Positions 1 to 55,128 of a stretch of 55,128 bases of DNA are shown here, in pieces. This DNA is from Deltaproteobacteria bacterium (GTDB taxonomy: Bacteria > Desulfobacterota > Desulfomonilia > UBA1062), in the NCBI GenBank assembly GCA_018434685.1, contig JAHDOV010000028.1:1-55128 (forward strand), written 5' to 3'. Within the stretch, counting starts at the first letter, position 1. Every line of letters begins with the position of its first letter. Under the pieces are notes generated by a model, which was not told the origin of the DNA, searched no databases, and was given only the letters and a program-made list of their open reading frames with translations. Made by a program: the position numbers and the translations under genes.

Positions 1-1434
1 AGCATCATGATCAACTCCAACCCCGAGACCGTGAGCACGGACTATGACATCTCGGACAAGCTCTTCTTCGAGCCGCTGACCCTCGAGGATGTGCTCCACG
101 TGGTCCGCAGCGTGAATCCGAAAGGGGTCATCGTCCAGTTCGGCGGGCAGACACCGCTGAACCTGGCAAAAGACCTGTGGAAGGCCGGTGTCCCCATCCT
201 CGGTACATCGCCGGATGCCATCGACCGGGCAGAGGACCGGGAGCGATTCCAGGAGATTGTCGAGAAGCTGGGACTGAAGCAGCCTGAAAGCGACATCGTC
301 ACCACGGTCGAAAAGGCTCTTGCCGTTGCCCGGAAAATCGGGTTCCCGGTTCTCGTGCGCCCGTCATATGTTCTCGGCGGGCGATCCATGGAGATCATCT
401 ACGACCTGGAGACCATGAAGACGTTCATCTCTCAGGTGCTCAAGCTCTTCCCGGGCAATCCCATCCTTATCGACAAGTTCCTCGAGGACGCGATAGAGGT
501 GGATGTCGATGCCATCAGCGACGGCACCATGACGGTAATCGGCGGGATCATGGAACACATCGAGGAGGCCGGCGTGCACTCGGGAGACAGTGCCTGCATC
601 CTTCCTCCCCTGACGCTTTCGAAGAAGATTCTCGATACCATCCAGGTTCAGACCAGGATGATCGCCGAAGAACTCCAGGTGGTGGGACTCATGAATATCC
701 AGTATGCGGTCAAGGGCGGGGAGCTCTATATCCTGGAGGTAAACCCCCGGGCATCCCGGACCGTGCCCTTTGTGAGCAAGGCGATCGGCATTCCCCTTGC
801 CCAGCTTGCCACCAGGGTCATGCTCGGGAGCAGGCTTACGGATCTCGGCTTCACCTCCCAGGTATGGCCGAAGCATATCTCGGTCAAGGAAGCTGTGTTT
901 CCCTTCAATCGCTTTCCCAACATCAACATCGCCCTGGGGCCCGAGATGAAATCGACCGGCGAGGTCATGGGGATCGACCTGACGTTCGGCTCCGCCTTTG
1001 CAAAGGCCCAGATGGCCACCGGCGCCGGCCTGCCCGCAGGGGGGACCGTCTTCATCAGCGTCCATGACTACCACAAGGACAAGATCATACCGGTGGCAAA
1101 GGAGTTTGCCGATCTGGGCTTTACCATCCTCGCCACCCGGGGGACAGCCCAGCACCTGAACGAGGGCGGCGTGAAGGCCGGCATCGTCCATAAGGTGAGC
1201 GAGGGAAGACCCAATGTGGTGGATCATATCAAGAACGGGGAGATCCAGATGATCATCAACACGAGCATCGGCAGACGAACCTCTGTGGACGCCTTTCATA
1301 TTCGCCAGAGTGCCATCAGGTACAATATTCCCTACGCAACGACCATCGCCGCCTCAAAGGCGACGAGTGCTGCCATCAGGTCACTGCAGCACAACGAGTG
1401 GGGCATCAGTGCAATACAGGACTATTATCGTTGA
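1..1434 (+). CDS. carB: Carbamoyl-phosphate synthase large subunit, C-terminal part (partial)
   Basis: This is the 3' part of the gene for the ammonia/ATP-using large subunit of carbamoyl-phosphate synthase, which makes carbamoyl phosphate for pyrimidine and arginine synthesis. The frame is open to base 1, so the true start lies outside the window and the Met at base 7 is internal. The first visible residues, MINSNPETVSTDYD, are a conserved internal CarB block. About 477 residues remain of the usual ~1,070. They cover the second ATP-grasp half (LVRPSYVLGGRSMEI, then EVNPRASRT) and the C-terminal MGS-like allosteric domain (FTILATRGTAQHL and the INTSIGRRTSVD region). The gene ends in TGA, 81 bp before pyrG, another pyrimidine gene, on the same strand. 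The family call is secure. Confidence 0.96.
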   Translation, partial: SIMINSNPETVSTDYDISDKLFFEPLTLEDVLHVVRSVNPKGVIVQFGGQTPLNLAKDLWKAGVPILGTSPDAIDRAEDRERFQEIVEKLGLKQPESDIVTTVEKALAVARKIGFPVLVRPSYVLGGRSMEIIYDLETMKTFISQVLKLFPGNPILIDKFLEDAIEVDVDAISDGTMTVIGGIMEHIEEAGVHSGDSACILPPLTLSKKILDTIQVQTRMIAEELQVVGLMNIQYAVKGGELYILEVNPRASRTVPFVSKAIGIPLAQLATRVMLGSRLTDLGFTSQVWPKHISVKEAVFPFNRFPNINIALGPEMKSTGEVMGIDLTFGSAFAKAQMATGAGLPAGGTVFISVHDYHKDKIIPVAKEFADLGFTILATRGTAQHLNEGGVKAGIVHKVSEGRPNVVDHIKNGEIQMIINTSIGRRTSVDAFHIRQSAIRYNIPYATTIAASKATSAAIRSLQHNEWGISAIQDYYR

Positions 1435-1469
1435 TTTGTTGACAGAATAAAGATCATTGGGGGTGTGTT

Positions 1470-3147
<1,678 letters not shown>

Positions 3148-3150
3148 GCA

Positions 3151-3165
3151 GGGCTCAGGGCTCGG
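3151..3165 (+). repeat. Two-unit degenerate heptad repeat after pyrG
   Basis: Two 7-bp units of the form GGGCTCA/GGGCTCG begin 4 bp after the pyrG stop codon. On its own this is weak. It matters because the same 7-bp periodicity with a GG core recurs directly after the stop codons at 27775, 34626 and 35503. Confidence 0.4.
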
Positions 3166-3247
3166 AGAAAAACACGAAGCTCAGCCCTGGAGCAGACTCT
3201 CCTGGTTAAGAATCCAGGGAGAGGTCAGGGTGCCGTGACTACGGGGG

Positions 3248-3484
3248 TCACAGGAAGCGTGTCCGATGGGGCGTTTTCTTGTCTGTCGAGTGCTTCTCTT
3301 CCTGAGGTTCCTTGTCCCTGATGGTGAGGTCTTTTGTGTAATCAGGGCAATACACCCCTTCTGCATGCATGAATTTCTTCTTGCAGTCCCGTCTCCAGGC
3401 ACAAATGGCACATAATGATCTGTCTGTACCCATGGGGTGTATAATAAAATCGGCCAGGCCAAAGTCAATGTTTGATAAATTCAT
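3248..3484 (-). CDS. Small Cys-rich conserved protein (possible metal-binding)
   Basis: A 78-residue basic protein lies opposite to its neighbours, convergent with pyrG and divergent from the DUF3857 gene. Its core is CAICAWRRDC (Cys 25, 28 and 34) followed by CPDYTKDLTIR (Cys 46). Four closely spaced cysteines with conserved-looking W, KKF and CPDY elements suggest a zinc or iron-sulfur site. From memory, similar short CxxCxWRxxCxxxF...CPDY proteins occur in deltaproteobacteria. The function is unknown. The ATG at 3484 is the only one that gives a complete N-terminus, but there is no good ribosome site. The frame stays open further upstream, but that part overlaps the neighbouring 5' region and looks non-coding. 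The C-terminal 30 residues are polar and low in complexity. Confidence 0.6.
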   Translation of the reverse strand: MNLSNIDFGLADFIIHPMGTDRSLCAICAWRRDCKKKFMHAEGVYCPDYTKDLTIRDKEPQEEKHSTDKKTPHRTRFL

Positions 3485-3499
3485 GGCAAAGACTATATA
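3472..3499 (+). promoter_or_regulatory. Candidate sigma70 promoter for the DUF3857 gene
   Basis: TTGATA (3472-3477) and TATATA (3494-3499) are separated by 16 bp and lie about 80 bp before the DUF3857 start. The site overlaps the start of the small minus-strand Cys-rich gene. A short inverted repeat, GAGCCG-TAT-CGGCTC (3522-3536), falls in the predicted 5' UTR. Confidence 0.35.
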
Positions 3500-3581
3500 A
3501 AGATATGGCTGGCAGTGAAAAGAGCCGTATCGGCTCGATGCACCAGGGGAATCTCCGCGAGAAGAACAAGGGAGAACAGGT

Positions 3582-6500
3582 ATGAAGACGAAAGCAAGGA
3601 TGATCACTGCGATTTTCCTGGGTCTGCTGGTTGCCCTCATGGCCCAGGCAGTACCGTTATGTGCCCTGGGTTTCACCCCGCTGGACCGCGACGCGGTCGT
3701 TGCGGCCGCACAGACGGTAACGGGAGACAGATATCCCAATGCCGAGGTGGTGCACCTGGATCAGCGCACCTGGATCCGGTACCAGGCGGACGGTACCTAC
3801 GTCCAGTGGTATGAATCGTATGTGAAGATCCTCACCGAGAAGGGGAGGCGGCAGTACAAGAGCGTGTCCTCGTCGTTTACCATTCCCTACAACACCACCA
3901 GGTTCACCGTGGTGGAGGTCATTCGCAGCGACGGGACCGCTCTCGCCGTGGATATCGACACGAACAGCCGCGAGATGGTGGAACAGTCGCAGATGGATTC
4001 GAATATCTATAATCCCAATGACCGGGTCCTCAGGGTCTCCATCCCCGAGGTGAATGTGGGAGACGTCGTACACTTCATCATGTCTGACGATTTCACCAAG
4101 GCGCGCATGCCCGGAACCTGGAGCGACTATGTGACCCTCGAGGGGACCGAGCCCATCAGGCACCTGGAGTATACGGTGGTGGCGCCCAAAGAGCTGCCGC
4201 TCAAGAGTGTCGTGCTCAAGGCGGAGATCCCCGGGACCATCACCAGCAGCACCGAAGATGCAGGCGCTGAGATCGTCTATACCTGGGTGGCAGCAGACGT
4301 TCCCCGCGCATTCGAAGAGCCGCAGATGCCGAAACTCTACACCCAGGCCCAGCGGCTCCTGATCAGCACCCTGCCGGACTGGGAAACGGTCTCGCGCTGG
4401 TACTGGAATCTGTCCGAGCCCCATATCGAGAACACCACCCCTGAGATGGGCGACAAGGTCAAGGAACTCGTCAAGGGAATAGACGATAAGCAGAAGAAGA
4501 TCGAGACGATCTTCCAGTGGGTGTCCCAGGATATCCGCTATCTGGGTATTACGGCCGAGAAAGATGCTCCGGGATACGAGCCTCATCCGGCGAGCATGAC
4601 GTTCGAGCGGAGGTCAGGGGTCTGCCGCGACAAGGCGGCCCTGCTCGTTGCCATGCTTCGGCTCGCAGGGTTTGAGGCCTTTCCTGTGCTCATCATGAAC
4701 GGCCCCAAGAAAGATCCCGAGGTTCCCCAGCCGTATTTCAACCATGCCATCAGTGCCGTGCGCATGAAAGACAGGACCTACCAGCTCATGGATGCAACCG
4801 ACGAGAGCACCAGGGATCTCTTTCCCGCATACCTGAACAACCAGAGCTACCTCGTTGCCACCCCGGAGGGAGAGACACTGCTGACCAGCCCCATTACCCC
4901 TGCCGGGAAGAACATGATGCATATCGTGACGAGTGCGTCCCTCGATGACCGGGGAGATCTCAAGGCTCACTCCGTGCTCCGGTTCGAAGGGATCAATGAC
5001 AATGCCTACCGGGGCTTTTTCTCCCGGTCATCGCCGGAAGAGATACGGCAGTACCTGGAACGGATCATCAAGAGGATCGCCCCGGGAGGCGTGCTCACGG
5101 CGTACGACATGGTCCCGGCGAACATGCTCGACACCACCCGGGGACTCGTGGCTAACATCAGCTTCGAGGTGAAGAATTATCTCATCAGGGGAACGGATAC
5201 TCTCATGCTGCCCCTGGTGAGGATGGGCGGGAGCATCGGCATGGTGAATTTCATAACCAGGGAGATGGGGCTCAAGGAGAGGAGATATCCCTATGTCACC
5301 GATGTGGCCTGCGGTATCGACGAGACGTTCACGCTTGATCTCGGCCAGTCCGTGGGCAAGGCCGTGAGCCCGCCGACCTTCCTCGATGTCGACAACGAGG
5401 GCGCAACGTGGAAACGCTCCGTAACGGTCGCAGGCGGCATCATGACGAGTTCGAATGTGTTCGCCCTGAAACTGCCCGAGTATTCTCCGCAGGAGTATCG
5501 AGCCCTCAAACAGACCCTGGCCGGTATCGATGAAGACGCCAGAAAGATGCCTGTCTTCAGCTCTGAGATTCTCAGCACAACCCAGGGTGAGCAGCAGTGG
5601 TACGAAGCCTACAGGCCCGATGCGGTCATCCTCGATGAAGTGGTGGAATTCGACGTGGAGGATGCATCGAACTGGACCGAAACCAAGAAGGTGAAGATGC
5701 AGGTGCTCACCTATGCAGGCAAGAAAAGATACAGCGATCTCTATGTCCGCTACAATCCCGTGTGGGAAGAGGTAAAGATCGAAAGCGCTGTGGTGACCTC
5801 GCCGTCTGGCGGGGTAAAGGTGATCGAAGACAAGGAGATGAACGTCATGGATGCGGCCTGGGCAGCCGATGCACCGCGCTACCCCGGATCCAAGATCCTC
5901 GTTGTGAGTCTGCCCGGTGTGGTCGAGGGGAGCATCATCGAGTACACGATCATCCGAAAGAAGACAGGGCGGGAGCTGTTCTCCATCAACGGGGAGTTCT
6001 GCTTGCTGGACCAGGAACGGATCGAGAACGAACGGGGCGCCTCCAGCACCACCTCGACCGTTGACGGGGCGCTGCGCTACCGCGAACCCATCGGGAGCAA
6101 GACCCTGAGGATAAAGATCCCTGAGGGGATGCACCTCGTGATCTCGGGTGACGATGCTGCTGAGAGTGCTCTGCTCGATCTGCCTGTTGCCGAGGTACAC
6201 AGGGATATGCTCCGTGATGGACCAAAGGTCATCTATGAGTTTACCGCCAGCGACGTGCCGCCGGTCATGGAAGAAGCCCTCCTGCCGCCGTGGTACAGTT
6301 TCAACCCCATGATCTTTGCCTCGTCCGGCACCTGGAACCGGTATGCTCAAGCTGTCCGCACAACCCTGGAAAAGGCGGCATCTTCCCAGAAAAAGACCGA
6401 GGCACTGGCAAGAGACCTCATCGCCGGTGTCGACCAGGACGATATGAAGATCCTGCGGATACGGGATTTTGTCGCGAAGAACATCAAGCCGATCGATGTG

Positions 6501-7523
6501 GCCTTTGGTGAGCTGCCCCTCTCCTATGCAAGCCCGGCGGACCGCACGCTTACCGACGGATATGGAAATTCGGCGGACCGTGCCATAGTGCTCCTGGCCA
6601 TGCTGCGCGCTGCAGGGTTCGAACCGGAACTGGTTCTGGCATCGTGGGTTTCCCCCGTGGAAAGACTCAAACAGCCGTTGTACCGGTTTGTCCTGCCCGA
6701 GTGGTTCAGCGATGTTCTGGTGCGGGTCGGATATGACGGCAGGAGAGTCTATCTCAACGATACCGATCAGTATGCAGCGCTCGGTAACACGAGGAACGCC
6801 AACCACCCCGGACTGGTCCTGAAATCCGGAGAGTTCGAGACCATACTCAATGCCTCGGCAGATCTCGACGACCGGACAGACGTGACCATCCGCATGGAAC
6901 TCGGCAAGCAGGGTGATGTTGTCCTGAAAAAGACGCGTACGCTCTATGGTCAGGACTTTGCTTCGTTCAACAAGAGATTCCGGGAGATGCCGCCTGAGGA
7001 ACGCTCCCGGCACCACCAGGAGCTCGTTTCCGCCATCAGCAAGCAGGCCGTTGCACAGGGGGAATACCGGACCGACTACCAGTCGTACCCGGGCATCGAG
7101 GAGTTCTCGCTGAGCGCGCAGGCCTATGCAACGAGGCAGGGAACCTACCTCTATCTCGACCTGCCCGGGCTCGTCGGATCCCTTGAAGGGGTGAACACCG
7201 AAATGAGGAAAAACCCGATATTCCGTTCTTCATACCACAAGGGAGAGATCTCCCTGGAGGTGCTTCTGCCTGCAGGGGTCGAGTCTGTCCAGGTTCTCCC
7301 TCCCGAGAAGTTGACGCTCCAGGTCAAGGGCTCCGGCGCGATAGACCTGGAAACCATGGTGGTATACCGCGAGGGTGACAGCGAGCCTTCCGTAGTGAAG
7401 ATCAGGCAAAGGCTCGACCTTGCACCGGCACTCATCCAGGCCGAGGGATATCCCGAGCTCCTGGAGGCGAACCGGATCCTCTCGTATCCGGGTTCCCGCA
7501 TGGTCGTGGTAGAGATGGAATGA
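3582..7523 (+). CDS. Exported DUF3857/transglutaminase-like protein with two tandem modules
   Basis: A 1,313-residue protein with a signal peptide (Lys/Arg start, hydrophobic residues about 8-28), so it probably acts in the periplasm or at the envelope. It holds two copies of a DUF3857 beta domain followed by a transglutaminase-like domain. In module 1 (about residues 60-420) the papain-like triad is visible: Cys348 in GVCRDKAALL, His388 in YFNHAISAV and Asp404 in LMDATDE. In module 2 (about 650-1080) the matching Cys is Ser997 (GNSADRAIVLL) and the matching His appears to be Asp1044, while Asp1060 remains, so the second domain should be catalytically dead. The C-terminal ~230 residues are a beta-rich tail. 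The start is supported by GGGAGAACAGGT before the ATG. The gene stands alone and its substrate is unknown. Confidence 0.9.
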   Translation: MKTKARMITAIFLGLLVALMAQAVPLCALGFTPLDRDAVVAAAQTVTGDRYPNAEVVHLDQRTWIRYQADGTYVQWYESYVKILTEKGRRQYKSVSSSFTIPYNTTRFTVVEVIRSDGTALAVDIDTNSREMVEQSQMDSNIYNPNDRVLRVSIPEVNVGDVVHFIMSDDFTKARMPGTWSDYVTLEGTEPIRHLEYTVVAPKELPLKSVVLKAEIPGTITSSTEDAGAEIVYTWVAADVPRAFEEPQMPKLYTQAQRLLISTLPDWETVSRWYWNLSEPHIENTTPEMGDKVKELVKGIDDKQKKIETIFQWVSQDIRYLGITAEKDAPGYEPHPASMTFERRSGVCRDKAALLVAMLRLAGFEAFPVLIMNGPKKDPEVPQPYFNHAISAVRMKDRTYQLMDATDESTRDLFPAYLNNQSYLVATPEGETLLTSPITPAGKNMMHIVTSASLDDRGDLKAHSVLRFEGINDNAYRGFFSRSSPEEIRQYLERIIKRIAPGGVLTAYDMVPANMLDTTRGLVANISFEVKNYLIRGTDTLMLPLVRMGGSIGMVNFITREMGLKERRYPYVTDVACGIDETFTLDLGQSVGKAVSPPTFLDVDNEGATWKRSVTVAGGIMTSSNVFALKLPEYSPQEYRALKQTLAGIDEDARKMPVFSSEILSTTQGEQQWYEAYRPDAVILDEVVEFDVEDASNWTETKKVKMQVLTYAGKKRYSDLYVRYNPVWEEVKIESAVVTSPSGGVKVIEDKEMNVMDAAWAADAPRYPGSKILVVSLPGVVEGSIIEYTIIRKKTGRELFSINGEFCLLDQERIENERGASSTTSTVDGALRYREPIGSKTLRIKIPEGMHLVISGDDAAESALLDLPVAEVHRDMLRDGPKVIYEFTASDVPPVMEEALLPPWYSFNPMIFASSGTWNRYAQAVRTTLEKAASSQKKTEALARDLIAGVDQDDMKILRIRDFVAKNIKPIDVAFGELPLSYASPADRTLTDGYGNSADRAIVLLAMLRAAGFEPELVLASWVSPVERLKQPLYRFVLPEWFSDVLVRVGYDGRRVYLNDTDQYAALGNTRNANHPGLVLKSGEFETILNASADLDDRTDVTIRMELGKQGDVVLKKTRTLYGQDFASFNKRFREMPPEERSRHHQELVSAISKQAVAQGEYRTDYQSYPGIEEFSLSAQAYATRQGTYLYLDLPGLVGSLEGVNTEMRKNPIFRSSYHKGEISLEVLLPAGVESVQVLPPEKLTLQVKGSGAIDLETMVVYREGDSEPSVVKIRQRLDLAPALIQAEGYPELLEANRILSYPGSRMVVVEME

Positions 7524-7710
7524 AGGCCGCGCGGGATATTTTCCTGTTAATGCAAATCTACCCATGGTCGATGAGTAGAGTGAGGAATCGATTGCTGTTG
7601 TTATAGGGGGCAGGTTATACCATGATGTTCATGATGCCGAGACATGAGTATCTTTCCGGTCAGGGTGCGGTTTCTTACGCACACAGGCGGGCATAAAACC
7701 GGTTCTTGCC

Positions 7711-8106
7711 ATGGAAAGAAGATTATTCAGGCGCATACCCGTACAGATTATTGCCGAGGTGGAGATCTCCCTGGATGATCGGGCCGCTGGGGACGACCAC
7801 CCCTGCCGGCCAAGGATCGGCGGCCTGGTAAACACAGTGGATATCGGCCTGGGTGGATTCAGCGTGAAGATCACCCACTCATGGACCCGCACGGACAAGA
7901 GCTTTGGCCCGGGCTGTGCCTATATGCTGGTCAACAAGACCATTACGGCATATTTCAAAGAAAAGGATCTGAGGGTCTCCGGCAAGGTGGTGCGGGTTGA
8001 CCCGAAAACCATGCTCATGGCCGTCGTCATCACAAAAGTATCGGACATTGACCTCTGGCGGCTGTTCTGCGGGCAGGATAGCGGCAACGAGCTCGCCCGG
8101 AGATGA
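7711..8106 (+). CDS. PilZ domain protein
   Basis: A 131-residue single-domain protein. It has the two signatures of the cyclic-di-GMP-binding PilZ fold: an N-terminal arginine cluster (RRLFRRIP, residues 3-10) and a VDIGLGGF element near residue 50 that matches D/NxSxxG with Gly in the Ser position. It is probably a small cytosolic c-di-GMP effector acting on motility, secretion or surface structures. No signal peptide or second domain is seen. The start has no strong ribosome site. It is convergent with thiQ and has no obvious partner gene. The Ser-to-Gly change in the second motif leaves actual c-di-GMP binding unproven. Confidence 0.75.
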   Translation: MERRLFRRIPVQIIAEVEISLDDRAAGDDHPCRPRIGGLVNTVDIGLGGFSVKITHSWTRTDKSFGPGCAYMLVNKTITAYFKEKDLRVSGKVVRVDPKTMLMAVVITKVSDIDLWRLFCGQDSGNELARR

Positions 8107-8163
8107 TTCCGTCTCGATGCTCCCCCGGTCCACGGCAGGCGCAGACAGTTCCCTGCCGGAATC

Positions 8164-9243
8164 TCAGGTAAAGGGTTCCACCAGACTGTCGGTCATGACC
8201 ACAACCGCTTCGGGCGAAAGGATCAATTCGATGAGCTGGCCGGGATCCGCGGGCCTGGACTCGTTGGATATGTCAAACGCCAGGACCTGCCCGGTGCCGG
8301 TCTGGAGCTCCAGATGATAGTTCCTGCCCTTGAACAGGCAGTTCTTCACCACGCCTGATATGATGGTCTTTCCCTCGTCGGGCTGATCGGATGCTTCCCT
8401 GATGCGCGCGCCATCCGGCCTGATCAGGGCCATGACATCTCTACCGGTCGGTACACCATGCTCGGCGAGACGGAGAATCCCCAGGTCTGTGCTCATGGTT
8501 CCCGCGGCCTCGATGCGGCCCCTGACGAGATTGTGGAATCCGAGGAACAGGGCAACGCTCGCCGTTGCAGGATGGGCATAGAGATTCTCGGGGGTATCGG
8601 TCTGCTCGATCCTCCCCCTGTCCATCACCACCACGGTATCGGCAATGGCAAAGGCCTCGGTCTGATCGTGGGTGACAAAGATGGTCGTCACCCCGACCTT
8701 CTTCAGGATATCCCTCATCTCCAGCAGGAGCCGTTCGCGAAGCGCCTTGTCCAGTGCACCCAGGGGCTCGTCGAGGAGAACGAGCCTGGGATTGGGCGCC
8801 AGGGTTCGTGCCAGTGCCACCCGCTGCCGTTCACCCCCGGAGAGTTCGCTGACATTGCGCCTGGCATATCCCTCGAGGCCGACGAGCGAGAGCATCTCTT
8901 TAGCCCGTGCCCGGATCTCGCGACGCGGCCGTTTCTGCATCTTGAGGCCAAAGGTGATGTTGCCCAGCACATTCTTGTGGGGGAACAGTGCGAACTCCTG
9001 GAACATCATCCCGAAGTTCCTGAGGTGCGGTGCAACCGTGGCCATATCCCTGTCGTCGAAATACACCGTGCCGGTGTCGGGGATTTCCAGGCCCGCGATG
9101 ATACGGAGAAGCGTCGTCTTTCCGCACCCTGACGGGCCGAGCAGGCAGAGGATGCTCCCCTCTTCGACATCCAGACTCACCGCATCGAGCACGGGCTCCC
9201 TCTCGAAGGTCTTGGACAGGGTCCTCAATCGAAGCAGCGTCAT
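8164..9243 (-). CDS. thiQ: Thiamine ABC transporter ATP-binding protein
   Basis: This is the ATPase of an importer. It has Walker A GPSGCGKTT, signature LSGGERQRVALAR, Walker B RLVLLDEP and the switch FVTHDQTEAF, followed by a ~110-residue C-terminal TOBE-like region. At 359 residues it resembles FbpC/PotA-type ATPases more than the short enterobacterial ThiQ. Substrate is assigned from context: it is the last gene of thiB-thiP-thiQ under a TPP riboswitch. The ATG at 9243 is chosen because GGGAG sits upstream at good spacing and the thiP TGA ends just before it (TGAGATG). An ATG at 9261 would give six more residues and overlap thiP. Confidence 0.85.
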   Translation of the reverse strand: MTLLRLRTLSKTFEREPVLDAVSLDVEEGSILCLLGPSGCGKTTLLRIIAGLEIPDTGTVYFDDRDMATVAPHLRNFGMMFQEFALFPHKNVLGNITFGLKMQKRPRREIRARAKEMLSLVGLEGYARRNVSELSGGERQRVALARTLAPNPRLVLLDEPLGALDKALRERLLLEMRDILKKVGVTTIFVTHDQTEAFAIADTVVVMDRGRIEQTDTPENLYAHPATASVALFLGFHNLVRGRIEAAGTMSTDLGILRLAEHGVPTGRDVMALIRPDGARIREASDQPDEGKTIISGVVKNCLFKGRNYHLELQTGTGQVLAFDISNESRPADPGQLIELILSPEAVVVMTDSLVEPFT

Positions 9244-9244
9244 C

Positions 9245-10891
9245 TCAGAATTCTCCCTCATGTGACATGCGGATCTTTTCCAGGAAGAGGAACCCCGCAG
9301 CGGTAACGAGCATGAGCAGGGTGCTCATCGCCATTGCCTGGCCGTAATTGAGGGCCCCGGGCTGACCGAGGAACCGGTAGATGGCAAGGGGTATGGTGGG
9401 TGTCTGGGGTCGTGCCACGAATACCGTTGCGCCGAACTCGCCGATGCTGATCGTGAAGGCGAATACGGCGCCCACGATAATGGCACGCCGGATAATGGGC
9501 ATCACCACATGTATCCAGGTCTGTACCGGAGACGCCCCGAGCAGCACTGCGGATTCCCTCAGGCTTTTCGGCATGCTCCTGAGCGCTGGCAGGACACTGC
9601 GCACCACGAAGGGATATGCCACGAGCGTGTGGGCAAGGGGCACCAGCAGGATCGAGGTGCGGAGGTTCAGCGGCGGTTTGTCCAGGGCGATGATGTACCC
9701 GAACCCGAGCGTTACTGCCGAGGTGGCCAGGGGGAGCATGAAGAGCGGATCGAGCAGGGAGGCTGCACGGCTCTTTTCCTGGGAGAGGAAGGTGGCCGCC
9801 AGCAGGCCGATGATGAGGGAGAGGATGAGCGCGATCAAGGCAAAACCGATGGAGTAGCCGATGGCCTGAACAGGTGGAATGAAGAAGATCGACTGCGAGG
9901 GGTTTTCGAGGAGGGCCCGGTAGAATACGAGAGAGAACCCGTCCCCGGCAGTGAATGACTGAATGACCAGGGCAAGCAGGGGCGTACCGAGGAGGAGCGC
10001 CATGATGGTGATGTTTGCCCCGAGGATGCATCTATCCCGTATGGTTGTCGGTCTCTTCTGCGTTATCCTGCGGGATTCCGGGTAGAGCGCAACGGTCGTT
10101 CTGCGCTGGAGCCAGGTGTATACCCACAGGAATAAAAAGGTGAAGCATATCTGCACCAGGGAGAGGGCAGCAGCCATGGGCAGGTTGAAGATGTGTACGG
10201 CCTGGCGGTAGATCTCCACCTCGATGGTGGCATACCGGGGGCCGCCGAGGATGAGGATCACCCCGAAACTGCTGAAGCAGAATATGAAGACGAGGAGAGA
10301 TGCAGCACAGATGGAGGGGAACAGGAGGGGGAGGGTGACCTTCCGGAATGCCGTCCAGGGAGAGGCCCCGAGCATGTTGGCTGCCTCGGTGAGGGATGAC
10401 TGCATGCGGGACCAGGCGCCGCCTACGATCCTGATGATCACGGTATAGTTATAGAATACATGTGCCATGAGAATGAACCAGATGGTGTGGTTGAGCTGTA
10501 TGGGCGGGGTCTCGAGCCCGAAGCCGTTCATGAGCCAGGTGTTGACGACCCCGTTGGGTCCCAGCAGGGCGTGGAATGCGGCGGCAACGACCACGGAGGG
10601 CAGGACGAACGGGATGGCGGTAAGGGACTGAAGGAGTGTTTTGCCCGGAAAACGCAACCGCGCAAAGACATATGCCCCGGGAAGGGCAACGACGAGGGTG
10701 AGGATGGTCGAGAGTGCTGCCTGCCACGTGGTGAACCACAGGGTCTTGAGATAATAACTCGTGGAGACGAGTCCGTGCAGGTCAACAAGGCTGAGCGTTC
10801 CCTCGGGCATGAAGCTCAGGGCGAAGATCTTCATGAGGGGGTAGAAATAAAACACAGCCAGGAACCCGAGCGGTATTCCTGCGATGAGCAT
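9245..10891 (-). CDS. thiP: Thiamine ABC transporter permease (fused double permease)
   Basis: This inner-membrane permease has 548 residues and about 12 hydrophobic segments. Two binding-protein-dependent transport domains are fused in one chain, as in ThiP and FbpB. Each half carries an EAA-type loop that contacts the ATPase: EAANMLGASPWTAFRKVTLP in the first and ESAVLLGASPVQTWIHVVMP in the second. The gene lies 23 bp after thiB and its stop abuts the thiQ start, so the three genes form one operon. The ATG at 10891 has only a weak ribosome site. An in-frame ATT at 10909, placed after GAGGTAA, would add IKKRYR before the first membrane segment and is a possible non-canonical start. Confidence 0.87.
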   Translation of the reverse strand: MLIAGIPLGFLAVFYFYPLMKIFALSFMPEGTLSLVDLHGLVSTSYYLKTLWFTTWQAALSTILTLVVALPGAYVFARLRFPGKTLLQSLTAIPFVLPSVVVAAAFHALLGPNGVVNTWLMNGFGLETPPIQLNHTIWFILMAHVFYNYTVIIRIVGGAWSRMQSSLTEAANMLGASPWTAFRKVTLPLLFPSICAASLLVFIFCFSSFGVILILGGPRYATIEVEIYRQAVHIFNLPMAAALSLVQICFTFLFLWVYTWLQRRTTVALYPESRRITQKRPTTIRDRCILGANITIMALLLGTPLLALVIQSFTAGDGFSLVFYRALLENPSQSIFFIPPVQAIGYSIGFALIALILSLIIGLLAATFLSQEKSRAASLLDPLFMLPLATSAVTLGFGYIIALDKPPLNLRTSILLVPLAHTLVAYPFVVRSVLPALRSMPKSLRESAVLLGASPVQTWIHVVMPIIRRAIIVGAVFAFTISIGEFGATVFVARPQTPTIPLAIYRFLGQPGALNYGQAMAMSTLLMLVTAAGFLFLEKIRMSHEGEF

Positions 10892-10914
10892 GCGGTATCT
10901 CTTTTTAATGATGC

Positions 10915-11970
10915 TTACCTCAGGACAGCCTCTGTCCAGCTGTCGATCCAGGCGCTCCGGCGCTTAGCGATCAGCTCGGGGTCGATGAGCACCGGCTCTT
11001 CGGCAAGCCGTGCATACCGTTCAAACACCGGGGGAAGCTGCGCGCTGGTATTCGCGGGGAAGACGAACATCTGCAGGGGGATATCTTCCTGGAACTTCCT
11101 GCCGAGCATGAAATCAACGACCTTCCGGGCGAGCTCCACGTTTGCCGTCCCCTTGATGATACCCACGAATTCGATCTGCCTGAATGCAGTGCCCGGGCCG
11201 AGAACCGCGGCTGTGGGGGCATCATCGAGGGGCTTCTCGGAAAAGTGAACCTCTGCCGGCGGGCTGCTCGCATAACTCACCACGATGGGCCGGTTTCCCT
11301 TCGATGCAGCGCTGAACTGGCCCCAGTACGCATCTTCCCAGCCGTCAGTGACGAGCACATCGTTCTGCCTGAGCTGTTTCCAGAACTCGAGATAGCCTTC
11401 TTGACCGAAATGTCCGATCGTGGCCAGCAGAAATGCAAGGCCGGGCGAGGAGGTTGCCGGATTCTCCACCACGGTCAGTCCTTTGTACTCCGGTCTTATG
11501 AGGTCTTCGAGCCGTGCAGGCGGGCTCGTGGCTTTTTCCCTGAACCAGGCCTTGTCGTAGTTGAGGCAGACATCGCTGTAGTCAACCGGGAGCAGGCGGT
11601 TTGCCCTGTCGAGCTTGAGCGAGTCATCGATGGAGCTCAACAGGGGAGACTCATAGGCCACGAAGATATCCGCCTCCAGGGCGCGGCTCATGAAGGTGTT
11701 GTCGACCCCGTAGAAGATGTCCGCCAGGGGGTTTGCCCGGGAAAGGATTGCCTGGTTCAGTGCTGCCCCTGCATCGCCGGACTTGAGAAACCTGATCTTG
11801 ATGCCCAGGTCTTTCTCGATGTCCGCAACCACACCCTCGCTGATGCTGAAACTGTCATGGGTCATCACGGTTATGGTTTCAATCCCGGGAGTGGTATTTT
11901 CCCTGCTGCATCCGGTCAGGCTGCTCAGGGAAACAGCCAGGATGAGAACTGTCAGGATACGTCTGTTCAT
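10915..11970 (-). CDS. thiB: Thiamine ABC transporter substrate-binding lipoprotein
   Basis: This extracytoplasmic binding protein of 351 residues captures thiamine or its phosphates and delivers them to ThiPQ. The N-terminus is a lipoprotein signal with lipobox LTGC (lipidated Cys21). The mature start, ITVMTHDSFSIS, and the segment ADIFYGVDNTF match the ThiB/TbpA family of type 2 binding proteins. The ATG at 11970 follows GAGGTGATACCC. The open frame continues upstream through the riboswitch, but that part is not coding. It is the first gene after the TPP riboswitch, which is the main support for thiamine rather than iron as the substrate. Confidence 0.88.
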   Translation of the reverse strand: MNRRILTVLILAVSLSSLTGCSRENTTPGIETITVMTHDSFSISEGVVADIEKDLGIKIRFLKSGDAGAALNQAILSRANPLADIFYGVDNTFMSRALEADIFVAYESPLLSSIDDSLKLDRANRLLPVDYSDVCLNYDKAWFREKATSPPARLEDLIRPEYKGLTVVENPATSSPGLAFLLATIGHFGQEGYLEFWKQLRQNDVLVTDGWEDAYWGQFSAASKGNRPIVVSYASSPPAEVHFSEKPLDDAPTAAVLGPGTAFRQIEFVGIIKGTANVELARKVVDFMLGRKFQEDIPLQMFVFPANTSAQLPPVFERYARLAEEPVLIDPELIAKRRSAWIDSWTEAVLR

Positions 11971-11993
11971 GGGTATCACCTCTTCGCTGAAAT

Positions 11994-12022
11994 AAAAAAA
12001 GCCATCCCCGGGGAGGATGACT
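11994..12022 (-). terminator. Riboswitch-controlled intrinsic terminator
   Basis: On the minus strand GTCATCC and GGATGGC form a 7-bp stem, followed by a run of seven T, between the TPP aptamer and thiB. This is the expected expression platform for attenuation: ligand-bound aptamer favours the hairpin and stops transcription before thiB. Confidence 0.8.
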
Positions 12023-12028
12023 TCTCGT

Positions 12029-12133
12029 GGTGCCTCCATTCCTCCGCCGGTATTATCCGGATCAGGTACAACGGGCGGATCCACAGCATGGCAGCAAGAA
12101 TCCCTCTCAGCCCGGTTTATCCGAGCTCCCGAT
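12029..12133 (-). promoter_or_regulatory. TPP riboswitch (THI element)
   Basis: Read on the minus strand, the region contains the conserved THI-box blocks in order: GGGCTGAGAGGG (rev. comp. of 12101-12112), then CCTGATCCGGATAATACCGG and a GGAGGAA block. These are the P2/P4 pyrophosphate- and pyrimidine-sensing elements of the thiamine pyrophosphate aptamer. It lies between a good promoter and a terminator, directly upstream of thiB. Boundaries are approximate because the P1 stem was not resolved by eye. Confidence 0.93.
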
Positions 12134-12163
12134 AAGGCGCTTGATCACTTTTGTAATGCAATA

Positions 12164-12192
12164 GTAATAAATGCCTTATCCCGGCCTGTCAA
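12164..12192 (-). promoter_or_regulatory. Sigma70-type promoter of the thi operon
   Basis: On the minus strand TTGACA (12192-12187) and TATTAC (12169-12164) are separated by 17 bp. Transcription would begin near 12157, shortly before the TPP aptamer. Confidence 0.6.
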
Positions 12193-12379
12193 GGCGTTTC
12201 ACCCCGGAGGTCCTCCCCTGGAGATGCGGGACGGGGAGATGAGAAAACCGGCTCGAGAATTCATTCTTCAGAAAAAATGTCTCCAGCATATTAAAAATAA
12301 TAAGAAAATTTAAACATCATATTTGACTAAGGTGTCAGATTTGATTATGATTGGCCAAAATCTTGGAGGGGGGTTTGAT

Positions 12380-12943
12380 ATGTCAGATAATCTTGCTAAT
12401 CCAGCACCACTTGGTTTGATGGGCTTCGGGATGACAACCGTACTGTTAAACCTGCACAATGCCGGCCTGTTTGAGATCAGTGCAGTGATCATGGCCATGG
12501 GTATTTTTTATGGAGGGATTGCACAGATCATTGCCGGGTGCATGGAGTTCAAGAAGGGCAACACGTTCGGCACCACGGCGTTCACATCCTACGGGCTTTT
12601 CTGGCTGACGCTCGTGTTCATCATCTATTTCAACGGGAAGTTCGGCATGCCGGCAAACACCCTGGGGTTCATGGGGTGGTATCTCTTCCTGTGGGGTCTG
12701 TTCACCTTCTTCATGTGGATCGGCACCTGGAAGGCCAACCGGGGGCTTCAGGTGGTATTTCTGTCACTGACCGTACTCTTCTGGATGCTCGCGGCCAGGG
12801 ATGCCTTCGGGTGGTTCGGTACCTGGGCAATGGTGACCGGCTACGAGGGTATCTTCTGCGGTGCCTCTGCCATCTACTGCGCCATGGCACAGGTGCTCAA
12901 CGAGAATTTCGGCAGGGTGGTGCTGCCGCTGGGCCAGAAGTAA
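12380..12943 (+). CDS. satP: Acetate/succinate transporter, GPR1/FUN34/YaaH family
   Basis: An inner-membrane acetate (possibly succinate)-proton symporter of 187 residues, the same length as E. coli SatP. It has six hydrophobic segments and begins with the family hallmark NPAPLGLMGFGMTTVLLN (N-P-A-P-L-G-L). The start is set at 12380, where GGAGGGGGG precedes the ATG and the protein begins MSDNLANPAPLG. An ATG 57 bases upstream in the same frame has no ribosome site. The gene stands alone and is divergent from the thi operon. Acetate uptake or export suits an organism with several CoA-activation and beta-oxidation genes, but the direction of flow cannot be told from sequence. Confidence 0.9.
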   Translation: MSDNLANPAPLGLMGFGMTTVLLNLHNAGLFEISAVIMAMGIFYGGIAQIIAGCMEFKKGNTFGTTAFTSYGLFWLTLVFIIYFNGKFGMPANTLGFMGWYLFLWGLFTFFMWIGTWKANRGLQVVFLSLTVLFWMLAARDAFGWFGTWAMVTGYEGIFCGASAIYCAMAQVLNENFGRVVLPLGQK

Positions 12944-12960
12944 GCGGATTTACCGAAGAG

Positions 12961-12998
12961 GGGGCAGGACATCGAAGGTGGTGTTCTGCCCCTTATTT
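12961..12998 (+). terminator. Intrinsic terminator of satP
   Basis: GGGGCAGGAC (12961-12970) pairs with GTTCTGCCCC (12983-12992) through ten pairs including one G-U, followed by TTATTT. It lies between the convergent satP and tungstate/molybdate ATPase genes. Confidence 0.7.
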
Positions 12999-13024
12999 CA
13001 CAGGAAGAAACGTCCAGGCAGGTC

Positions 13025-14080
13025 TCAGACGATCCTCACGTTCGTTGACTTGATGATGGCGTAGAGGTCATCTCCGCTTACGAGGTTCAGACGCTCTATG
13101 GCGTTATTGGCCACCAGCACGCTGAGCCGGGTGTCGTTGACGCCGAGTTCCAGCACGCAGGTGCTTCCCTGACGTATGATGCCCTCTAGGCGTGCCGGGA
13201 GTATGTTGTGGGCCGAGATATCCCGTGGGTATGTCTTCGTGACGATGATGTCCTCCGGCCTGATGGCCACCTTTACCTCAGAGCCGGGTTGTGCAGGATC
13301 GAGACTGACGAGCCTGAAGCTGTCCACCGCGATAGTGCTCAGGCCATCAGTGTGTTCGACGACCTGGCCAACAAGGATGGTAGCGCCCACAAAATCGGCG
13401 ATGAACTCTGTTTTCGGACGGGTGAACACCTCGTCCAGCGTGCCGAACTGGAGCAGCCTGCCCTGCCTGAATATGGCCACCTTGTTTGCCAGCGACCATG
13501 CATCCTTCATATCATGGGTGATATGAATCACCGTGGTCCCCTGTCTGGCGATCGCTTCTTTTAGAAGCGATCGTGTTTCCCTGCGGGTCTGCGGGTCAAG
13601 GGCAGAGAGCGGTTCATCCATGAGCAGGAGTTTGGGCTCGACGATCAGTGCCCTCGCGAGCGCCACCCGCTGCTGCTCGCCGCCGGAAAGCGTGGCCGGC
13701 TTCCGGTGGAGGAGGTGATCGATATTGAGAGAAGCGGCCATGTCACGCACCCTGGCTTCCAGACCATTCTTTTCCTTCTTCCTCAGGCCGTAGGCGATAT
13801 TCTTGAACACCGTGAAATGAGGCAGCAGGGCGTAGTCCTGGTAGACGATACCGATCCGGCGCCTTTCCGGCAGTTCTTCGGTGATATCCCTGTCCTCCAG
13901 GACAATGTGGCCCGTATCGGGACTCCAGAAGCCGATAATGCTCTCCAGCAGGATGGTCTTGCCTGCACCGGTGGGGCCGATGACCGTGAGGTAGTCTCCT
14001 TTTTCCAGGTGCAATGAGATATCCTGGAGATGAAATTCCCCGAGATTGATGGAAAGCCCCTCGATCCTGAGAAAACTCAC
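13025..14080 (-). CDS. wtpC: Tungstate/molybdate-type ABC transporter ATP-binding protein
   Basis: This importer ATPase has 351 residues, with Walker A GPTGAGKTILLE, Q-loop VYQDYALLPH, signature LSGGEQQRVALARAL and Walker B LLLMDEPLSALD. The C-terminal ~70 residues form a TOBE/MOP-like domain (LEGIIRQGSTCVLELGV). The Q-loop region, GIVYQDYALLPHFTVFKNI, looks more like WtpC than enterobacterial ModC. Translation probably starts at a GTG at 14080 that overlaps the permease stop by 4 bp (GTGA), which implies coupling. The oxyanion is inferred from the ModA-like binding protein in the same operon. Tungstate and molybdate cannot be told apart here. Confidence 0.83.
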   Translation of the reverse strand: MSFLRIEGLSINLGEFHLQDISLHLEKGDYLTVIGPTGAGKTILLESIIGFWSPDTGHIVLEDRDITEELPERRRIGIVYQDYALLPHFTVFKNIAYGLRKKEKNGLEARVRDMAASLNIDHLLHRKPATLSGGEQQRVALARALIVEPKLLLMDEPLSALDPQTRRETRSLLKEAIARQGTTVIHITHDMKDAWSLANKVAIFRQGRLLQFGTLDEVFTRPKTEFIADFVGATILVGQVVEHTDGLSTIAVDSFRLVSLDPAQPGSEVKVAIRPEDIIVTKTYPRDISAHNILPARLEGIIRQGSTCVLELGVNDTRLSVLVANNAIERLNLVSGDDLYAIIKSTNVRIV

Positions 14081-14859
14081 AGCCCCACCTCTGCCTTTTC
14101 AAACACATAGATGGCAAGGAAGGAGACCACCATGAGCACGATACCGCTGGTGAGGGCCATGCCCATATTCCCATACGAGATGTTGAGGTATAAGGTGATG
14201 GGGAGCACCTCTGTCCTCATATATGTCCCTCCTGCGAGGATCAGGACCGTGCCGAAGGTGCCGATGCACCGGGCAAAGGCAATCACTGTTGAGGCCAGAA
14301 TGCCGTTTTTTGCCATGGGCAGCGATATGTTCAGGAAGGTCTCGAACTGCGAATACCCCAGGGACCTCGACACGAATTCCATCCGGGGATCGATGTAATC
14401 GAACGTGGATTTCATGATGCGGCTGGCATAGGGCAGTGCCGTGAAGAACTGGGCAATGACGATCCCTTTCTTCGTGAACACGAAATCCAGCCCTACAGCA
14501 CTGAAGAGCCTGCCTACCCACGTGTTGCCGAAGAGCAGGAGAAGGCACAGGCCCAGCACCAGTTCGGGGAATGCCACCGGCAGGTCGATGATGGTCTTCA
14601 CAAAACCTTTGCCCATGAAATCGAACCGGCTCAGTGTGTACCCGATGGGGAGGGAAAAGATCATGACGAGGGCCGTGGAGACGAGCCCTGTCATGATCGA
14701 GAGTTTCAGGGAGAACCGCATCTCATCGCTGAACAGGTTGTGCCACACATCCTTCAGGTCCGGGACGAGAAACAGGGAGACTATGGCGAACAAGAGCAGC
14801 AGCGTAATGAAGAGCGAGATAAGGATACAGCTCAGCTTGAAGATATTTACGTTCTTCAC
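14077..14859 (-). CDS. Tungstate/molybdate-type ABC transporter permease
   Basis: An inner-membrane permease of 260 residues with about six hydrophobic segments. It has the ModB/WtpB-like segment LPVAFPELVLGLCLLLLFG and the ATPase-contacting loop RSLGYSQFETFLNISLPMAK. The start is a GTG at 14859 preceded by AGAGGG at good spacing. It lies 24 bp after the binding-protein gene and overlaps the ATPase gene by 4 bp, so the three genes form one operon. One permease gene suggests a homodimer, as in ModB. The substrate is inferred from the neighbours. Confidence 0.85.
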   Translation of the reverse strand: MKNVNIFKLSCILISLFITLLLLFAIVSLFLVPDLKDVWHNLFSDEMRFSLKLSIMTGLVSTALVMIFSLPIGYTLSRFDFMGKGFVKTIIDLPVAFPELVLGLCLLLLFGNTWVGRLFSAVGLDFVFTKKGIVIAQFFTALPYASRIMKSTFDYIDPRMEFVSRSLGYSQFETFLNISLPMAKNGILASTVIAFARCIGTFGTVLILAGGTYMRTEVLPITLYLNISYGNMGMALTSGIVLMVVSFLAIYVFEKAEVGL

Positions 14860-14883
14860 CGGTGCGGTCCCTCTAACATGGAT

Positions 14884-15639
14884 CTACTGAGCGCACGGGG
14901 TGAATCCCCATTTGAGCCAGACCTGCATGCCTTGTTCCGACGAGATGTAATCATTGAATTTATAGGCCAGATCCTGATGCGGGGCCTGGGTACACACTGC
15001 TGTCGGGATGGTCATGATGATGTTCTTCTCAACGGGAATCCGCACGACCTCGAGTTTGCCCTTTCCCTCTGCCCAGGTCACCAGGTCTTCCCAGATGATC
15101 GCGGCATCGACCTGGCCCAGCGCGACATAGATGAGGAGCTGGTTCACCGTGGGTGCCAAAACACGGATGTTCGGCGTCACCTTCTCCCACAGACCGTTAT
15201 CCGTGAGCATCTTTTTCGACACCCTGCCGATGGCTGGGGCCTTGGGGTCTCCGATGCTGACCCGTACCCCGGGTTTTGCAAGATCTTCGAGGCCGGTGAT
15301 GTGTGCAGGGTTTCCCTTGGGCACGGCAATCACTGGCACGTGGAGGACGAGCTTCCTGATGGTGGATTCCACGACCCAGCCGTTTTTCAGGGCATCCTGC
15401 GTGTATTTCTCGGCCCCGGGGATGAGCACATCACAGGGCTGTCCTGCTGCCACCTGGGAGAATATCTCACCGGAACTGCCATAGTGGACCTCGACACTTA
15501 TGCCCTGCAGGCTCTCGAAATTTGCCCGCAGCTCCTCCATGGGCTTGATCAGGCCTGCACCGCTGTAGACGACCAGGTCCGCGGCAAGGCAGGTTGTGGA
15601 AAGGAGCACCAGGGTCAACAACACGAAAAATCTCTTCAT
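14884..15639 (-). CDS. modA: Molybdate/tungstate-binding protein
   Basis: A periplasmic oxyanion-binding protein of 251 residues with a signal peptide (MKRFFVLLTLVLLSTTCLAA). The mature protein opens DLVVYSGAGLIKPMEEL and contains YGSSGEIFSQVAAGQPCDVL, both typical of ModA-type type 2 binding proteins, where the Ser of SGE contacts the oxyanion. It also has VNQLLIYVALGQVDAAI, matching the usual second-domain segment. The ATG follows GAGAGGTGTTGCG. It is the first gene of the operon. No clear ModE box or molybdenum-cofactor riboswitch was found upstream. Molybdate or tungstate would feed molybdopterin enzymes such as formate dehydrogenases or aldehyde oxidoreductases, none of which is in the window. 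Confidence 0.85.
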   Translation of the reverse strand: MKRFFVLLTLVLLSTTCLAADLVVYSGAGLIKPMEELRANFESLQGISVEVHYGSSGEIFSQVAAGQPCDVLIPGAEKYTQDALKNGWVVESTIRKLVLHVPVIAVPKGNPAHITGLEDLAKPGVRVSIGDPKAPAIGRVSKKMLTDNGLWEKVTPNIRVLAPTVNQLLIYVALGQVDAAIIWEDLVTWAEGKGKLEVVRIPVEKNIIMTIPTAVCTQAPHQDLAYKFNDYISSEQGMQVWLKWGFTPCAQ

Positions 15640-15716
15640 CGCAACACCTCTCAGGAATGATTCTGACTGCTCTTATATAATACAACTAGGCTAATATAAA
15701 CATATAAAAAGGCATT

Positions 15717-15753
15717 GAAAAAGGGCGCACCGAGCAGATATGGTGCGCCCTTT
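15717..15753 (-). terminator. Intrinsic terminator of the porin gene
   Basis: A perfect 12-bp stem, AAAGGGCGCACC (15742-15753 on the minus strand) with its complement at 15720-15731, closes a 10-nt loop and runs into a T-rich tail. It lies 22 bp after the porin stop. Confidence 0.85.
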
Positions 15754-15774
15754 AAGGAGTGTGCCTTTGTGTTC

Positions 15775-16902
15775 TTAGAAGTTGTAGCGGAAGTGCACGC
15801 CGACAAAGGTGTCGGTGCCGTACTCGTTCACGCCGTTTGCATCTTCGCCTTTGTCGAAGTAGGCAACTTCGGGCTGAATGAAGAACTGCGGGGTGAAGTT
15901 GTAGGTGCCGCTGACAAACAGGGCATAACGTGACCAGTCATCTTCCAGAGATCCATCTGGGGTTTCAGCCTGCTGATAGCCGCCGCCGACATGGAGTTTC
16001 ACCGCGCTGACCGGAACGGTCACCTGGAGCCATCCGCCGTAGCTTGCAATGTCTTCGATGTCGCCAGCTGCCGTGTCAAAGACCGGAGAACCGAATCCTG
16101 AAGCTCTCACTGCGTCGAATGCGTCACAGAAGAGGGCCATATTCTGTCCGTACCACAACTCGGCATTGATCGTGACCTTGTCGATGGCATAGATGGTATC
16201 CAGTGCAAGGGCATAACCAAGCACGCTGATGTCATCTACACCTGCTGTACCGGAGGTCAGCTCGAACTGCTGGACGAGGAAGCTCGGGATGAGGGTCATG
16301 CCGCCGGTCTTGTAGATCATGTTTCCTGCAAGCGCCGGGAGGTACTCGTTGGATACAAAGCCTGTCTGTTCGACACTGTCGGTGTTCTCGATCTCGATGT
16401 TGAAGGTTGCGCCCTCGCCCTTGTGGGTGAAGCGAACCATGTTGATTCTACCGGAGTAGAGGTTGCCGTACCCGAACAGGGATCTGGAGCCGTTCATTTC
16501 CTGCTCTGCGAACTGGAGTGCGAGGACGGAGTAGGTCTGGCCGGCCAGCAGGCTGTTGCCTTCGCCCAGGTCATAGCTGAGGTATGCATGACGGGTATGG
16601 AGCAGGGATCTGGTATCGGACTCGTCCCTGACGCCGAGCTCGAGGAAGCCGGTCACCTTGTCATACTTTGACAGGATGCTGAACCGTGAGTTGCCCGGAT
16701 TCTTGATGAAGAAATCCGTCTCGGAATCCTCGGTGCCGACCGGGGAGTCGCCCTTGTCGGTAATCTGATACGCTGCGTTCAACCTGAGGCTTCCGGCCAA
16801 GCTGAAATCTGCATCGCCGATCTTGAAGGTCGCGGCCGATGCCGGAATGGAAAGCGCTGCCACCAAGAGTGCTGCAACTGCTAAAGCCCAATACTTCTTC
16901 AT
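15775..16902 (-). CDS. Outer-membrane porin
   Basis: A 375-residue outer-membrane beta-barrel protein. It has an N-terminal signal peptide ending ASA, then alternating polar/hydrophobic strands rich in Tyr, Gly and Asn. It ends in FVGVHFRYNF with a terminal Phe, the usual BAM recognition signal. The pattern fits deltaproteobacterial porins of the general or DcaP-like kind. The solute is unknown. The ATG follows GAGGGGGAAACAACG. It is transcribed divergently from the fadN-like gene and has its own strong terminator, so it is a single-gene unit. Divergence from beta-oxidation genes might mean shared control or uptake of acids, but nothing in the sequence proves this. Confidence 0.82.
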   Translation of the reverse strand: MKKYWALAVAALLVAALSIPASAATFKIGDADFSLAGSLRLNAAYQITDKGDSPVGTEDSETDFFIKNPGNSRFSILSKYDKVTGFLELGVRDESDTRSLLHTRHAYLSYDLGEGNSLLAGQTYSVLALQFAEQEMNGSRSLFGYGNLYSGRINMVRFTHKGEGATFNIEIENTDSVEQTGFVSNEYLPALAGNMIYKTGGMTLIPSFLVQQFELTSGTAGVDDISVLGYALALDTIYAIDKVTINAELWYGQNMALFCDAFDAVRASGFGSPVFDTAAGDIEDIASYGGWLQVTVPVSAVKLHVGGGYQQAETPDGSLEDDWSRYALFVSGTYNFTPQFFIQPEVAYFDKGEDANGVNEYGTDTFVGVHFRYNF

Positions 16903-17281
16903 TCGTTGTTTCCCCCTCTGTGCTGTGTATTTTTTTAGACCATTCCTGCCACCACGGGCCGGCAGTCATGATTTCACGCAGTTTTTTACTACCATATCAA
17001 CAGGTCTAAATATGTCGGTGAAGACCGCATTATGGTTTGAGAGAATGCCGCTGGAAGCATCGGACAAGGACCGATAGGAGCAGCAGCAAAGTCCTACATG
17101 AGGTGTAGGCATGGGGAGTCACCGAACTGTTGAGATATCCCGGCTGGATGTGCCGGGGCCCAAGGCAGGAACCTTTTCGATTGCCGTTGACATTTGTTGA
17201 CTAAATATATTTATACTGATAAAACTGAATTATGATTCACACATCAGAAGTTTATTCCAAATAATTATAGAGGAGGTAGTA
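16903..17281 (+). other. Divergent intergenic region between porin and fadN-like gene
   Basis: These 379 bp hold the start signals for two divergent genes. On the plus strand TTGACA (17187-17192) and TTTATA (17210-17215) are 17 bp apart, giving a likely promoter for the fadN-like gene. A small inverted repeat, CCTACA-TGAGG-TGTAGG, lies near 17093-17109 and could bind a regulator. No coding sequence or tRNA was recognised. Confidence 0.5.
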
Positions 17282-19687
17282 ATGGTCAGGAAAATAAAAA
17301 AGGCCTCGGTAATCGGGTCTGGAATCATGGGTGGTGGGATCGCCGCTCTCCTCGCCAGTGCAGGCGTTGATGTGTTGCTGTTGGACATCGTGCCGTTCGA
17401 CCTGAAGGACGAAGAGAAGAAAGATCCGAAAGCCAGAAACCGGATTGTCGAAGCAGGGCTCACCGGTGCGACAAAGGCAAAACCGCCCCTGTTCTACTCA
17501 AAGGACGATGTATCCCGCATATCCATCGGTAATCTGGAAGATGATTTCGATAAGCTCGCCGAATGTGACTGGATTGTGGAAGTGGTCGTTGAAAATCTCA
17601 AGATCAAACAGCAGCTGTTCAAGCGGATCGACGGCATTCGCGGCAAGGATGCGATCGTGTCTTCCAACACGTCGGGTATCCCGCTGAAGGCCATGTCTGA
17701 AGGGCTCAGCAAGGGATTCAAGGAGCATTTCCTCGGAACGCATTTCTTCAACCCGGTGCGCTATATGCACCTGCTGGAGATCATCCCGGGCGAATCCACC
17801 AAGAAAGAAGTCCTCGAGTTTGTCGCCGATTTCGGTGAGAACAGGCTCGGAAAGGGCATCGTGTGGGCAAAGGACACCCCGAACTTCATCGGCAACCGCA
17901 TCGGCATCCACGGCATCGGCAAGTGCATGCAGGTGATGCTGGAAGACGGCATGACCATTCCCGAGGTCGATGCCATCTTCGGTCCCCCGATGGGCCGGCC
18001 CAAGACCGCCATCTTCGCAACCTCAGACCTCGTCGGCCTGGATACCATGACCCACGTCATGAAGAACACCTACGACATGTGCGTCAAGGATGAGGAAAGG
18101 GCCGTCTTCCAGGTCCCCGAGTTCCTGCAGAACATGCTCAAGAACAACCAGCTCGGCAACAAGACCAAGGCCGGGTTCTACAAGAAAGAGATCACCCCCG
18201 AGTGGAAGAAGATCAAGAAGACCATCAATACGAAGACCGGTGAGTACGAGGAGTTCGAAAAGGCCACGTTCCCCTGTCTGGATGCAGCGAAGAAGGCCGC
18301 GACCCTGCCCGAGAAGCTCAAGGCTGTTCTCTATGGAAAAGACAAGGCTGCCAAGTTTGCATGGAAGGTTCAGGCAGGCGCCTTGATCTATGCCGCAAAC
18401 CGGATCCCCGAGATCTCCGACACGATCGTCGAGATCGACAATGCCATGAAATGGGGCTACAACTTCGAACTCGGCCCCTTCGAGACCTGGGATGCCATGG
18501 GCCTGAAAGAGTCTGTCAAGAAGATGGAAAAAGACGGTATGGCCGTTCCCAAGAAAATCAAGAAGATGCTCGAGAACAAGGCCACCTCGTTCTATAAGCT
18601 CAAGAAGGGCATAAAGTACTATTATGATTTCAAATCAGGCACCTACAAGGAAGTCCGGGTGAGCAAGAAGGCCCTGAGCCTCGATTCCTTCAAGGCTGAG
18701 AAAAAGGTCGTTCTGACCTCTGACTCCTGCTCGCTCATCGACATCGGCGACGGTGTGTTCTGTCTCGAGTTCCATTCCAAGATGAACGCCATCAACAAGA
18801 GCATGGTCGACTTCATGTCCAAGGCCGGCGAATATGTCGACGTCAACGGCATCGGCATGGTCATCGGCAACCAGGCAGGGGGCATGCCCGGGGCATTCTC
18901 TGCAGGCGGAGACCTTGCCTATATGCTGGGCCTTGCCAGGGACAAGAAGTTCAGTGAAATCGATAAGTTCATCAGGAACGTGCATACAGGCATCATGGGC
19001 ACGCGATATGCCAAGTATCCGGTAGTAGCGGCCCCGTATGGACTTGCCCTGGGCGGCGGCTGCGAGATATGCCTCTCGGCCGACAGGATCGTGGCACATG
19101 CCGACCTCTTCATGGGGCTGGTGGAGATCGGAGCCGGTCTCGTTCCGGGCGGCTGTGGTATGATCAATCTCTGGAGACGGTTCGTGGAGAGCAAACCCGA
19201 AGCAGGCAAGATCACCGATCTGGCAGGATTCTTCCTTCCCGCCTTCATGAACGTGGCACAGGCAAAGGTTTCCAACTCTGCAGCCGATGCCCGCAAGAAC
19301 GGGTTCCTCAGGCCTGTCGACCGGATCGTGCCCAACAGGGACAACCTCATCGGTGAAGCCAAGAAAGAGGTTCTCAAGATGGTTGATGACGGCTATGCCC
19401 CTCCGATCAAGAAGGGAATACCGGTCCTCGGCAGAGAGGCTCTTGGCATGGTATGGGCCGAGATGTTCAATATGAAGGGCGGCGGATATATCACCCCTCA
19501 TATGGAGTTCATCGCAAAGAAGATCGCCGTATGTATGTCCGGCGGCGATGTTCCCAACGGAACCGCAGTGAGCGAAGAACATCTCATGACGCTGGAAAGG
19601 GATGCCTTCGTGGATCTGTGGAAGACAGAAAACACCCAGAAGATGGCTGAAAACATCATGAAGACCGGAAAGCCGTTATTCCTGTAG
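17282..19687 (+). CDS. fadN: 3-Hydroxyacyl-CoA dehydrogenase/enoyl-CoA hydratase fusion (FadN-type order)
   Basis: A bifunctional beta-oxidation enzyme of 801 residues. The N-terminal half is an NAD-dependent 3-hydroxyacyl-CoA dehydrogenase: Rossmann motif VIGSGIMGGG (residues 10-19) and catalytic His154 in GTHFFNP. The C-terminal half (about 475-690) is an enoyl-CoA hydratase with the oxyanion segment GAFSAGGDL and both catalytic acids, Glu595 (GGGCEI) and Glu615 (GLVEIGAG), 20 residues apart as in the family. The order dehydrogenase-then-hydratase is that of FadN, not FadB/FadJ. The ATG follows GGAGGTAGTA. The thiolase follows 39 bp later, so the pair covers hydration, oxidation and thiolysis of fatty acyl-CoA. 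Confidence 0.92.
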   Translation: MVRKIKKASVIGSGIMGGGIAALLASAGVDVLLLDIVPFDLKDEEKKDPKARNRIVEAGLTGATKAKPPLFYSKDDVSRISIGNLEDDFDKLAECDWIVEVVVENLKIKQQLFKRIDGIRGKDAIVSSNTSGIPLKAMSEGLSKGFKEHFLGTHFFNPVRYMHLLEIIPGESTKKEVLEFVADFGENRLGKGIVWAKDTPNFIGNRIGIHGIGKCMQVMLEDGMTIPEVDAIFGPPMGRPKTAIFATSDLVGLDTMTHVMKNTYDMCVKDEERAVFQVPEFLQNMLKNNQLGNKTKAGFYKKEITPEWKKIKKTINTKTGEYEEFEKATFPCLDAAKKAATLPEKLKAVLYGKDKAAKFAWKVQAGALIYAANRIPEISDTIVEIDNAMKWGYNFELGPFETWDAMGLKESVKKMEKDGMAVPKKIKKMLENKATSFYKLKKGIKYYYDFKSGTYKEVRVSKKALSLDSFKAEKKVVLTSDSCSLIDIGDGVFCLEFHSKMNAINKSMVDFMSKAGEYVDVNGIGMVIGNQAGGMPGAFSAGGDLAYMLGLARDKKFSEIDKFIRNVHTGIMGTRYAKYPVVAAPYGLALGGGCEICLSADRIVAHADLFMGLVEIGAGLVPGGCGMINLWRRFVESKPEAGKITDLAGFFLPAFMNVAQAKVSNSAADARKNGFLRPVDRIVPNRDNLIGEAKKEVLKMVDDGYAPPIKKGIPVLGREALGMVWAEMFNMKGGGYITPHMEFIAKKIAVCMSGGDVPNGTAVSEEHLMTLERDAFVDLWKTENTQKMAENIMKTGKPLFL

Positions 19688-19726
19688 AGGATACAATATT
19701 TATAGATATTAGGAGGAAAAAAACCA

Positions 19727-20935
19727 ATGAGAGAAGCATATATAGTTTCGTCAGTAAGGACTCCCGGATGCAGGAGAAACAAGGGCGCCTTGGCGAAGAC
19801 CCGTCCAGAGGAACTTCTTCAGACCGCCATCAACGGCGTGATGGAGAGGGCAAAGGGTGTGGAGAAGAAATATGTTGAAGATATCCTGATCGGATGCGCA
19901 TTCCCCGAGGCAGAGCAGGGCCTCAATATCGGCCGTATCATCGCCCAGATGTGCGACTTCCCTGATTCCACCTGCGGTGCAACAGTGAACCGGTTCTGCG
20001 CGTCGGGTCTTGAGGCCATAGCATTGCAGTACATGCGTATCATGGCCGGCTACTGTGATGTTGCAATCGGCGGCGGGCTGGAGTCCATGTCTATCGTGCC
20101 CATGGGCGGCAACCTTCCCAGGCCCCATCCCGAGCTGGCGATGTCGAAACCCGAGTCCTACATCTCGATGGGTATGACCGCTGAAAACGTTGCCAACCGC
20201 TATAAGATCACCCGGGAGATGCAGGACGAATTCGGATTTCACTCCCAGATGAAGGCTGTTGCTGCACAGAAGAATGGCCGTTATAAAGAGATCGTCCCAA
20301 CGCCGGCTTCCCGTTTCAAGGTGAAAAACGGGATAACGGTCAAGGAAACCTTCATGCAGGATTATGACGATGGTGTAAGAGATACTACAACGATAGAAGG
20401 ACTGGCAAAACTCAGGCCAGCCTTTGCAGCAATGGGTACTGTTACTCCTGGCAATTCATCTCAGACCACCGACGGTGCAGCGGCATCACTGGTCATGAGC
20501 GGGGATATGGTCAAGAAATTAGGCGTCAAACCCATTGCCAAGCTCGTATGCTATGCCGTTGCAGGCTGCAGGTCGGACGAGATGGGTGTAGGCCCTGCCT
20601 ACGCAATCCCCAAGGCACTCAAGATTGCCGGGCTGAAGGTTGAAGACATCAACCTTTGGGAGGTAAACGAGGCATTTGCATCCCAGTGTATATACTCTCT
20701 CCAGCAGATTGGCCTGTATGAAAAGAGAGATCTGTGGCTTTCTGACAGCGATAAGCGCATCATCAATGTCAACGGCGGTGCCATAGCCCTTGGCCATCCA
20801 CTCGGATGCACAGGCGCCAAACTGTGCGCCCAGCTTATGAACGAGATGAGAGAACGCGGTGCCAAGTACGGCGTCGAGTCCATGTGCATCGGCGGCGGTA
20901 TGGGAGCAGCAGCGGTATTCGAGCTGTGCGACTAA
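19727..20935 (+). CDS. fadA: Acetyl-CoA acyltransferase (thiolase)
   Basis: Thiolase cleaves 3-ketoacyl-CoA to acetyl-CoA and a shortened acyl-CoA, or runs in reverse. At 402 residues the length is normal. The catalytic residues are visible: Cys91 in NRFCASGLEA, His357 in ALGHPLGCTGA and Cys387 in MCIGGGMG. The start follows AGGAGGAAAAAAACC. It is the second gene of the fadN-like/thiolase operon and is closed by a long hairpin terminator. The coupling to a FadN-type protein supports a beta-oxidation role rather than acetoacetyl-CoA synthesis. Confidence 0.92.
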   Translation: MREAYIVSSVRTPGCRRNKGALAKTRPEELLQTAINGVMERAKGVEKKYVEDILIGCAFPEAEQGLNIGRIIAQMCDFPDSTCGATVNRFCASGLEAIALQYMRIMAGYCDVAIGGGLESMSIVPMGGNLPRPHPELAMSKPESYISMGMTAENVANRYKITREMQDEFGFHSQMKAVAAQKNGRYKEIVPTPASRFKVKNGITVKETFMQDYDDGVRDTTTIEGLAKLRPAFAAMGTVTPGNSSQTTDGAAASLVMSGDMVKKLGVKPIAKLVCYAVAGCRSDEMGVGPAYAIPKALKIAGLKVEDINLWEVNEAFASQCIYSLQQIGLYEKRDLWLSDSDKRIINVNGGAIALGHPLGCTGAKLCAQLMNEMRERGAKYGVESMCIGGGMGAAAVFELCD

Positions 20936-20954
20936 GGACACAATAATAATCAAT

Positions 20955-20992
20955 ACGGAAAGAGGCTGCCGTAAACGGCAGCCTCTTTCCGT
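20955..20992 (+). terminator. Strong hairpin terminator after the thiolase gene
   Basis: A perfect 17-bp stem (20955-20971 with 20976-20992) closes a TAAA tetraloop. It begins 20 bp after the thiolase stop. The stem ends in TTTCC rather than a long T run. Confidence 0.8.
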
Positions 20993-21256
20993 GTCACTGT
21001 ACCGGTTTTCCTGTCAGATAATACTGACACCCCATAAGCGGCCCTCAGGACCCTTTTCGTGCTCAAGGCCCTGCCAATATCGGGCTGCCCGTGGCCCTGG
21101 ATTCAAATACCTTCCGGTTTTTACATAATTTTACACAATATCCTGGTTGTTTATGATATGTGTAAGCAGTAGGCTGGTTTTCCCGAAGCACCAACGAGGA
21201 GACTGTATGGAACTGCACGATATTTGAAATTGTTGCGAAACAAGGGGGTTATGGTC
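20993..21256. other. Intergenic region with no recognised gene
   Basis: About 260 bp lie between the thiolase terminator and the acyltransferase start. I see no RNA gene or convincing ORF. The last 130 bp are AT-richer and probably contain the acyltransferase promoter, but no clear -35/-10 pair was found. Confidence 0.4.
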
Positions 21257-22162
21257 ATGTTGAACTTTCTTCCTGGTCCCGTGATCGGCGGCATATCACT
21301 GGCGTTGTATGTCCTGAACACCCTGTTCTGGTGCGGCATATTATTTTTCCTTGCCCTGCTGAAACTCGCGGGCCCGAGCGAGAAGTGGCGGAACCTGTGC
21401 AATATGCTGCTCAATACAGTGGCCAACTGCTGGATCTCGTGCAACAACGCAAACATGGCGCTGACCAAGAAGATCACCTGGGACGTCAGGGGTATCGAGA
21501 ACCTGGATCCGAAGGAGTGGTATCTGGTGCTCTCGAATCACCAGTCCTGGGTCGACATCCTGGTGCTCCAGAAGGTATTCCACCGCAAGGTACCGTTTCT
21601 GAAGTTTTTCCTGAAAAAGGAGCTGATCTGGGTGCCGGTTCTCGGCCTGGCGTGGTGGGCGCTGGAGTTTCCCTTCATGAAGCGCTACACGAAGGAATAT
21701 CTCGATCGGCATCCACAGCACAAGGGAAAAGACCTGGAGATCACCCGCAGGGCCTGCGAACGGTTTAAGAAGTTGCCCATTTCCGTCATGAACTTTGTCG
21801 AGGGCACACGGTTTACTCCCCACAAGCACAGAAAGCAGGGATCACCCTATATGAATCTGCTCCGTCCCAAGGCCGGCGGCGTTGCCTTTGTCCTTTCCGC
21901 AATGGGTCGGCAGCTTCATCTCATCCTCAATGTGACCATACTGTATCCCTGCGGCGTGAAGAGCTTCTGGCAATTTATCTGCGCGAAGACAAACGAGGTC
22001 GTTGTCCGCGTTGAGGCCCTGCCCATCACCGGAGATCTCATAGGCGATTACGCCGGGGACCCGGAGTTCAGGGATCGCTTCCAGGAATGGCTCAATGCAG
22101 TGTGGCTCGAGAAAGACCTTGCCATCGAAGAATTTTCCCGTGAGAGAAGGAAGGCTGCATAA
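21257..22162 (+). CDS. YihG-type 1-acylglycerol-3-phosphate acyltransferase (PlsC superfamily)
   Basis: A membrane-associated glycerophospholipid acyltransferase of about 301 residues. After one or two N-terminal hydrophobic segments come the catalytic motif NHQSWVD (HxxxxD, His95 and Asp100) and the acceptor-binding motif EGTR (182-185). The stretch RRACERFKKLP...NFVEGTRFT and the ending FQEWLNAVWLEKD follow E. coli YihG closely, more so than PlsC itself. The start is put at 21257, where AAGGGGG lies eight bases upstream. ATG 21251 and TTG 21224 are in-frame alternatives. It probably adds acyl chains to lysophosphatidate or a related lysophospholipid. It stands alone in its neighbourhood. 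Confidence 0.85.
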   Translation: MLNFLPGPVIGGISLALYVLNTLFWCGILFFLALLKLAGPSEKWRNLCNMLLNTVANCWISCNNANMALTKKITWDVRGIENLDPKEWYLVLSNHQSWVDILVLQKVFHRKVPFLKFFLKKELIWVPVLGLAWWALEFPFMKRYTKEYLDRHPQHKGKDLEITRRACERFKKLPISVMNFVEGTRFTPHKHRKQGSPYMNLLRPKAGGVAFVLSAMGRQLHLILNVTILYPCGVKSFWQFICAKTNEVVVRVEALPITGDLIGDYAGDPEFRDRFQEWLNAVWLEKDLAIEEFSRERRKAA

Positions 22163-22382
22163 GCTGTTAGCAGGCAGGCAGGACGACTGCGCAGGATCGG
22201 CCAGTGCCGCAGCAGTCAGCACGATTCACTGCCTGAACTCTTCCCGATTTTAAGGGCAGCAACCACCCTGGCATGCCGTTGAGGACAGGAAGCGCTCCGA
22301 CAGTGTCAGGGAAACCATAGTTGCAATTTCTCGAAAATCCCTTTAGAAAGACAACACATTTTAAGTATCCAAAGGAGTTGTT

Positions 22383-23348
22383 ATGAAGATTGAAGAGATT
22401 ACATTAGATCAGCTTGATGGGGTTGAATTCATTGAAGACAAGAGCCGTGAACTCTCGAGAGAGGTGGGTGACGGGCTTGCCATCAATGCCCTCTCCGGCG
22501 GTGTTGATTCCTCCGTGGTGACCATGCTCGGGCACAAGGCGCTGGGAAACAGGCTTAAGACCTATTTCATCGATAACGGCATCATGCGCAAGGGTGAGCC
22601 CGAACAGATAGCGCAGTGGTTCGGTGCGCTGGGGGTACCTATCGAGATCCATGATGCGAGGGAGCAATTCTTCTCCGCGCTGAAAGGACTGACCGACCCG
22701 GAAGAGAAGCGCGAGGCCATCACCCAGACCTTCTACAAGGATGTCTTTGGTGATCTCGTCAGAAAGAGCGGAGCGAAGTTCCTGCTCCAGGGCACCATAT
22801 TCACCGATGTGGAAGAGACCGTGGCAGGGGTCAAGCGGCAGCACAATATCCTTTCCCAGCTGGGGATCGACACCCAAAAAGAGTTCGGCTACGAGGTGAT
22901 AGAGCCCCTGATCCAGCTTCGGAAGCCGGGGGTGAGGAAGGTCGGGGAGGCGCTCGGCCTGCCCCTGGAGATGTACAACAGGCCGCCGTTCCCGGGACCT
23001 GCCCTTGCCGCACGGGTGATCGGAGAGGTAACACCCGAGAGGGTTTCCCTGGTTAGAGAGGCGACAGCCATCGTTGAAGAAGAGCTTTCCCGTACCGGCG
23101 CCTTCCAGTACCTTGCAATCCTCCACGAAGACAGGGTGACCGGCATCAGGAACGGCAAAAGGGATTACGGCTTCCAGATAGAGATCCGGTGCTGGAACAG
23201 CACGGATGCAAAGACCGCTACGCCTACGCGGCTGGACTTTGATATCCTGGAAAGACTCGCGCTGAGGATGACCGGTGAGATCCCTGGCGTCGTCAGTGTG
23301 ACCTACAACATAACATCGAAGCCGACATCAACGATAGAGGCCATATAA
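22383..23348 (+). CDS. Stand-alone GMP-synthetase-like ATP pyrophosphatase (GuaAb/ExsB-like)
   Basis: A 321-residue protein that matches only the ATP-pyrophosphatase and C-terminal dimerisation parts of GMP synthase. The PP-loop SGGVDSS lies at residues 38-44, and a FPGPALAARVIGEVTPE segment corresponds to the PFPGPGL block of GuaA. The C-terminus, SKPTSTIEAI, resembles the KPPGTIEWE end of GuaA. There is no class I amidotransferase domain and none next door. Archaeal GMP synthetases split the enzyme in this way. Differences at usually fixed positions (TIFTDVEET for TIYPDVIES, KRQHN for KSHHN) suggest an ammonia-dependent enzyme or a new adenylating function. The ATG follows AAAGGAGTTGTT. Confidence 0.78.
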   Translation: MKIEEITLDQLDGVEFIEDKSRELSREVGDGLAINALSGGVDSSVVTMLGHKALGNRLKTYFIDNGIMRKGEPEQIAQWFGALGVPIEIHDAREQFFSALKGLTDPEEKREAITQTFYKDVFGDLVRKSGAKFLLQGTIFTDVEETVAGVKRQHNILSQLGIDTQKEFGYEVIEPLIQLRKPGVRKVGEALGLPLEMYNRPPFPGPALAARVIGEVTPERVSLVREATAIVEEELSRTGAFQYLAILHEDRVTGIRNGKRDYGFQIEIRCWNSTDAKTATPTRLDFDILERLALRMTGEIPGVVSVTYNITSKPTSTIEAI

Positions 23349-23410
23349 GCATCACCTGAGAATCGATGGGAGAGAAAACTTCATCGGGCACATGCTGAGG
23401 AAACGTTATC

Positions 23411-24490
23411 ATGATCACGGAAATGGAAAGGATTTACAGCACCCTTTTGAACAGGGATTACCCCCAGAGGCTTTTTGGCAACCTCGAGGGGTTCGAAAAG
23501 AAGGGCAGCGGCTACCTGGCTCGCTGCCCGTTCCATACTGACGAGCTCGCCACGCTGGTGATCTACGGCGACAGGCCCGAGTACTTCTGTTTCGCCTGCA
23601 GTGCCCGCGGCGACTGGCTGCGGTATCTGCAGCAGAAAGAGGGGATCGGTTTTCATGACGCCGTGGCAAATCTGAGCCTAGCCTCAGGGATTCCGGTTCA
23701 AGACAATGACGAGAACAGATGGAACGACGATCTGAACAGGACCATCATCCTGGAACAGGCCATGGGATTCTTCAATGCCCAGCTCTTTTCCCCTGCCGGG
23801 GAAGAGGTGCTGCACTACCTCTACCGCAGGGGATACACCATGAGCGAGGTAGAGGGCAGCTCGCTCGGATACTACCCCGGGTTTGCAGCGCTTCAGGAGT
23901 ATCTTTCCACCCAGGGTGTCGCGCAGCAACTGCTCGACGAGGTGCTCGGCGCCATCTGGAGCAGGGATGCTGAGGATTGCCGGCTCGTTATCCCCTACCG
24001 GGATTCCTGCGGCAGACTCATGGGGCTTTTCGGAAGGAACAGTTCCCTCACGGGAGAAGCGGCCTACAGGCCGCTTACCGATCTCTCAGCGCTGAGGGAT
24101 GTCCCCTTTCTCATGTACAAGGCAAGGATGAAGGATGAACTGATGATCGTGGAGGGCCTTCTGGACACGCTCCTCATCGACCAGATAGGGACCAGGCCGG
24201 TAATCGGGATCGGCAAGTCAGGCCTGAGTCCTGAGCAGCTCAACACCATTGCCTCGTACGGCACGAAGCACTGCATCCTCTGCCTGGGGGGTTCCGAGCG
24301 TCAGCAGAGATACACCCGGGATGCCGCAGGTCTCATAAGGGACCAGGGACTCGGAGTGTCTGTCCTGCCGCTCAAGGCCAAATATTCTGACATAGATGAA
24401 TTTATCCGCTCCCACGACGTCAATGAATTCAGAAAACTCGTGAAAAAGCCCGTTAGCCTTGAGCAGTGGTCAAGGCGGAGACATTCCTGA
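23411..24490 (+). CDS. DnaG-like protein with CHC2 zinc finger and degraded TOPRIM acidic motif
   Basis: A 359-residue DnaG relative. The N-terminal CHC2-type zinc finger is intact (Cys39, His42, Cys60, Cys63). The middle segment RLVIPYRDSCGRLMGLFGR (191-209) mirrors the basic core motif of primases. The TOPRIM Glu is present (Glu248 in MIVEGLLD), but the acidic DxD that binds metal in DnaG (YDGD) is replaced by LGGSE (292-296). There is no helicase-binding C-terminal domain; true DnaG has about 580-600 residues. A primase activity is therefore doubtful. It begins 62 bp after the GMP-synthetase-like gene, with GAGGAAACG before the ATG, and may share its transcript. The real dnaG is presumably elsewhere. 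Confidence 0.8.
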   Translation: MITEMERIYSTLLNRDYPQRLFGNLEGFEKKGSGYLARCPFHTDELATLVIYGDRPEYFCFACSARGDWLRYLQQKEGIGFHDAVANLSLASGIPVQDNDENRWNDDLNRTIILEQAMGFFNAQLFSPAGEEVLHYLYRRGYTMSEVEGSSLGYYPGFAALQEYLSTQGVAQQLLDEVLGAIWSRDAEDCRLVIPYRDSCGRLMGLFGRNSSLTGEAAYRPLTDLSALRDVPFLMYKARMKDELMIVEGLLDTLLIDQIGTRPVIGIGKSGLSPEQLNTIASYGTKHCILCLGGSERQQRYTRDAAGLIRDQGLGVSVLPLKAKYSDIDEFIRSHDVNEFRKLVKKPVSLEQWSRRRHS

Positions 24491-24606
24491 TTTCTCCTGG
24501 CTGAACCGGGGCTTTTGTAACAAGGTTGTCATGCGGGTGCGATGTACACGGTGGATACCGGACGATTGTCTCGCTGCAGTCTGATACCGTGAAATGGAGG
24601 TGAGGC

Positions 24607-25734
24607 ATGGGGGGCAGGTACTGTGCTGAGGCACTGGTGATAGGAGCCGGTCCGGCCGGGCTCGGAGTGGCGCTCGGTCTTGCCCGCTCGGGCATCGATG
24701 TGGTGGTCCTGGAGGGGCAGGCCGGGGTCGGCTCAAGGCGCCGGGGCGAGACCATCCGCTTTGATAAGGACATGGAGAGCCTGCTCGGCCAGGGGTTCTT
24801 TGAACAGCAGGTCGTCAAGAGAATCAGCAAGAGGACCTATTTTTCGCATACCGGAAACTGCCTCGTGAACAGGGCCATCAGCAACCCCAACATTATCATC
24901 AACTGGGAGCACTTCCTTAATGCCATGGCCCATGAGGCGGAGTGTGCCGGTGCACGCATCTGGACGGGGGCAACGGTGGTGGACCTCCTGGAGGAGGGGG
25001 GGGGCATCTGCGGTGTCCGGGCAATGATCGGGGGGTCTGCAGGGGAGGAACTGCGCGCAAAGGCTGTCTTTTCCTGCGGAGGCTGTGACGACCCTGCGTC
25101 CCGCCACCTCCGGTGGGATCGTTCGAAGATTGATCTGCCTGTGGTCAAACAGCTGGTCAGCGGATACACAGGACCTGCGGACCGGCTCGAGTATCACTTT
25201 CACGTATCCGGTGGTGGTCTGACCATCGGCACTATCTTCCCGCGCGCCCGGGGAGAGGCCGAGATAATTCTCCTCGATGCCATGCCAACTGCGGGTTCGC
25301 AGCTCACGTTCGAGGAATTCGCCGCGCAGCATCCCCTGTTCGGAGAGCGTCTTGCCGGCACCGACCCATTCTATACGCTCGAGACAAGAATTCCCATGGG
25401 GGGCATGCTCTCGAGGGTATCTCCCCGAGCAGGACTCGTTATGGCCGGTGATGCGCTCGGGCATGTCCAGGCACGTGGCGGGAGCGGGATAAAGACCTCC
25501 TTTCTCATCGGGTTCGGAGCCGGTGAACTGGGGGCGCGTGCGATCAGATCCGGACCGTGGACGCAGGAGGTCAGCGACCGGTTCGAAAGACACATGGCCT
25601 CTCTGCCGCACCTGCGCTCGCTCTGGAGGCATAATTTCATATATTCGAAGCTGCGCAGACAGATCTTCGGCAGGTTGCACACGCCCGGTGATATGGACCG
25701 GTACTGGCCGTGCCTGAAGACGGTGCTCAGATGA
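24607..25734 (+). CDS. FAD-dependent oxidoreductase (geranylgeranyl-reductase-like)
   Basis: A 375-residue flavoprotein. The N-terminal Rossmann motif is VIGAGPAGLGVALGLARSG (residues 11-29), followed by the E of VVVLEGQ that binds the FAD ribose. A second FAD motif, GLVMAGDALGHVQARGGSGI, lies near residue 280. The layout matches the geranylgeranyl reductase/p-hydroxybenzoate hydroxylase superfamily (NAD(P)/FAD-dependent oxidoreductases). The start follows GGAGGTGAGGC. The substrate is unknown; reduction of a polyprenyl chain or an aromatic compound are the usual roles. The gene is 116 bp after the DnaG-like gene and on the same strand, a loose association only. Confidence 0.75.
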   Translation: MGGRYCAEALVIGAGPAGLGVALGLARSGIDVVVLEGQAGVGSRRRGETIRFDKDMESLLGQGFFEQQVVKRISKRTYFSHTGNCLVNRAISNPNIIINWEHFLNAMAHEAECAGARIWTGATVVDLLEEGGGICGVRAMIGGSAGEELRAKAVFSCGGCDDPASRHLRWDRSKIDLPVVKQLVSGYTGPADRLEYHFHVSGGGLTIGTIFPRARGEAEIILLDAMPTAGSQLTFEEFAAQHPLFGERLAGTDPFYTLETRIPMGGMLSRVSPRAGLVMAGDALGHVQARGGSGIKTSFLIGFGAGELGARAIRSGPWTQEVSDRFERHMASLPHLRSLWRHNFIYSKLRRQIFGRLHTPGDMDRYWPCLKTVLR

Positions 25735-25906
25735 GAACTGGAATGTTCGTGATTGAAGGCACGACGGGCAGGGTGGGTCGGGGACGAGCAGTGGAGCACA
25801 GGACTGCCTTTGCCTCGCGCCTGAGGCCCGGCGCCCAGTGTCTCCCATACACCGTGTATCCTCACAAAACCCTTGACGCATCCGCATAAATTGATAAGGG
25901 ATAGAC

Positions 25907-27775
25907 ATGATCAGCGCAGAGAATCTCACCAAGAGCTATGCAGGGCAGTCGCTCTTCGAGAAGGTCAGTTTCAAGATCAATGACCGGGAACGGGTCGGCC
26001 TTGTCGGCAGAAACGGGCATGGGAAGACCACCCTTCTCAGGATCATCACCGGCGAGGAGACCCCTGATGAGGGGAACCTGCTCATACCCCGGAATTATCG
26101 GGTCGGTTATGTGCGGCAGCACCTGGATTTCACTGGGAATACCGTGCTGGAAGAGGGCATGAAGGGGCTTCCCGAAACGCAGAAAGACCACCACTGGAAG
26201 GTGGAAAAGGTGCTTGCAGGCCTGGGCTTTTCCCCGGATGACATGCAGCGTCACCCCGGAGAGTTCTCCGGCGGTTACCAGGTGCGGCTCAATCTTGCCA
26301 AGGTCCTCGTGTCAGATCCGGACCTGCTCCTTTTAGACGAACCAACCAACTATCTCGATATCACCTCGATCCGCTGGATCGAACGGTTCCTTGTGGAGTG
26401 GCCCCATGAGCTCATCCTCATAACCCATGACCGGAGCTTCATGGATAAGATCGTCACCCATACCATGGGGATTCACCGGAAGAAGATCAAGAAGATCGCC
26501 GGCAATACGGAGAAATTCTACGACCAGATTGTCCAGGAAGAAGAGATCTATGAGAAGACCAGGATCAATGATGAACGCAAGAGAAAGGAAGTTGAGCAGT
26601 TCATCACCCAGTTCAGGGCAAAGGCCAGGCTGGTAGGGCTCGTGCAGTCACGGATCAGGACGCTCGAGAAGATGGAGCGCAAAGACAAACTCGATAAGAT
26701 CAAGACCCTGGACTTCTCCTTCAGCTCTGCACCGTTCATCGGCAAGTACGTCGTGACTACGAGGGATCTGAGCTTTTCCTATGATCCGGAGGTCGAACTG
26801 ATCCGGGATCTGAATATCACGGTCAGGCCCGGAGAACGGGTGTGTATCATCGGACCCAATGGGAAAGGCAAGACTACCCTCCTGCGTCTCCTTTCAGGAA
26901 ATCTGCGGCCGCAAGACGGCGAGGTGATCTGGAATCCGAAAACCATCAGGGGCGTTTTCGAGCAGACCAACATCAAGACCCTGGTGGACTCGAGAACCGT
27001 CGAGGAGGAGATCATCTATACCCATGGCGAGGTGGACCACCAGAAGGCGCGGAATATCTGCGGCTCGATGATGTTCGAGGGGGACAGTGCACTCAAGCGG
27101 ATCGATGTGCTCTCCGGAGGTGAGAAGAGCAGGGTGATGCTGGCCAAGATCCTTGTAACCCCGGTGAACGTGCTGCTCCTGGACGAGCCCACGAACCATC
27201 TCGATATGGAGTCGAGCGATGCACTGCTCGCAGCGATCGACAGCTTCGAAGGGGCGGTCGTGATGGTGACGCACAACGAGATGTTCCTGCACGCCCTGGC
27301 CGAACGGCTCATCATCTTCTACCATGACACCATCGAGGTGTTCGAGGGGAGTTATCAGCGATTCCTGGAAAAAGGCGGATGGGGCGATGAAGAAGATCTC
27401 ATGGCGTACCAGAAAAAGGCAAAGGACCCGGGAGATGCGAACGGCAAGCTCGATAAGAAGGCCCTGCGCAAGATGCGGGCGGATATCATAACCCGGCGTT
27501 CGAAGGTCCTTGGCCCGATCGAGAAGGGTATTGCCCGGGCCGAGACCGGGATCGAGGCCCACGAGGAGAAGCTGAAAGGGCTTCATGCAGCCATGCAGGA
27601 GGCCTCAGAGAAGCAGGACGGACAGCAGATCGTGAAGATCTCCCAGGCTATTCATGAAAGTGAGGAGGCTATCGAGACCTTCTTTCTGGAGCTGGAGGAC
27701 CTGACAAGGTCGTTTGAGGAGCACAGCGCTGTATTCGACCGGGAGCTCGAGGAGATCGACCAGGGTAACAATTAA
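25907..27775 (+). CDS. ABC-F family ATPase (ribosome-associated type)
   Basis: A soluble ABC-F protein of 622 residues with two ATP-binding cassettes and no membrane segments. Cassette 1 has Walker A GRNGHGKTT, signature FSGGYQVRLNLAK and Walker B LLLLDEPTNYLD. Cassette 2 has GPNGKGKTT, LSGGEKSRVMLAK and VLLLDEPTNHLD. The linker between them (about 215-280) is charged and helical, as in the ribosome P-site-tRNA interaction motif. A long C-terminal coiled-coil region (about 510-620) resembles Uup/YheS more than EttA. The likely role is resolving stalled translation or DNA-junction-related functions; the subtype cannot be set by eye. No antibiotic resistance role is implied by the context. Confidence 0.88.
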   Translation: MISAENLTKSYAGQSLFEKVSFKINDRERVGLVGRNGHGKTTLLRIITGEETPDEGNLLIPRNYRVGYVRQHLDFTGNTVLEEGMKGLPETQKDHHWKVEKVLAGLGFSPDDMQRHPGEFSGGYQVRLNLAKVLVSDPDLLLLDEPTNYLDITSIRWIERFLVEWPHELILITHDRSFMDKIVTHTMGIHRKKIKKIAGNTEKFYDQIVQEEEIYEKTRINDERKRKEVEQFITQFRAKARLVGLVQSRIRTLEKMERKDKLDKIKTLDFSFSSAPFIGKYVVTTRDLSFSYDPEVELIRDLNITVRPGERVCIIGPNGKGKTTLLRLLSGNLRPQDGEVIWNPKTIRGVFEQTNIKTLVDSRTVEEEIIYTHGEVDHQKARNICGSMMFEGDSALKRIDVLSGGEKSRVMLAKILVTPVNVLLLDEPTNHLDMESSDALLAAIDSFEGAVVMVTHNEMFLHALAERLIIFYHDTIEVFEGSYQRFLEKGGWGDEEDLMAYQKKAKDPGDANGKLDKKALRKMRADIITRRSKVLGPIEKGIARAETGIEAHEEKLKGLHAAMQEASEKQDGQQIVKISQAIHESEEAIETFFLELEDLTRSFEEHSAVFDRELEEIDQGNN

Positions 27776-27777
27776 GG

Positions 27778-27805
27778 CACCAGGGACCAGGCGTCAGGTC
27801 TCAGA
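27778..27805 (+). repeat. Degenerate heptad repeat after the ABC-F gene
   Basis: Four consecutive 7-bp units, such as GACCAGG followed by CGTCAGG, start 2 bp after the ABC-F stop codon. The units differ internally but keep an AGG core in a strict 7-bp period. The same type of array occurs after three other plus-strand genes in the window. Confidence 0.55.
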
Positions 27806-27876
27806 GCGCATGCCGCCGGATGCCGGTAATCCTGCTGCTCGAGGTTCTGAGCCATCGTCTCCGACCTGCCCGAAGA

Positions 27877-29760
27877 TCAGGACCCTGCCTGCTTCTTATC
27901 CTCATCAAACGGGATAGTCAGTTCATAGGCGCCCTGGGAGAGGGTTGCCTGAATGGGGTGTCTCCCCTTCTCGAACACCTTCATCATGGGTTTGTTCGAG
28001 GCGAGCACATCTGCGGTAAAACCGTGAAGGCCGCGTTCCTTTGCCAGGCGGATGAGCATGTCGTAGAGGAACGTCGCGATGCCGACGCCCTGGTATTTTT
28101 CATCCACCACGAAGGCCACGTCGGCATACGGCCGCCTGCTGTCCTTGACGAACCTCGCCTCTGCGATGATCTGTTCCTGCTCGGAAGGTCCCACGAGCGC
28201 CACGATGGACAGGATCTTGTTGCAGTCCACGGTCACGTATTGCTGCATCTTGGCATGGGGCATGACCTTGATGGGGCTGAAATAGCGGTAGTAGACCGTC
28301 TTGTCCGAGAAGCGGTAGAACAGGCGGCGCATCTCTTCCTCGTCGGACGGCCGTATTGCCCTGAAGCGCACCTCGGTCCCCCCCTTGAAGGTGTGCTTTG
28401 TGGCGATCTCTGCAGGATACAGGTGCGCGCATTCGGGCAGATAGATCTGATCCTGGTAGAGGATCTTTTCGGCCTTTGCCTCTTCGAACAGGGACTGTCT
28501 GTCGTCCGGGTGGGCGATGTCGATCAGTGCCTGGGCCCGCTCGCGGACGGTTCTTCCCCTCATGTTCGCAACCCCGTATTCGGTAATGACCATGTCGACG
28601 GATTCTCTCAGGCTGAACAGGTTCGGGAATTTTTCCACGGACAGCCAGATATTGGCTTCGCCCCTGCGGTTTCTGCTGGGCAGGGCGAATATCGCACAGC
28701 CGCCTTCGGAGAGTTCTGCTCCATTGATGAAGTCAACCGCCTCTCCCGGGCTCGCCGTGACATTTCCCTTGCCCGTATGCAGGGCGATCCTGCCGGAGAG
28801 GTCCACCTTGCGGGCGGGGATCACGGTGACAAAGCACGGATTACGTCCGATCTGCACCGGGTTGAAGACCGTATCGATGCCCTGAAACTCCACCATGGGG
28901 TTGCGGTCGAGCCAGGTCATGAGTTCCCGGGAGCCGAAGGCATAGGACGTAAGCGCCTTTCCCCGGTATACCCCCTTGTTGCGGTTGGTCACGGCACCGC
29001 TCTTCATGAGGTCCATGAGGGCATCGGTGAAGAACGGCGTGTGGATGCCGAGCCCCCGCTTGTGGACCAGGTGCCTGCTCAGGGCCTCGTAGATGGGGCC
29101 GATGGAGAAGCAGATGCAGCTCCCGTCTTCGATGACCGAGGCGACGTTTGCAGCCACCTGGTCGAATACCTCATCCACGGGCCAGCGCTCGAAGTATATG
29201 GGCGGATCATCGGAATACACGAGCATATCGAAGTCGGAAACCGGGACAAAGGTATCACCGAAGGTGCGGGGAATCCGGGTATTGATCTCACCGATGACGA
29301 ACTTTGCCTGTTCCATGGCCTGCCTGGCAACGTCCACGGCAACGCCGAGACAGCAGTAACCCGCCTCGTTCGGCGGGGTGATCTGCACAAAGGCGGCATC
29401 GATGGGAAGCTGTTTCGATTCGATGAGTCCGGGGATCCTGGCAAAACGGCTCGGTATCAGGTCTACATGTCCCTGGGTGATGGCCTCGCTCGCCACCCAT
29501 CCGGAGAAAAAGGTCTTGAGCCTGAACTTCTGGGTCTGGAGCTCTTTCATGGTGATGACATCCCCGAGGCTCACGAGCTGGATCAGCTCGAGATCCTGGA
29601 GGTTGGTGGCAGCCGATGACATGAGACACTTGACCAGGGATCTTGGCTCGGCCACCCCGGTGCCGAGAAATATCTTCATCCCCGGCCTGATGCATTTAAG
29701 GGCCTCTTCGCACGATACCACCCGCTCCTGCCACTGGTCATTACCGAAAGACTCTGTCAT
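27877..29760 (-). CDS. Acetyl-CoA hydrolase/transferase-family CoA-transferase fused to a GNAT domain
   Basis: A 627-residue fusion. Residues ~10-440 form a class I CoA-transferase of the acetate/4-hydroxybutyrate CoA-transferase type: ITPPNEAGYCCLGV near 127, EDGSCICFSIGPIYEAL near 211, and NPMVEFQ with Glu291 at the place usually taken as the catalytic glutamate. Residues ~465-615 form a GNAT acetyltransferase with the acetyl-CoA motif YQGVGIATFLYDML. Such fusions are known in Geobacter relatives; the GNAT part may acetylate or regulate a CoA-linked enzyme. The ATG follows AGGTGCCAG. It is convergent with the ABC-F gene and lies beside the LarA-like gene on the same strand. A role in moving CoA between acetate and another acid is likely; the second acid is unknown. 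Confidence 0.87.
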   Translation of the reverse strand: MTESFGNDQWQERVVSCEEALKCIRPGMKIFLGTGVAEPRSLVKCLMSSAATNLQDLELIQLVSLGDVITMKELQTQKFRLKTFFSGWVASEAITQGHVDLIPSRFARIPGLIESKQLPIDAAFVQITPPNEAGYCCLGVAVDVARQAMEQAKFVIGEINTRIPRTFGDTFVPVSDFDMLVYSDDPPIYFERWPVDEVFDQVAANVASVIEDGSCICFSIGPIYEALSRHLVHKRGLGIHTPFFTDALMDLMKSGAVTNRNKGVYRGKALTSYAFGSRELMTWLDRNPMVEFQGIDTVFNPVQIGRNPCFVTVIPARKVDLSGRIALHTGKGNVTASPGEAVDFINGAELSEGGCAIFALPSRNRRGEANIWLSVEKFPNLFSLRESVDMVITEYGVANMRGRTVRERAQALIDIAHPDDRQSLFEEAKAEKILYQDQIYLPECAHLYPAEIATKHTFKGGTEVRFRAIRPSDEEEMRRLFYRFSDKTVYYRYFSPIKVMPHAKMQQYVTVDCNKILSIVALVGPSEQEQIIAEARFVKDSRRPYADVAFVVDEKYQGVGIATFLYDMLIRLAKERGLHGFTADVLASNKPMMKVFEKGRHPIQATLSQGAYELTIPFDEDKKQAGS

Positions 29761-29885
29761 CTGGCACCTGTCCTTGTGATTGTATGAGAGTTCTTGTTGC
29801 CGGTAAATATACTGACAATGATATCATTTGGAAAGGCTATTTTCTCATCTCTCTATTCAAAATCAGAATCCTTGTCCGGCAGCGT

Positions 29886-31130
29886 TCACCCCGGCATCTT
29901 CAGGTACTGCATGGTGCCGTCCTGGATGACCGCGACCTTTGCCCCTTGAGGGTAGTCCTGTTCCAGGATGCCGAGCACCTCTTCCCAGGTCTTTACCACG
30001 GTTGCATCATCGGCGTGACAGACGAGGTCGAGACCGGTCCGGTCTGGGTGAGGGTTCATGACGATGAGCCTCTTCATGAGCAGCTGCACGAATCCGGGCG
30101 ACCTGGGGGTGAAGTGACGTCCGCCGTACCCGCTTCCCCAGGAACGCATGACATAGTGCGGCACCTGGCCTTCCGGGGCATCCGAGATGAGGACCGCGGT
30201 TCCCTGCCCACCCGGCTTCATGGTCATGAGTGCGAGCAGCAGTGCGATAGCCGATTCGTTTGCCTTGCCGTAGGCATTGCAGACCACGATGTCGTACCCG
30301 CCGGCAAAGGGGATGCCGTAGTGCTCGGAGCCTTCTGCAGCCCCTGCTTCATGGGTTGCCCTGAAGGGACCCGCGAAGAGGTTCGCTATCTCGCCACGCC
30401 TGTTGATGAGGCAGTCCACCTTGAAGTTCAGGCCGGCCAGATCACCGGCAGCGTCACACTCGGCACGCATGATGTTGCCCTGGAAATTCCCGAGGCCGGT
30501 ACGGCTCTGGTCGCGGAAGAGCTGATTGTGGAACTGGTTGATGGTCTCGATCCCGGAAATCCCGGGCATGATGATCTTGGCACCGCCGCCGAAACCCACG
30601 TGTACGTGAGCCGTTATGCACCCGATGCCGATTCTCAGGTCACACGCCATGAATTCGCGGTTCACCCAGAGCTCGACACCGGTTGGGGTCCTCCCGAGGC
30701 GCACCGTGTTCTGGAAGGGGTCGTGATTGTACACCGCGTAATTTTCCACGATTTCATCGCCGAGTTTTTTCCGGGCATTGATCATGTCATAGGCACCGTG
30801 AGAACCGAGCGCCCAGATGAACCTGATCTGGTCTTTCTTCATGCCGGAGCGGTGCAGGCTTTCCAGGACAAAAGGCGCAACATCCTTCACCGGCGTCGGC
30901 CTGGTCATGTCGTCAAAGACGATCACGGCCTGGTTCCTGCCCCTGGCGAGTTCCTCGAGCGTCGGGCCTTCAAGGGGGATTTCCACCCTGCGCCGGATCT
31001 CCTCAGGGCTGAGGGCCGGTTTGTCGAACCCGGGTGAGGTGAGATTGTCCACCTCCCACCTTCCGGGGAAGGTCAGTTCGCGCCCCTTGTTTTCATACCA
31101 GAGTCTCGACGGCACCGATATCTTCTTCAT
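29886..31130 (-). CDS. LarA-type nickel-pincer racemase/epimerase
   Basis: A 414-residue LarA (DUF2088) family enzyme, cytosolic, expected to racemise or epimerise a 2-hydroxyacid using a nickel-pincer nucleotide cofactor. Residues equal in spacing to the cofactor and catalytic residues of Lactobacillus LarA (His108, His174, Lys184, His200) are present: His111 in GSHGAY, His175 in ITAHVHVGFGGGAK, Lys185 and His201. The DDMTRPTP block is also typical. The ATG at 31130 is preceded by GGAGGGGGTTCTT; an upstream in-frame Met has no such site. The cofactor genes larB, larC and larE are not in the window. It is divergent from the 2-hydroxyacyl-CoA dehydratase operon, which suggests a 2-hydroxyacid substrate. 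Confidence 0.85.
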   Translation of the reverse strand: MKKISVPSRLWYENKGRELTFPGRWEVDNLTSPGFDKPALSPEEIRRRVEIPLEGPTLEELARGRNQAVIVFDDMTRPTPVKDVAPFVLESLHRSGMKKDQIRFIWALGSHGAYDMINARKKLGDEIVENYAVYNHDPFQNTVRLGRTPTGVELWVNREFMACDLRIGIGCITAHVHVGFGGGAKIIMPGISGIETINQFHNQLFRDQSRTGLGNFQGNIMRAECDAAGDLAGLNFKVDCLINRRGEIANLFAGPFRATHEAGAAEGSEHYGIPFAGGYDIVVCNAYGKANESAIALLLALMTMKPGGQGTAVLISDAPEGQVPHYVMRSWGSGYGGRHFTPRSPGFVQLLMKRLIVMNPHPDRTGLDLVCHADDATVVKTWEEVLGILEQDYPQGAKVAVIQDGTMQYLKMPG

Positions 31131-31255
31131 AAGAACCCCCTCCAAACAGCTCAAGCCACACATTCAGGCCATGTGTACACCGTAAATAGTACAAAGAACC
31201 GGTTACCATAAGCAAGGACAATATCTTGTATGATAATATTATGAGCTGTTTTCAA

Positions 31256-31285
31256 TTGAAAGAGGTGTCCGGGTACTGTTATAAT
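31256..31285 (+). promoter_or_regulatory. Sigma70-type promoter of the dehydratase operon
   Basis: TTGAAA (31256-31261) and a perfect TATAAT (31280-31285) are separated by 18 bp. Transcription would start near 31292, leaving a 5' UTR of about 155 nt. Confidence 0.65.
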
Positions 31286-31294
31286 CCCCTCGTA

Positions 31295-31320
31295 CAGGGA
31301 GAGATTGTGATCTCTCCCTG
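31295..31320 (+). promoter_or_regulatory. Perfect 11-bp palindrome at the predicted transcript start
   Basis: CAGGGAGAGAT (31295-31305) and its exact complement (31310-31320) flank a TGTG spacer. No T run follows, so it is not a standard terminator. It could be a repressor operator just after the start site or a 5' mRNA-stabilising hairpin. Confidence 0.6.
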
Positions 31321-31378
31321 CAGCTCCACCTGATATAACTGATAAAATATATGATTATTATGTAACAGGAGGGTGTCT

Positions 31379-31459
31379 GTGGCTGCCAAGAACGTTGGTG
31401 TATCTGCAGTTGAACCGCACTACATGTCGATGAACCGGGAGAATATATGGAGAGCTTGA
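31379..31459 (+). CDS. Possible 26-residue leader peptide coupled to the dehydratase gene
   Basis: A GTG start at 31379 follows a strong ribosome site, AGGAGGGTG. The 26-codon frame (starts MAAKNVGVSAVEPHY) ends in TGA at 31459, so it overlaps the dehydratase start at 31447 in another frame by 13 bp. The overlap would allow ribosomes to re-initiate on the dehydratase gene. No homology is recognised, and the product itself may be unimportant. Confidence 0.35.
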   Translation: MAAKNVGVSAVEPHYMSMNRENIWRA

Positions 31460-32562
31460 GAGAATTTCATGAAGTAGCACAGAATCCATACAGGTATGCA
31501 GCAGAACTGAAAGATCGTGGCAGGAAGATCCTCGGGTATTTCTGCTCGTATACCCCCGAGGAGATCATCTATGCTGCCGGTCTTCATCCCATGCGCCTTT
31601 TCGGATCAAAGGAGCACATACACCTTGCAGACAAGCACCTGCAGTCGTACAGTTGCTCGCTCGTCCGCTCTGCCATGGCCGATGTGATGGCCGGCAGCCT
31701 GGCGTTCCTCGATGGGACCGTGTTCCCGCACACGTGCGACTCCATCCAGCGCCTCTCAGATATCTGGCGGCTCAACACGAACCTCGGCTTCTTTGCCGAT
31801 GTGGTGCTGCCGGTCAAGCTCAACACCGAGAGCGCTCGGGAATACATGATAGCGGTGCTCGCCAGGTTCAAGGGAGAGCTCGAAGAGCATTTCAGCCTGA
31901 AGATCACGGACGGGAACCTGCGGAGCGCAATCGTACGCTACAATGAAATCCGCGGCTGCCTCACCTCGATATACGAACTGCACGCGAAAGATCCGTCAGT
32001 GATATCGGGCAGCGATCTCTACGCAGTCGTGAGGGCCTCCATGATCATGGACCGTGACGACCTCGCCGTGAAGCTGGCAGCTGTCCTGCATGAACTGAAG
32101 CAGAAACAGGGCACTGGGCGCAACTCCGGCAAACGCCTCATGCTCGTGGGCAACATCTGCGATCACCCGGATATCTACACCCTCATCGAGAGATCAGGGG
32201 CTGCGGTTGTCTGGGACGATCTGTGCAGCGGCACCAGGTATTTCGAAGGGAAGATAGACCCGGACACCGAGCCCATGACTGCACTGGCGAACCGGTATTT
32301 CACCAGGCCGGTCTGTCCGGCAAAGCACGTCTCGCCCTTTGCACGGGGAGAACACCTCCTCGGGCAGGTCAGGGAGCACCGGGTGGACGGCGTGATCTTC
32401 TTCCAGCTCAAGTTCTGCGATCCCCACAGTTTCGATTACCCCTATCTCAAGGAGTTTCTCGACAGGGCAGGCATTCCGAACATGATGCTGGAGGCCGAGG
32501 ACCAGCTTCCCCCGGAAGGGCAGCTCCTCACGAGGTTCGAGACATTTGTGGCGATGTTGTAG
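31447..32562 (+). CDS. 2-Hydroxyacyl-CoA dehydratase subunit (HgdB/BcrC-like)
   Basis: A 371-residue subunit of the family of 2-hydroxyacyl-CoA dehydratases and class I benzoyl-CoA reductases, oxygen-sensitive cytosolic Fe-S enzymes. Candidate [4Fe-4S] ligands lie in family positions: Cys33 (GYFCSYTPEE), Cys70 or Cys97 (SYSCSLVR, HTCDSIQRL) and Cys324 (LKFCDPHSFDYPYL). The late segment GIPNMMLEAED is also characteristic. GGGAG precedes the ATG. The second subunit starts 27 bp after this gene. Because the operon has only one activator ATPase, a dehydratase is more likely than a four-subunit benzoyl-CoA reductase. The actual hydroxyacyl-CoA cannot be read from sequence. Confidence 0.85.
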   Translation: MESLREFHEVAQNPYRYAAELKDRGRKILGYFCSYTPEEIIYAAGLHPMRLFGSKEHIHLADKHLQSYSCSLVRSAMADVMAGSLAFLDGTVFPHTCDSIQRLSDIWRLNTNLGFFADVVLPVKLNTESAREYMIAVLARFKGELEEHFSLKITDGNLRSAIVRYNEIRGCLTSIYELHAKDPSVISGSDLYAVVRASMIMDRDDLAVKLAAVLHELKQKQGTGRNSGKRLMLVGNICDHPDIYTLIERSGAAVVWDDLCSGTRYFEGKIDPDTEPMTALANRYFTRPVCPAKHVSPFARGEHLLGQVREHRVDGVIFFQLKFCDPHSFDYPYLKEFLDRAGIPNMMLEAEDQLPPEGQLLTRFETFVAML

Positions 32563-32589
32563 ACACTGGGAAAAATTGAGGAGTGGGTG

Positions 32590-33831
32590 ATGGCTCAGAT
32601 AGACGAAGAGAAGAAAAAGAGAAAATTCAAGTCGGCCGGTAAGATGCGGGACATCATGTTCGAATACTACGTCGAGGCCAAGTCTGCCGGTGACAATGGA
32701 AAGAAGGTCGCCTGGATCACGAGCGGCGGCCCTGTCGAGCCGCTCATCGTCATGGATGTGATCCCGGTGTACCCGGAGAATTACGGTGCCATGATCGGTG
32801 CATCCCATATGGGCGGGGACCTGTGCGAAAAGGCAGAGGCAATGGGGTACAGCAGCGACCTCTGCTCCTATGCCAGGGCGGACATTGCATGCGCACCGGT
32901 TAACGGGGGGCCCATTGGCGGGCTGCCCAGGCCGGATATGCTCGTCTGCTGCAACAACATCTGCGGGACCGTGCTCAAGTGGTATGAGGTGCAGGCACGC
33001 TATTTCAACGTTCCGCTGTTTATCTTCGATACCCCGTTCTGCCACACCGGGTTCTCGGATGAGGCCCGCACATACGTACGCAGGCAACTCAATGAGTACA
33101 TAGCGTTTCTCGAAGGGGCCTGCGGCAGGAAATTCGACTTCGACAGGAGCATAGAGGTGGGCAGGCTCTCCCTCCAGGGGCAGAGGCTGTGGCAGGAGGT
33201 GCTCGATGCCGCGGCGCACAAGCCGTCTCCCATCACTGCGTTCGATGCCTTCTTCTTCCTGGCACTGATCGTGACGCTTCGGGGAACACAGACTGTGGTC
33301 GATTTCTACGCGGAACTCCTCCATGAGATGAAGGAAAAGGTCGCAGCCGGCATCAGTGCCGTCCCCAGGGAACGCTACCGGCTCCTGTGGGACAATCTGC
33401 CGGTATGGTACCGGTTGAAGTGGCTTTCCGACAAGTTTGCATCTCACGATGCCTGCCTGGTTGCAGACACCTATACCACTGCCTGGTGCGGTTCCATGAA
33501 GTATATCGATGAAAACGATTTTCTCTCTTCCATGGCCGAGGCCTATACGAGGATCTATCTCAACATCGGCGTCGATGAGATGGCCAAGACCGTCTTCGAG
33601 ATGATCGACAAGTACGATGTCGACGGCCTGGTCATGCATTCCAACCGGAGCTGCAAGCCATACTCCCTGGGCCAGTACGACATTCAGCGTATGGTGCAGG
33701 AGCGCAAGGGGATCCCGTGCATGATGATCGAGTCGCACATGGTCGATGAACGGAGCTTCTCCGAGAGCCAGATCTCAACCCGCATTGATGCCTTCATGGA
33801 GATCATCAAACAGCACAAGGGCCATGTATGA
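32590..33831 (+). CDS. 2-Hydroxyacyl-CoA dehydratase subunit (HgdA/BcrB-like)
   Basis: The second, 413-residue subunit of the dehydratase. Family blocks include AWITSGGPVEPLIVMDV (41-57), YPENYGAMIG, LCSYARADIAC (Cys92, Cys101), VCCNNICGTVLKWYE (Cys120, 121, 125) and SNRSCKPYSLGQYD near residue 350. These are the usual positions for the Fe-S cluster ligands and the CoA-ester site. The ATG at 32590 follows GAGGAGTGGGTG; the GTG just before it is less likely. With the previous gene it would form the heterodimeric component that removes water from a (R)-2-hydroxyacyl-CoA by a ketyl-radical route after one-electron reduction by the activator. Confidence 0.85.
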   Translation: MAQIDEEKKKRKFKSAGKMRDIMFEYYVEAKSAGDNGKKVAWITSGGPVEPLIVMDVIPVYPENYGAMIGASHMGGDLCEKAEAMGYSSDLCSYARADIACAPVNGGPIGGLPRPDMLVCCNNICGTVLKWYEVQARYFNVPLFIFDTPFCHTGFSDEARTYVRRQLNEYIAFLEGACGRKFDFDRSIEVGRLSLQGQRLWQEVLDAAAHKPSPITAFDAFFFLALIVTLRGTQTVVDFYAELLHEMKEKVAAGISAVPRERYRLLWDNLPVWYRLKWLSDKFASHDACLVADTYTTAWCGSMKYIDENDFLSSMAEAYTRIYLNIGVDEMAKTVFEMIDKYDVDGLVMHSNRSCKPYSLGQYDIQRMVQERKGIPCMMIESHMVDERSFSESQISTRIDAFMEIIKQHKGHV

Positions 33832-33864
33832 GATCGAAACCATGATGAAAAGGAGAACCATGCA

Positions 33865-34626
33865 ATGAGTACCCTGAAATATGGCCTTGAGGGCAAGGTC
33901 GTCGTGGTCACCGGAGGGAGCAGGGGGATCGGGCTGGAGATCGCCCGGGAGCTCCTGGTACAGGAGGCAAAGGTCGTCATCTGCGGGAGGAAACCCGAGG
34001 CGCTCGCCGAGGCCGCTCAGCAGCTCGGGGGAACGGGCCTCATGACCATGCAGGCGCACATCGCAAAAGAACAGGACGTGGAAAATCTCTTTGCAGCGGT
34101 CATGGATGCCTGCGGGAGGGTCGATGTGCTCATCAACAATGTCGGCATGAACCTGATAACCCCGTTCGTCGCAGACACCGAGTTTTCCCTGTGGCAGAAG
34201 ATCATGGACACCAACCTGAGCGGCACCTTTCTCTGTTCCCGGCGTGCCTCCCGGATCATGAGGGAGCAGAAGGGCGGCAAGATCGTGAATGTCTCGTCCA
34301 TTGCCGGAAGGAAGGCATCTCCCGGCATGGGTATCTACGGCATAGCCAAGGCCGGCATCGAGATGCTCACCAAGGTCCTGGCTTCGGAACTGGCGCAGTT
34401 CAACATCCAGGTCAATGCCGTGGCCCCATCCATGGTGCGCACGGAGTTCAGCAAGCCGTTCTGGTCGAACAGCGATATCTATGAGCAGATTGTCAGGACA
34501 ATTCCGCTCGGAAGGATTGCAGAGCCCCTGGACGTGGTCCACCCGGTGCTGTTCCTTGCCTCGGATGCAGCAAACTTCATTACGGGTCAGACCATTGTGG
34601 TTGACGGCGGCGCGACAGCGATATGA
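33865..34626 (+). CDS. Short-chain dehydrogenase/reductase
   Basis: A classical SDR of 253 residues using NAD(P)H. The cofactor motif TGGSRGIG lies at residues 17-24, NNVG corresponds to the NNAG element, Ser is in IVNVSSIAG, and the catalytic YGIAK is present. The C-terminus, FITGQTIVVDGGATAI, is typical of FabG-like enzymes. It starts 33 bp after the dehydratase subunit gene and precedes the activator gene, so it is probably co-transcribed. In this setting it may oxidise or reduce a hydroxy/keto intermediate of the same pathway, for example a 3-hydroxyacyl-CoA or a 2-keto acid. The substrate is unknown. Confidence 0.83.
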   Translation: MSTLKYGLEGKVVVVTGGSRGIGLEIARELLVQEAKVVICGRKPEALAEAAQQLGGTGLMTMQAHIAKEQDVENLFAAVMDACGRVDVLINNVGMNLITPFVADTEFSLWQKIMDTNLSGTFLCSRRASRIMREQKGGKIVNVSSIAGRKASPGMGIYGIAKAGIEMLTKVLASELAQFNIQVNAVAPSMVRTEFSKPFWSNSDIYEQIVRTIPLGRIAEPLDVVHPVLFLASDAANFITGQTIVVDGGATAI

Positions 34627-34633
34627 TGTGTGT

Positions 34634-34661
34634 GGCTCTGGGCACTAGGCGCTGGGTGCGT
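34634..34661 (+). repeat. Degenerate heptad repeat after the SDR gene
   Basis: Four 7-bp units, such as GGCACTA followed by GGCGCTG, begin 7 bp after the SDR stop. It is the same kind of array as those at 3151, 27778 and 35508. Confidence 0.6.
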
Positions 34662-34670
34662 GGAAAAACC

Positions 34671-34726
34671 GGGTATAAGGTCTGAGGTATAAGGTAACTG
34701 GTGAACAGTGAGCAGTGAATGGTAAG
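34671..34726 (+). repeat. Eight-unit degenerate heptad array before the activator gene
   Basis: Eight successive 7-bp units with pattern NGGTNNN or CAGTGAN fill the space between the SDR and the activator ATPase. Examples are AGGTATA and CAGTGAA. The last units provide the purine-rich stretch just before the activator start, so the array may supply its ribosome-binding site. Confidence 0.6.
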
Positions 34727-34732
34727 GGGAAT

Positions 34733-35503
34733 ATGAGGACAGCGGGGATCGACATCGGGTCTATAACGACCAAGGCTGCCATTGTTGAAGACGGGCGAAT
34801 ACTCGGCACGATGGTTTGTTTTTCGGGCTATAACGCGAGCCTTGCAGGCACCACTGTGTACCGGAACCTGCTCGATGATCTGGGGTTCGATGCCTCCTCC
34901 ATCGACAGGATCATTTCCACCGGCTATGGAAGAAACAACGTTGATTTTGCAGACAAATCCATGACCGAGATCATCTGTCACGGCGCAGGTGCGCACTTCC
35001 TCAACCCGGACATACGCACGGTCATCGATATCGGCGGACAGGACAGCAAGGCACTCGTCGTCGATGCTGACGGCAGGGTCAGGGATTTTGTCATGAACGA
35101 CAAGTGTGCCGCAGGAACAGGAAGGTTTCTCGAGGTCATGGCCCGTGCACTGGAGGTGGACCTCGATGATTTCGGAAGCCTCTCGCTCAGGTCAGCCACC
35201 CCCGCGAAGATAAGCAGTATCTGCACGGTGTTTGCCGAGTCGGAGGTCATCTCGCTCATATCCAAGGGGGAGGACCGGGAGAATATCATAGCGGGTATTC
35301 ACGATTCGGTGGCCTCACGGGTCTTTGCCATGGCCCAGCGGGTAGGGATCCCTGTCCCGGTCATGATGACCGGCGGGGTTGCCAAGAATATCGGCGTGGT
35401 AAAGGCACTGGAAAAGAAGATAGGGGCAACCCTCGAGGTAAACGAGTTTGCCCAGGTTAACGGCGCCATCGGGGCAGCCGTGCTGGCGGCAAAGATGGGG
35501 TGA
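34733..35503 (+). CDS. 2-Hydroxyacyl-CoA dehydratase activator ATPase (HgdC/BadF family)
   Basis: A 256-residue ASKHA-fold ATPase. As a homodimer it holds one [4Fe-4S] cluster and drives a single electron into the dehydratase with ATP hydrolysis. The phosphate motif is GIDIGSITTKAAIV (residues 5-18). The two cluster cysteines are Cys125 (NDKCAAGTGRFLE) and Cys164 (SSICTVFAESEVISL), almost the same positions as Cys127 and Cys166 of Acidaminococcus HgdC. DIGGQDSKAL and MTGGVAKNIGV complete the family pattern. The ATG at 34733 follows AAGGGG, with a GTG 18 bp upstream as an alternative. It is the last gene of the dehydratase operon. Confidence 0.92.
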   Translation: MRTAGIDIGSITTKAAIVEDGRILGTMVCFSGYNASLAGTTVYRNLLDDLGFDASSIDRIISTGYGRNNVDFADKSMTEIICHGAGAHFLNPDIRTVIDIGGQDSKALVVDADGRVRDFVMNDKCAAGTGRFLEVMARALEVDLDDFGSLSLRSATPAKISSICTVFAESEVISLISKGEDRENIIAGIHDSVASRVFAMAQRVGIPVPVMMTGGVAKNIGVVKALEKKIGATLEVNEFAQVNGAIGAAVLAAKMG

Positions 35504-35507
35504 AAGA

Positions 35508-35535
35508 TGGCGCTGGGCAACGGGCGTCAGGGAAA
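35508..35535 (+). repeat. Degenerate heptad repeat after the activator gene
   Basis: Four 7-bp units, for example TGGCGCT followed by GGGCAAC, begin 4 bp after the activator stop codon and repeat the pattern seen after three other genes. Confidence 0.55.
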
Positions 35536-35627
35536 GAAATGACACGTTCCCCTCTTTGAATTCTCCGGATAACCAACACACCTCAGCCTGTATACCTTAA
35601 ACCCTGATTTGCCAAAGCTCCTGCCTG

Positions 35628-35664
35628 AAAAAAAACGGTGAGGAGAACAATGCCTCCTCACCGT
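35628..35664 (-). terminator. Intrinsic terminator of the first acyl-CoA ligase gene
   Basis: On the minus strand ACGGTGAGGAG pairs with CTCCTCACCGT (11 bp, arms 35654-35664 and 35635-35645) and runs into eight T. It lies 20 bp after the ligase stop. Confidence 0.9.
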
Positions 35665-35684
35665 ACTTCGGGCTGATTGTCATG

Positions 35685-37496
35685 TTAATCAGGGGGATAC
35701 ATGTCCTCGATCTTGTTCGCGTACTTCTGGTTGATAATCCTGCGTTTCAGTTTCATGGTCGGGGTCAGCTCACCGGTGACCTGTGACCATTCCGTCTCGA
35801 GCAGGGTGAACTTCCTGATCTGTTCCACCCGGGCATAGTCTTTGGTATTCGCATCGAGCTCGCTCTCGATGAGCTTGATCACCTCTCCGTTGGTAAGGAG
35901 GTCGCTTCGGCTGGTGTAAGAGATGTTGTTCTGCTTTGCCCAGTTCTCCAGTGATTCGAAGGCAGGCACGATCAGCGCGGAGAGATATTTCCTGTTGTCG
36001 CCGATAATGGCCACCTGCTCGATGTATTTTGATGCCAGGAGGCTGTTTTCGATATTCTGTGGTGAAATATTCTTTCCTCCCGAGGTCACCAGGATGTCCT
36101 TGATCCTGCCGGTGATCTTGAGGTATCCGTCATCGTCGAGCTCACCGATATCGCCGGTGCGGAAGAACCCGTCTTCCGTGAAGACCTCTTTTGTGGCCTC
36201 GTCGTTCTTGTAGTAGCCCTTCATGATCTGGGGGCCTTTGATGAGTACCTCGCCGCCTTCCCCGATCTTGATGATCGTATCCTTCACCGCCGGGCCCACA
36301 GAACCCGCCTTGATCTTGGTGGGCTTGTTTCCGGTGACGACCGGGGTGGTCTCGGTGAGACCGAAGCCCTCGAGTACCCGTATGCCCATGCCCAGGAAGA
36401 ATTCGGCATCGGATACGGACAGGGGTCCGCCTCCCGATATGGCGCCCTGGAGGCGGTCCATGCCGAGGGCAACCTTGAGCTTCGAGAAGATGATCTTGTC
36501 TGCCAGGTTGTATTTAAACCCGAACCAGCCGGTTCGCGGTTTGTCGTTGCTGATGTAGGGGAGGTTCTCACGTGCAAGGCCCATGGCCCAGTTGAACAGG
36601 GCCTTCTTTACCGGAGGCGCAGAAGAGACCTTGGCAACAATGCCCGCATGGGCCTTTTCGTAAATCCTCGGCACGCTCACCATGAAGGTGGGCCTGATCT
36701 CCTGGAGGTTCTGAACCAGTTTGGAGACATCCTCGGCAAAGGCCACACGGTGTCCCAGGAAGATCGGGGTGTAGTAGCCCACGGTCCTTTCCAGCGAATG
36801 GGCAAGGGGGAGGAAGGACAGGAAGACATGATCGCCTGAGAGGAAGTCGGGGTCGACGGCCTGGAGCTGGTTGACGTTGGAGACGAAATTTTTGTGCGTC
36901 AGCATTACGCCCTTGGGATTTCCGGTCGTTCCAGAGGTATAGATGATGGTGGCCACATCCTCGATGTTGATCGGTTTAAGCCTCTCGTCGAACTCGTTCT
37001 TGTTCGGGTAGGTGCTGCCTTTGGCCATGGCATCGGCGAGGGTTATAACCCCTTCTACCGGGCTGTCAAGATCATCGAAGATGATCAGATCCTTGAGGTT
37101 CGGAAGCTTTGGTTTGGCCGCGAGGATCTTGTCCAGGTGTTCATTGGTCCCGGCAAAACACATGATCGTATCGGAGTTGTCGATGATGTACCGGCACTCC
37201 TCGGATGAGTTGGTGGCATAAATGGGCACGTTTACCGCCCCGATGGAGAGTATCGCCATGTCGGCAATCCACCACTCATACCGGTTGGGCGAGAACAGGG
37301 CAATCTTTTCCCCGGGTTTCACACCCTTGGACAGGAGAAAATACCCGACATTGCGAACCTTCTCATTCATCTGATTCCAGGAGAGGTCTTCCCACAGGCC
37401 CTGTTTATTCTTGAAAGAGACAAGAGGCTTATCCCCGTACTGCTCGACACGGTTCTGGAAGATCGCTCCCATGGATGTTTCCTTGAACGTAGACAT
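35685..37496 (-). CDS. Long-chain acyl-CoA synthetase (AMP-forming), paralogue 1
   Basis: An AMP-forming acyl-CoA ligase of 603 residues, probably membrane-associated, which activates a fatty or aromatic acid with ATP and CoA. The P-loop motif YTSGTTGNPKGVM is present. Other family motifs are EGFGLTETTP (A5), FFRTGDIGELDDDGY (A7) and ITGRIKDILVTSGGKNISP (A8/A10). It resembles the FadD15-like long-chain ligases of actinobacteria and deltaproteobacteria. The ATG follows GAGGAGGGAATC. It is the downstream member of a tandem pair with the gene at 37851-39668 and has its own terminator. Fatty acyl-CoA from these ligases could enter the fadN-like/thiolase pathway. Confidence 0.9.
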   Translation of the reverse strand: MSTFKETSMGAIFQNRVEQYGDKPLVSFKNKQGLWEDLSWNQMNEKVRNVGYFLLSKGVKPGEKIALFSPNRYEWWIADMAILSIGAVNVPIYATNSSEECRYIIDNSDTIMCFAGTNEHLDKILAAKPKLPNLKDLIIFDDLDSPVEGVITLADAMAKGSTYPNKNEFDERLKPINIEDVATIIYTSGTTGNPKGVMLTHKNFVSNVNQLQAVDPDFLSGDHVFLSFLPLAHSLERTVGYYTPIFLGHRVAFAEDVSKLVQNLQEIRPTFMVSVPRIYEKAHAGIVAKVSSAPPVKKALFNWAMGLARENLPYISNDKPRTGWFGFKYNLADKIIFSKLKVALGMDRLQGAISGGGPLSVSDAEFFLGMGIRVLEGFGLTETTPVVTGNKPTKIKAGSVGPAVKDTIIKIGEGGEVLIKGPQIMKGYYKNDEATKEVFTEDGFFRTGDIGELDDDGYLKITGRIKDILVTSGGKNISPQNIENSLLASKYIEQVAIIGDNRKYLSALIVPAFESLENWAKQNNISYTSRSDLLTNGEVIKLIESELDANTKDYARVEQIRKFTLLETEWSQVTGELTPTMKLKRRIINQKYANKIEDMYPPD

Positions 37497-37850
37497 GATT
37501 CCCTCCTCATCAATAAATTGGACCTGGTTAGAGAAAGCAGATCCAGATTCTTTATATTATAAATCAGAAAAGTCCATTAAACAAGATATATCTCTATATA
37601 TGAATTAGGTAAAAGTAAATGAGATAAGGGGTGTATCCTGCGCTGTCCGGATTAAGCCGGCATACGGTCTGATCCTGATCCTTCGGGACAGGAACATCGG
37701 CAGAGAACAATCTCTTGAATAACAAAGGAGATGCGATTCAATAGGAATGACAGATACTACAATCGAGGAATCTGAGTTGATGGGGAGATTGCAACGCGGG
37801 GCCCATGGAAGGGATGAGGGGCAGATGCCCCTCATCCCTGTGCGGACTGA
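37497..37850 (-). other. Gap between the two acyl-CoA ligase genes
   Basis: These 354 bp have no supported gene. Next to the upstream ligase stop lies a perfect 12-bp stem (37811-37822 with 37827-37838, spacer AGAT). Without a T run it may be a weak terminator or mRNA 3' end. The AT-rich 120 bp next to 37496 probably hold the promoter of the downstream ligase. Confidence 0.5.
37811..37838 (-). terminator. Hairpin after the second acyl-CoA ligase gene
   Basis: GGGATGAGGGGC and its exact complement form a 12-bp stem with a 4-nt loop, 12 bp past the ligase stop. No T run follows on the minus strand, so termination would be factor-assisted or weak. Confidence 0.55.
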
Positions 37851-39668
37851 TTACTCGGGGGGGTACATGCTGTCTATGATGGAGGCATACTTCTGGTTGA
37901 CCACCCGTCTCTTGAGCTTGAGGGTCGGGGTGAGCTCGTCGGTTTCCTGCGACCACTCGGTATCGAGAAGCGTGAATTTGCGTATCTGCTCGACCCGGGC
38001 ATAGTCCTTGGTGTTCGCTTCCAGTTCGCCGGCAAAGAGTTGCCTGACAGCCTCGTTCTGGATGAGTTCCTTCCTGTCGCTAAACGCCAGGCCCTGTTCC
38101 TTTGCCCAGCTCTCGAGGTCGGCAAAGGAGGGCACGATCAGGGCCGAGAGGTATTTCCGGTTGTCCCCGATGATGGCCACCTGCTCGATGTAGGGTGATG
38201 CCTTGAGGCTGTTCTCGATATTCTGTGGAGAGATGTTCTTTCCGCCGGAGGTGATGATGAGGTCCTTGATCCTGCCGGTTATCTTGACATATCCGTCCGA
38301 GTCGATATCCGCGATGTCACCCGTCCTGAAGAAACCGTCATCGGTAAAGGCCTCTTTCGTCGCTTCATCGTTCTTGTAGTAGCCCATCATGACCTGCGGG
38401 CCCTTGATAAGCAGTTCGCCGCCCTCGCCGATCCTGACCTGGGTGTCTTTCACTGCGGGTCCGACCGTCCCGGCCTTGATCTTGGATGGCTTGTTGGCAT
38501 TTGTCACCGGTGTGGTCTCGGTGAGGCCGAAGCCTTCCACAACCTTGATGCCCATGCCCAGGAAAAATTCAGCGTCTGAAACAGACAGCGGCCCGCCGCC
38601 TGAGAAGGCGAACTCAAGCTTGTCCATGCCCAGTGCATTCTTCAGCTTGCTGAAGATGATCTTGTTTGCCAGGTTGTATTTGAATGCAAACAAGCCGCTG
38701 CGGGGTTTGTCATTGCAGATATAAGGGAGGTTTTCTCGTGCAACGCCCATGGCCCAGTTGAACAGGGCCTTTTTTACGGGCGGGGCGCCGGCCACCTTCG
38801 AGACGATGCCGGTATGGATCTTCTCGTACAGCCGCGGCACGCTCACGATACAGGTCGGCCGCACTTCCTGGAAGTTTACCAGAATCCTGGCAAAGTCTTC
38901 GGCAAAGCACACCTTGATGCCGAACGACAAGGGCACATAGTAGCCCACGGTTCTCTCGAATGAATGGGCAAGGGGGAGGAATGACAGGTATGTCATCTGG
39001 GCGGCCCTTTCAAATATGGGGGGATCGACGCTGTAGATCTGCCGCACGTTGGCGAAGAAGTTGTTGTGCGAGAGCATCACGCCCTTGGGGTTTCCCGTGG
39101 TGCCCGACGTATAGATGATGGTAGCCATTTCCTTGCTGTTGATGTTTCTGATCCTGTTGTCGAACTCGGCTGCATTGGGATTTTCACTGCCTTCTTTTAA
39201 GGCAGCCTTCAGCTCGATGACACCTCCGTTCGGGCTGGCCAGATCGTCAAAGCTGATGATCTCCCCGAGGTTCGGAAGCTTGGGTTTCACTTCAAGGATC
39301 TTGTCCATGTGTTCCTTGGTGGCCACAAAGCACATCTTCGCGTCTGAGTTTTCAATAATATAGCGCGATTCCTCGGGGGAATTGGTCGCATAGATCGGCA
39401 CATTGACCGCACCGATGGAAAGGATCGCCAGGTCGGCAACCCACCATTCATACCGGTTCGGAGAAAACAGGGAGACCTTGTCGCCAGGCTTCACGCCCCG
39501 GGAAAGGAGGAAATAGCCCAGGTTGCGGACCATCTCGTGCATTTCTTTCCAGGAGATGTCTATGTAGACGCCGTCGTGGTTTTTATACGCGACGATTGCC
39601 TTGTCCCCGAATTTGTCAACGTTGTTCTGGAATACTGCCGGGATCGATGTTTCTTCGAATCTTGCCAT
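37851..39668 (-). CDS. Long-chain acyl-CoA synthetase (AMP-forming), paralogue 2
   Basis: A 605-residue AMP-forming acyl-CoA ligase closely related to the neighbouring paralogue, with long stretches shared word for word (for example LFSPNRYEWW and ITGRIKD). It has the same P-loop YTSGTTGNPKGVM and the EGFGLTETTPV and FFRTGDI motifs. The ATG at 39668 is preceded by AAGGAGGTATTC; the ORF can be extended upstream only through a TTG that overlaps this ribosome site. The two genes probably arose by tandem duplication and may now differ in chain-length preference, which sequence alone does not show. Confidence 0.9.
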   Translation of the reverse strand: MARFEETSIPAVFQNNVDKFGDKAIVAYKNHDGVYIDISWKEMHEMVRNLGYFLLSRGVKPGDKVSLFSPNRYEWWVADLAILSIGAVNVPIYATNSPEESRYIIENSDAKMCFVATKEHMDKILEVKPKLPNLGEIISFDDLASPNGGVIELKAALKEGSENPNAAEFDNRIRNINSKEMATIIYTSGTTGNPKGVMLSHNNFFANVRQIYSVDPPIFERAAQMTYLSFLPLAHSFERTVGYYVPLSFGIKVCFAEDFARILVNFQEVRPTCIVSVPRLYEKIHTGIVSKVAGAPPVKKALFNWAMGVARENLPYICNDKPRSGLFAFKYNLANKIIFSKLKNALGMDKLEFAFSGGGPLSVSDAEFFLGMGIKVVEGFGLTETTPVTNANKPSKIKAGTVGPAVKDTQVRIGEGGELLIKGPQVMMGYYKNDEATKEAFTDDGFFRTGDIADIDSDGYVKITGRIKDLIITSGGKNISPQNIENSLKASPYIEQVAIIGDNRKYLSALIVPSFADLESWAKEQGLAFSDRKELIQNEAVRQLFAGELEANTKDYARVEQIRKFTLLDTEWSQETDELTPTLKLKRRVVNQKYASIIDSMYPPE

Positions 39669-39793
39669 GAATACCTCCTTCAATTAAGAATATGTGATAG
39701 TTGAATGTTGGTAATTTAATTAACTGGCAGTATAGAAACTATATAGAAATTAATCAATCTTTTTTTAAAGGTATTTCAAAGCTTTTCTTGCAC

Positions 39794-39822
39794 TTGAGAG
39801 ACTGTGGGTTTTATTATATAAT
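39794..39822 (+). promoter_or_regulatory. Sigma70-type promoter of the gat operon
   Basis: TTGAGA (39794-39799) and TATAAT (39817-39822) are 17 bp apart, ending 36 bp before gatC. Flanking DNA is AT-rich, and the divergent ligase promoter must lie in the same ~190-bp gap. Confidence 0.65.
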
Positions 39823-39858
39823 TTAAGTTGGTCCTTTTTAAGAAAGGGAATTGTTCAC

Positions 39859-40146
39859 ATGAAGATTACCGACCAGGAAGTGCTCCATGTTGCAGGGCTC
39901 TCACGCCTCAAGCTCGATGAGCATGAGTTGAAGCGTTTTCTAAGAGAACTCAATGCCATTGTCGATTATATGGACATGCTCGCGCAGATCGATACAGCAG
40001 GTGTCCCCGAGACCGTCCATGCCACCATGCTCACCAGGGCGCTCAGGCAGGATATCCCGGAGAGATCCCAGGAGAGAGCTGCAGCACTGGCAAATGCCCC
40101 GAGTCAGCGTGAGGGTAAGATCGTGGTGCCCAGGGTGATCGAATGA
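39859..40146 (+). CDS. gatC: Asp/Glu-tRNA amidotransferase subunit C
   Basis: The small subunit of GatCAB, which converts Asp-tRNA(Asn) and Glu-tRNA(Gln) to their amidated forms. It has 95 residues, the usual size. The segments VLHVAGLSRLKLDEHEL and LNAIVDYMDMLAQIDTAGV match the two helices of GatC, and REGKIVVPRVIE matches its C-terminus. GatC wraps around GatA and GatB and stabilises the complex. It is the first of five tightly packed genes, with the gatA start only a few bases after its stop. The presence of GatCAB suggests that AsnRS or GlnRS is missing or supplemented in this organism. Confidence 0.95.
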   Translation: MKITDQEVLHVAGLSRLKLDEHELKRFLRELNAIVDYMDMLAQIDTAGVPETVHATMLTRALRQDIPERSQERAAALANAPSQREGKIVVPRVIE

Positions 40147-40155
40147 GGGGTGAAC

Positions 40156-41577
40156 ATGTTTGAGATCGCCCGCCTCTACAGACGCTTCGGCCTGCGGCCC
40201 GTCGAACTGCTCGAGGAACTTCTCGGGACGATCCGCCGGGATAATCTCAATGCCTATATCACCGTCGATGAAGAGGGCGCACTCAGGGATGCGCAGGAGG
40301 CCGAACAGATCCTGGCACAGGGGAGCGACGATGTTCTCGCCGGCATCCCCCTTGCCATAAAGGACAACATCTGCACCCGGGGCATCAGGACCACGTGCGG
40401 CTCGAATATCCTGGCAGACTTTGTGCCTGCCTACGACGCGACCGTGGTGGAGCGGCTCAGGAAGAGGGGGGCGATCATTATCGGCAAGACCAATCTCGAT
40501 GAATTCGCCATGGGGTCCACCACCACAACGAGCAATGCAGGCCCCACAAAAAACCCCTTCGATGAAACCAGGACACCGGGAGGATCGAGCGGGGGATCTG
40601 CAGCGGCAGTTGCCGCTGACCTCTGCGCAGGGGCGCTGGGTTCCGATACCGGGGGGTCCATCAGGCAGCCCGCGAGCTTTTGCGGGATCACCGGTCTCAA
40701 ACCCACCTACGGTTCGGTATCCAGGTTCGGCCTGGTGGCCTTTGCATCGTCCCTGGACCAGATCGGCCCCATGGCGCACTCGGCGCGTGAGACAGCAGTG
40801 CTCTTCGACGCCATCAAGGGCCACGACCCGAAGGATTCGACGAGCGTTCCCGGGGAATATGCGCCCATAGACCTCAACGCCCTCGACATGCACGGCATCC
40901 GCATAGGGGTGCCCCAGGAGTTCTTTGCCGAGGGGTTGTCCCCTGATGTGGAGCGGGCGGTCCGCTTCGGCATCACCGCATATGAAGAGCTCGGCGCCAG
41001 GATCGTCCCGATCAGGCTGCCTCATATCCGGTACGGGGTTGCGGTATACTATGTCATCGCCACGGCCGAGGCCAGTTCGAACCTCGCACGGTACGACGGG
41101 GTGCGCTACGGGTTGCGTGCCGATGGTGCAAAGGATCTCACCGACATGTACCTGCAGACGAGATCCCAGGGATTCGGCGCCGAGGTCAAGCGCAGGATCA
41201 TGCTCGGCACCTATGTGCTCTCGGCAGGATACTACGATGCCTACTATAAGAAGGCATCCCAGGTGAGGACGCTTATTGCCAGGGATTTCTCGGAGGCCTT
41301 CGGGCAGTGCGACCTCATTGCAGGGCCCACCTCCCCGGTGACCTCCTTCGGGCTCGATGAGATGATGGACGACCCGCTGAGCATCTATCTGCTCGATATC
41401 TATACCATCCCGGCAAACCTGGCCGGGCTCCCCGCCCTGAGCATCCCCTGCGGGTTTGCCGAAGACGGCCTGCCCATAGGAATGCAGCTGATGGCGCCCC
41501 ATTTCAGGGAAGACCGGCTCCTGGGAGCCGGCATGGCCTTTCAGGACTGCACGAGGTTCCACAGGGTGAAGCCGTGA
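40156..41577 (+). CDS. gatA: Asp/Glu-tRNA amidotransferase subunit A
   Basis: The amidase subunit of GatCAB, which releases ammonia from glutamine or asparagine and channels it to GatB. It has 473 residues and the amidase-signature triad: Lys69 (AIKDNICTRG), the cis-Ser in GGSSGGSAAAVAADL and the nucleophile Ser168 in DTGGSIRQPASFCG. The ATG at 40156 is chosen because GAGGGG precedes it; a GTG two codons upstream is possible. Its stop overlaps the GTG start of gatB by 4 bp. Confidence 0.95.
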   Translation: MFEIARLYRRFGLRPVELLEELLGTIRRDNLNAYITVDEEGALRDAQEAEQILAQGSDDVLAGIPLAIKDNICTRGIRTTCGSNILADFVPAYDATVVERLRKRGAIIIGKTNLDEFAMGSTTTTSNAGPTKNPFDETRTPGGSSGGSAAAVAADLCAGALGSDTGGSIRQPASFCGITGLKPTYGSVSRFGLVAFASSLDQIGPMAHSARETAVLFDAIKGHDPKDSTSVPGEYAPIDLNALDMHGIRIGVPQEFFAEGLSPDVERAVRFGITAYEELGARIVPIRLPHIRYGVAVYYVIATAEASSNLARYDGVRYGLRADGAKDLTDMYLQTRSQGFGAEVKRRIMLGTYVLSAGYYDAYYKKASQVRTLIARDFSEAFGQCDLIAGPTSPVTSFGLDEMMDDPLSIYLLDIYTIPANLAGLPALSIPCGFAEDGLPIGMQLMAPHFREDRLLGAGMAFQDCTRFHRVKP

Positions 41578-43007
41578 GAGACTACGACATTGTTATCGGA
41601 CTCGAGGTCCACGCACAGCTGCTCACCGAGACGAAGATATTCTGCGGCTGTTCCGCCAGGGCAGGTCTCGCCCCGAACTCGAGCACCTGTCCCGTGTGCA
41701 TGGGCATGCCCGGGGTGCTGCCGGTCCTGAACAGCAAGGTGGTGGAGTTCGGGATCAGGCTCGGGCTTGCCACCGGCTGCACCATCGCGCGAAGGAATGT
41801 CTTCGCCCGGAAAAACTACTTTTACCCGGATCTCCCGAAAGGGTATCAGATCACCCAGTACGACAGACCCCTGTGCGAGAGAGGTTTCCTGGAGATTGAG
41901 ATTGCCGGCACGAAGAAGAGGATCGGCATCACCCGCATCCACATGGAGGAGGATGCCGGAAAGAACATCCATGACGAGCACGAGCCTGTCAGCTACATGG
42001 ATTTCAACCGGGCAGGGGTCCCCCTCCTCGAGATCGTCTCGGAACCCGATATCGCCGGCCCGGACGAGGCCGTAGCCTACCTGAAGGAACTTCGGCAAAT
42101 CCTCATGTTCCTCGATATCTGCGACGGCAACATGGAGGAGGGGTCTTTCCGGTGCGATGCCAATATTTCCGTAAAGCCGAAAGGGGTGGCTGCCTTCGGC
42201 ATCCGCACGGAGCTCAAGAACATGAACTCCTTCAGGAATGTCGGCAAGGCCCTTGAATTCGAGGTGGACCGGCATATCGGCATCCTTAAGGCAGGCGGGA
42301 GGGTGGAGCAGGACACCAGGCTGTGGGATGTGGCCGCAAACAGGACCCGGTCCATGCGTTCCAAGGAGGAAAGCCACGACTACCGCTACTTTCCCGATCC
42401 CGACCTGGTGCCCCTCGAGGTGGATGAGGCCTGGATAGAGGAGATCCGCTCGAGTCTCCCCGAGCTTCCCTCTGCAAAGAGAAAACGGTTTCAGGAGGAA
42501 TACGGCCTACCTGCCTATGATGCCGACGTGCTCACCCAGACGAAAGCCCTGGCCGACTACTTCGAGCAGTGCTCAGAGCTTCTGGACTCGCCAAAGGAGA
42601 TCAGCAACTGGATCATGACCGAGGTGCTCCGGGTGCTCAACGAACAGGACATCGCCCTGCCACAGCTCAAGGTTACCCCGGGGATGCTCACCGCCATGCT
42701 CACCCTCATCAGCACGGGCACCATCTCCATCAGCATGGCAAAGGAGGTCTTCGCCGAGATGGCATCCTCCGGCAGGACAGCCGAAGATATCGTGCAGTCG
42801 AAAGGCCTCAGGCAGATCAGCGACGAAGACGAGCTTCTGGGTCTGGTACAGGGCATACTGGAAAACAATCCGGCAGAGGTGAAGAAATACCGCCAGGGAA
42901 AGACGCAGCTTCTGGGTTTCTTTGTGGGACAGCTCATGAAGGCGACGAAGGGCAAGGCAAACCCGAACCTGGCAAACTCAATTATCAAGGAGATGCTCGA
43001 GTCATGA
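41574..43007 (+). CDS. gatB: Asp/Glu-tRNA amidotransferase subunit B
   Basis: The tRNA-binding kinase/transamidase subunit of GatCAB, with 477 residues. The start is a GTG overlapping the gatA TGA. The N-terminus, YDIVIGLEVHAQLLTETKIFC, and the STCPVCMGMPGVLPVLN block (with Zn-ligand cysteines together with CGCSA) are hallmarks. FYPDLPKGYQITQYD and the acid-rich HMEEDAGK also match. The C-terminal YqeY-like tail region ends ANSIIKEMLES. Its stop overlaps the start of the next gene (ATGA), so translation of the whole run is coupled. Confidence 0.95.
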   Translation: MRDYDIVIGLEVHAQLLTETKIFCGCSARAGLAPNSSTCPVCMGMPGVLPVLNSKVVEFGIRLGLATGCTIARRNVFARKNYFYPDLPKGYQITQYDRPLCERGFLEIEIAGTKKRIGITRIHMEEDAGKNIHDEHEPVSYMDFNRAGVPLLEIVSEPDIAGPDEAVAYLKELRQILMFLDICDGNMEEGSFRCDANISVKPKGVAAFGIRTELKNMNSFRNVGKALEFEVDRHIGILKAGGRVEQDTRLWDVAANRTRSMRSKEESHDYRYFPDPDLVPLEVDEAWIEEIRSSLPELPSAKRKRFQEEYGLPAYDADVLTQTKALADYFEQCSELLDSPKEISNWIMTEVLRVLNEQDIALPQLKVTPGMLTAMLTLISTGTISISMAKEVFAEMASSGRTAEDIVQSKGLRQISDEDELLGLVQGILENNPAEVKKYRQGKTQLLGFFVGQLMKATKGKANPNLANSIIKEMLES

Positions 43008-44200
43008 AAAGGCTGCACATAGCTGATACCGATCAGGTGCGCTCGGGTGAGGTCACCGATGTCTATTTTCTCCGCACCGAGAAGATCCTGAGGGAGAAGA
43101 ATCAGTCGAAAAACGTCTGCATGGAGGTGTTTCTCAAATCGTTTCCCGACAGGAGATACACGTGGGGCGTCCTGGCAGGCCTGGAAGAGGTGTGTATCCT
43201 CCTGGAAGACAGACCTTTGACGGTCCACGCACTGCCTGAAGGGAGCGTGTTCGACAGGAACACCCCGGTGATGATCCTCGAGGGGAACTATCTGGATTTC
43301 GGCGAATTCGAGACAGCCATACTCGGCTGTCTGTGCCAGGCATCGGGCATTGCCACCAAGGCGTCCCGCTGCAGGGTTGCCTGTGAAGACAAGGGCCTCG
43401 TGAGCTTCGGTGCACGGCGCATGCATCCCTCCATCGCCCCGATGGTGGAGAGGGCCGCATTCATCGGCGGGTGCAACGGCGTCGCCACCGTTGCCAGCGC
43501 ACGGCTCATCGGCGAAAAGCCTGTGGGGACCATGCCGCATACGCTCGTCATCCAGATGGGGGACACGGTACAGGCTGCCCTGGCCTTTGACGAGATCATC
43601 GAGCAGGAGGTCCCCCGGGTGGTACTCATCGACACGTTCCAGGACGAGAAGTTCGAGGCGATCCGTGTTGCCGAGGCACTTGGAGAACGGCTCTTCGGTG
43701 TGCGGCTCGACACACCCTCATCACGGCGGGGAAATTTCAGGGCCATCCTCGAAGAGGTGAGGTGGGAGCTGGATACCCGGGGGTTCGATCATGTGAAGCT
43801 CTTTGTATCCGGCGGGCTCGACCTGGATGACGTACTCGATCTGGCAGGGGTGGCGGATGCCTTTGGCATCGGCACGCAGATATCGAGTGCGGCGACGCTC
43901 GACTTTTCCATGGATATCGTGGAGTCCGGCGGAATGCCCCTGGCGAAGCGGGGAAAATGCTCCGGTAAGAAGAGCGTTGTTCGCTGCAGGACCTGCATGA
44001 AGGACTATGTGGTTCCCTATGGAGAACACCGGGCGTGCGACTGCGGAGGCAGGACCGAACCTGCTCTCGTCAAGGTTATCGACCGGGGGAAGATCGTGTA
44101 CGATCTTCCGACAGCTCGTCAGATCCGCCGGCACTGTCTCGATGAACTGGCAGCGCTTCGAAAAGATACACCGGCACAACAATTCCTGGGGCTTGTATGA
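43004..44200 (+). CDS. pncB: Nicotinate phosphoribosyltransferase, with C-terminal zinc ribbon
   Basis: This enzyme of NAD salvage attaches phosphoribosyl to nicotinate. At 398 residues it belongs to the shorter, archaeal-like nicotinate phosphoribosyltransferase group. Visible family segments are TDVYFLRTEKIL, SFGARRMHPS and the FVSGGLDLDDVLDL phosphate-binding region, with GIGTQISSA near residue 290. A C-terminal zinc ribbon is formed by Cys328, Cys331, Cys345 and Cys347. The start overlaps the gatB stop (ATGA). The upstream extension of the frame lies inside gatB and is not coding. Its stop overlaps the mtnA start by 4 bp. Confidence 0.9.
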   Translation: MKRLHIADTDQVRSGEVTDVYFLRTEKILREKNQSKNVCMEVFLKSFPDRRYTWGVLAGLEEVCILLEDRPLTVHALPEGSVFDRNTPVMILEGNYLDFGEFETAILGCLCQASGIATKASRCRVACEDKGLVSFGARRMHPSIAPMVERAAFIGGCNGVATVASARLIGEKPVGTMPHTLVIQMGDTVQAALAFDEIIEQEVPRVVLIDTFQDEKFEAIRVAEALGERLFGVRLDTPSSRRGNFRAILEEVRWELDTRGFDHVKLFVSGGLDLDDVLDLAGVADAFGIGTQISSAATLDFSMDIVESGGMPLAKRGKCSGKKSVVRCRTCMKDYVVPYGEHRACDCGGRTEPALVKVIDRGKIVYDLPTARQIRRHCLDELAALRKDTPAQQFLGLV

Positions 44201-45195
44201 TAAAACCATTCTCGTATAAAGACGGCATCTTCTCCATCCTTGACCAGAGACAGCTTCCCCACGAGGAGGTATGGATCGCCTGCACTACTGCGGAGAGGGT
44301 GGCGGATGCCATAAAGACCCTGGCTGTCCGCGGCGCACCTGCTATCGGCATTGCAGCCGCCTATGGTCTTGCCCTGGCAGCCCCCTTGGGGAGAGGTGCA
44401 CTCGAAGAGGCAGCTGGAATCCTGCTGAGGTCCAGACCCACTGCGGTAAACCTGGAATGGGCCCTCAGACGGGTCCTCGCTGCGGTGAACTCATACCCCG
44501 GGGATGATCTGTCCCGGGCAGTCCTCCTGGAAGCGCAGGAGATATGGGAGGAAGAGATCCGCGCTAACGAGGCCATGGCAACCCTTGGGGCGGGGCTTTT
44601 CCCGGACGGCAGGAGGTATGCCGTACTCACCCACTGCAATGCAGGCTCTCTCGCGACCGGCGGCATGGGGACGGCCATCGGCGTCATCAGGAGGCTTCAT
44701 GAGCAGGGAAAGCTCGAGCGGGTCTATATGGACGAGACGAGGCCGCTTCTCCAGGGGGCCCGGATCACCGCATACGAGATGAAATCCGACGGGATCCCTG
44801 CGACCCTCATCACAGACAACATGGCCGGGTGGCTCATGAAGCTCGGCCGCATCGATGCCGTAATCGTCGGCGCCGACAGGATCGCGAAAAACCTCGATGC
44901 CGCCAACAAGATCGGCACCTATTCGCTTGCAGTCCTTGCCGATGCTCACCATATACCGTTCTATATAGCGGCACCGAAGTCAACCTTTGACCCGTATACC
45001 GCAACCGGAGAGGATATCGTCATAGAAGAGCGGGACGAACACGAGGTGCGCTGCTTTAAGGGCGTCCCGTGCGCACCGGATGTCCCGGCCTTCAATCCTG
45101 CATTCGATGTCGCGCCGCACGAACTCATCACGGCCATCATCACTCAAGAGAAGATCTTCACGCCGGGTTCATCTGCCGGTACGGGAATGTCCTGA
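44197..45195 (+). CDS. mtnA: S-methyl-5-thioribose-1-phosphate isomerase
   Basis: MtnA turns methylthioribose-1-phosphate into methylthioribulose-1-phosphate in methionine salvage; homologues also act on 5-deoxyribose-1-phosphate. It has 332 residues, normal for the family. The catalytic pair is Cys147 (THCNAGSLATGG) and Asp227 (VGADRIAKN), and RGAPAIGIAAAYG is the substrate-phosphate loop. The start overlaps the pncB stop (ATGA). No other methionine-salvage gene is near. In anaerobes MtnA can feed an aldolase-based shunt rather than the oxygen-dependent route, but that is inference here. It is the last gene of the five-gene operon and faces the next gene with only 6 bp between stops. Confidence 0.93.
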   Translation: MIKPFSYKDGIFSILDQRQLPHEEVWIACTTAERVADAIKTLAVRGAPAIGIAAAYGLALAAPLGRGALEEAAGILLRSRPTAVNLEWALRRVLAAVNSYPGDDLSRAVLLEAQEIWEEEIRANEAMATLGAGLFPDGRRYAVLTHCNAGSLATGGMGTAIGVIRRLHEQGKLERVYMDETRPLLQGARITAYEMKSDGIPATLITDNMAGWLMKLGRIDAVIVGADRIAKNLDAANKIGTYSLAVLADAHHIPFYIAAPKSTFDPYTATGEDIVIEERDEHEVRCFKGVPCAPDVPAFNPAFDVAPHELITAIITQEKIFTPGSSAGTGMS

Positions 45196-45201
45196 CCTTC
45201 G

Positions 45202-45843
45202 CTAATCGCAGTCGCCGGTATCGAGATCCAGGATCTGCTGCAGCAGCGCCCCGGTTTGAGCAGAAGGGGCATCCTTGATGGGCAGGCAGCTCAGCACACG
45301 CCAGATCCTCTCGCCCTTGCGCACCACACGCTTGACATTGAGGGGAAGGGCAGGGCAGCCTGCAGTGAGAGACTTTTTCAGTGCGTTTTCGGCCTGCAGC
45401 AGTGCAGAGGGCAGTTTCGTGAGATCGCTCACCGGTTTCAGGACTGACAGGCCGGTAAGCATCGAATTGTCAGAGCCCTTGAACACACTGCGGCGATCGT
45501 TCTTGAAGAGCACCAGGGGCCTGCCTGCCGCAAAGGCCATCCCCGCTTCTGCAACCGCACCCTCGTCCGGGACCCTGCCGTTCATGTTGAGCACAAAATA
45601 CTCGCACCGGCGGACGATCTGAAACACATCGAGGGCGAATATGGCGCTGTCGATCATGTCCCGTGCCCAAAGGAGGTTCGTGTTGAGCGGGGTGTTCACG
45701 AGGCCCAGGACATGGCGTTCCAGCCCGTCACGATGGGGGAGAAACGTGCCGAACCCGGCCTGTTGAAGGACCCTCTCAATGGCGCTCATGCCTGCAATCT
45801 CTTCGGGGCAGAACAGGGGGCCTGAACAATACACGAATTTCAT
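45202..45843 (-). CDS. Nucleoside 2-deoxyribosyltransferase-like protein
   Basis: A 213-residue protein of the nucleoside 2-deoxyribosyltransferase superfamily. It starts with the family's YCSGPLF element, which resembles the AGPLF/AGPIF strand-loop of these enzymes, and contains NGRVPDEGAVAEAGMAFAAGRPLVL. The EGxxxEAGMA motif carries the nucleophilic Glu and is the best evidence. The family also includes DNPH1-like N-glycosidases and toxin-linked proteins, so the exact reaction is open. It is convergent with mtnA, six bases away. The C-terminal ~60 residues do not match anything I know. Confidence 0.75.
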   Translation of the reverse strand: MKFVYCSGPLFCPEEIAGMSAIERVLQQAGFGTFLPHRDGLERHVLGLVNTPLNTNLLWARDMIDSAIFALDVFQIVRRCEYFVLNMNGRVPDEGAVAEAGMAFAAGRPLVLFKNDRRSVFKGSDNSMLTGLSVLKPVSDLTKLPSALLQAENALKKSLTAGCPALPLNVKRVVRKGERIWRVLSCLPIKDAPSAQTGALLQQILDLDTGDCD

Positions 45844-45911
45844 GGAAGGATTCTACCCTGATACAACCGGAAGATCAAATGAATGATTCGTTGCAGCGAC
45901 CGGGGCACGGC

Positions 45912-46526
45912 TCAATTCCCCCTGTGCATGGGCATGCCGGGTCCCATTCGCCAGCCCATCTGCACGGCATGGGAGAACATGGTGTAGTGCATGCGGGTCT
46001 GCAGGAGAATATAGTCCAGGAGATCCCGGGAGTCGGGATCCTGGGCGTTCCTGACGAGCCAGTCGTAGTGGGGCATCAGCTCTTCCTCGAGATCCATGGC
46101 AATCTCATAAGCCTCGGTGAGTGTTTTCGATTCCCTCGGTGCCGGTGTTTCGACCTCGGAGGAGAGACCATAGGCCGAGAACAGCCTGCTGATCCAGTCG
46201 ATATGGGCCTCTTCCTGGAAGAGAATCATCCGGTAGGGCATGGTGACCTGGTATTTCCTGCTGTCTGCCTCATACTGCAGCCGGGAAAGCTTCTCCATGG
46301 CGAGAACGGTACGGAGACGCTCTGTCCAGCCTTCATTCACGGGTGAGGGCAGCTTTTCCGGGATGCCCGGCTGAAATCCTGGAGAACCGCCGCAGCCCTG
46401 GCCGCAGAAGGGACAGAATTCCGGTCCCTGGCCTCGGCCTTCCATCTGGGCGAAGGCGCTTCCCATTCCAACGAGAAAAACCATGGATACCGAGCAGACA
46501 ATGGCCACGAACAGGTGTTTCTTCAT
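45912..46526 (-). CDS. Exported ferritin-like protein
   Basis: A 204-residue protein with a signal peptide (residues 1-26, ending FAQ), so periplasmic. After a Cys/Gly-rich linker (CPFCGQGCGG) comes a mostly helical domain with ferritin-like iron ligands: Glu in MEKLSRLQYEAD, ExxH in FQEEAHIDW, and Glu/His in AMDLEEELMPHYDWL. A final QTRMHYTMFSHAVQ helix ends in a Met/Gly-rich tail. The pattern suggests a four-helix di-iron bundle, like DUF2202-type proteins, perhaps linked to metal or oxidative stress. The start at 46526 is supported by GGGAGGGAGAG upstream. It stands alone. Confidence 0.65.
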   Translation of the reverse strand: MKKHLFVAIVCSVSMVFLVGMGSAFAQMEGRGQGPEFCPFCGQGCGGSPGFQPGIPEKLPSPVNEGWTERLRTVLAMEKLSRLQYEADSRKYQVTMPYRMILFQEEAHIDWISRLFSAYGLSSEVETPAPRESKTLTEAYEIAMDLEEELMPHYDWLVRNAQDPDSRDLLDYILLQTRMHYTMFSHAVQMGWRMGPGMPMHRGN

Positions 46527-46757
46527 AGAACGCTCTCCCTCCCATCGCACAGTGAGCAGTTGCACCATAAAGAAAAACAACTGCGGCAATGATATAAAAT
46601 TACGCTTGTTCGGATGAAAAGCAACAGAAAACTGCAAGAAGAACTGCCTGGACACCACGTTCCTGAAGAGTTCCTGGTGTTCAGTGAGGCAGCGGCTTCT
46701 GTGCCGGGCGGCGATCTGCGGCACCGCCCTGAAGAGGAGGCGGTGACCCTGCCGGGA
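46527..46757. other. Short intergenic region
   Basis: These 231 bp hold the likely promoter of the ferritin-like gene and the 3' end of the methyltransferase gene. No ORF, RNA or repeat was supported. Confidence 0.3.
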
Positions 46758-47483
46758 TCACGTCTGATCGGGGTGAGAAAGACGGCTGCCCTTCCGGTTG
46801 GGAATGGGGTGTGGCGTCCTCATTTCGCTCTTTTTGAGGGCGAACTTTTCTGCCCTTGTTGCCATGCCGTTTTCCAGGGCGGATATGACCAGATGGTATT
46901 CACCCTGGAACCAGTTTCTCTTGATCAGCCGGTTTTCTGTTATGCTGAGGTGTTTTCTGTCCATGAGGGCGGCGAAGTCGTTGTGGTAGGTCACCCTGCC
47001 GAAATCGACGGTGGTGAGGTATTTCAGCTTGGGCTTGATGAACTCCATGAAGAAGGATCTCTTGCGGAACATGGTCTGGAAGAAGAGGACCCTGCCGCCG
47101 GGCCTCAGCCAGGGCCGTATGCGGTCGAGGACGAGCGGCTGGTCTCTGAAGAGCATGAAGCTCATGCTGAAGAGGATGAAATCAAAGAACTCTTGTGCCG
47201 GCGGCTCGTAACTCTCCACCGGGGTATGGAAGATCTCGATATGATCTTCGAGCTGCCACTGGCTGATGAGCGTGCTGCAGTGTTTCAGGTAGCTGCTGTT
47301 GATATCGATCCCGGTTATCCTGAGCCCTTTGGTCCTGATGAGGTTGTGGAACCGCCGGATCATGATGCCGTTGCCGATGCCCACATCGAGGATTCTGGAA
47401 TGGTCGGGGAAGTAGTTCAGGCAGTTCTTGTAACACAGGCCGGTCACATCATCGATTATGAGCTTATAGAGATAATTTCTCAT
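46758..47483 (-). CDS. Class I SAM-dependent methyltransferase
   Basis: A 241-residue methyltransferase. Motif I, ILDVGIGNGIMIRRF, lies at about residues 31-45, the acidic end of the next strand is in ITGIDINSSYL, and FDFILFSMSFMLF matches motif IV. The C-terminal basic tail (KFALKKSEMRTPHP) is unusual. The start at 47483 is set by GAGGAAAACGTAATC; a longer frame to 47690 has no coding character. The substrate is unknown; small molecules, quinones or lipids are all possible. The neighbouring ArsB-like gene raises the thought of arsenite methylation, but the Cys residues of ArsM are absent. Confidence 0.75.
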   Translation of the reverse strand: MRNYLYKLIIDDVTGLCYKNCLNYFPDHSRILDVGIGNGIMIRRFHNLIRTKGLRITGIDINSSYLKHCSTLISQWQLEDHIEIFHTPVESYEPPAQEFFDFILFSMSFMLFRDQPLVLDRIRPWLRPGGRVLFFQTMFRKRSFFMEFIKPKLKYLTTVDFGRVTYHNDFAALMDRKHLSITENRLIKRNWFQGEYHLVISALENGMATRAEKFALKKSEMRTPHPIPNRKGSRLSHPDQT

Positions 47484-47788
47484 GATTACGTTTTCCTCAT
47501 CATCCGGAAGCTGGCCACCACCATCGGGAAAACGTGCGGCTGCGTCTCTTGAGACCACCTCCGGGTACCGGTCAGGCTGCCGGGTCATGGAAATCAGTGA
47601 TCGGCGCCTACCTGCACTAGGTGAAATATTAAGGTGTGTGGCGGATAAGACAAGGGCAGTGGCATCACTGATTGAACAGGTCGTTTTCATGCCCGGTCAG
47701 GAACCCTCTCAGGTATGCTCAGACGCCGTACTCGGCTCGTTCGATAAGTTCGACCTGCATCTCCCTGTTCAGGGTGACAAAAGACCAT
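47484..47788 (-). other. Intergenic region with possible gene relic
   Basis: These 305 bp separate the methyltransferase from the ArsB-like gene. The only hint of coding is on the minus strand. One frame overlapping the end of the transporter gene gives CPGCEWSFVTLN..., reaches TGA at 47719-47721, and continues as a plausible helix to another TGA at 47665-47667. It may be a broken zinc-ribbon gene or chance. Confidence 0.25.
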
Positions 47789-49027
47789 TCACATCCCGGG
47801 CAGCACCAGGCTCCAGAACCAGAGAAACCCCGCTGCAAGGGCAAGGGTGAGGACCGTGACCGTGACCCCTACAGGTGCATGTTTGCGCCAGTCGATGGTG
47901 ATGCCGTTCTGGGAGGCGATCTCCACAACGATGATGTTGGCGATGCTGCCCACGATGAGGAGGTTGCCCGCGAAGGTGCTGCTCAGGGCAAGCACCGGGC
48001 CGGCCATGGGATGCTGGGCAAGGGGCAGGAGCAGCATGGTAGCGGGAACATTGGAGACGGCATTGCTGAGGAAGACCGTTATGGCAAAGAGCCATCCCGG
48101 GTGTGTGGGGTCAATCCCCGATTGCACGAGGTCAGCCACCACGGTGTCCGGTATGTGGGTCAGCTGCAGGGCATGGTTCATGACAAACAGGCCGCAGAAG
48201 AGCACCAGGAGCTGCCAGTCCACGAGCCCCAGCATGTGGCGCGAGTGCATCCTGCGGCTCATGAGGAGGATTCCCGCCGCACCGAGCGCCAGGATGTCCC
48301 TCGGCAATCCCCCGGAAAGGAATGCGGCAAAGAGAACTCCGGTGATGATGAGCGCCTTGCCGGACTGCCAGTTGTTCCAGGCGGGAAGGATCGGCATGGA
48401 ACCTGGAGGAACGGCCTGTTCCTCTTTCCATCGGCCCCGATAGAACAGGGCGATGACTGCCCAGGTAACGAAGAGGCCGAGAAGTGAGGGTGCCGCTGCA
48501 ATCAGGAGATAGTTCGAAAAGGACAGGTCGAGCGCCTGGCCGATGAGAATATTCTGTGGATTGCCGATGAGCGTTGCCGCAGAGCCGACGTTGGCTGCGC
48601 ACGCCACTGCAAGGAGAAAGGGAACCGGATCGAGGTTCCTGCGCCTGCACGCCTGGATGAGCACGGGCGGAATGGCCAGGCAGATGATGTCGTTCATGAA
48701 TACGGCCGACAGGATACCTGCCAGCAGGATCACTGCCAGGAGGAGCTGCTGCGGCGATACCCTGAGGTCTGTCACCACCTCGGCCGCCTTTGTGTAGAAC
48801 CCCCCGAGCCGCAGTTGTGCGGATATGACCATGAAGGCAAACAGCAGCGTGATGGTGGATATATCTATGGATCGTGCCGCATCGTCGAGGCTCAAGGCGC
48901 CGGCAGAGATGAGCACGATGGCGCCGAGCAGGGCCATGCCCGTACGGTCGAGCTGCAGGTGCGGCAGATGCCCCATGATCATGCCTGCGTATACGATGAG
49001 AAAGACGAGCAGAACCATCCCGGTCAT
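47789..49027 (-). CDS. ArsB/SLC13-type anion transporter
   Basis: A 412-residue inner-membrane transporter with about 11 hydrophobic segments, of the ion-transporter superfamily (ArsB, CitM, SLC13). Key segments are AANVGSAATLIGNPQNILIG and its pseudo-repeat NLLIVGSIANIIVVEIA, the paired substrate-binding regions of the family, and SAVFMNDIICLAIPPV. Arsenite or an organic/inorganic anion such as sulfate or dicarboxylate are possible cargoes. No arsR, arsC or arsA is nearby, so arsenic resistance is not established. The ATG at 49027 lacks a clear ribosome site, and an ATG at 49018 is an alternative. Confidence 0.78.
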   Translation of the reverse strand: MTGMVLLVFLIVYAGMIMGHLPHLQLDRTGMALLGAIVLISAGALSLDDAARSIDISTITLLFAFMVISAQLRLGGFYTKAAEVVTDLRVSPQQLLLAVILLAGILSAVFMNDIICLAIPPVLIQACRRRNLDPVPFLLAVACAANVGSAATLIGNPQNILIGQALDLSFSNYLLIAAAPSLLGLFVTWAVIALFYRGRWKEEQAVPPGSMPILPAWNNWQSGKALIITGVLFAAFLSGGLPRDILALGAAGILLMSRRMHSRHMLGLVDWQLLVLFCGLFVMNHALQLTHIPDTVVADLVQSGIDPTHPGWLFAITVFLSNAVSNVPATMLLLPLAQHPMAGPVLALSSTFAGNLLIVGSIANIIVVEIASQNGITIDWRKHAPVGVTVTVLTLALAAGFLWFWSLVLPGM

Positions 49028-49083
49028 GGCGGCATACTATGCCTGTTTGCGGTGCAAGGCAATACTGGAGCCAGGGGTTTGCG

Positions 49084-50007
49084 TCAGGTTCTGGAGCCGG
49101 AATCAGAACCGGGCCTGTATGGTTCGATATGGATGGAAACGAACGATTCCTGGCCGAACCTTTCCCTGAGCCCGGCCTCGACCTGGGAAGCGATATCGTG
49201 GCCATGGGTTACGCTCAGGTCTCTGTCGACGCGGACATGGAGATCAATGGCATAGCTGTTTCCGATCCTGCGGGTCCTGAGATTGTGAGGCTCGATAACA
49301 CCAGGAATATTCTTCACGATCGAGAGTATCTCCCGTTCGTCCCGGTCGTCGAGTGATTCTTCCGTGAGCTCCCGGATGCTGCTGATGGAGATGCTCATGG
49401 CGACCTTTATGATGAAGATGCTCACCACCACCGCAGCGATGGGATCGAGGATGCGCCACTGCTCGCCGAGCAGGATAGCCCCGCCGATGCCGATCATGGT
49501 GCCGATGGAGGAAAAGGCATCGGACCGGTGGTGCCAGGCATTGGCTATGACGGCCTGGCTGTTGATCTCCCTGCCTGTCTTGACCGTGTACCGGTAGAGC
49601 CATTCCTTTGTGATGATGGATATAACGGCAGCGATAAGCGCGATGATACCGGGTCTTCCCAGCGGCACACCCCTGAAACTCATGAGTATGTTCCTCAGAC
49701 CGCTCACCAGGATGCCCACGCCCACGAGCAGCAGGGCAATGCCCACAACGGTGGTGGCAAGGGTCTCGAATTTTCCGTGGCCGTAGTCGTGCCCCTTGTC
49801 TATGGGCTTTCGTATGATGCGGAAACTGACGAGCACCACGATATCGGTGATGAAATCCGATACCGAATGGACTGCATCGGCAATCATTGCAGCGCTGTGT
49901 CCGAAGATCCCGGCGGCAAACTTGAAGAGGAACAGGAGCAGATTGGTAGCGAACCCAACCCAGGTGACGCGGTCCGCTCTCAGTGCCCTATCGTTCGTGA
50001 TACTCAT
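49084..50007 (-). CDS. Cation diffusion facilitator (CDF) metal exporter
   Basis: A 307-residue CDF protein with six membrane segments followed by a ~90-residue cytoplasmic metal-sensing domain. It exports Zn2+, Fe2+, Mn2+ or similar ions by proton antiport. Both intramembrane site motifs are present: HSVSD (His47, Asp51) in segment 2 and HHRSD (His159, Asp163) in segment 5, with HDYGHGKFE (His73, His77) between. The HxxxD arrangement in segment 2 differs from the DxxxD of FieF, so iron specificity should not be assumed. The gene lies 57 bp upstream of the ArsB-type gene on the same strand and may share a transcript. Confidence 0.87.
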   Translation of the reverse strand: MSITNDRALRADRVTWVGFATNLLLFLFKFAAGIFGHSAAMIADAVHSVSDFITDIVVLVSFRIIRKPIDKGHDYGHGKFETLATTVVGIALLLVGVGILVSGLRNILMSFRGVPLGRPGIIALIAAVISIITKEWLYRYTVKTGREINSQAVIANAWHHRSDAFSSIGTMIGIGGAILLGEQWRILDPIAAVVVSIFIIKVAMSISISSIRELTEESLDDRDEREILSIVKNIPGVIEPHNLRTRRIGNSYAIDLHVRVDRDLSVTHGHDIASQVEAGLRERFGQESFVSIHIEPYRPGSDSGSRT

Positions 50008-50292
50008 AGTGGATAGTATAATCCTTTCGGGCCGGAGAAAAAGGTGAGATCTCCAGAACCGGTTGCAACTATCATCTCCTTACCGTGTCCTGCCGGCCGT
50101 GCCGGAAGGTGCGCTGCACCCACCTGACTCAGCCGTGCTTCTTTCCTGGCCGGTCGCCTGCGGCCTGACGACCTTGAGAGCATATACCCCGGATCCTTGG
50201 ACGCGAAACCGCCGGTCAGCCTGTCTGCTGAGGCAATGCCGACCGCTGCGGCACCAGCGGACCGTGCGAGCCGTCGTATCTCTGTTTCCATG
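50004..50292 (-). pseudogene. Remnant of a QueG-like iron-sulfur protein (N-terminus only)
   Basis: The first ~37 residues (METEIRRLARSAGAAAVGI, then ASADRLTG and KDPGYML) look like the start of the epoxyqueuosine-reductase/corrinoid iron-sulfur group. In intact members the next part reads like LLPGARSVV. Here the frame turns into Arg- and Ala-rich nonsense and ends after 95 codons, with no ferredoxin motif. A good ribosome site (ACAGGAG) is still present. A frameshift or deletion is likely. The identification rests on a short segment and is tentative. Confidence 0.45.
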
Positions 50293-50313
50293 GCAGCTCC
50301 TGTTGACCGGTCT

Positions 50314-50487
50314 TTACCGCCGCGCATCCCTGGTCTGATTCCAGACCAGTCCGGGCGTGCGGGGAATCGCACCGGCACATCTGTCGGGGTAGTCGCGCGC
50401 GATAAACTGCCGCAACCCCTCAGGCCGGTTGAACCGGATGATGGTTATGCCGTCATGTTTTTCGCAGGCTATATCTTGGAAATACAT
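50314..50487 (-). pseudogene. Remnant of an enoyl-CoA hydratase (N-terminus only)
   Basis: A 57-codon frame starts at ATG 50487 after a strong ribosome site (AAGGAGGG) with MYFQDIACEKHDGITIIRFN then RPE. This is the N-terminal strand pattern of enoyl-CoA hydratases (FxxIxxEKxDGIxxIxxNRPE). After RPEG all similarity stops and the frame closes at 50314. About 200 residues, including both catalytic Glu, are missing. The next remnant starts 21 bp further on, which suggests a deletion joined two gene starts. Confidence 0.55.
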
Positions 50488-50776
50488 GAGCTTACACCCT
50501 CCTTTGTCCCTCGATTCCATGAGCATGACGCCTGTGCATGCTCGCAACCATGATGCCGATAGACTGCAGGAGCTGTTTGGCCGGCACAGCCCCGGCTTCC
50601 TGAAGTGAGAGCTGCTCCTGTCGAGCGCATTATACACGACCTCATCTTCAGGAGTACACATGAACCTGGAATGCACTGCTTTGGCTGTGTTGTATCCGGC
50701 GTTATTCCATAGAGTTGCAGAAGATAATTTATCACGAGCATCGCCCGGGGCGGTCCAGTGCTGTCAGGCAGGTGGC
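50488..50776. other. Intergenic region upstream of the hydratase remnant
   Basis: About 290 bp between the HtrA-like gene stop and the hydratase remnant. No intact ORF with a ribosome site, RNA gene or repeat was recognised. It may contain the old promoter of the hydratase gene or more decayed sequence. Confidence 0.35.
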
Positions 50777-51700
50777 TCACGATTCCGGCACGCCCGTGCC
50801 CGAACGGACCTTGTCCAGGAACTCCATGACCAGGGTGCTCGGTATGGAAAAACCGATACCCGAGGCCATTGTGGCACCCATGGTGTTCACCCCGACCCAT
50901 GAACCGGCAAGCGTAATGAGCGGTCCACCGGAAGAGCCCGGGTTGATGGCTGCATCGGACTGGATGAAGCGGATAGGGCTTGCCTCCTCAATGGATACAC
51001 CGGAAAGGTCGCGGCCGGTCTGGGAGATGATCCCTGCTGTCACCGTATGCCCGAGGCCCAGTGGATTGCCTATGGCGATCACGAACTCACCCGGGCCCAC
51101 CAGGTCGGCATTGCCCATGGGGAGTACCGGAAACTTCCTGTCCGTCCCTGAAATCTTCAGCAGTGCCAGATCGGATACCCGGTCGCGTGCCACCACGACC
51201 ACCGGATAGTCCTTGTCATCGCTGGTCAGCACGTGGATCTGGGCAGCATTCTCTATGACGTGGCTGTTGGTGAGGATGTATCCGGAGGGGTGGATGAAGA
51301 AACCCGAACCCAGGCCTACGCCGGGGAGATTCACCCTGAGACCTGTCCCTGGGATGCGGATCGGGAGCAACCTCACCCGGTACGGGGTGCTTGTCTTTAC
51401 GTAGATACTGACCACTGCCTTTGCAGACTTTTCCGCAATCCGGCGGAACGTCTGGGCATGGATAGTCTCGTCCGTCACGGTGCTTTTCGCCCTGACGACA
51501 AGGGCTGCTGATTTAAGCCCTTTCAGTTCGTCTGCAGCAGGTCCCAGCAGAATCGGCTCATCCTGCGGGATGAGTTGTTCTTCCAGGGTTGCGCAGCCGG
51601 TAGCCAGGAGAATCAGCCCCAGGAGAAGTGCCTCTATGCAGCGGATCGGGAACACGCTTAAGGAGACGTGACGAGAAATCCTTTTCAGAATCATCTGCAT
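50777..51700 (-). CDS. HtrA/S1C-like serine protease, lipoprotein without PDZ domain
   Basis: A 307-residue trypsin-like S1C protease of the DegP/HtrA kind. The N-terminus is a lipoprotein signal with lipobox LATGC (Cys36), so the enzyme is probably membrane-anchored and faces the periplasm. The triad is complete: His147 (TNSHVIE), Asp177 (SDLALLK) and Ser257 (NPGSSGGPL). DegP-type enzymes have one or two C-terminal PDZ domains; this chain stops right after the protease domain. It probably degrades misfolded envelope proteins or cuts a specific substrate. The ATG follows GGGGGGTATACC. The zinc-ribbon gene lies 18 bp upstream on the same strand, probably in the same operon. Confidence 0.87.
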   Translation of the reverse strand: MQMILKRISRHVSLSVFPIRCIEALLLGLILLATGCATLEEQLIPQDEPILLGPAADELKGLKSAALVVRAKSTVTDETIHAQTFRRIAEKSAKAVVSIYVKTSTPYRVRLLPIRIPGTGLRVNLPGVGLGSGFFIHPSGYILTNSHVIENAAQIHVLTSDDKDYPVVVVARDRVSDLALLKISGTDRKFPVLPMGNADLVGPGEFVIAIGNPLGLGHTVTAGIISQTGRDLSGVSIEEASPIRFIQSDAAINPGSSGGPLITLAGSWVGVNTMGATMASGIGFSIPSTLVMEFLDKVRSGTGVPES

Positions 51701-51718
51701 GGTATACCCCCCATGGAA

Positions 51719-52021
51719 TTACATGTACTCTTCGAGACCGCATCGGGAACAGACCCGGATTCTGTCGTACGATTTACCGGTTACCCTGGTCCACTCGCTG
51801 AATTCATGGTGGGTCTGTTTCGACTTGTGTCCGCACCGAAGACAGATCCGTTCCTGCTCGCATGCTCCCTCCTCCCGGTACTCCCAGCTGGTGTAGTCAT
51901 GGGGGGATGAACGGCATTTCTTATACGAGCATCGAATGCAGACCCTGTTCTGGACGCAGATATGAGGATCTGAGTAGTTCCACCCCTCGAACTTGTGACC
52001 AATCAGAGAGCATATCTTCAT
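51719..52021 (-). CDS. Small multi-zinc-ribbon protein
   Basis: A 100-residue protein with repeated CxxC units: CVQNRVCIRC, then ICLRCGHKSKQ and VCSRCGLEE, each after a His/Trp-containing segment (HDYTSWEY, HEFSEWTR). The roughly 35-40-residue spacing implies two or three related zinc ribbons. The start at 52021 follows GGAGGGACATGTA. No known named domain is recognised with certainty. It lies 18 bp before the HtrA-like protease gene and is probably co-transcribed, but a working link is not known. Confidence 0.6.
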   Translation of the reverse strand: MKICSLIGHKFEGWNYSDPHICVQNRVCIRCSYKKCRSSPHDYTSWEYREEGACEQERICLRCGHKSKQTHHEFSEWTRVTGKSYDRIRVCSRCGLEEYM

Positions 52022-52264
52022 TACATGTCCCTCCAAGGCGGACTTGGGAGGATACAGCCGATACGTCTTTATAGACTATAATTATAAGGCGATCCTGCCT
52101 GAAAGCAATATGGCAGACGGTTGGTTCGTGAGATGGCGCATGAGCACGGCAGCGATCAATGAGCCGTGACCACTCCTATGCTGCAGTTTTTCATAGTCCT
52201 CGAGGCTCCATTCATTCCGGCAGCCCTGTTCCGTCACGGGATCCGGCTGATGAGAGCCCGGGAT

Positions 52265-52567
52265 TTATCGGCTGTCGGCCCTGGAGAGTATTTCGGTTAC
52301 ATATTGTGAACGGGCCTCCCCGTTTATGGGCAGCCCTTTTTTCCGGCACCAGGCTTCCAGTTCATCCACATCGACCGGGACCTTCAATGCGTTGATTCCT
52401 GATTTCTTCAGCGCGGCATTTCCCCTGTTAAAGACCTCGACCCATTCTTCATAGGTGTCTTCGAGCGATTCCGGATCAGCCGCCACAGCGCAGAGTTTGT
52501 ACCACTGGTCTTCAGAGTACCAGCCTATTCCCACGATAGGTGTGGGCAATGAGTTCTTCCTGTTCAT
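52265..52567 (-). CDS. Conserved-looking hypothetical protein
   Basis: A 100-residue soluble acidic protein with a good ribosome site (GGAGGGAGAGATC) before its ATG. Its composition is typical of a real protein: an aromatic N-terminal segment (IGWYSEDQWYKLCAVAADP), a helical middle (YEEWVEVFNRGNAALKK) and a polar C-terminus. There is no signal peptide, membrane segment or known motif. The function is unknown. It may be expressed with the DUF3830 gene that lies 86 bp upstream on the same strand. Confidence 0.6.
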   Translation of the reverse strand: MNRKNSLPTPIVGIGWYSEDQWYKLCAVAADPESLEDTYEEWVEVFNRGNAALKKSGINALKVPVDVDELEAWCRKKGLPINGEARSQYVTEILSRADSR

Positions 52568-52652
52568 GATCTCTCCCTCCTATTCCGTGCCCTGATGTTC
52601 GACCCCTTGCCGGCATGGAATCCAATCTCCCGGTAATTATTGTCCGGCCGGT

Positions 52653-53066
52653 TCACATCTCCTCGAATACGATATCCTGTGCACCCTGCCAGAGTACCAG
52701 GTTTCCGACCTCCCGGAGGTGCTCGCGTCCGTCGACGATCGTGAGGAAATGATTACCGGCGAGCTGTCCCAGTTTGCTGGCAAAGTGTGTGGCCCCATAG
52801 GGAAAGAGGATCTCGGTCTCGCTGTATCCGCCGGGATAGAACAGGATTTGGCCCGGTGCGGGGTAGCTCGTGTGGTTTTCGAACCCTACATCGAGCCGGA
52901 ACTCTCCCAGGGGTATCCAGCAGGCTTCACCGCTCCACCGGGCATGAATGAGCTTCTGACGGTACGGCAGCAGCCTGCTGAATTCGGCACAGGTCTGCGG
53001 CGCATCAGCCTCTTCCATGCGTGCCCTGAATTGAAACCGTGCAACCGTGATGCGTACGGAGGTCAT
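52653..53066 (-). CDS. DUF3830 family protein
   Basis: A 137-residue protein matching the cyclophilin-like DUF3830 family: an N-terminal strand, then DAPQTCAEFSRLLPYRQKLIHARWSGEACWIPLGE, of which the APxTC and KLIHARWSGE parts are typical. A central YPAPGQILFYPGG segment also fits. The family is often found beside amidohydrolase or transport genes and has no settled function. The ATG follows AAGGAGAAGTC. The next gene upstream is the pyruvate-kinase-like gene, 142 bp away on the same strand. Confidence 0.72.
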   Translation of the reverse strand: MTSVRITVARFQFRARMEEADAPQTCAEFSRLLPYRQKLIHARWSGEACWIPLGEFRLDVGFENHTSYPAPGQILFYPGGYSETEILFPYGATHFASKLGQLAGNHFLTIVDGREHLREVGNLVLWQGAQDIVFEEM

Positions 53067-53208
53067 GACTTCTCCTTTTCAGCGATATAGTCAGCAGCAG
53101 AGCAACTAGTTCCTTTTTGTCTCATGAGCCCGGGAAATGCAACACTGAATCGGGCAGCATGACGAGCCTGCCGGCACCCGCTCTGGGGTTCGTGATGTAC
53201 GGCCCGGC

Positions 53209-54186
53209 TCAGGACCTGAACAGTGCCGCGCTGTGGCAGCTTTCCAGGGGATACATGCCGATTGCGGTCTCGTCGGACAGCACAACGCCTGCATATCCCG
53301 CAACCAGTGCATCGTAGAGACAGCACATCTCGGACCGGGTAGGTGTGGCACAGCGGGTCATGTGTTCCAGCACCTGACCTGCCAGGTGAACCGGTCTGGG
53401 TATATCGCCGACCTGATTGGAGAACCGGTGTACTGCCTCGGCCATGGCTTTCAGGCCGAGTTCCGCACCGAGATCACCGCGGCACAGCCAGAGTTCCTGC
53501 GCATGCTCAGCAATCAAGGCCGCCTCGGTGACTGCCGGTTCCCGCTCGAGTTTGGCAATGAGGTATGCACTGCTGCCCAAGGCTCTCCGGTATCCAGACA
53601 TCTCGCGAGCATCCCTCACATACGAGATCGCATACCGGATGAAACCCAGGCCCTTGGTCTGAAAGATGATCTCCCGGTCTCTCTCGTTCAGGGATTCCCT
53701 GCGGTACTCGCACGAGGTGTAGGTGATTCCCTTTTTCGAAGAGATGGTTCCTCCCCTGGTAACACTGGCGATAATCGAATCCGCTGAGGCCGTTTCCACT
53801 GCCAGGTATACCCTGGCATCGTTCAGTGCGATCTCTCCGCTGGATACCTGAGCAGCCTCAAAGAAATCGGGATGGGGCACTGGCAATACACCACTGCGGT
53901 CTGTGGCTGCTGCACAGACCAGCTCGATACGCTGGCCACAGGCGGGATCAAAGGCCGGGAACCGCCCAAGCCGCCATTTGCTTCCCTGGAGGTCAAGCAC
54001 GAGCAGGGGCTGAGGATCCAGGGCAGAAAAAAAGGTGCCGATCCTGTCGAGCCATGGAACAAGCTCTGGCAGATCGAGGTGAGACGTGTTCAGCCGGAAG
54101 GCAGTGACTCCGGCGGCAAGCATGGTTTTCCACAGGGATTCCCTGGTGCTGCCAGGACCCAGGGTTGCTGTTATGTCGTAGTTCAT
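53209..54186 (-). CDS. Pyruvate-kinase-like protein lacking the C-terminal domain
   Basis: A 325-residue pyruvate kinase homologue; normal enzymes have about 470 or more. Active-site parts are kept: Arg31, Asn33 and Ser35 (RLNTSH), Lys212 with Glu214 (IAKLEREPAV) and Asp238 (CRGDLGAEL). The late block PTRSE...VVLSDETAIGMYP is also kept. The Thr of the usual ATQMLESM motif is Gly270 (AGQVLEHM). The regulatory C-domain is absent and the B domain is shortened. Canonical kinase activity is uncertain. The start at 54186 follows GAGGTGAT. It lies 138 bp downstream of mgsA, another triose-phosphate-level enzyme gene, on the same strand. Confidence 0.75.
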   Translation of the reverse strand: MNYDITATLGPGSTRESLWKTMLAAGVTAFRLNTSHLDLPELVPWLDRIGTFFSALDPQPLLVLDLQGSKWRLGRFPAFDPACGQRIELVCAAATDRSGVLPVPHPDFFEAAQVSSGEIALNDARVYLAVETASADSIIASVTRGGTISSKKGITYTSCEYRRESLNERDREIIFQTKGLGFIRYAISYVRDAREMSGYRRALGSSAYLIAKLEREPAVTEAALIAEHAQELWLCRGDLGAELGLKAMAEAVHRFSNQVGDIPRPVHLAGQVLEHMTRCATPTRSEMCCLYDALVAGYAGVVLSDETAIGMYPLESCHSAALFRS

Positions 54187-54324
54187 AGCGGTACGATCAC
54201 CTCTTCTCATGGAAATCCACGGCATTCTCCTGCTCAGAGTGCGTTCATCTACTATTGAAGGAAATCCGGGCCGGTGTCAAATGTCATGTGCCTTCTGAGA
54301 ACAGTCTGATATCCACGGGTAATA

Positions 54325-54789
54325 TCAGACTGTCCGGTCAATGTACGAGGAATAGTCTTTCAGAATCGGCTCATACTCGGCATCCAGAAGGGGTGATGAA
54401 ACGATAAAGTCTGCCGTGGAGCGGTCGCACGCGGTAGGGATGTTGTACAGGACCGCGATCCGCAGGAGCGCCTTGACATCCACATCATGGGGCTGGGGCT
54501 GCATGGGGTCCCACAGGAATATGAGCACATCGACCTTTCCCTCCACGATCAATGCCCCCATCTGCTGATCCCCGCCGAGCGGACCGGATTTCAGCCGTGT
54601 CATCCTGAACGTGTGAGATTTCTCCTCGCCGAGCCTTTTCCTGAGGGCCTCTTCCACCAGCCTGCCGGTCGTGCCGGTAGAGATCAGGGTGTGCCGTATC
54701 AATCTCTCATAGTTCCAGTCAATCCACTCCAGGAGATCCTTTTTCCGGTTATCGTGGGCTACCAGGGCTATTCTTTTGATTTTCTTCAT
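54325..54789 (-). CDS. mgsA: Methylglyoxal synthase
   Basis: MgsA converts dihydroxyacetone phosphate to methylglyoxal and phosphate, a bypass of lower glycolysis when phosphate is short. At 154 residues it has the expected length. Catalytic and binding residues are visible: His12/Asp13 (VAHDNRKKDL), the phosphate loop STGTTG (37-42), Asp74 in SGPLGGDQQMGA, Asp94 in WDPMQPQPHD and His101. It lies upstream of the pyruvate-kinase-like gene on the same strand, so a shared role at the triose-phosphate/PEP branch is possible. Confidence 0.95.
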   Translation of the reverse strand: MKKIKRIALVAHDNRKKDLLEWIDWNYERLIRHTLISTGTTGRLVEEALRKRLGEEKSHTFRMTRLKSGPLGGDQQMGALIVEGKVDVLIFLWDPMQPQPHDVDVKALLRIAVLYNIPTACDRSTADFIVSSPLLDAEYEPILKDYSSYIDRTV

Positions 54790-54866
54790 TCTTCATGCTC
54801 CTTAACAAAAGATTCCGCCTACTCAAACAACAACCATGCCCGGATGTCAAGACAGTGCCTCCTGGG

Positions 54867-55128
54867 TCAGTGGAGCGTCCGGCCGCAGCCGTAGAAGACC
54901 GTGCCATCGAGGATCACCCTCACCGTGGTCTCGAACGATTCACCGGTTATCGAATCCCGGCACGGCCGGCCTTCCAGGACAAGGGTCAGCTCACGGGCGT
55001 CATGTGGTGCCGTATACACCGTCATCGGTTCCAGCTTGCTGACGAGCGGAGCAGGCGCCCTGAAGTCGTGGCGGTTTCCATTGTCGCCCGTTACGAACAC
55101 AATCGTGACACCGGAGATCGGAAGAGCG
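54867..55128 (-). CDS. COG3650-like envelope protein, C-terminal fragment (partial)
   Basis: The frame is open to the right edge, so only the last ~86 codons are present, of which about five would be adapter-derived. The segment LEGRPCRDSITGESFETTV followed by VRVILDGTVFYGCGRTL matches the C-terminal Cys-xx-D...GCG pattern of COG3650-type lipoproteins (HslJ/MliC neighbourhood). The first Cys and the GCG Cys probably form a disulfide in the periplasm. The start is missing. The final 14 bases of the window look like sequencing adapter, so codons beyond about 55114 should not be trusted. Confidence 0.55.
   Translation of the reverse strand, partial: ALPISGVTIVFVTGDNGNRHDFRAPAPLVSKLEPMTVYTAPHDARELTLVLEGRPCRDSITGESFETTVRVILDGTVFYGCGRTLH
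55115..55128 (+). other. Illumina adapter sequence at the contig edge
   Basis: The last 14 bases, AGATCGGAAGAGCG, are identical to the start of the Illumina TruSeq-type read-through adapter. This is an assembly or trimming artefact, not genomic DNA. Confidence 0.9.

What the first reader, a model, noticed from the sequence alone, without database searches (positions are those of the whole stretch)
23411..24490. DnaG paralogue with intact zinc finger but degraded catalytic acids
The CHC2 zinc finger and the RNA-polymerase basic motif are kept and the TOPRIM Glu remains, but the DxD metal site has become LGGSE, and the helicase-binding domain is absent. Loss of only the catalytic acids points to a DNA-binding, regulatory or newly specialised role rather than random decay.
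Basis: seen in the sequence. Interest (0 to 1): 0.58.

Follow-up and report, generated by a model that had tools for sequence, protein, structure and literature searches.

The report
Dead DnaG-primase-like protein in uncultured bacteria
One family of uncultured anaerobic bacteria keeps, beside its normal DNA-replication primase, a shortened second copy whose zinc finger and fold are preserved but whose catalytic machinery has been replaced, which suggests that an essential enzyme was recycled into a non-enzymatic protein of still unknown job.

Summary
The gene at 23411-24490 encodes a 359-aa DnaG core (CHC2 zinc ribbon, DNAG_N, TOPRIM) without helicase-binding domain; the genome has a separate normal DnaG. 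The TOPRIM DxD is absent in 17 of 17 orthologues with that region and present in 39 of 39 sampled DnaGs. The TOPRIM Glu is kept in 16 of 17, zinc ligands and the later DxD in 14 of 14 aligned. Close pairs show dN/dS 0.14-0.19 and the predicted fold is intact (pLDDT 90.9), so it is not decaying. It was found only in this family (17 of 24 genomes; 0 of 18 in the sister family). Best reading: a family-restricted pseudo-primase, probably acting through its zinc ribbon as a binding or regulatory protein; its target is unknown. Loss of primase activity is a strong inference, a DNA-binding role only a guess. No earlier description was found in the searched library.

The parts
23411..24490 (+). dnaG-like pseudo-primase gene, 359 aa
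23492..23707 (+). CHC2 zinc ribbon, residues 28-99 (C39, H42, C60, C63 invariant in 14 of 14)
   Evidence: 1d0q match Z 11.8 over 97 residues
23768..24130 (+). DNAG_N / RNA-polymerase subdomain, residues 120-240; IPYRDxxGRLMG kept, PKYLN and FxK lysines lost
24149..24157 (+). V247-E248-G249, TOPRIM glutamate (Glu in 16 of 17 orthologues; Gln in G010)
24284..24298 (+). L292-G293-G294-S295-E296, site of the lost DxD
24389..24397 (+). D327-x-D329, second acidic pair, kept in 14 of 14
22383..23348 (+). upstream neighbour: GMP-synthase ATP-pyrophosphatase paralogue without glutaminase domain (adjacent in 7 of 17 carriers; not obligate)
24607..25734 (+). downstream neighbour: geranylgeranyl-reductase-like FAD protein
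25907..27775 (+). downstream neighbour: ABC-F ATPase

Best explanation
A lineage-restricted pseudo-primase: a DnaG core (zinc ribbon + RNA-polymerase subdomain + TOPRIM) without the helicase-binding domain, the DxD metal site and the initiating-nucleotide lysines, kept for a non-catalytic job. Shown: homology, predicted fold, conserved loss, purifying selection, family-wide retention, presence of a separate normal DnaG. Inferred: no primer synthesis; the N-terminal helix and zinc ribbon are the working surface (now the best conserved part) and bind a partner (RNA, ssDNA or a protein), while the dead polymerase/TOPRIM part is a scaffold held together by the kept acidic pair and R140. The partner and the process are not identified. 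I hold the loss of primase activity at about 0.85 and the zinc-ribbon-led binding role at about 0.5.
For: DxD absent in 17 of 17 orthologues with the region, present in 39 of 39 DnaGs. Lysines equivalent to E. coli K229 and K241 lost in 14 of 14; these residues and D309 are reported to influence initiating-substrate incorporation (PMC7367122, passages). dN/dS 0.14-0.19 in 6 close pairs. Model pLDDT 90.9, pTM 0.89; 4edg Z 24.8, 248 residues, 2.1 A. Constraint moved: in 13 genomes that give both proteins, TOPRIM is the best conserved part of DnaG (68.8% mean pairwise identity) but only 47.1% in the paralogue, where the zinc ribbon is highest (53.9%). 11 of 27 paralogue-specific conserved positions lie in residues 1-99 (an even spread over the length would give about 7, so this is a mild excess). 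D327, D329 and R140 are kept in 14 of 14; in S. aureus DnaG the acid D345 is turned away from the active site by R146 (PMC6755086, passages), so the kept acids can be structural.
Against: No biochemical data. E248 and D327/D329 are kept, so a metal could still bind. E. coli D309A alone appears still to have made primers in one assay (PMC7367122, passages), so one missing acid is not always fatal. No conserved neighbour points to replication: FadB, thiolase, acyltransferase, GMP-synthase-like, FAD protein, ABC-F. The gene can be missing: G004 and G006 have its flanking genes directly adjacent without a remnant, so it is dispensable there. The zinc ribbon is itself less conserved than that of DnaG (53.9 against 64.6%).
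Confidence: 0.6

Rival explanations
1. Trans-acting modulator of the genuine DnaG: it lends its zinc ribbon to DnaG, or pairs with it, and tunes priming. DnaG zinc ribbons can act on a neighbouring subunit (Corn et al. 2005, recalled; only its title was seen, in the reference list of PMC6163395).
For: Full zinc ribbon and core fold kept; normal DnaG co-resident; helicase docking lost, so it would not compete for DnaB by that route.
Against: No replication gene linkage; 35 of 73 conserved DnaG columns changed; interaction not tested.
Confidence: 0.15
2. Nucleotide or alarmone sensor: the TOPRIM pocket still binds a nucleotide through E248 and D327/D329 and signals without catalysis.
For: E248 in 16 of 17, D327/D329 in 14 of 14, Y219 (E. 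coli Y230) shared; ppGpp binds at the DnaG active site (PMC7367122, passages); GMP-synthase-like neighbour in 7 of 17 carriers.
Against: K229 and K241 equivalents and the DxD lost; the GMP-synthase-like gene was not found in G008, G010, G014 and G016, which have the dnaG-like gene.
Confidence: 0.12
3. RNA-binding protein of RNA metabolism or translation, as archaeal DnaG in the exosome, linked to the ABC-F gene downstream.
For: ABC-F lies next downstream, directly or after the FAD gene, on one contig in 12 of 17 carriers; the archaeal DnaG TOPRIM helps to bind RNA (PMC4227792, passages).
Against: Linkage not seen in G008, G009, G010; net charge -3 to -15; archaeal DnaG has a different N-terminal domain.
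Confidence: 0.15
4. A still active polymerase with an altered metal site.
For: E248, D327, D329 and the GRLMG stretch are kept.
Against: The DxD, K229, K241 and the YDRFR Arg are gone together.
Confidence: 0.07
5. Decaying duplicate or mobile-element remnant.
For: Long branch; not found in 7 of 24 family genomes; primase genes are common on phages and plasmids.
Against: dN/dS 0.14-0.19; intact frames; branching that largely follows the family's DnaGs; phage and plasmid rows listed are ordinary primases of about 23-27% identity.
Confidence: 0.04

Closest known systems
Bacterial DnaG primase (TIGR01391)
   Same: CHC2 zinc ribbon, DNAG_N and TOPRIM in the same order; best structural matches are DnaG
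   Different: no DxD, no K229/K241, no helicase-binding domain; 136.4 bits against a cut-off of 283.6
Animal TWINKLE N-terminal domain
   Same: primase module kept after loss of primase activity; structural match 7t8b Z 15.8, 213 residues, 3.4 A
   Different: mirror image: TWINKLE lacks three of four zinc-ribbon cysteines and keeps motifs II-VI (PMC7231222, passages); here the zinc ribbon is kept and the TOPRIM DxD is lost; no helicase
Archaeal DnaG (exosome subunit)
   Same: DnaG-named TOPRIM protein with a non-replicative job (PMC4227792, passages)
   Different: archaeal protein has an RNA-binding N-terminal domain instead of a CHC2 ribbon, and is reported to have primase activity that falls when conserved TOPRIM residues are mutated
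Mycoplasma MG010 family (TIGR00646)
   Same: DnaG-related protein that is not DnaG; weak match 20.5 bits
   Different: far below its cut-off of 260.65

Membership tests
DnaG DNA primase | CHC2 zinc ribbon | tested here: met
   PF01807 55.4 bits against cut-off 24.9; ligands 14 of 14
DnaG DNA primase | RNA-polymerase subdomain and TOPRIM fold | tested here: met
   PF08275 26.0 (cut-off 26), PF13155 22.4 (cut-off 22.1), both marginal; model Z 24.9 with 5guj, 247 residues, 2.5 A
DnaG DNA primase | TOPRIM DxD metal site | tested here: not met
   0 of 17 orthologues; 39 of 39 DnaGs have it
DnaG DNA primase | basic residues K229/K241 for the initiating nucleotide | tested here: not met
   A/S/P and L/V/M in 14 of 14
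DnaG DNA primase | C-terminal helicase-binding domain | tested here: not met
   protein ends at 359; own DnaG 579 aa
DnaG DNA primase | TIGR01391 curated score | tested here: not met
   136.4 against 283.6
DnaG DNA primase | primer synthesis | not testable with these tools
   needs purified protein
TWINKLE-like inactive primase-helicase | fused helicase and degenerate zinc ribbon | tested here: not met
   no helicase domain in 359 aa; zinc ligands intact
Reverse-transcriptase-associated DnaG-like (DRT, PADLOC) | partner reverse transcriptase | tested here: inconclusive
   RT_UG29 71.5 bits and RTasDnaG-like 28.5 bits match; no RT domain in the 18 window proteins scanned with Pfam, but not all window ORFs were scanned

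The most novel reading that the evidence does not exclude
The first recognised family of bacterial pseudo-primases: a chromosomal DnaG core emptied of catalysis and kept as a zinc-ribbon regulator, either of the cell's own primase in trans or of an RNA process.
Probability: 0.3. Interest if true: 0.65.

Novelty: new variant of a known kind. Interest (0 to 1): 0.45.

Why it matters
DnaG is essential and its active site is nearly invariant. A conserved family that drops the active site and keeps the zinc ribbon and fold separates the binding part of the primase from its chemistry, and is the reverse of what happened in animal TWINKLE. It also warns that such genes may be annotated as DNA primase although they most likely make no primers.

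Tried and rejected
Mobile-element origin: tblastn against phages (241 records matched) and plasmids (201 records matched) gave, in the rows listed, only ordinary primases at about 23-27% identity; IMG/VR gave two weak matches limited to about the zinc ribbon. PHROGs and PADLOC hits are generic primase or DRT models.

Recent duplication of the family's own DnaG: the paralogues form one group (100/100) apart from all 39 DnaGs on a long branch; holding them together with the family's DnaGs is not clearly rejected (p-AU 0.058); the wider test with the sister family did not finish. Origin left open.

Operon with the GMP-synthase-like gene: rejected as obligate, since 4 of 17 carriers gave no such gene (G008, G010, G014, G016), and G003, G004, G006, G021, G022 have it without a detected dnaG-like gene. 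G021 and other drafts may lack the dnaG-like gene only through gaps: the G021 contig ends inside the ABC-F gene. G001 also gave no GMP-synthase-like gene, but its contig begins inside the dnaG-like gene and the genome is 79% complete, so it is not counted among the four.

Promoter and terminator scan: about as many sites as in shuffles.

Full report
Observation. The ORF 23411-24490 (+) is a 359-residue protein with the CHC2 zinc ribbon, DNAG_N and Toprim_2. It scores 136.4 bits against the dnaG model, below its cut-off of 283.6. The same genome (4.29 Mb, 58 contigs) has one other match, a normal 579-aa DnaG with FDGD. So the window gene is a second, shortened, DnaG-like gene.

Orthologues and distribution. 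In the family, 17 of 24 genomes carry it: 14 full-length rows in alignment A1 (the 13 others 38-61% identical to the window protein), G018 as a whole 340-aa frame, G020 split over two contigs and G001 cut by a contig end. Of the 16 family genomes at least 90% complete and at most 5% contaminated, 13 carry it and G006, G007, G021 do not (read from the rows; the call's own tally also counts DnaG). In a phylum sample of 395 genomes, 10 have it, all of this family; the five other matches are 598-630 aa frames of 121-133 bits, i.e. DnaG. That scan depends on two peptide patterns, so distant members could be missed.

Catalytic residues. Aligned with 39 DnaGs of the phylum: zinc ligands 14 of 14 and 39 of 39; E248 13 of 14 (Q in G010) and 39 of 39; first Asp of DxD 1 of 14 (G010 keeps a lone D; the others G12, S1) against 39 of 39; second Asp 0 of 14 (G9, S3, A1, one gap) against 39 of 39; D327 14 of 14 and 39 of 39; D329 14 of 14 and 38 of 39; R140 14 of 14 and 39 of 39. 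The partial or separate orthologues G001, G018, G020 read LALGTSE, LALGNG, LALGNG and keep VEG. So 0 of 17 has a DxD.

What else changed. Of 73 columns conserved in at least 90% of the DnaGs, 35 are lost in the paralogues: among them the K of PKYLN (A11, S2, P1), the K of FxK (L11, V2, M1), the Arg of YDRFR, an Arg after the DxD, and the LGT loop. The two lysines correspond to E. coli K229 and K241, by the KY pair and the 12-residue spacing in the alignment with 1dd9; K229, Y230, K241 and D309 are described as influencing initiating-substrate incorporation (PMC7367122, passages). Y219, equivalent to Y230, is kept. Net charge is -3 to -15 (mean -9) in 14 paralogues and -2 to +27 (mean +4.5) in 39 DnaG cores, without overlap. 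The stretch IPYRDxxGRLMG is kept.

Not decay. dN/dS is 0.140-0.191 in the six pairs with dS under 0.5, all among four genomes of one genus. The AlphaFold2 model from A1 has pLDDT 90.9, pTM 0.89. Best structural matches are DnaG: 5guj Z 24.9 (247 residues, 2.5 A), 4edg Z 24.8 (248 residues, 2.1 A), and for the zinc ribbon 1d0q Z 11.8 (97 residues, 2.9 A). The order of branching inside the paralogue group largely follows that of the family's DnaGs, by eye. In 13 genomes giving both proteins (78 pairs), DnaG is best conserved in TOPRIM (68.8%) and the paralogue in the zinc ribbon (53.9%, TOPRIM 47.1%): constraint has moved from the catalytic domain to the zinc ribbon.

Surroundings. Window order: FadB, thiolase, YihG-type acyltransferase, GMP-synthase-like ATP-pyrophosphatase without glutaminase domain, dnaG-like, geranylgeranyl-reductase-like FAD protein, ABC-F. 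The GMP-synthase-like gene is adjacent in 7 of 17 carriers (G000, G002, G009, G011, G018, G020, G023), the FAD gene in 11 of 17, and the ABC-F gene lies next downstream (directly or after the FAD gene) on the same contig in 12 of 17; G002 and G016 are cut by contig ends and G008, G009, G010 do not show it. In G004 and G006 the GMP-synthase-like and FAD genes are adjacent with 42 and 103 bases between the matches and no remnant (best E 0.79 in those two): a clean empty site. No neighbour examined is a replication gene.

Interpretation. That the protein makes no primers is a strong inference (metal acids, two nucleotide lysines and further basic residues gone together, conserved over the family). 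The kept D327/D329 and R140 fit a structural role: in S. aureus DnaG the acid D345 is held by R146 of the neighbouring subdomain (PMC6755086, passages); that the window residues are the exact equivalents is my reading of the alignment. The most likely function is non-catalytic binding through the zinc ribbon; whether to RNA, ssDNA, DnaG or another protein is not known.

Known relatives. TWINKLE lacks three of four zinc-ribbon cysteines and keeps motifs II-VI (PMC7231222, passages), the mirror image of this case. Archaeal DnaG serves the exosome (PMC4227792, passages). Literature searches for DnaG paralogues, inactive primases or TOPRIM pseudoenzymes (listings seen) showed no description of this family; the library holds only open-licence papers, so this is not proof of absence.

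Noticed in passing
22383-23348: GMP-synthase-like ATP-pyrophosphatase without glutaminase domain, 39% identical to the genome's full GuaA (C22:64403) and 64-85% identical to its counterparts in the family; the PP-loop SGGVDSS is intact and the end reads KPTSTIEA. Possibly a different substrate.
   Followed up: partly
27877-29760 (-): Acetyl-CoA hydrolase/transferase fused to a GNAT acetyltransferase domain.
   Followed up: no
29889-35503: Lar_N protein, two 2-hydroxyglutaryl-CoA dehydratase-type subunits, a short-chain dehydrogenase and a BadF-type ATPase in a row: looks like a 2-hydroxyacyl-CoA dehydratase system.
   Followed up: no
23411-24490: PADLOC models RT_UG29 and RTasDnaG-like match the protein: some reverse-transcriptase defence systems carry DnaG-like parts; whether those keep the DxD was not checked.
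   Followed up: no
G017:C1:121397-123253 (L105): The ABC-F match of one relative has one in-frame TAA.
   Followed up: no
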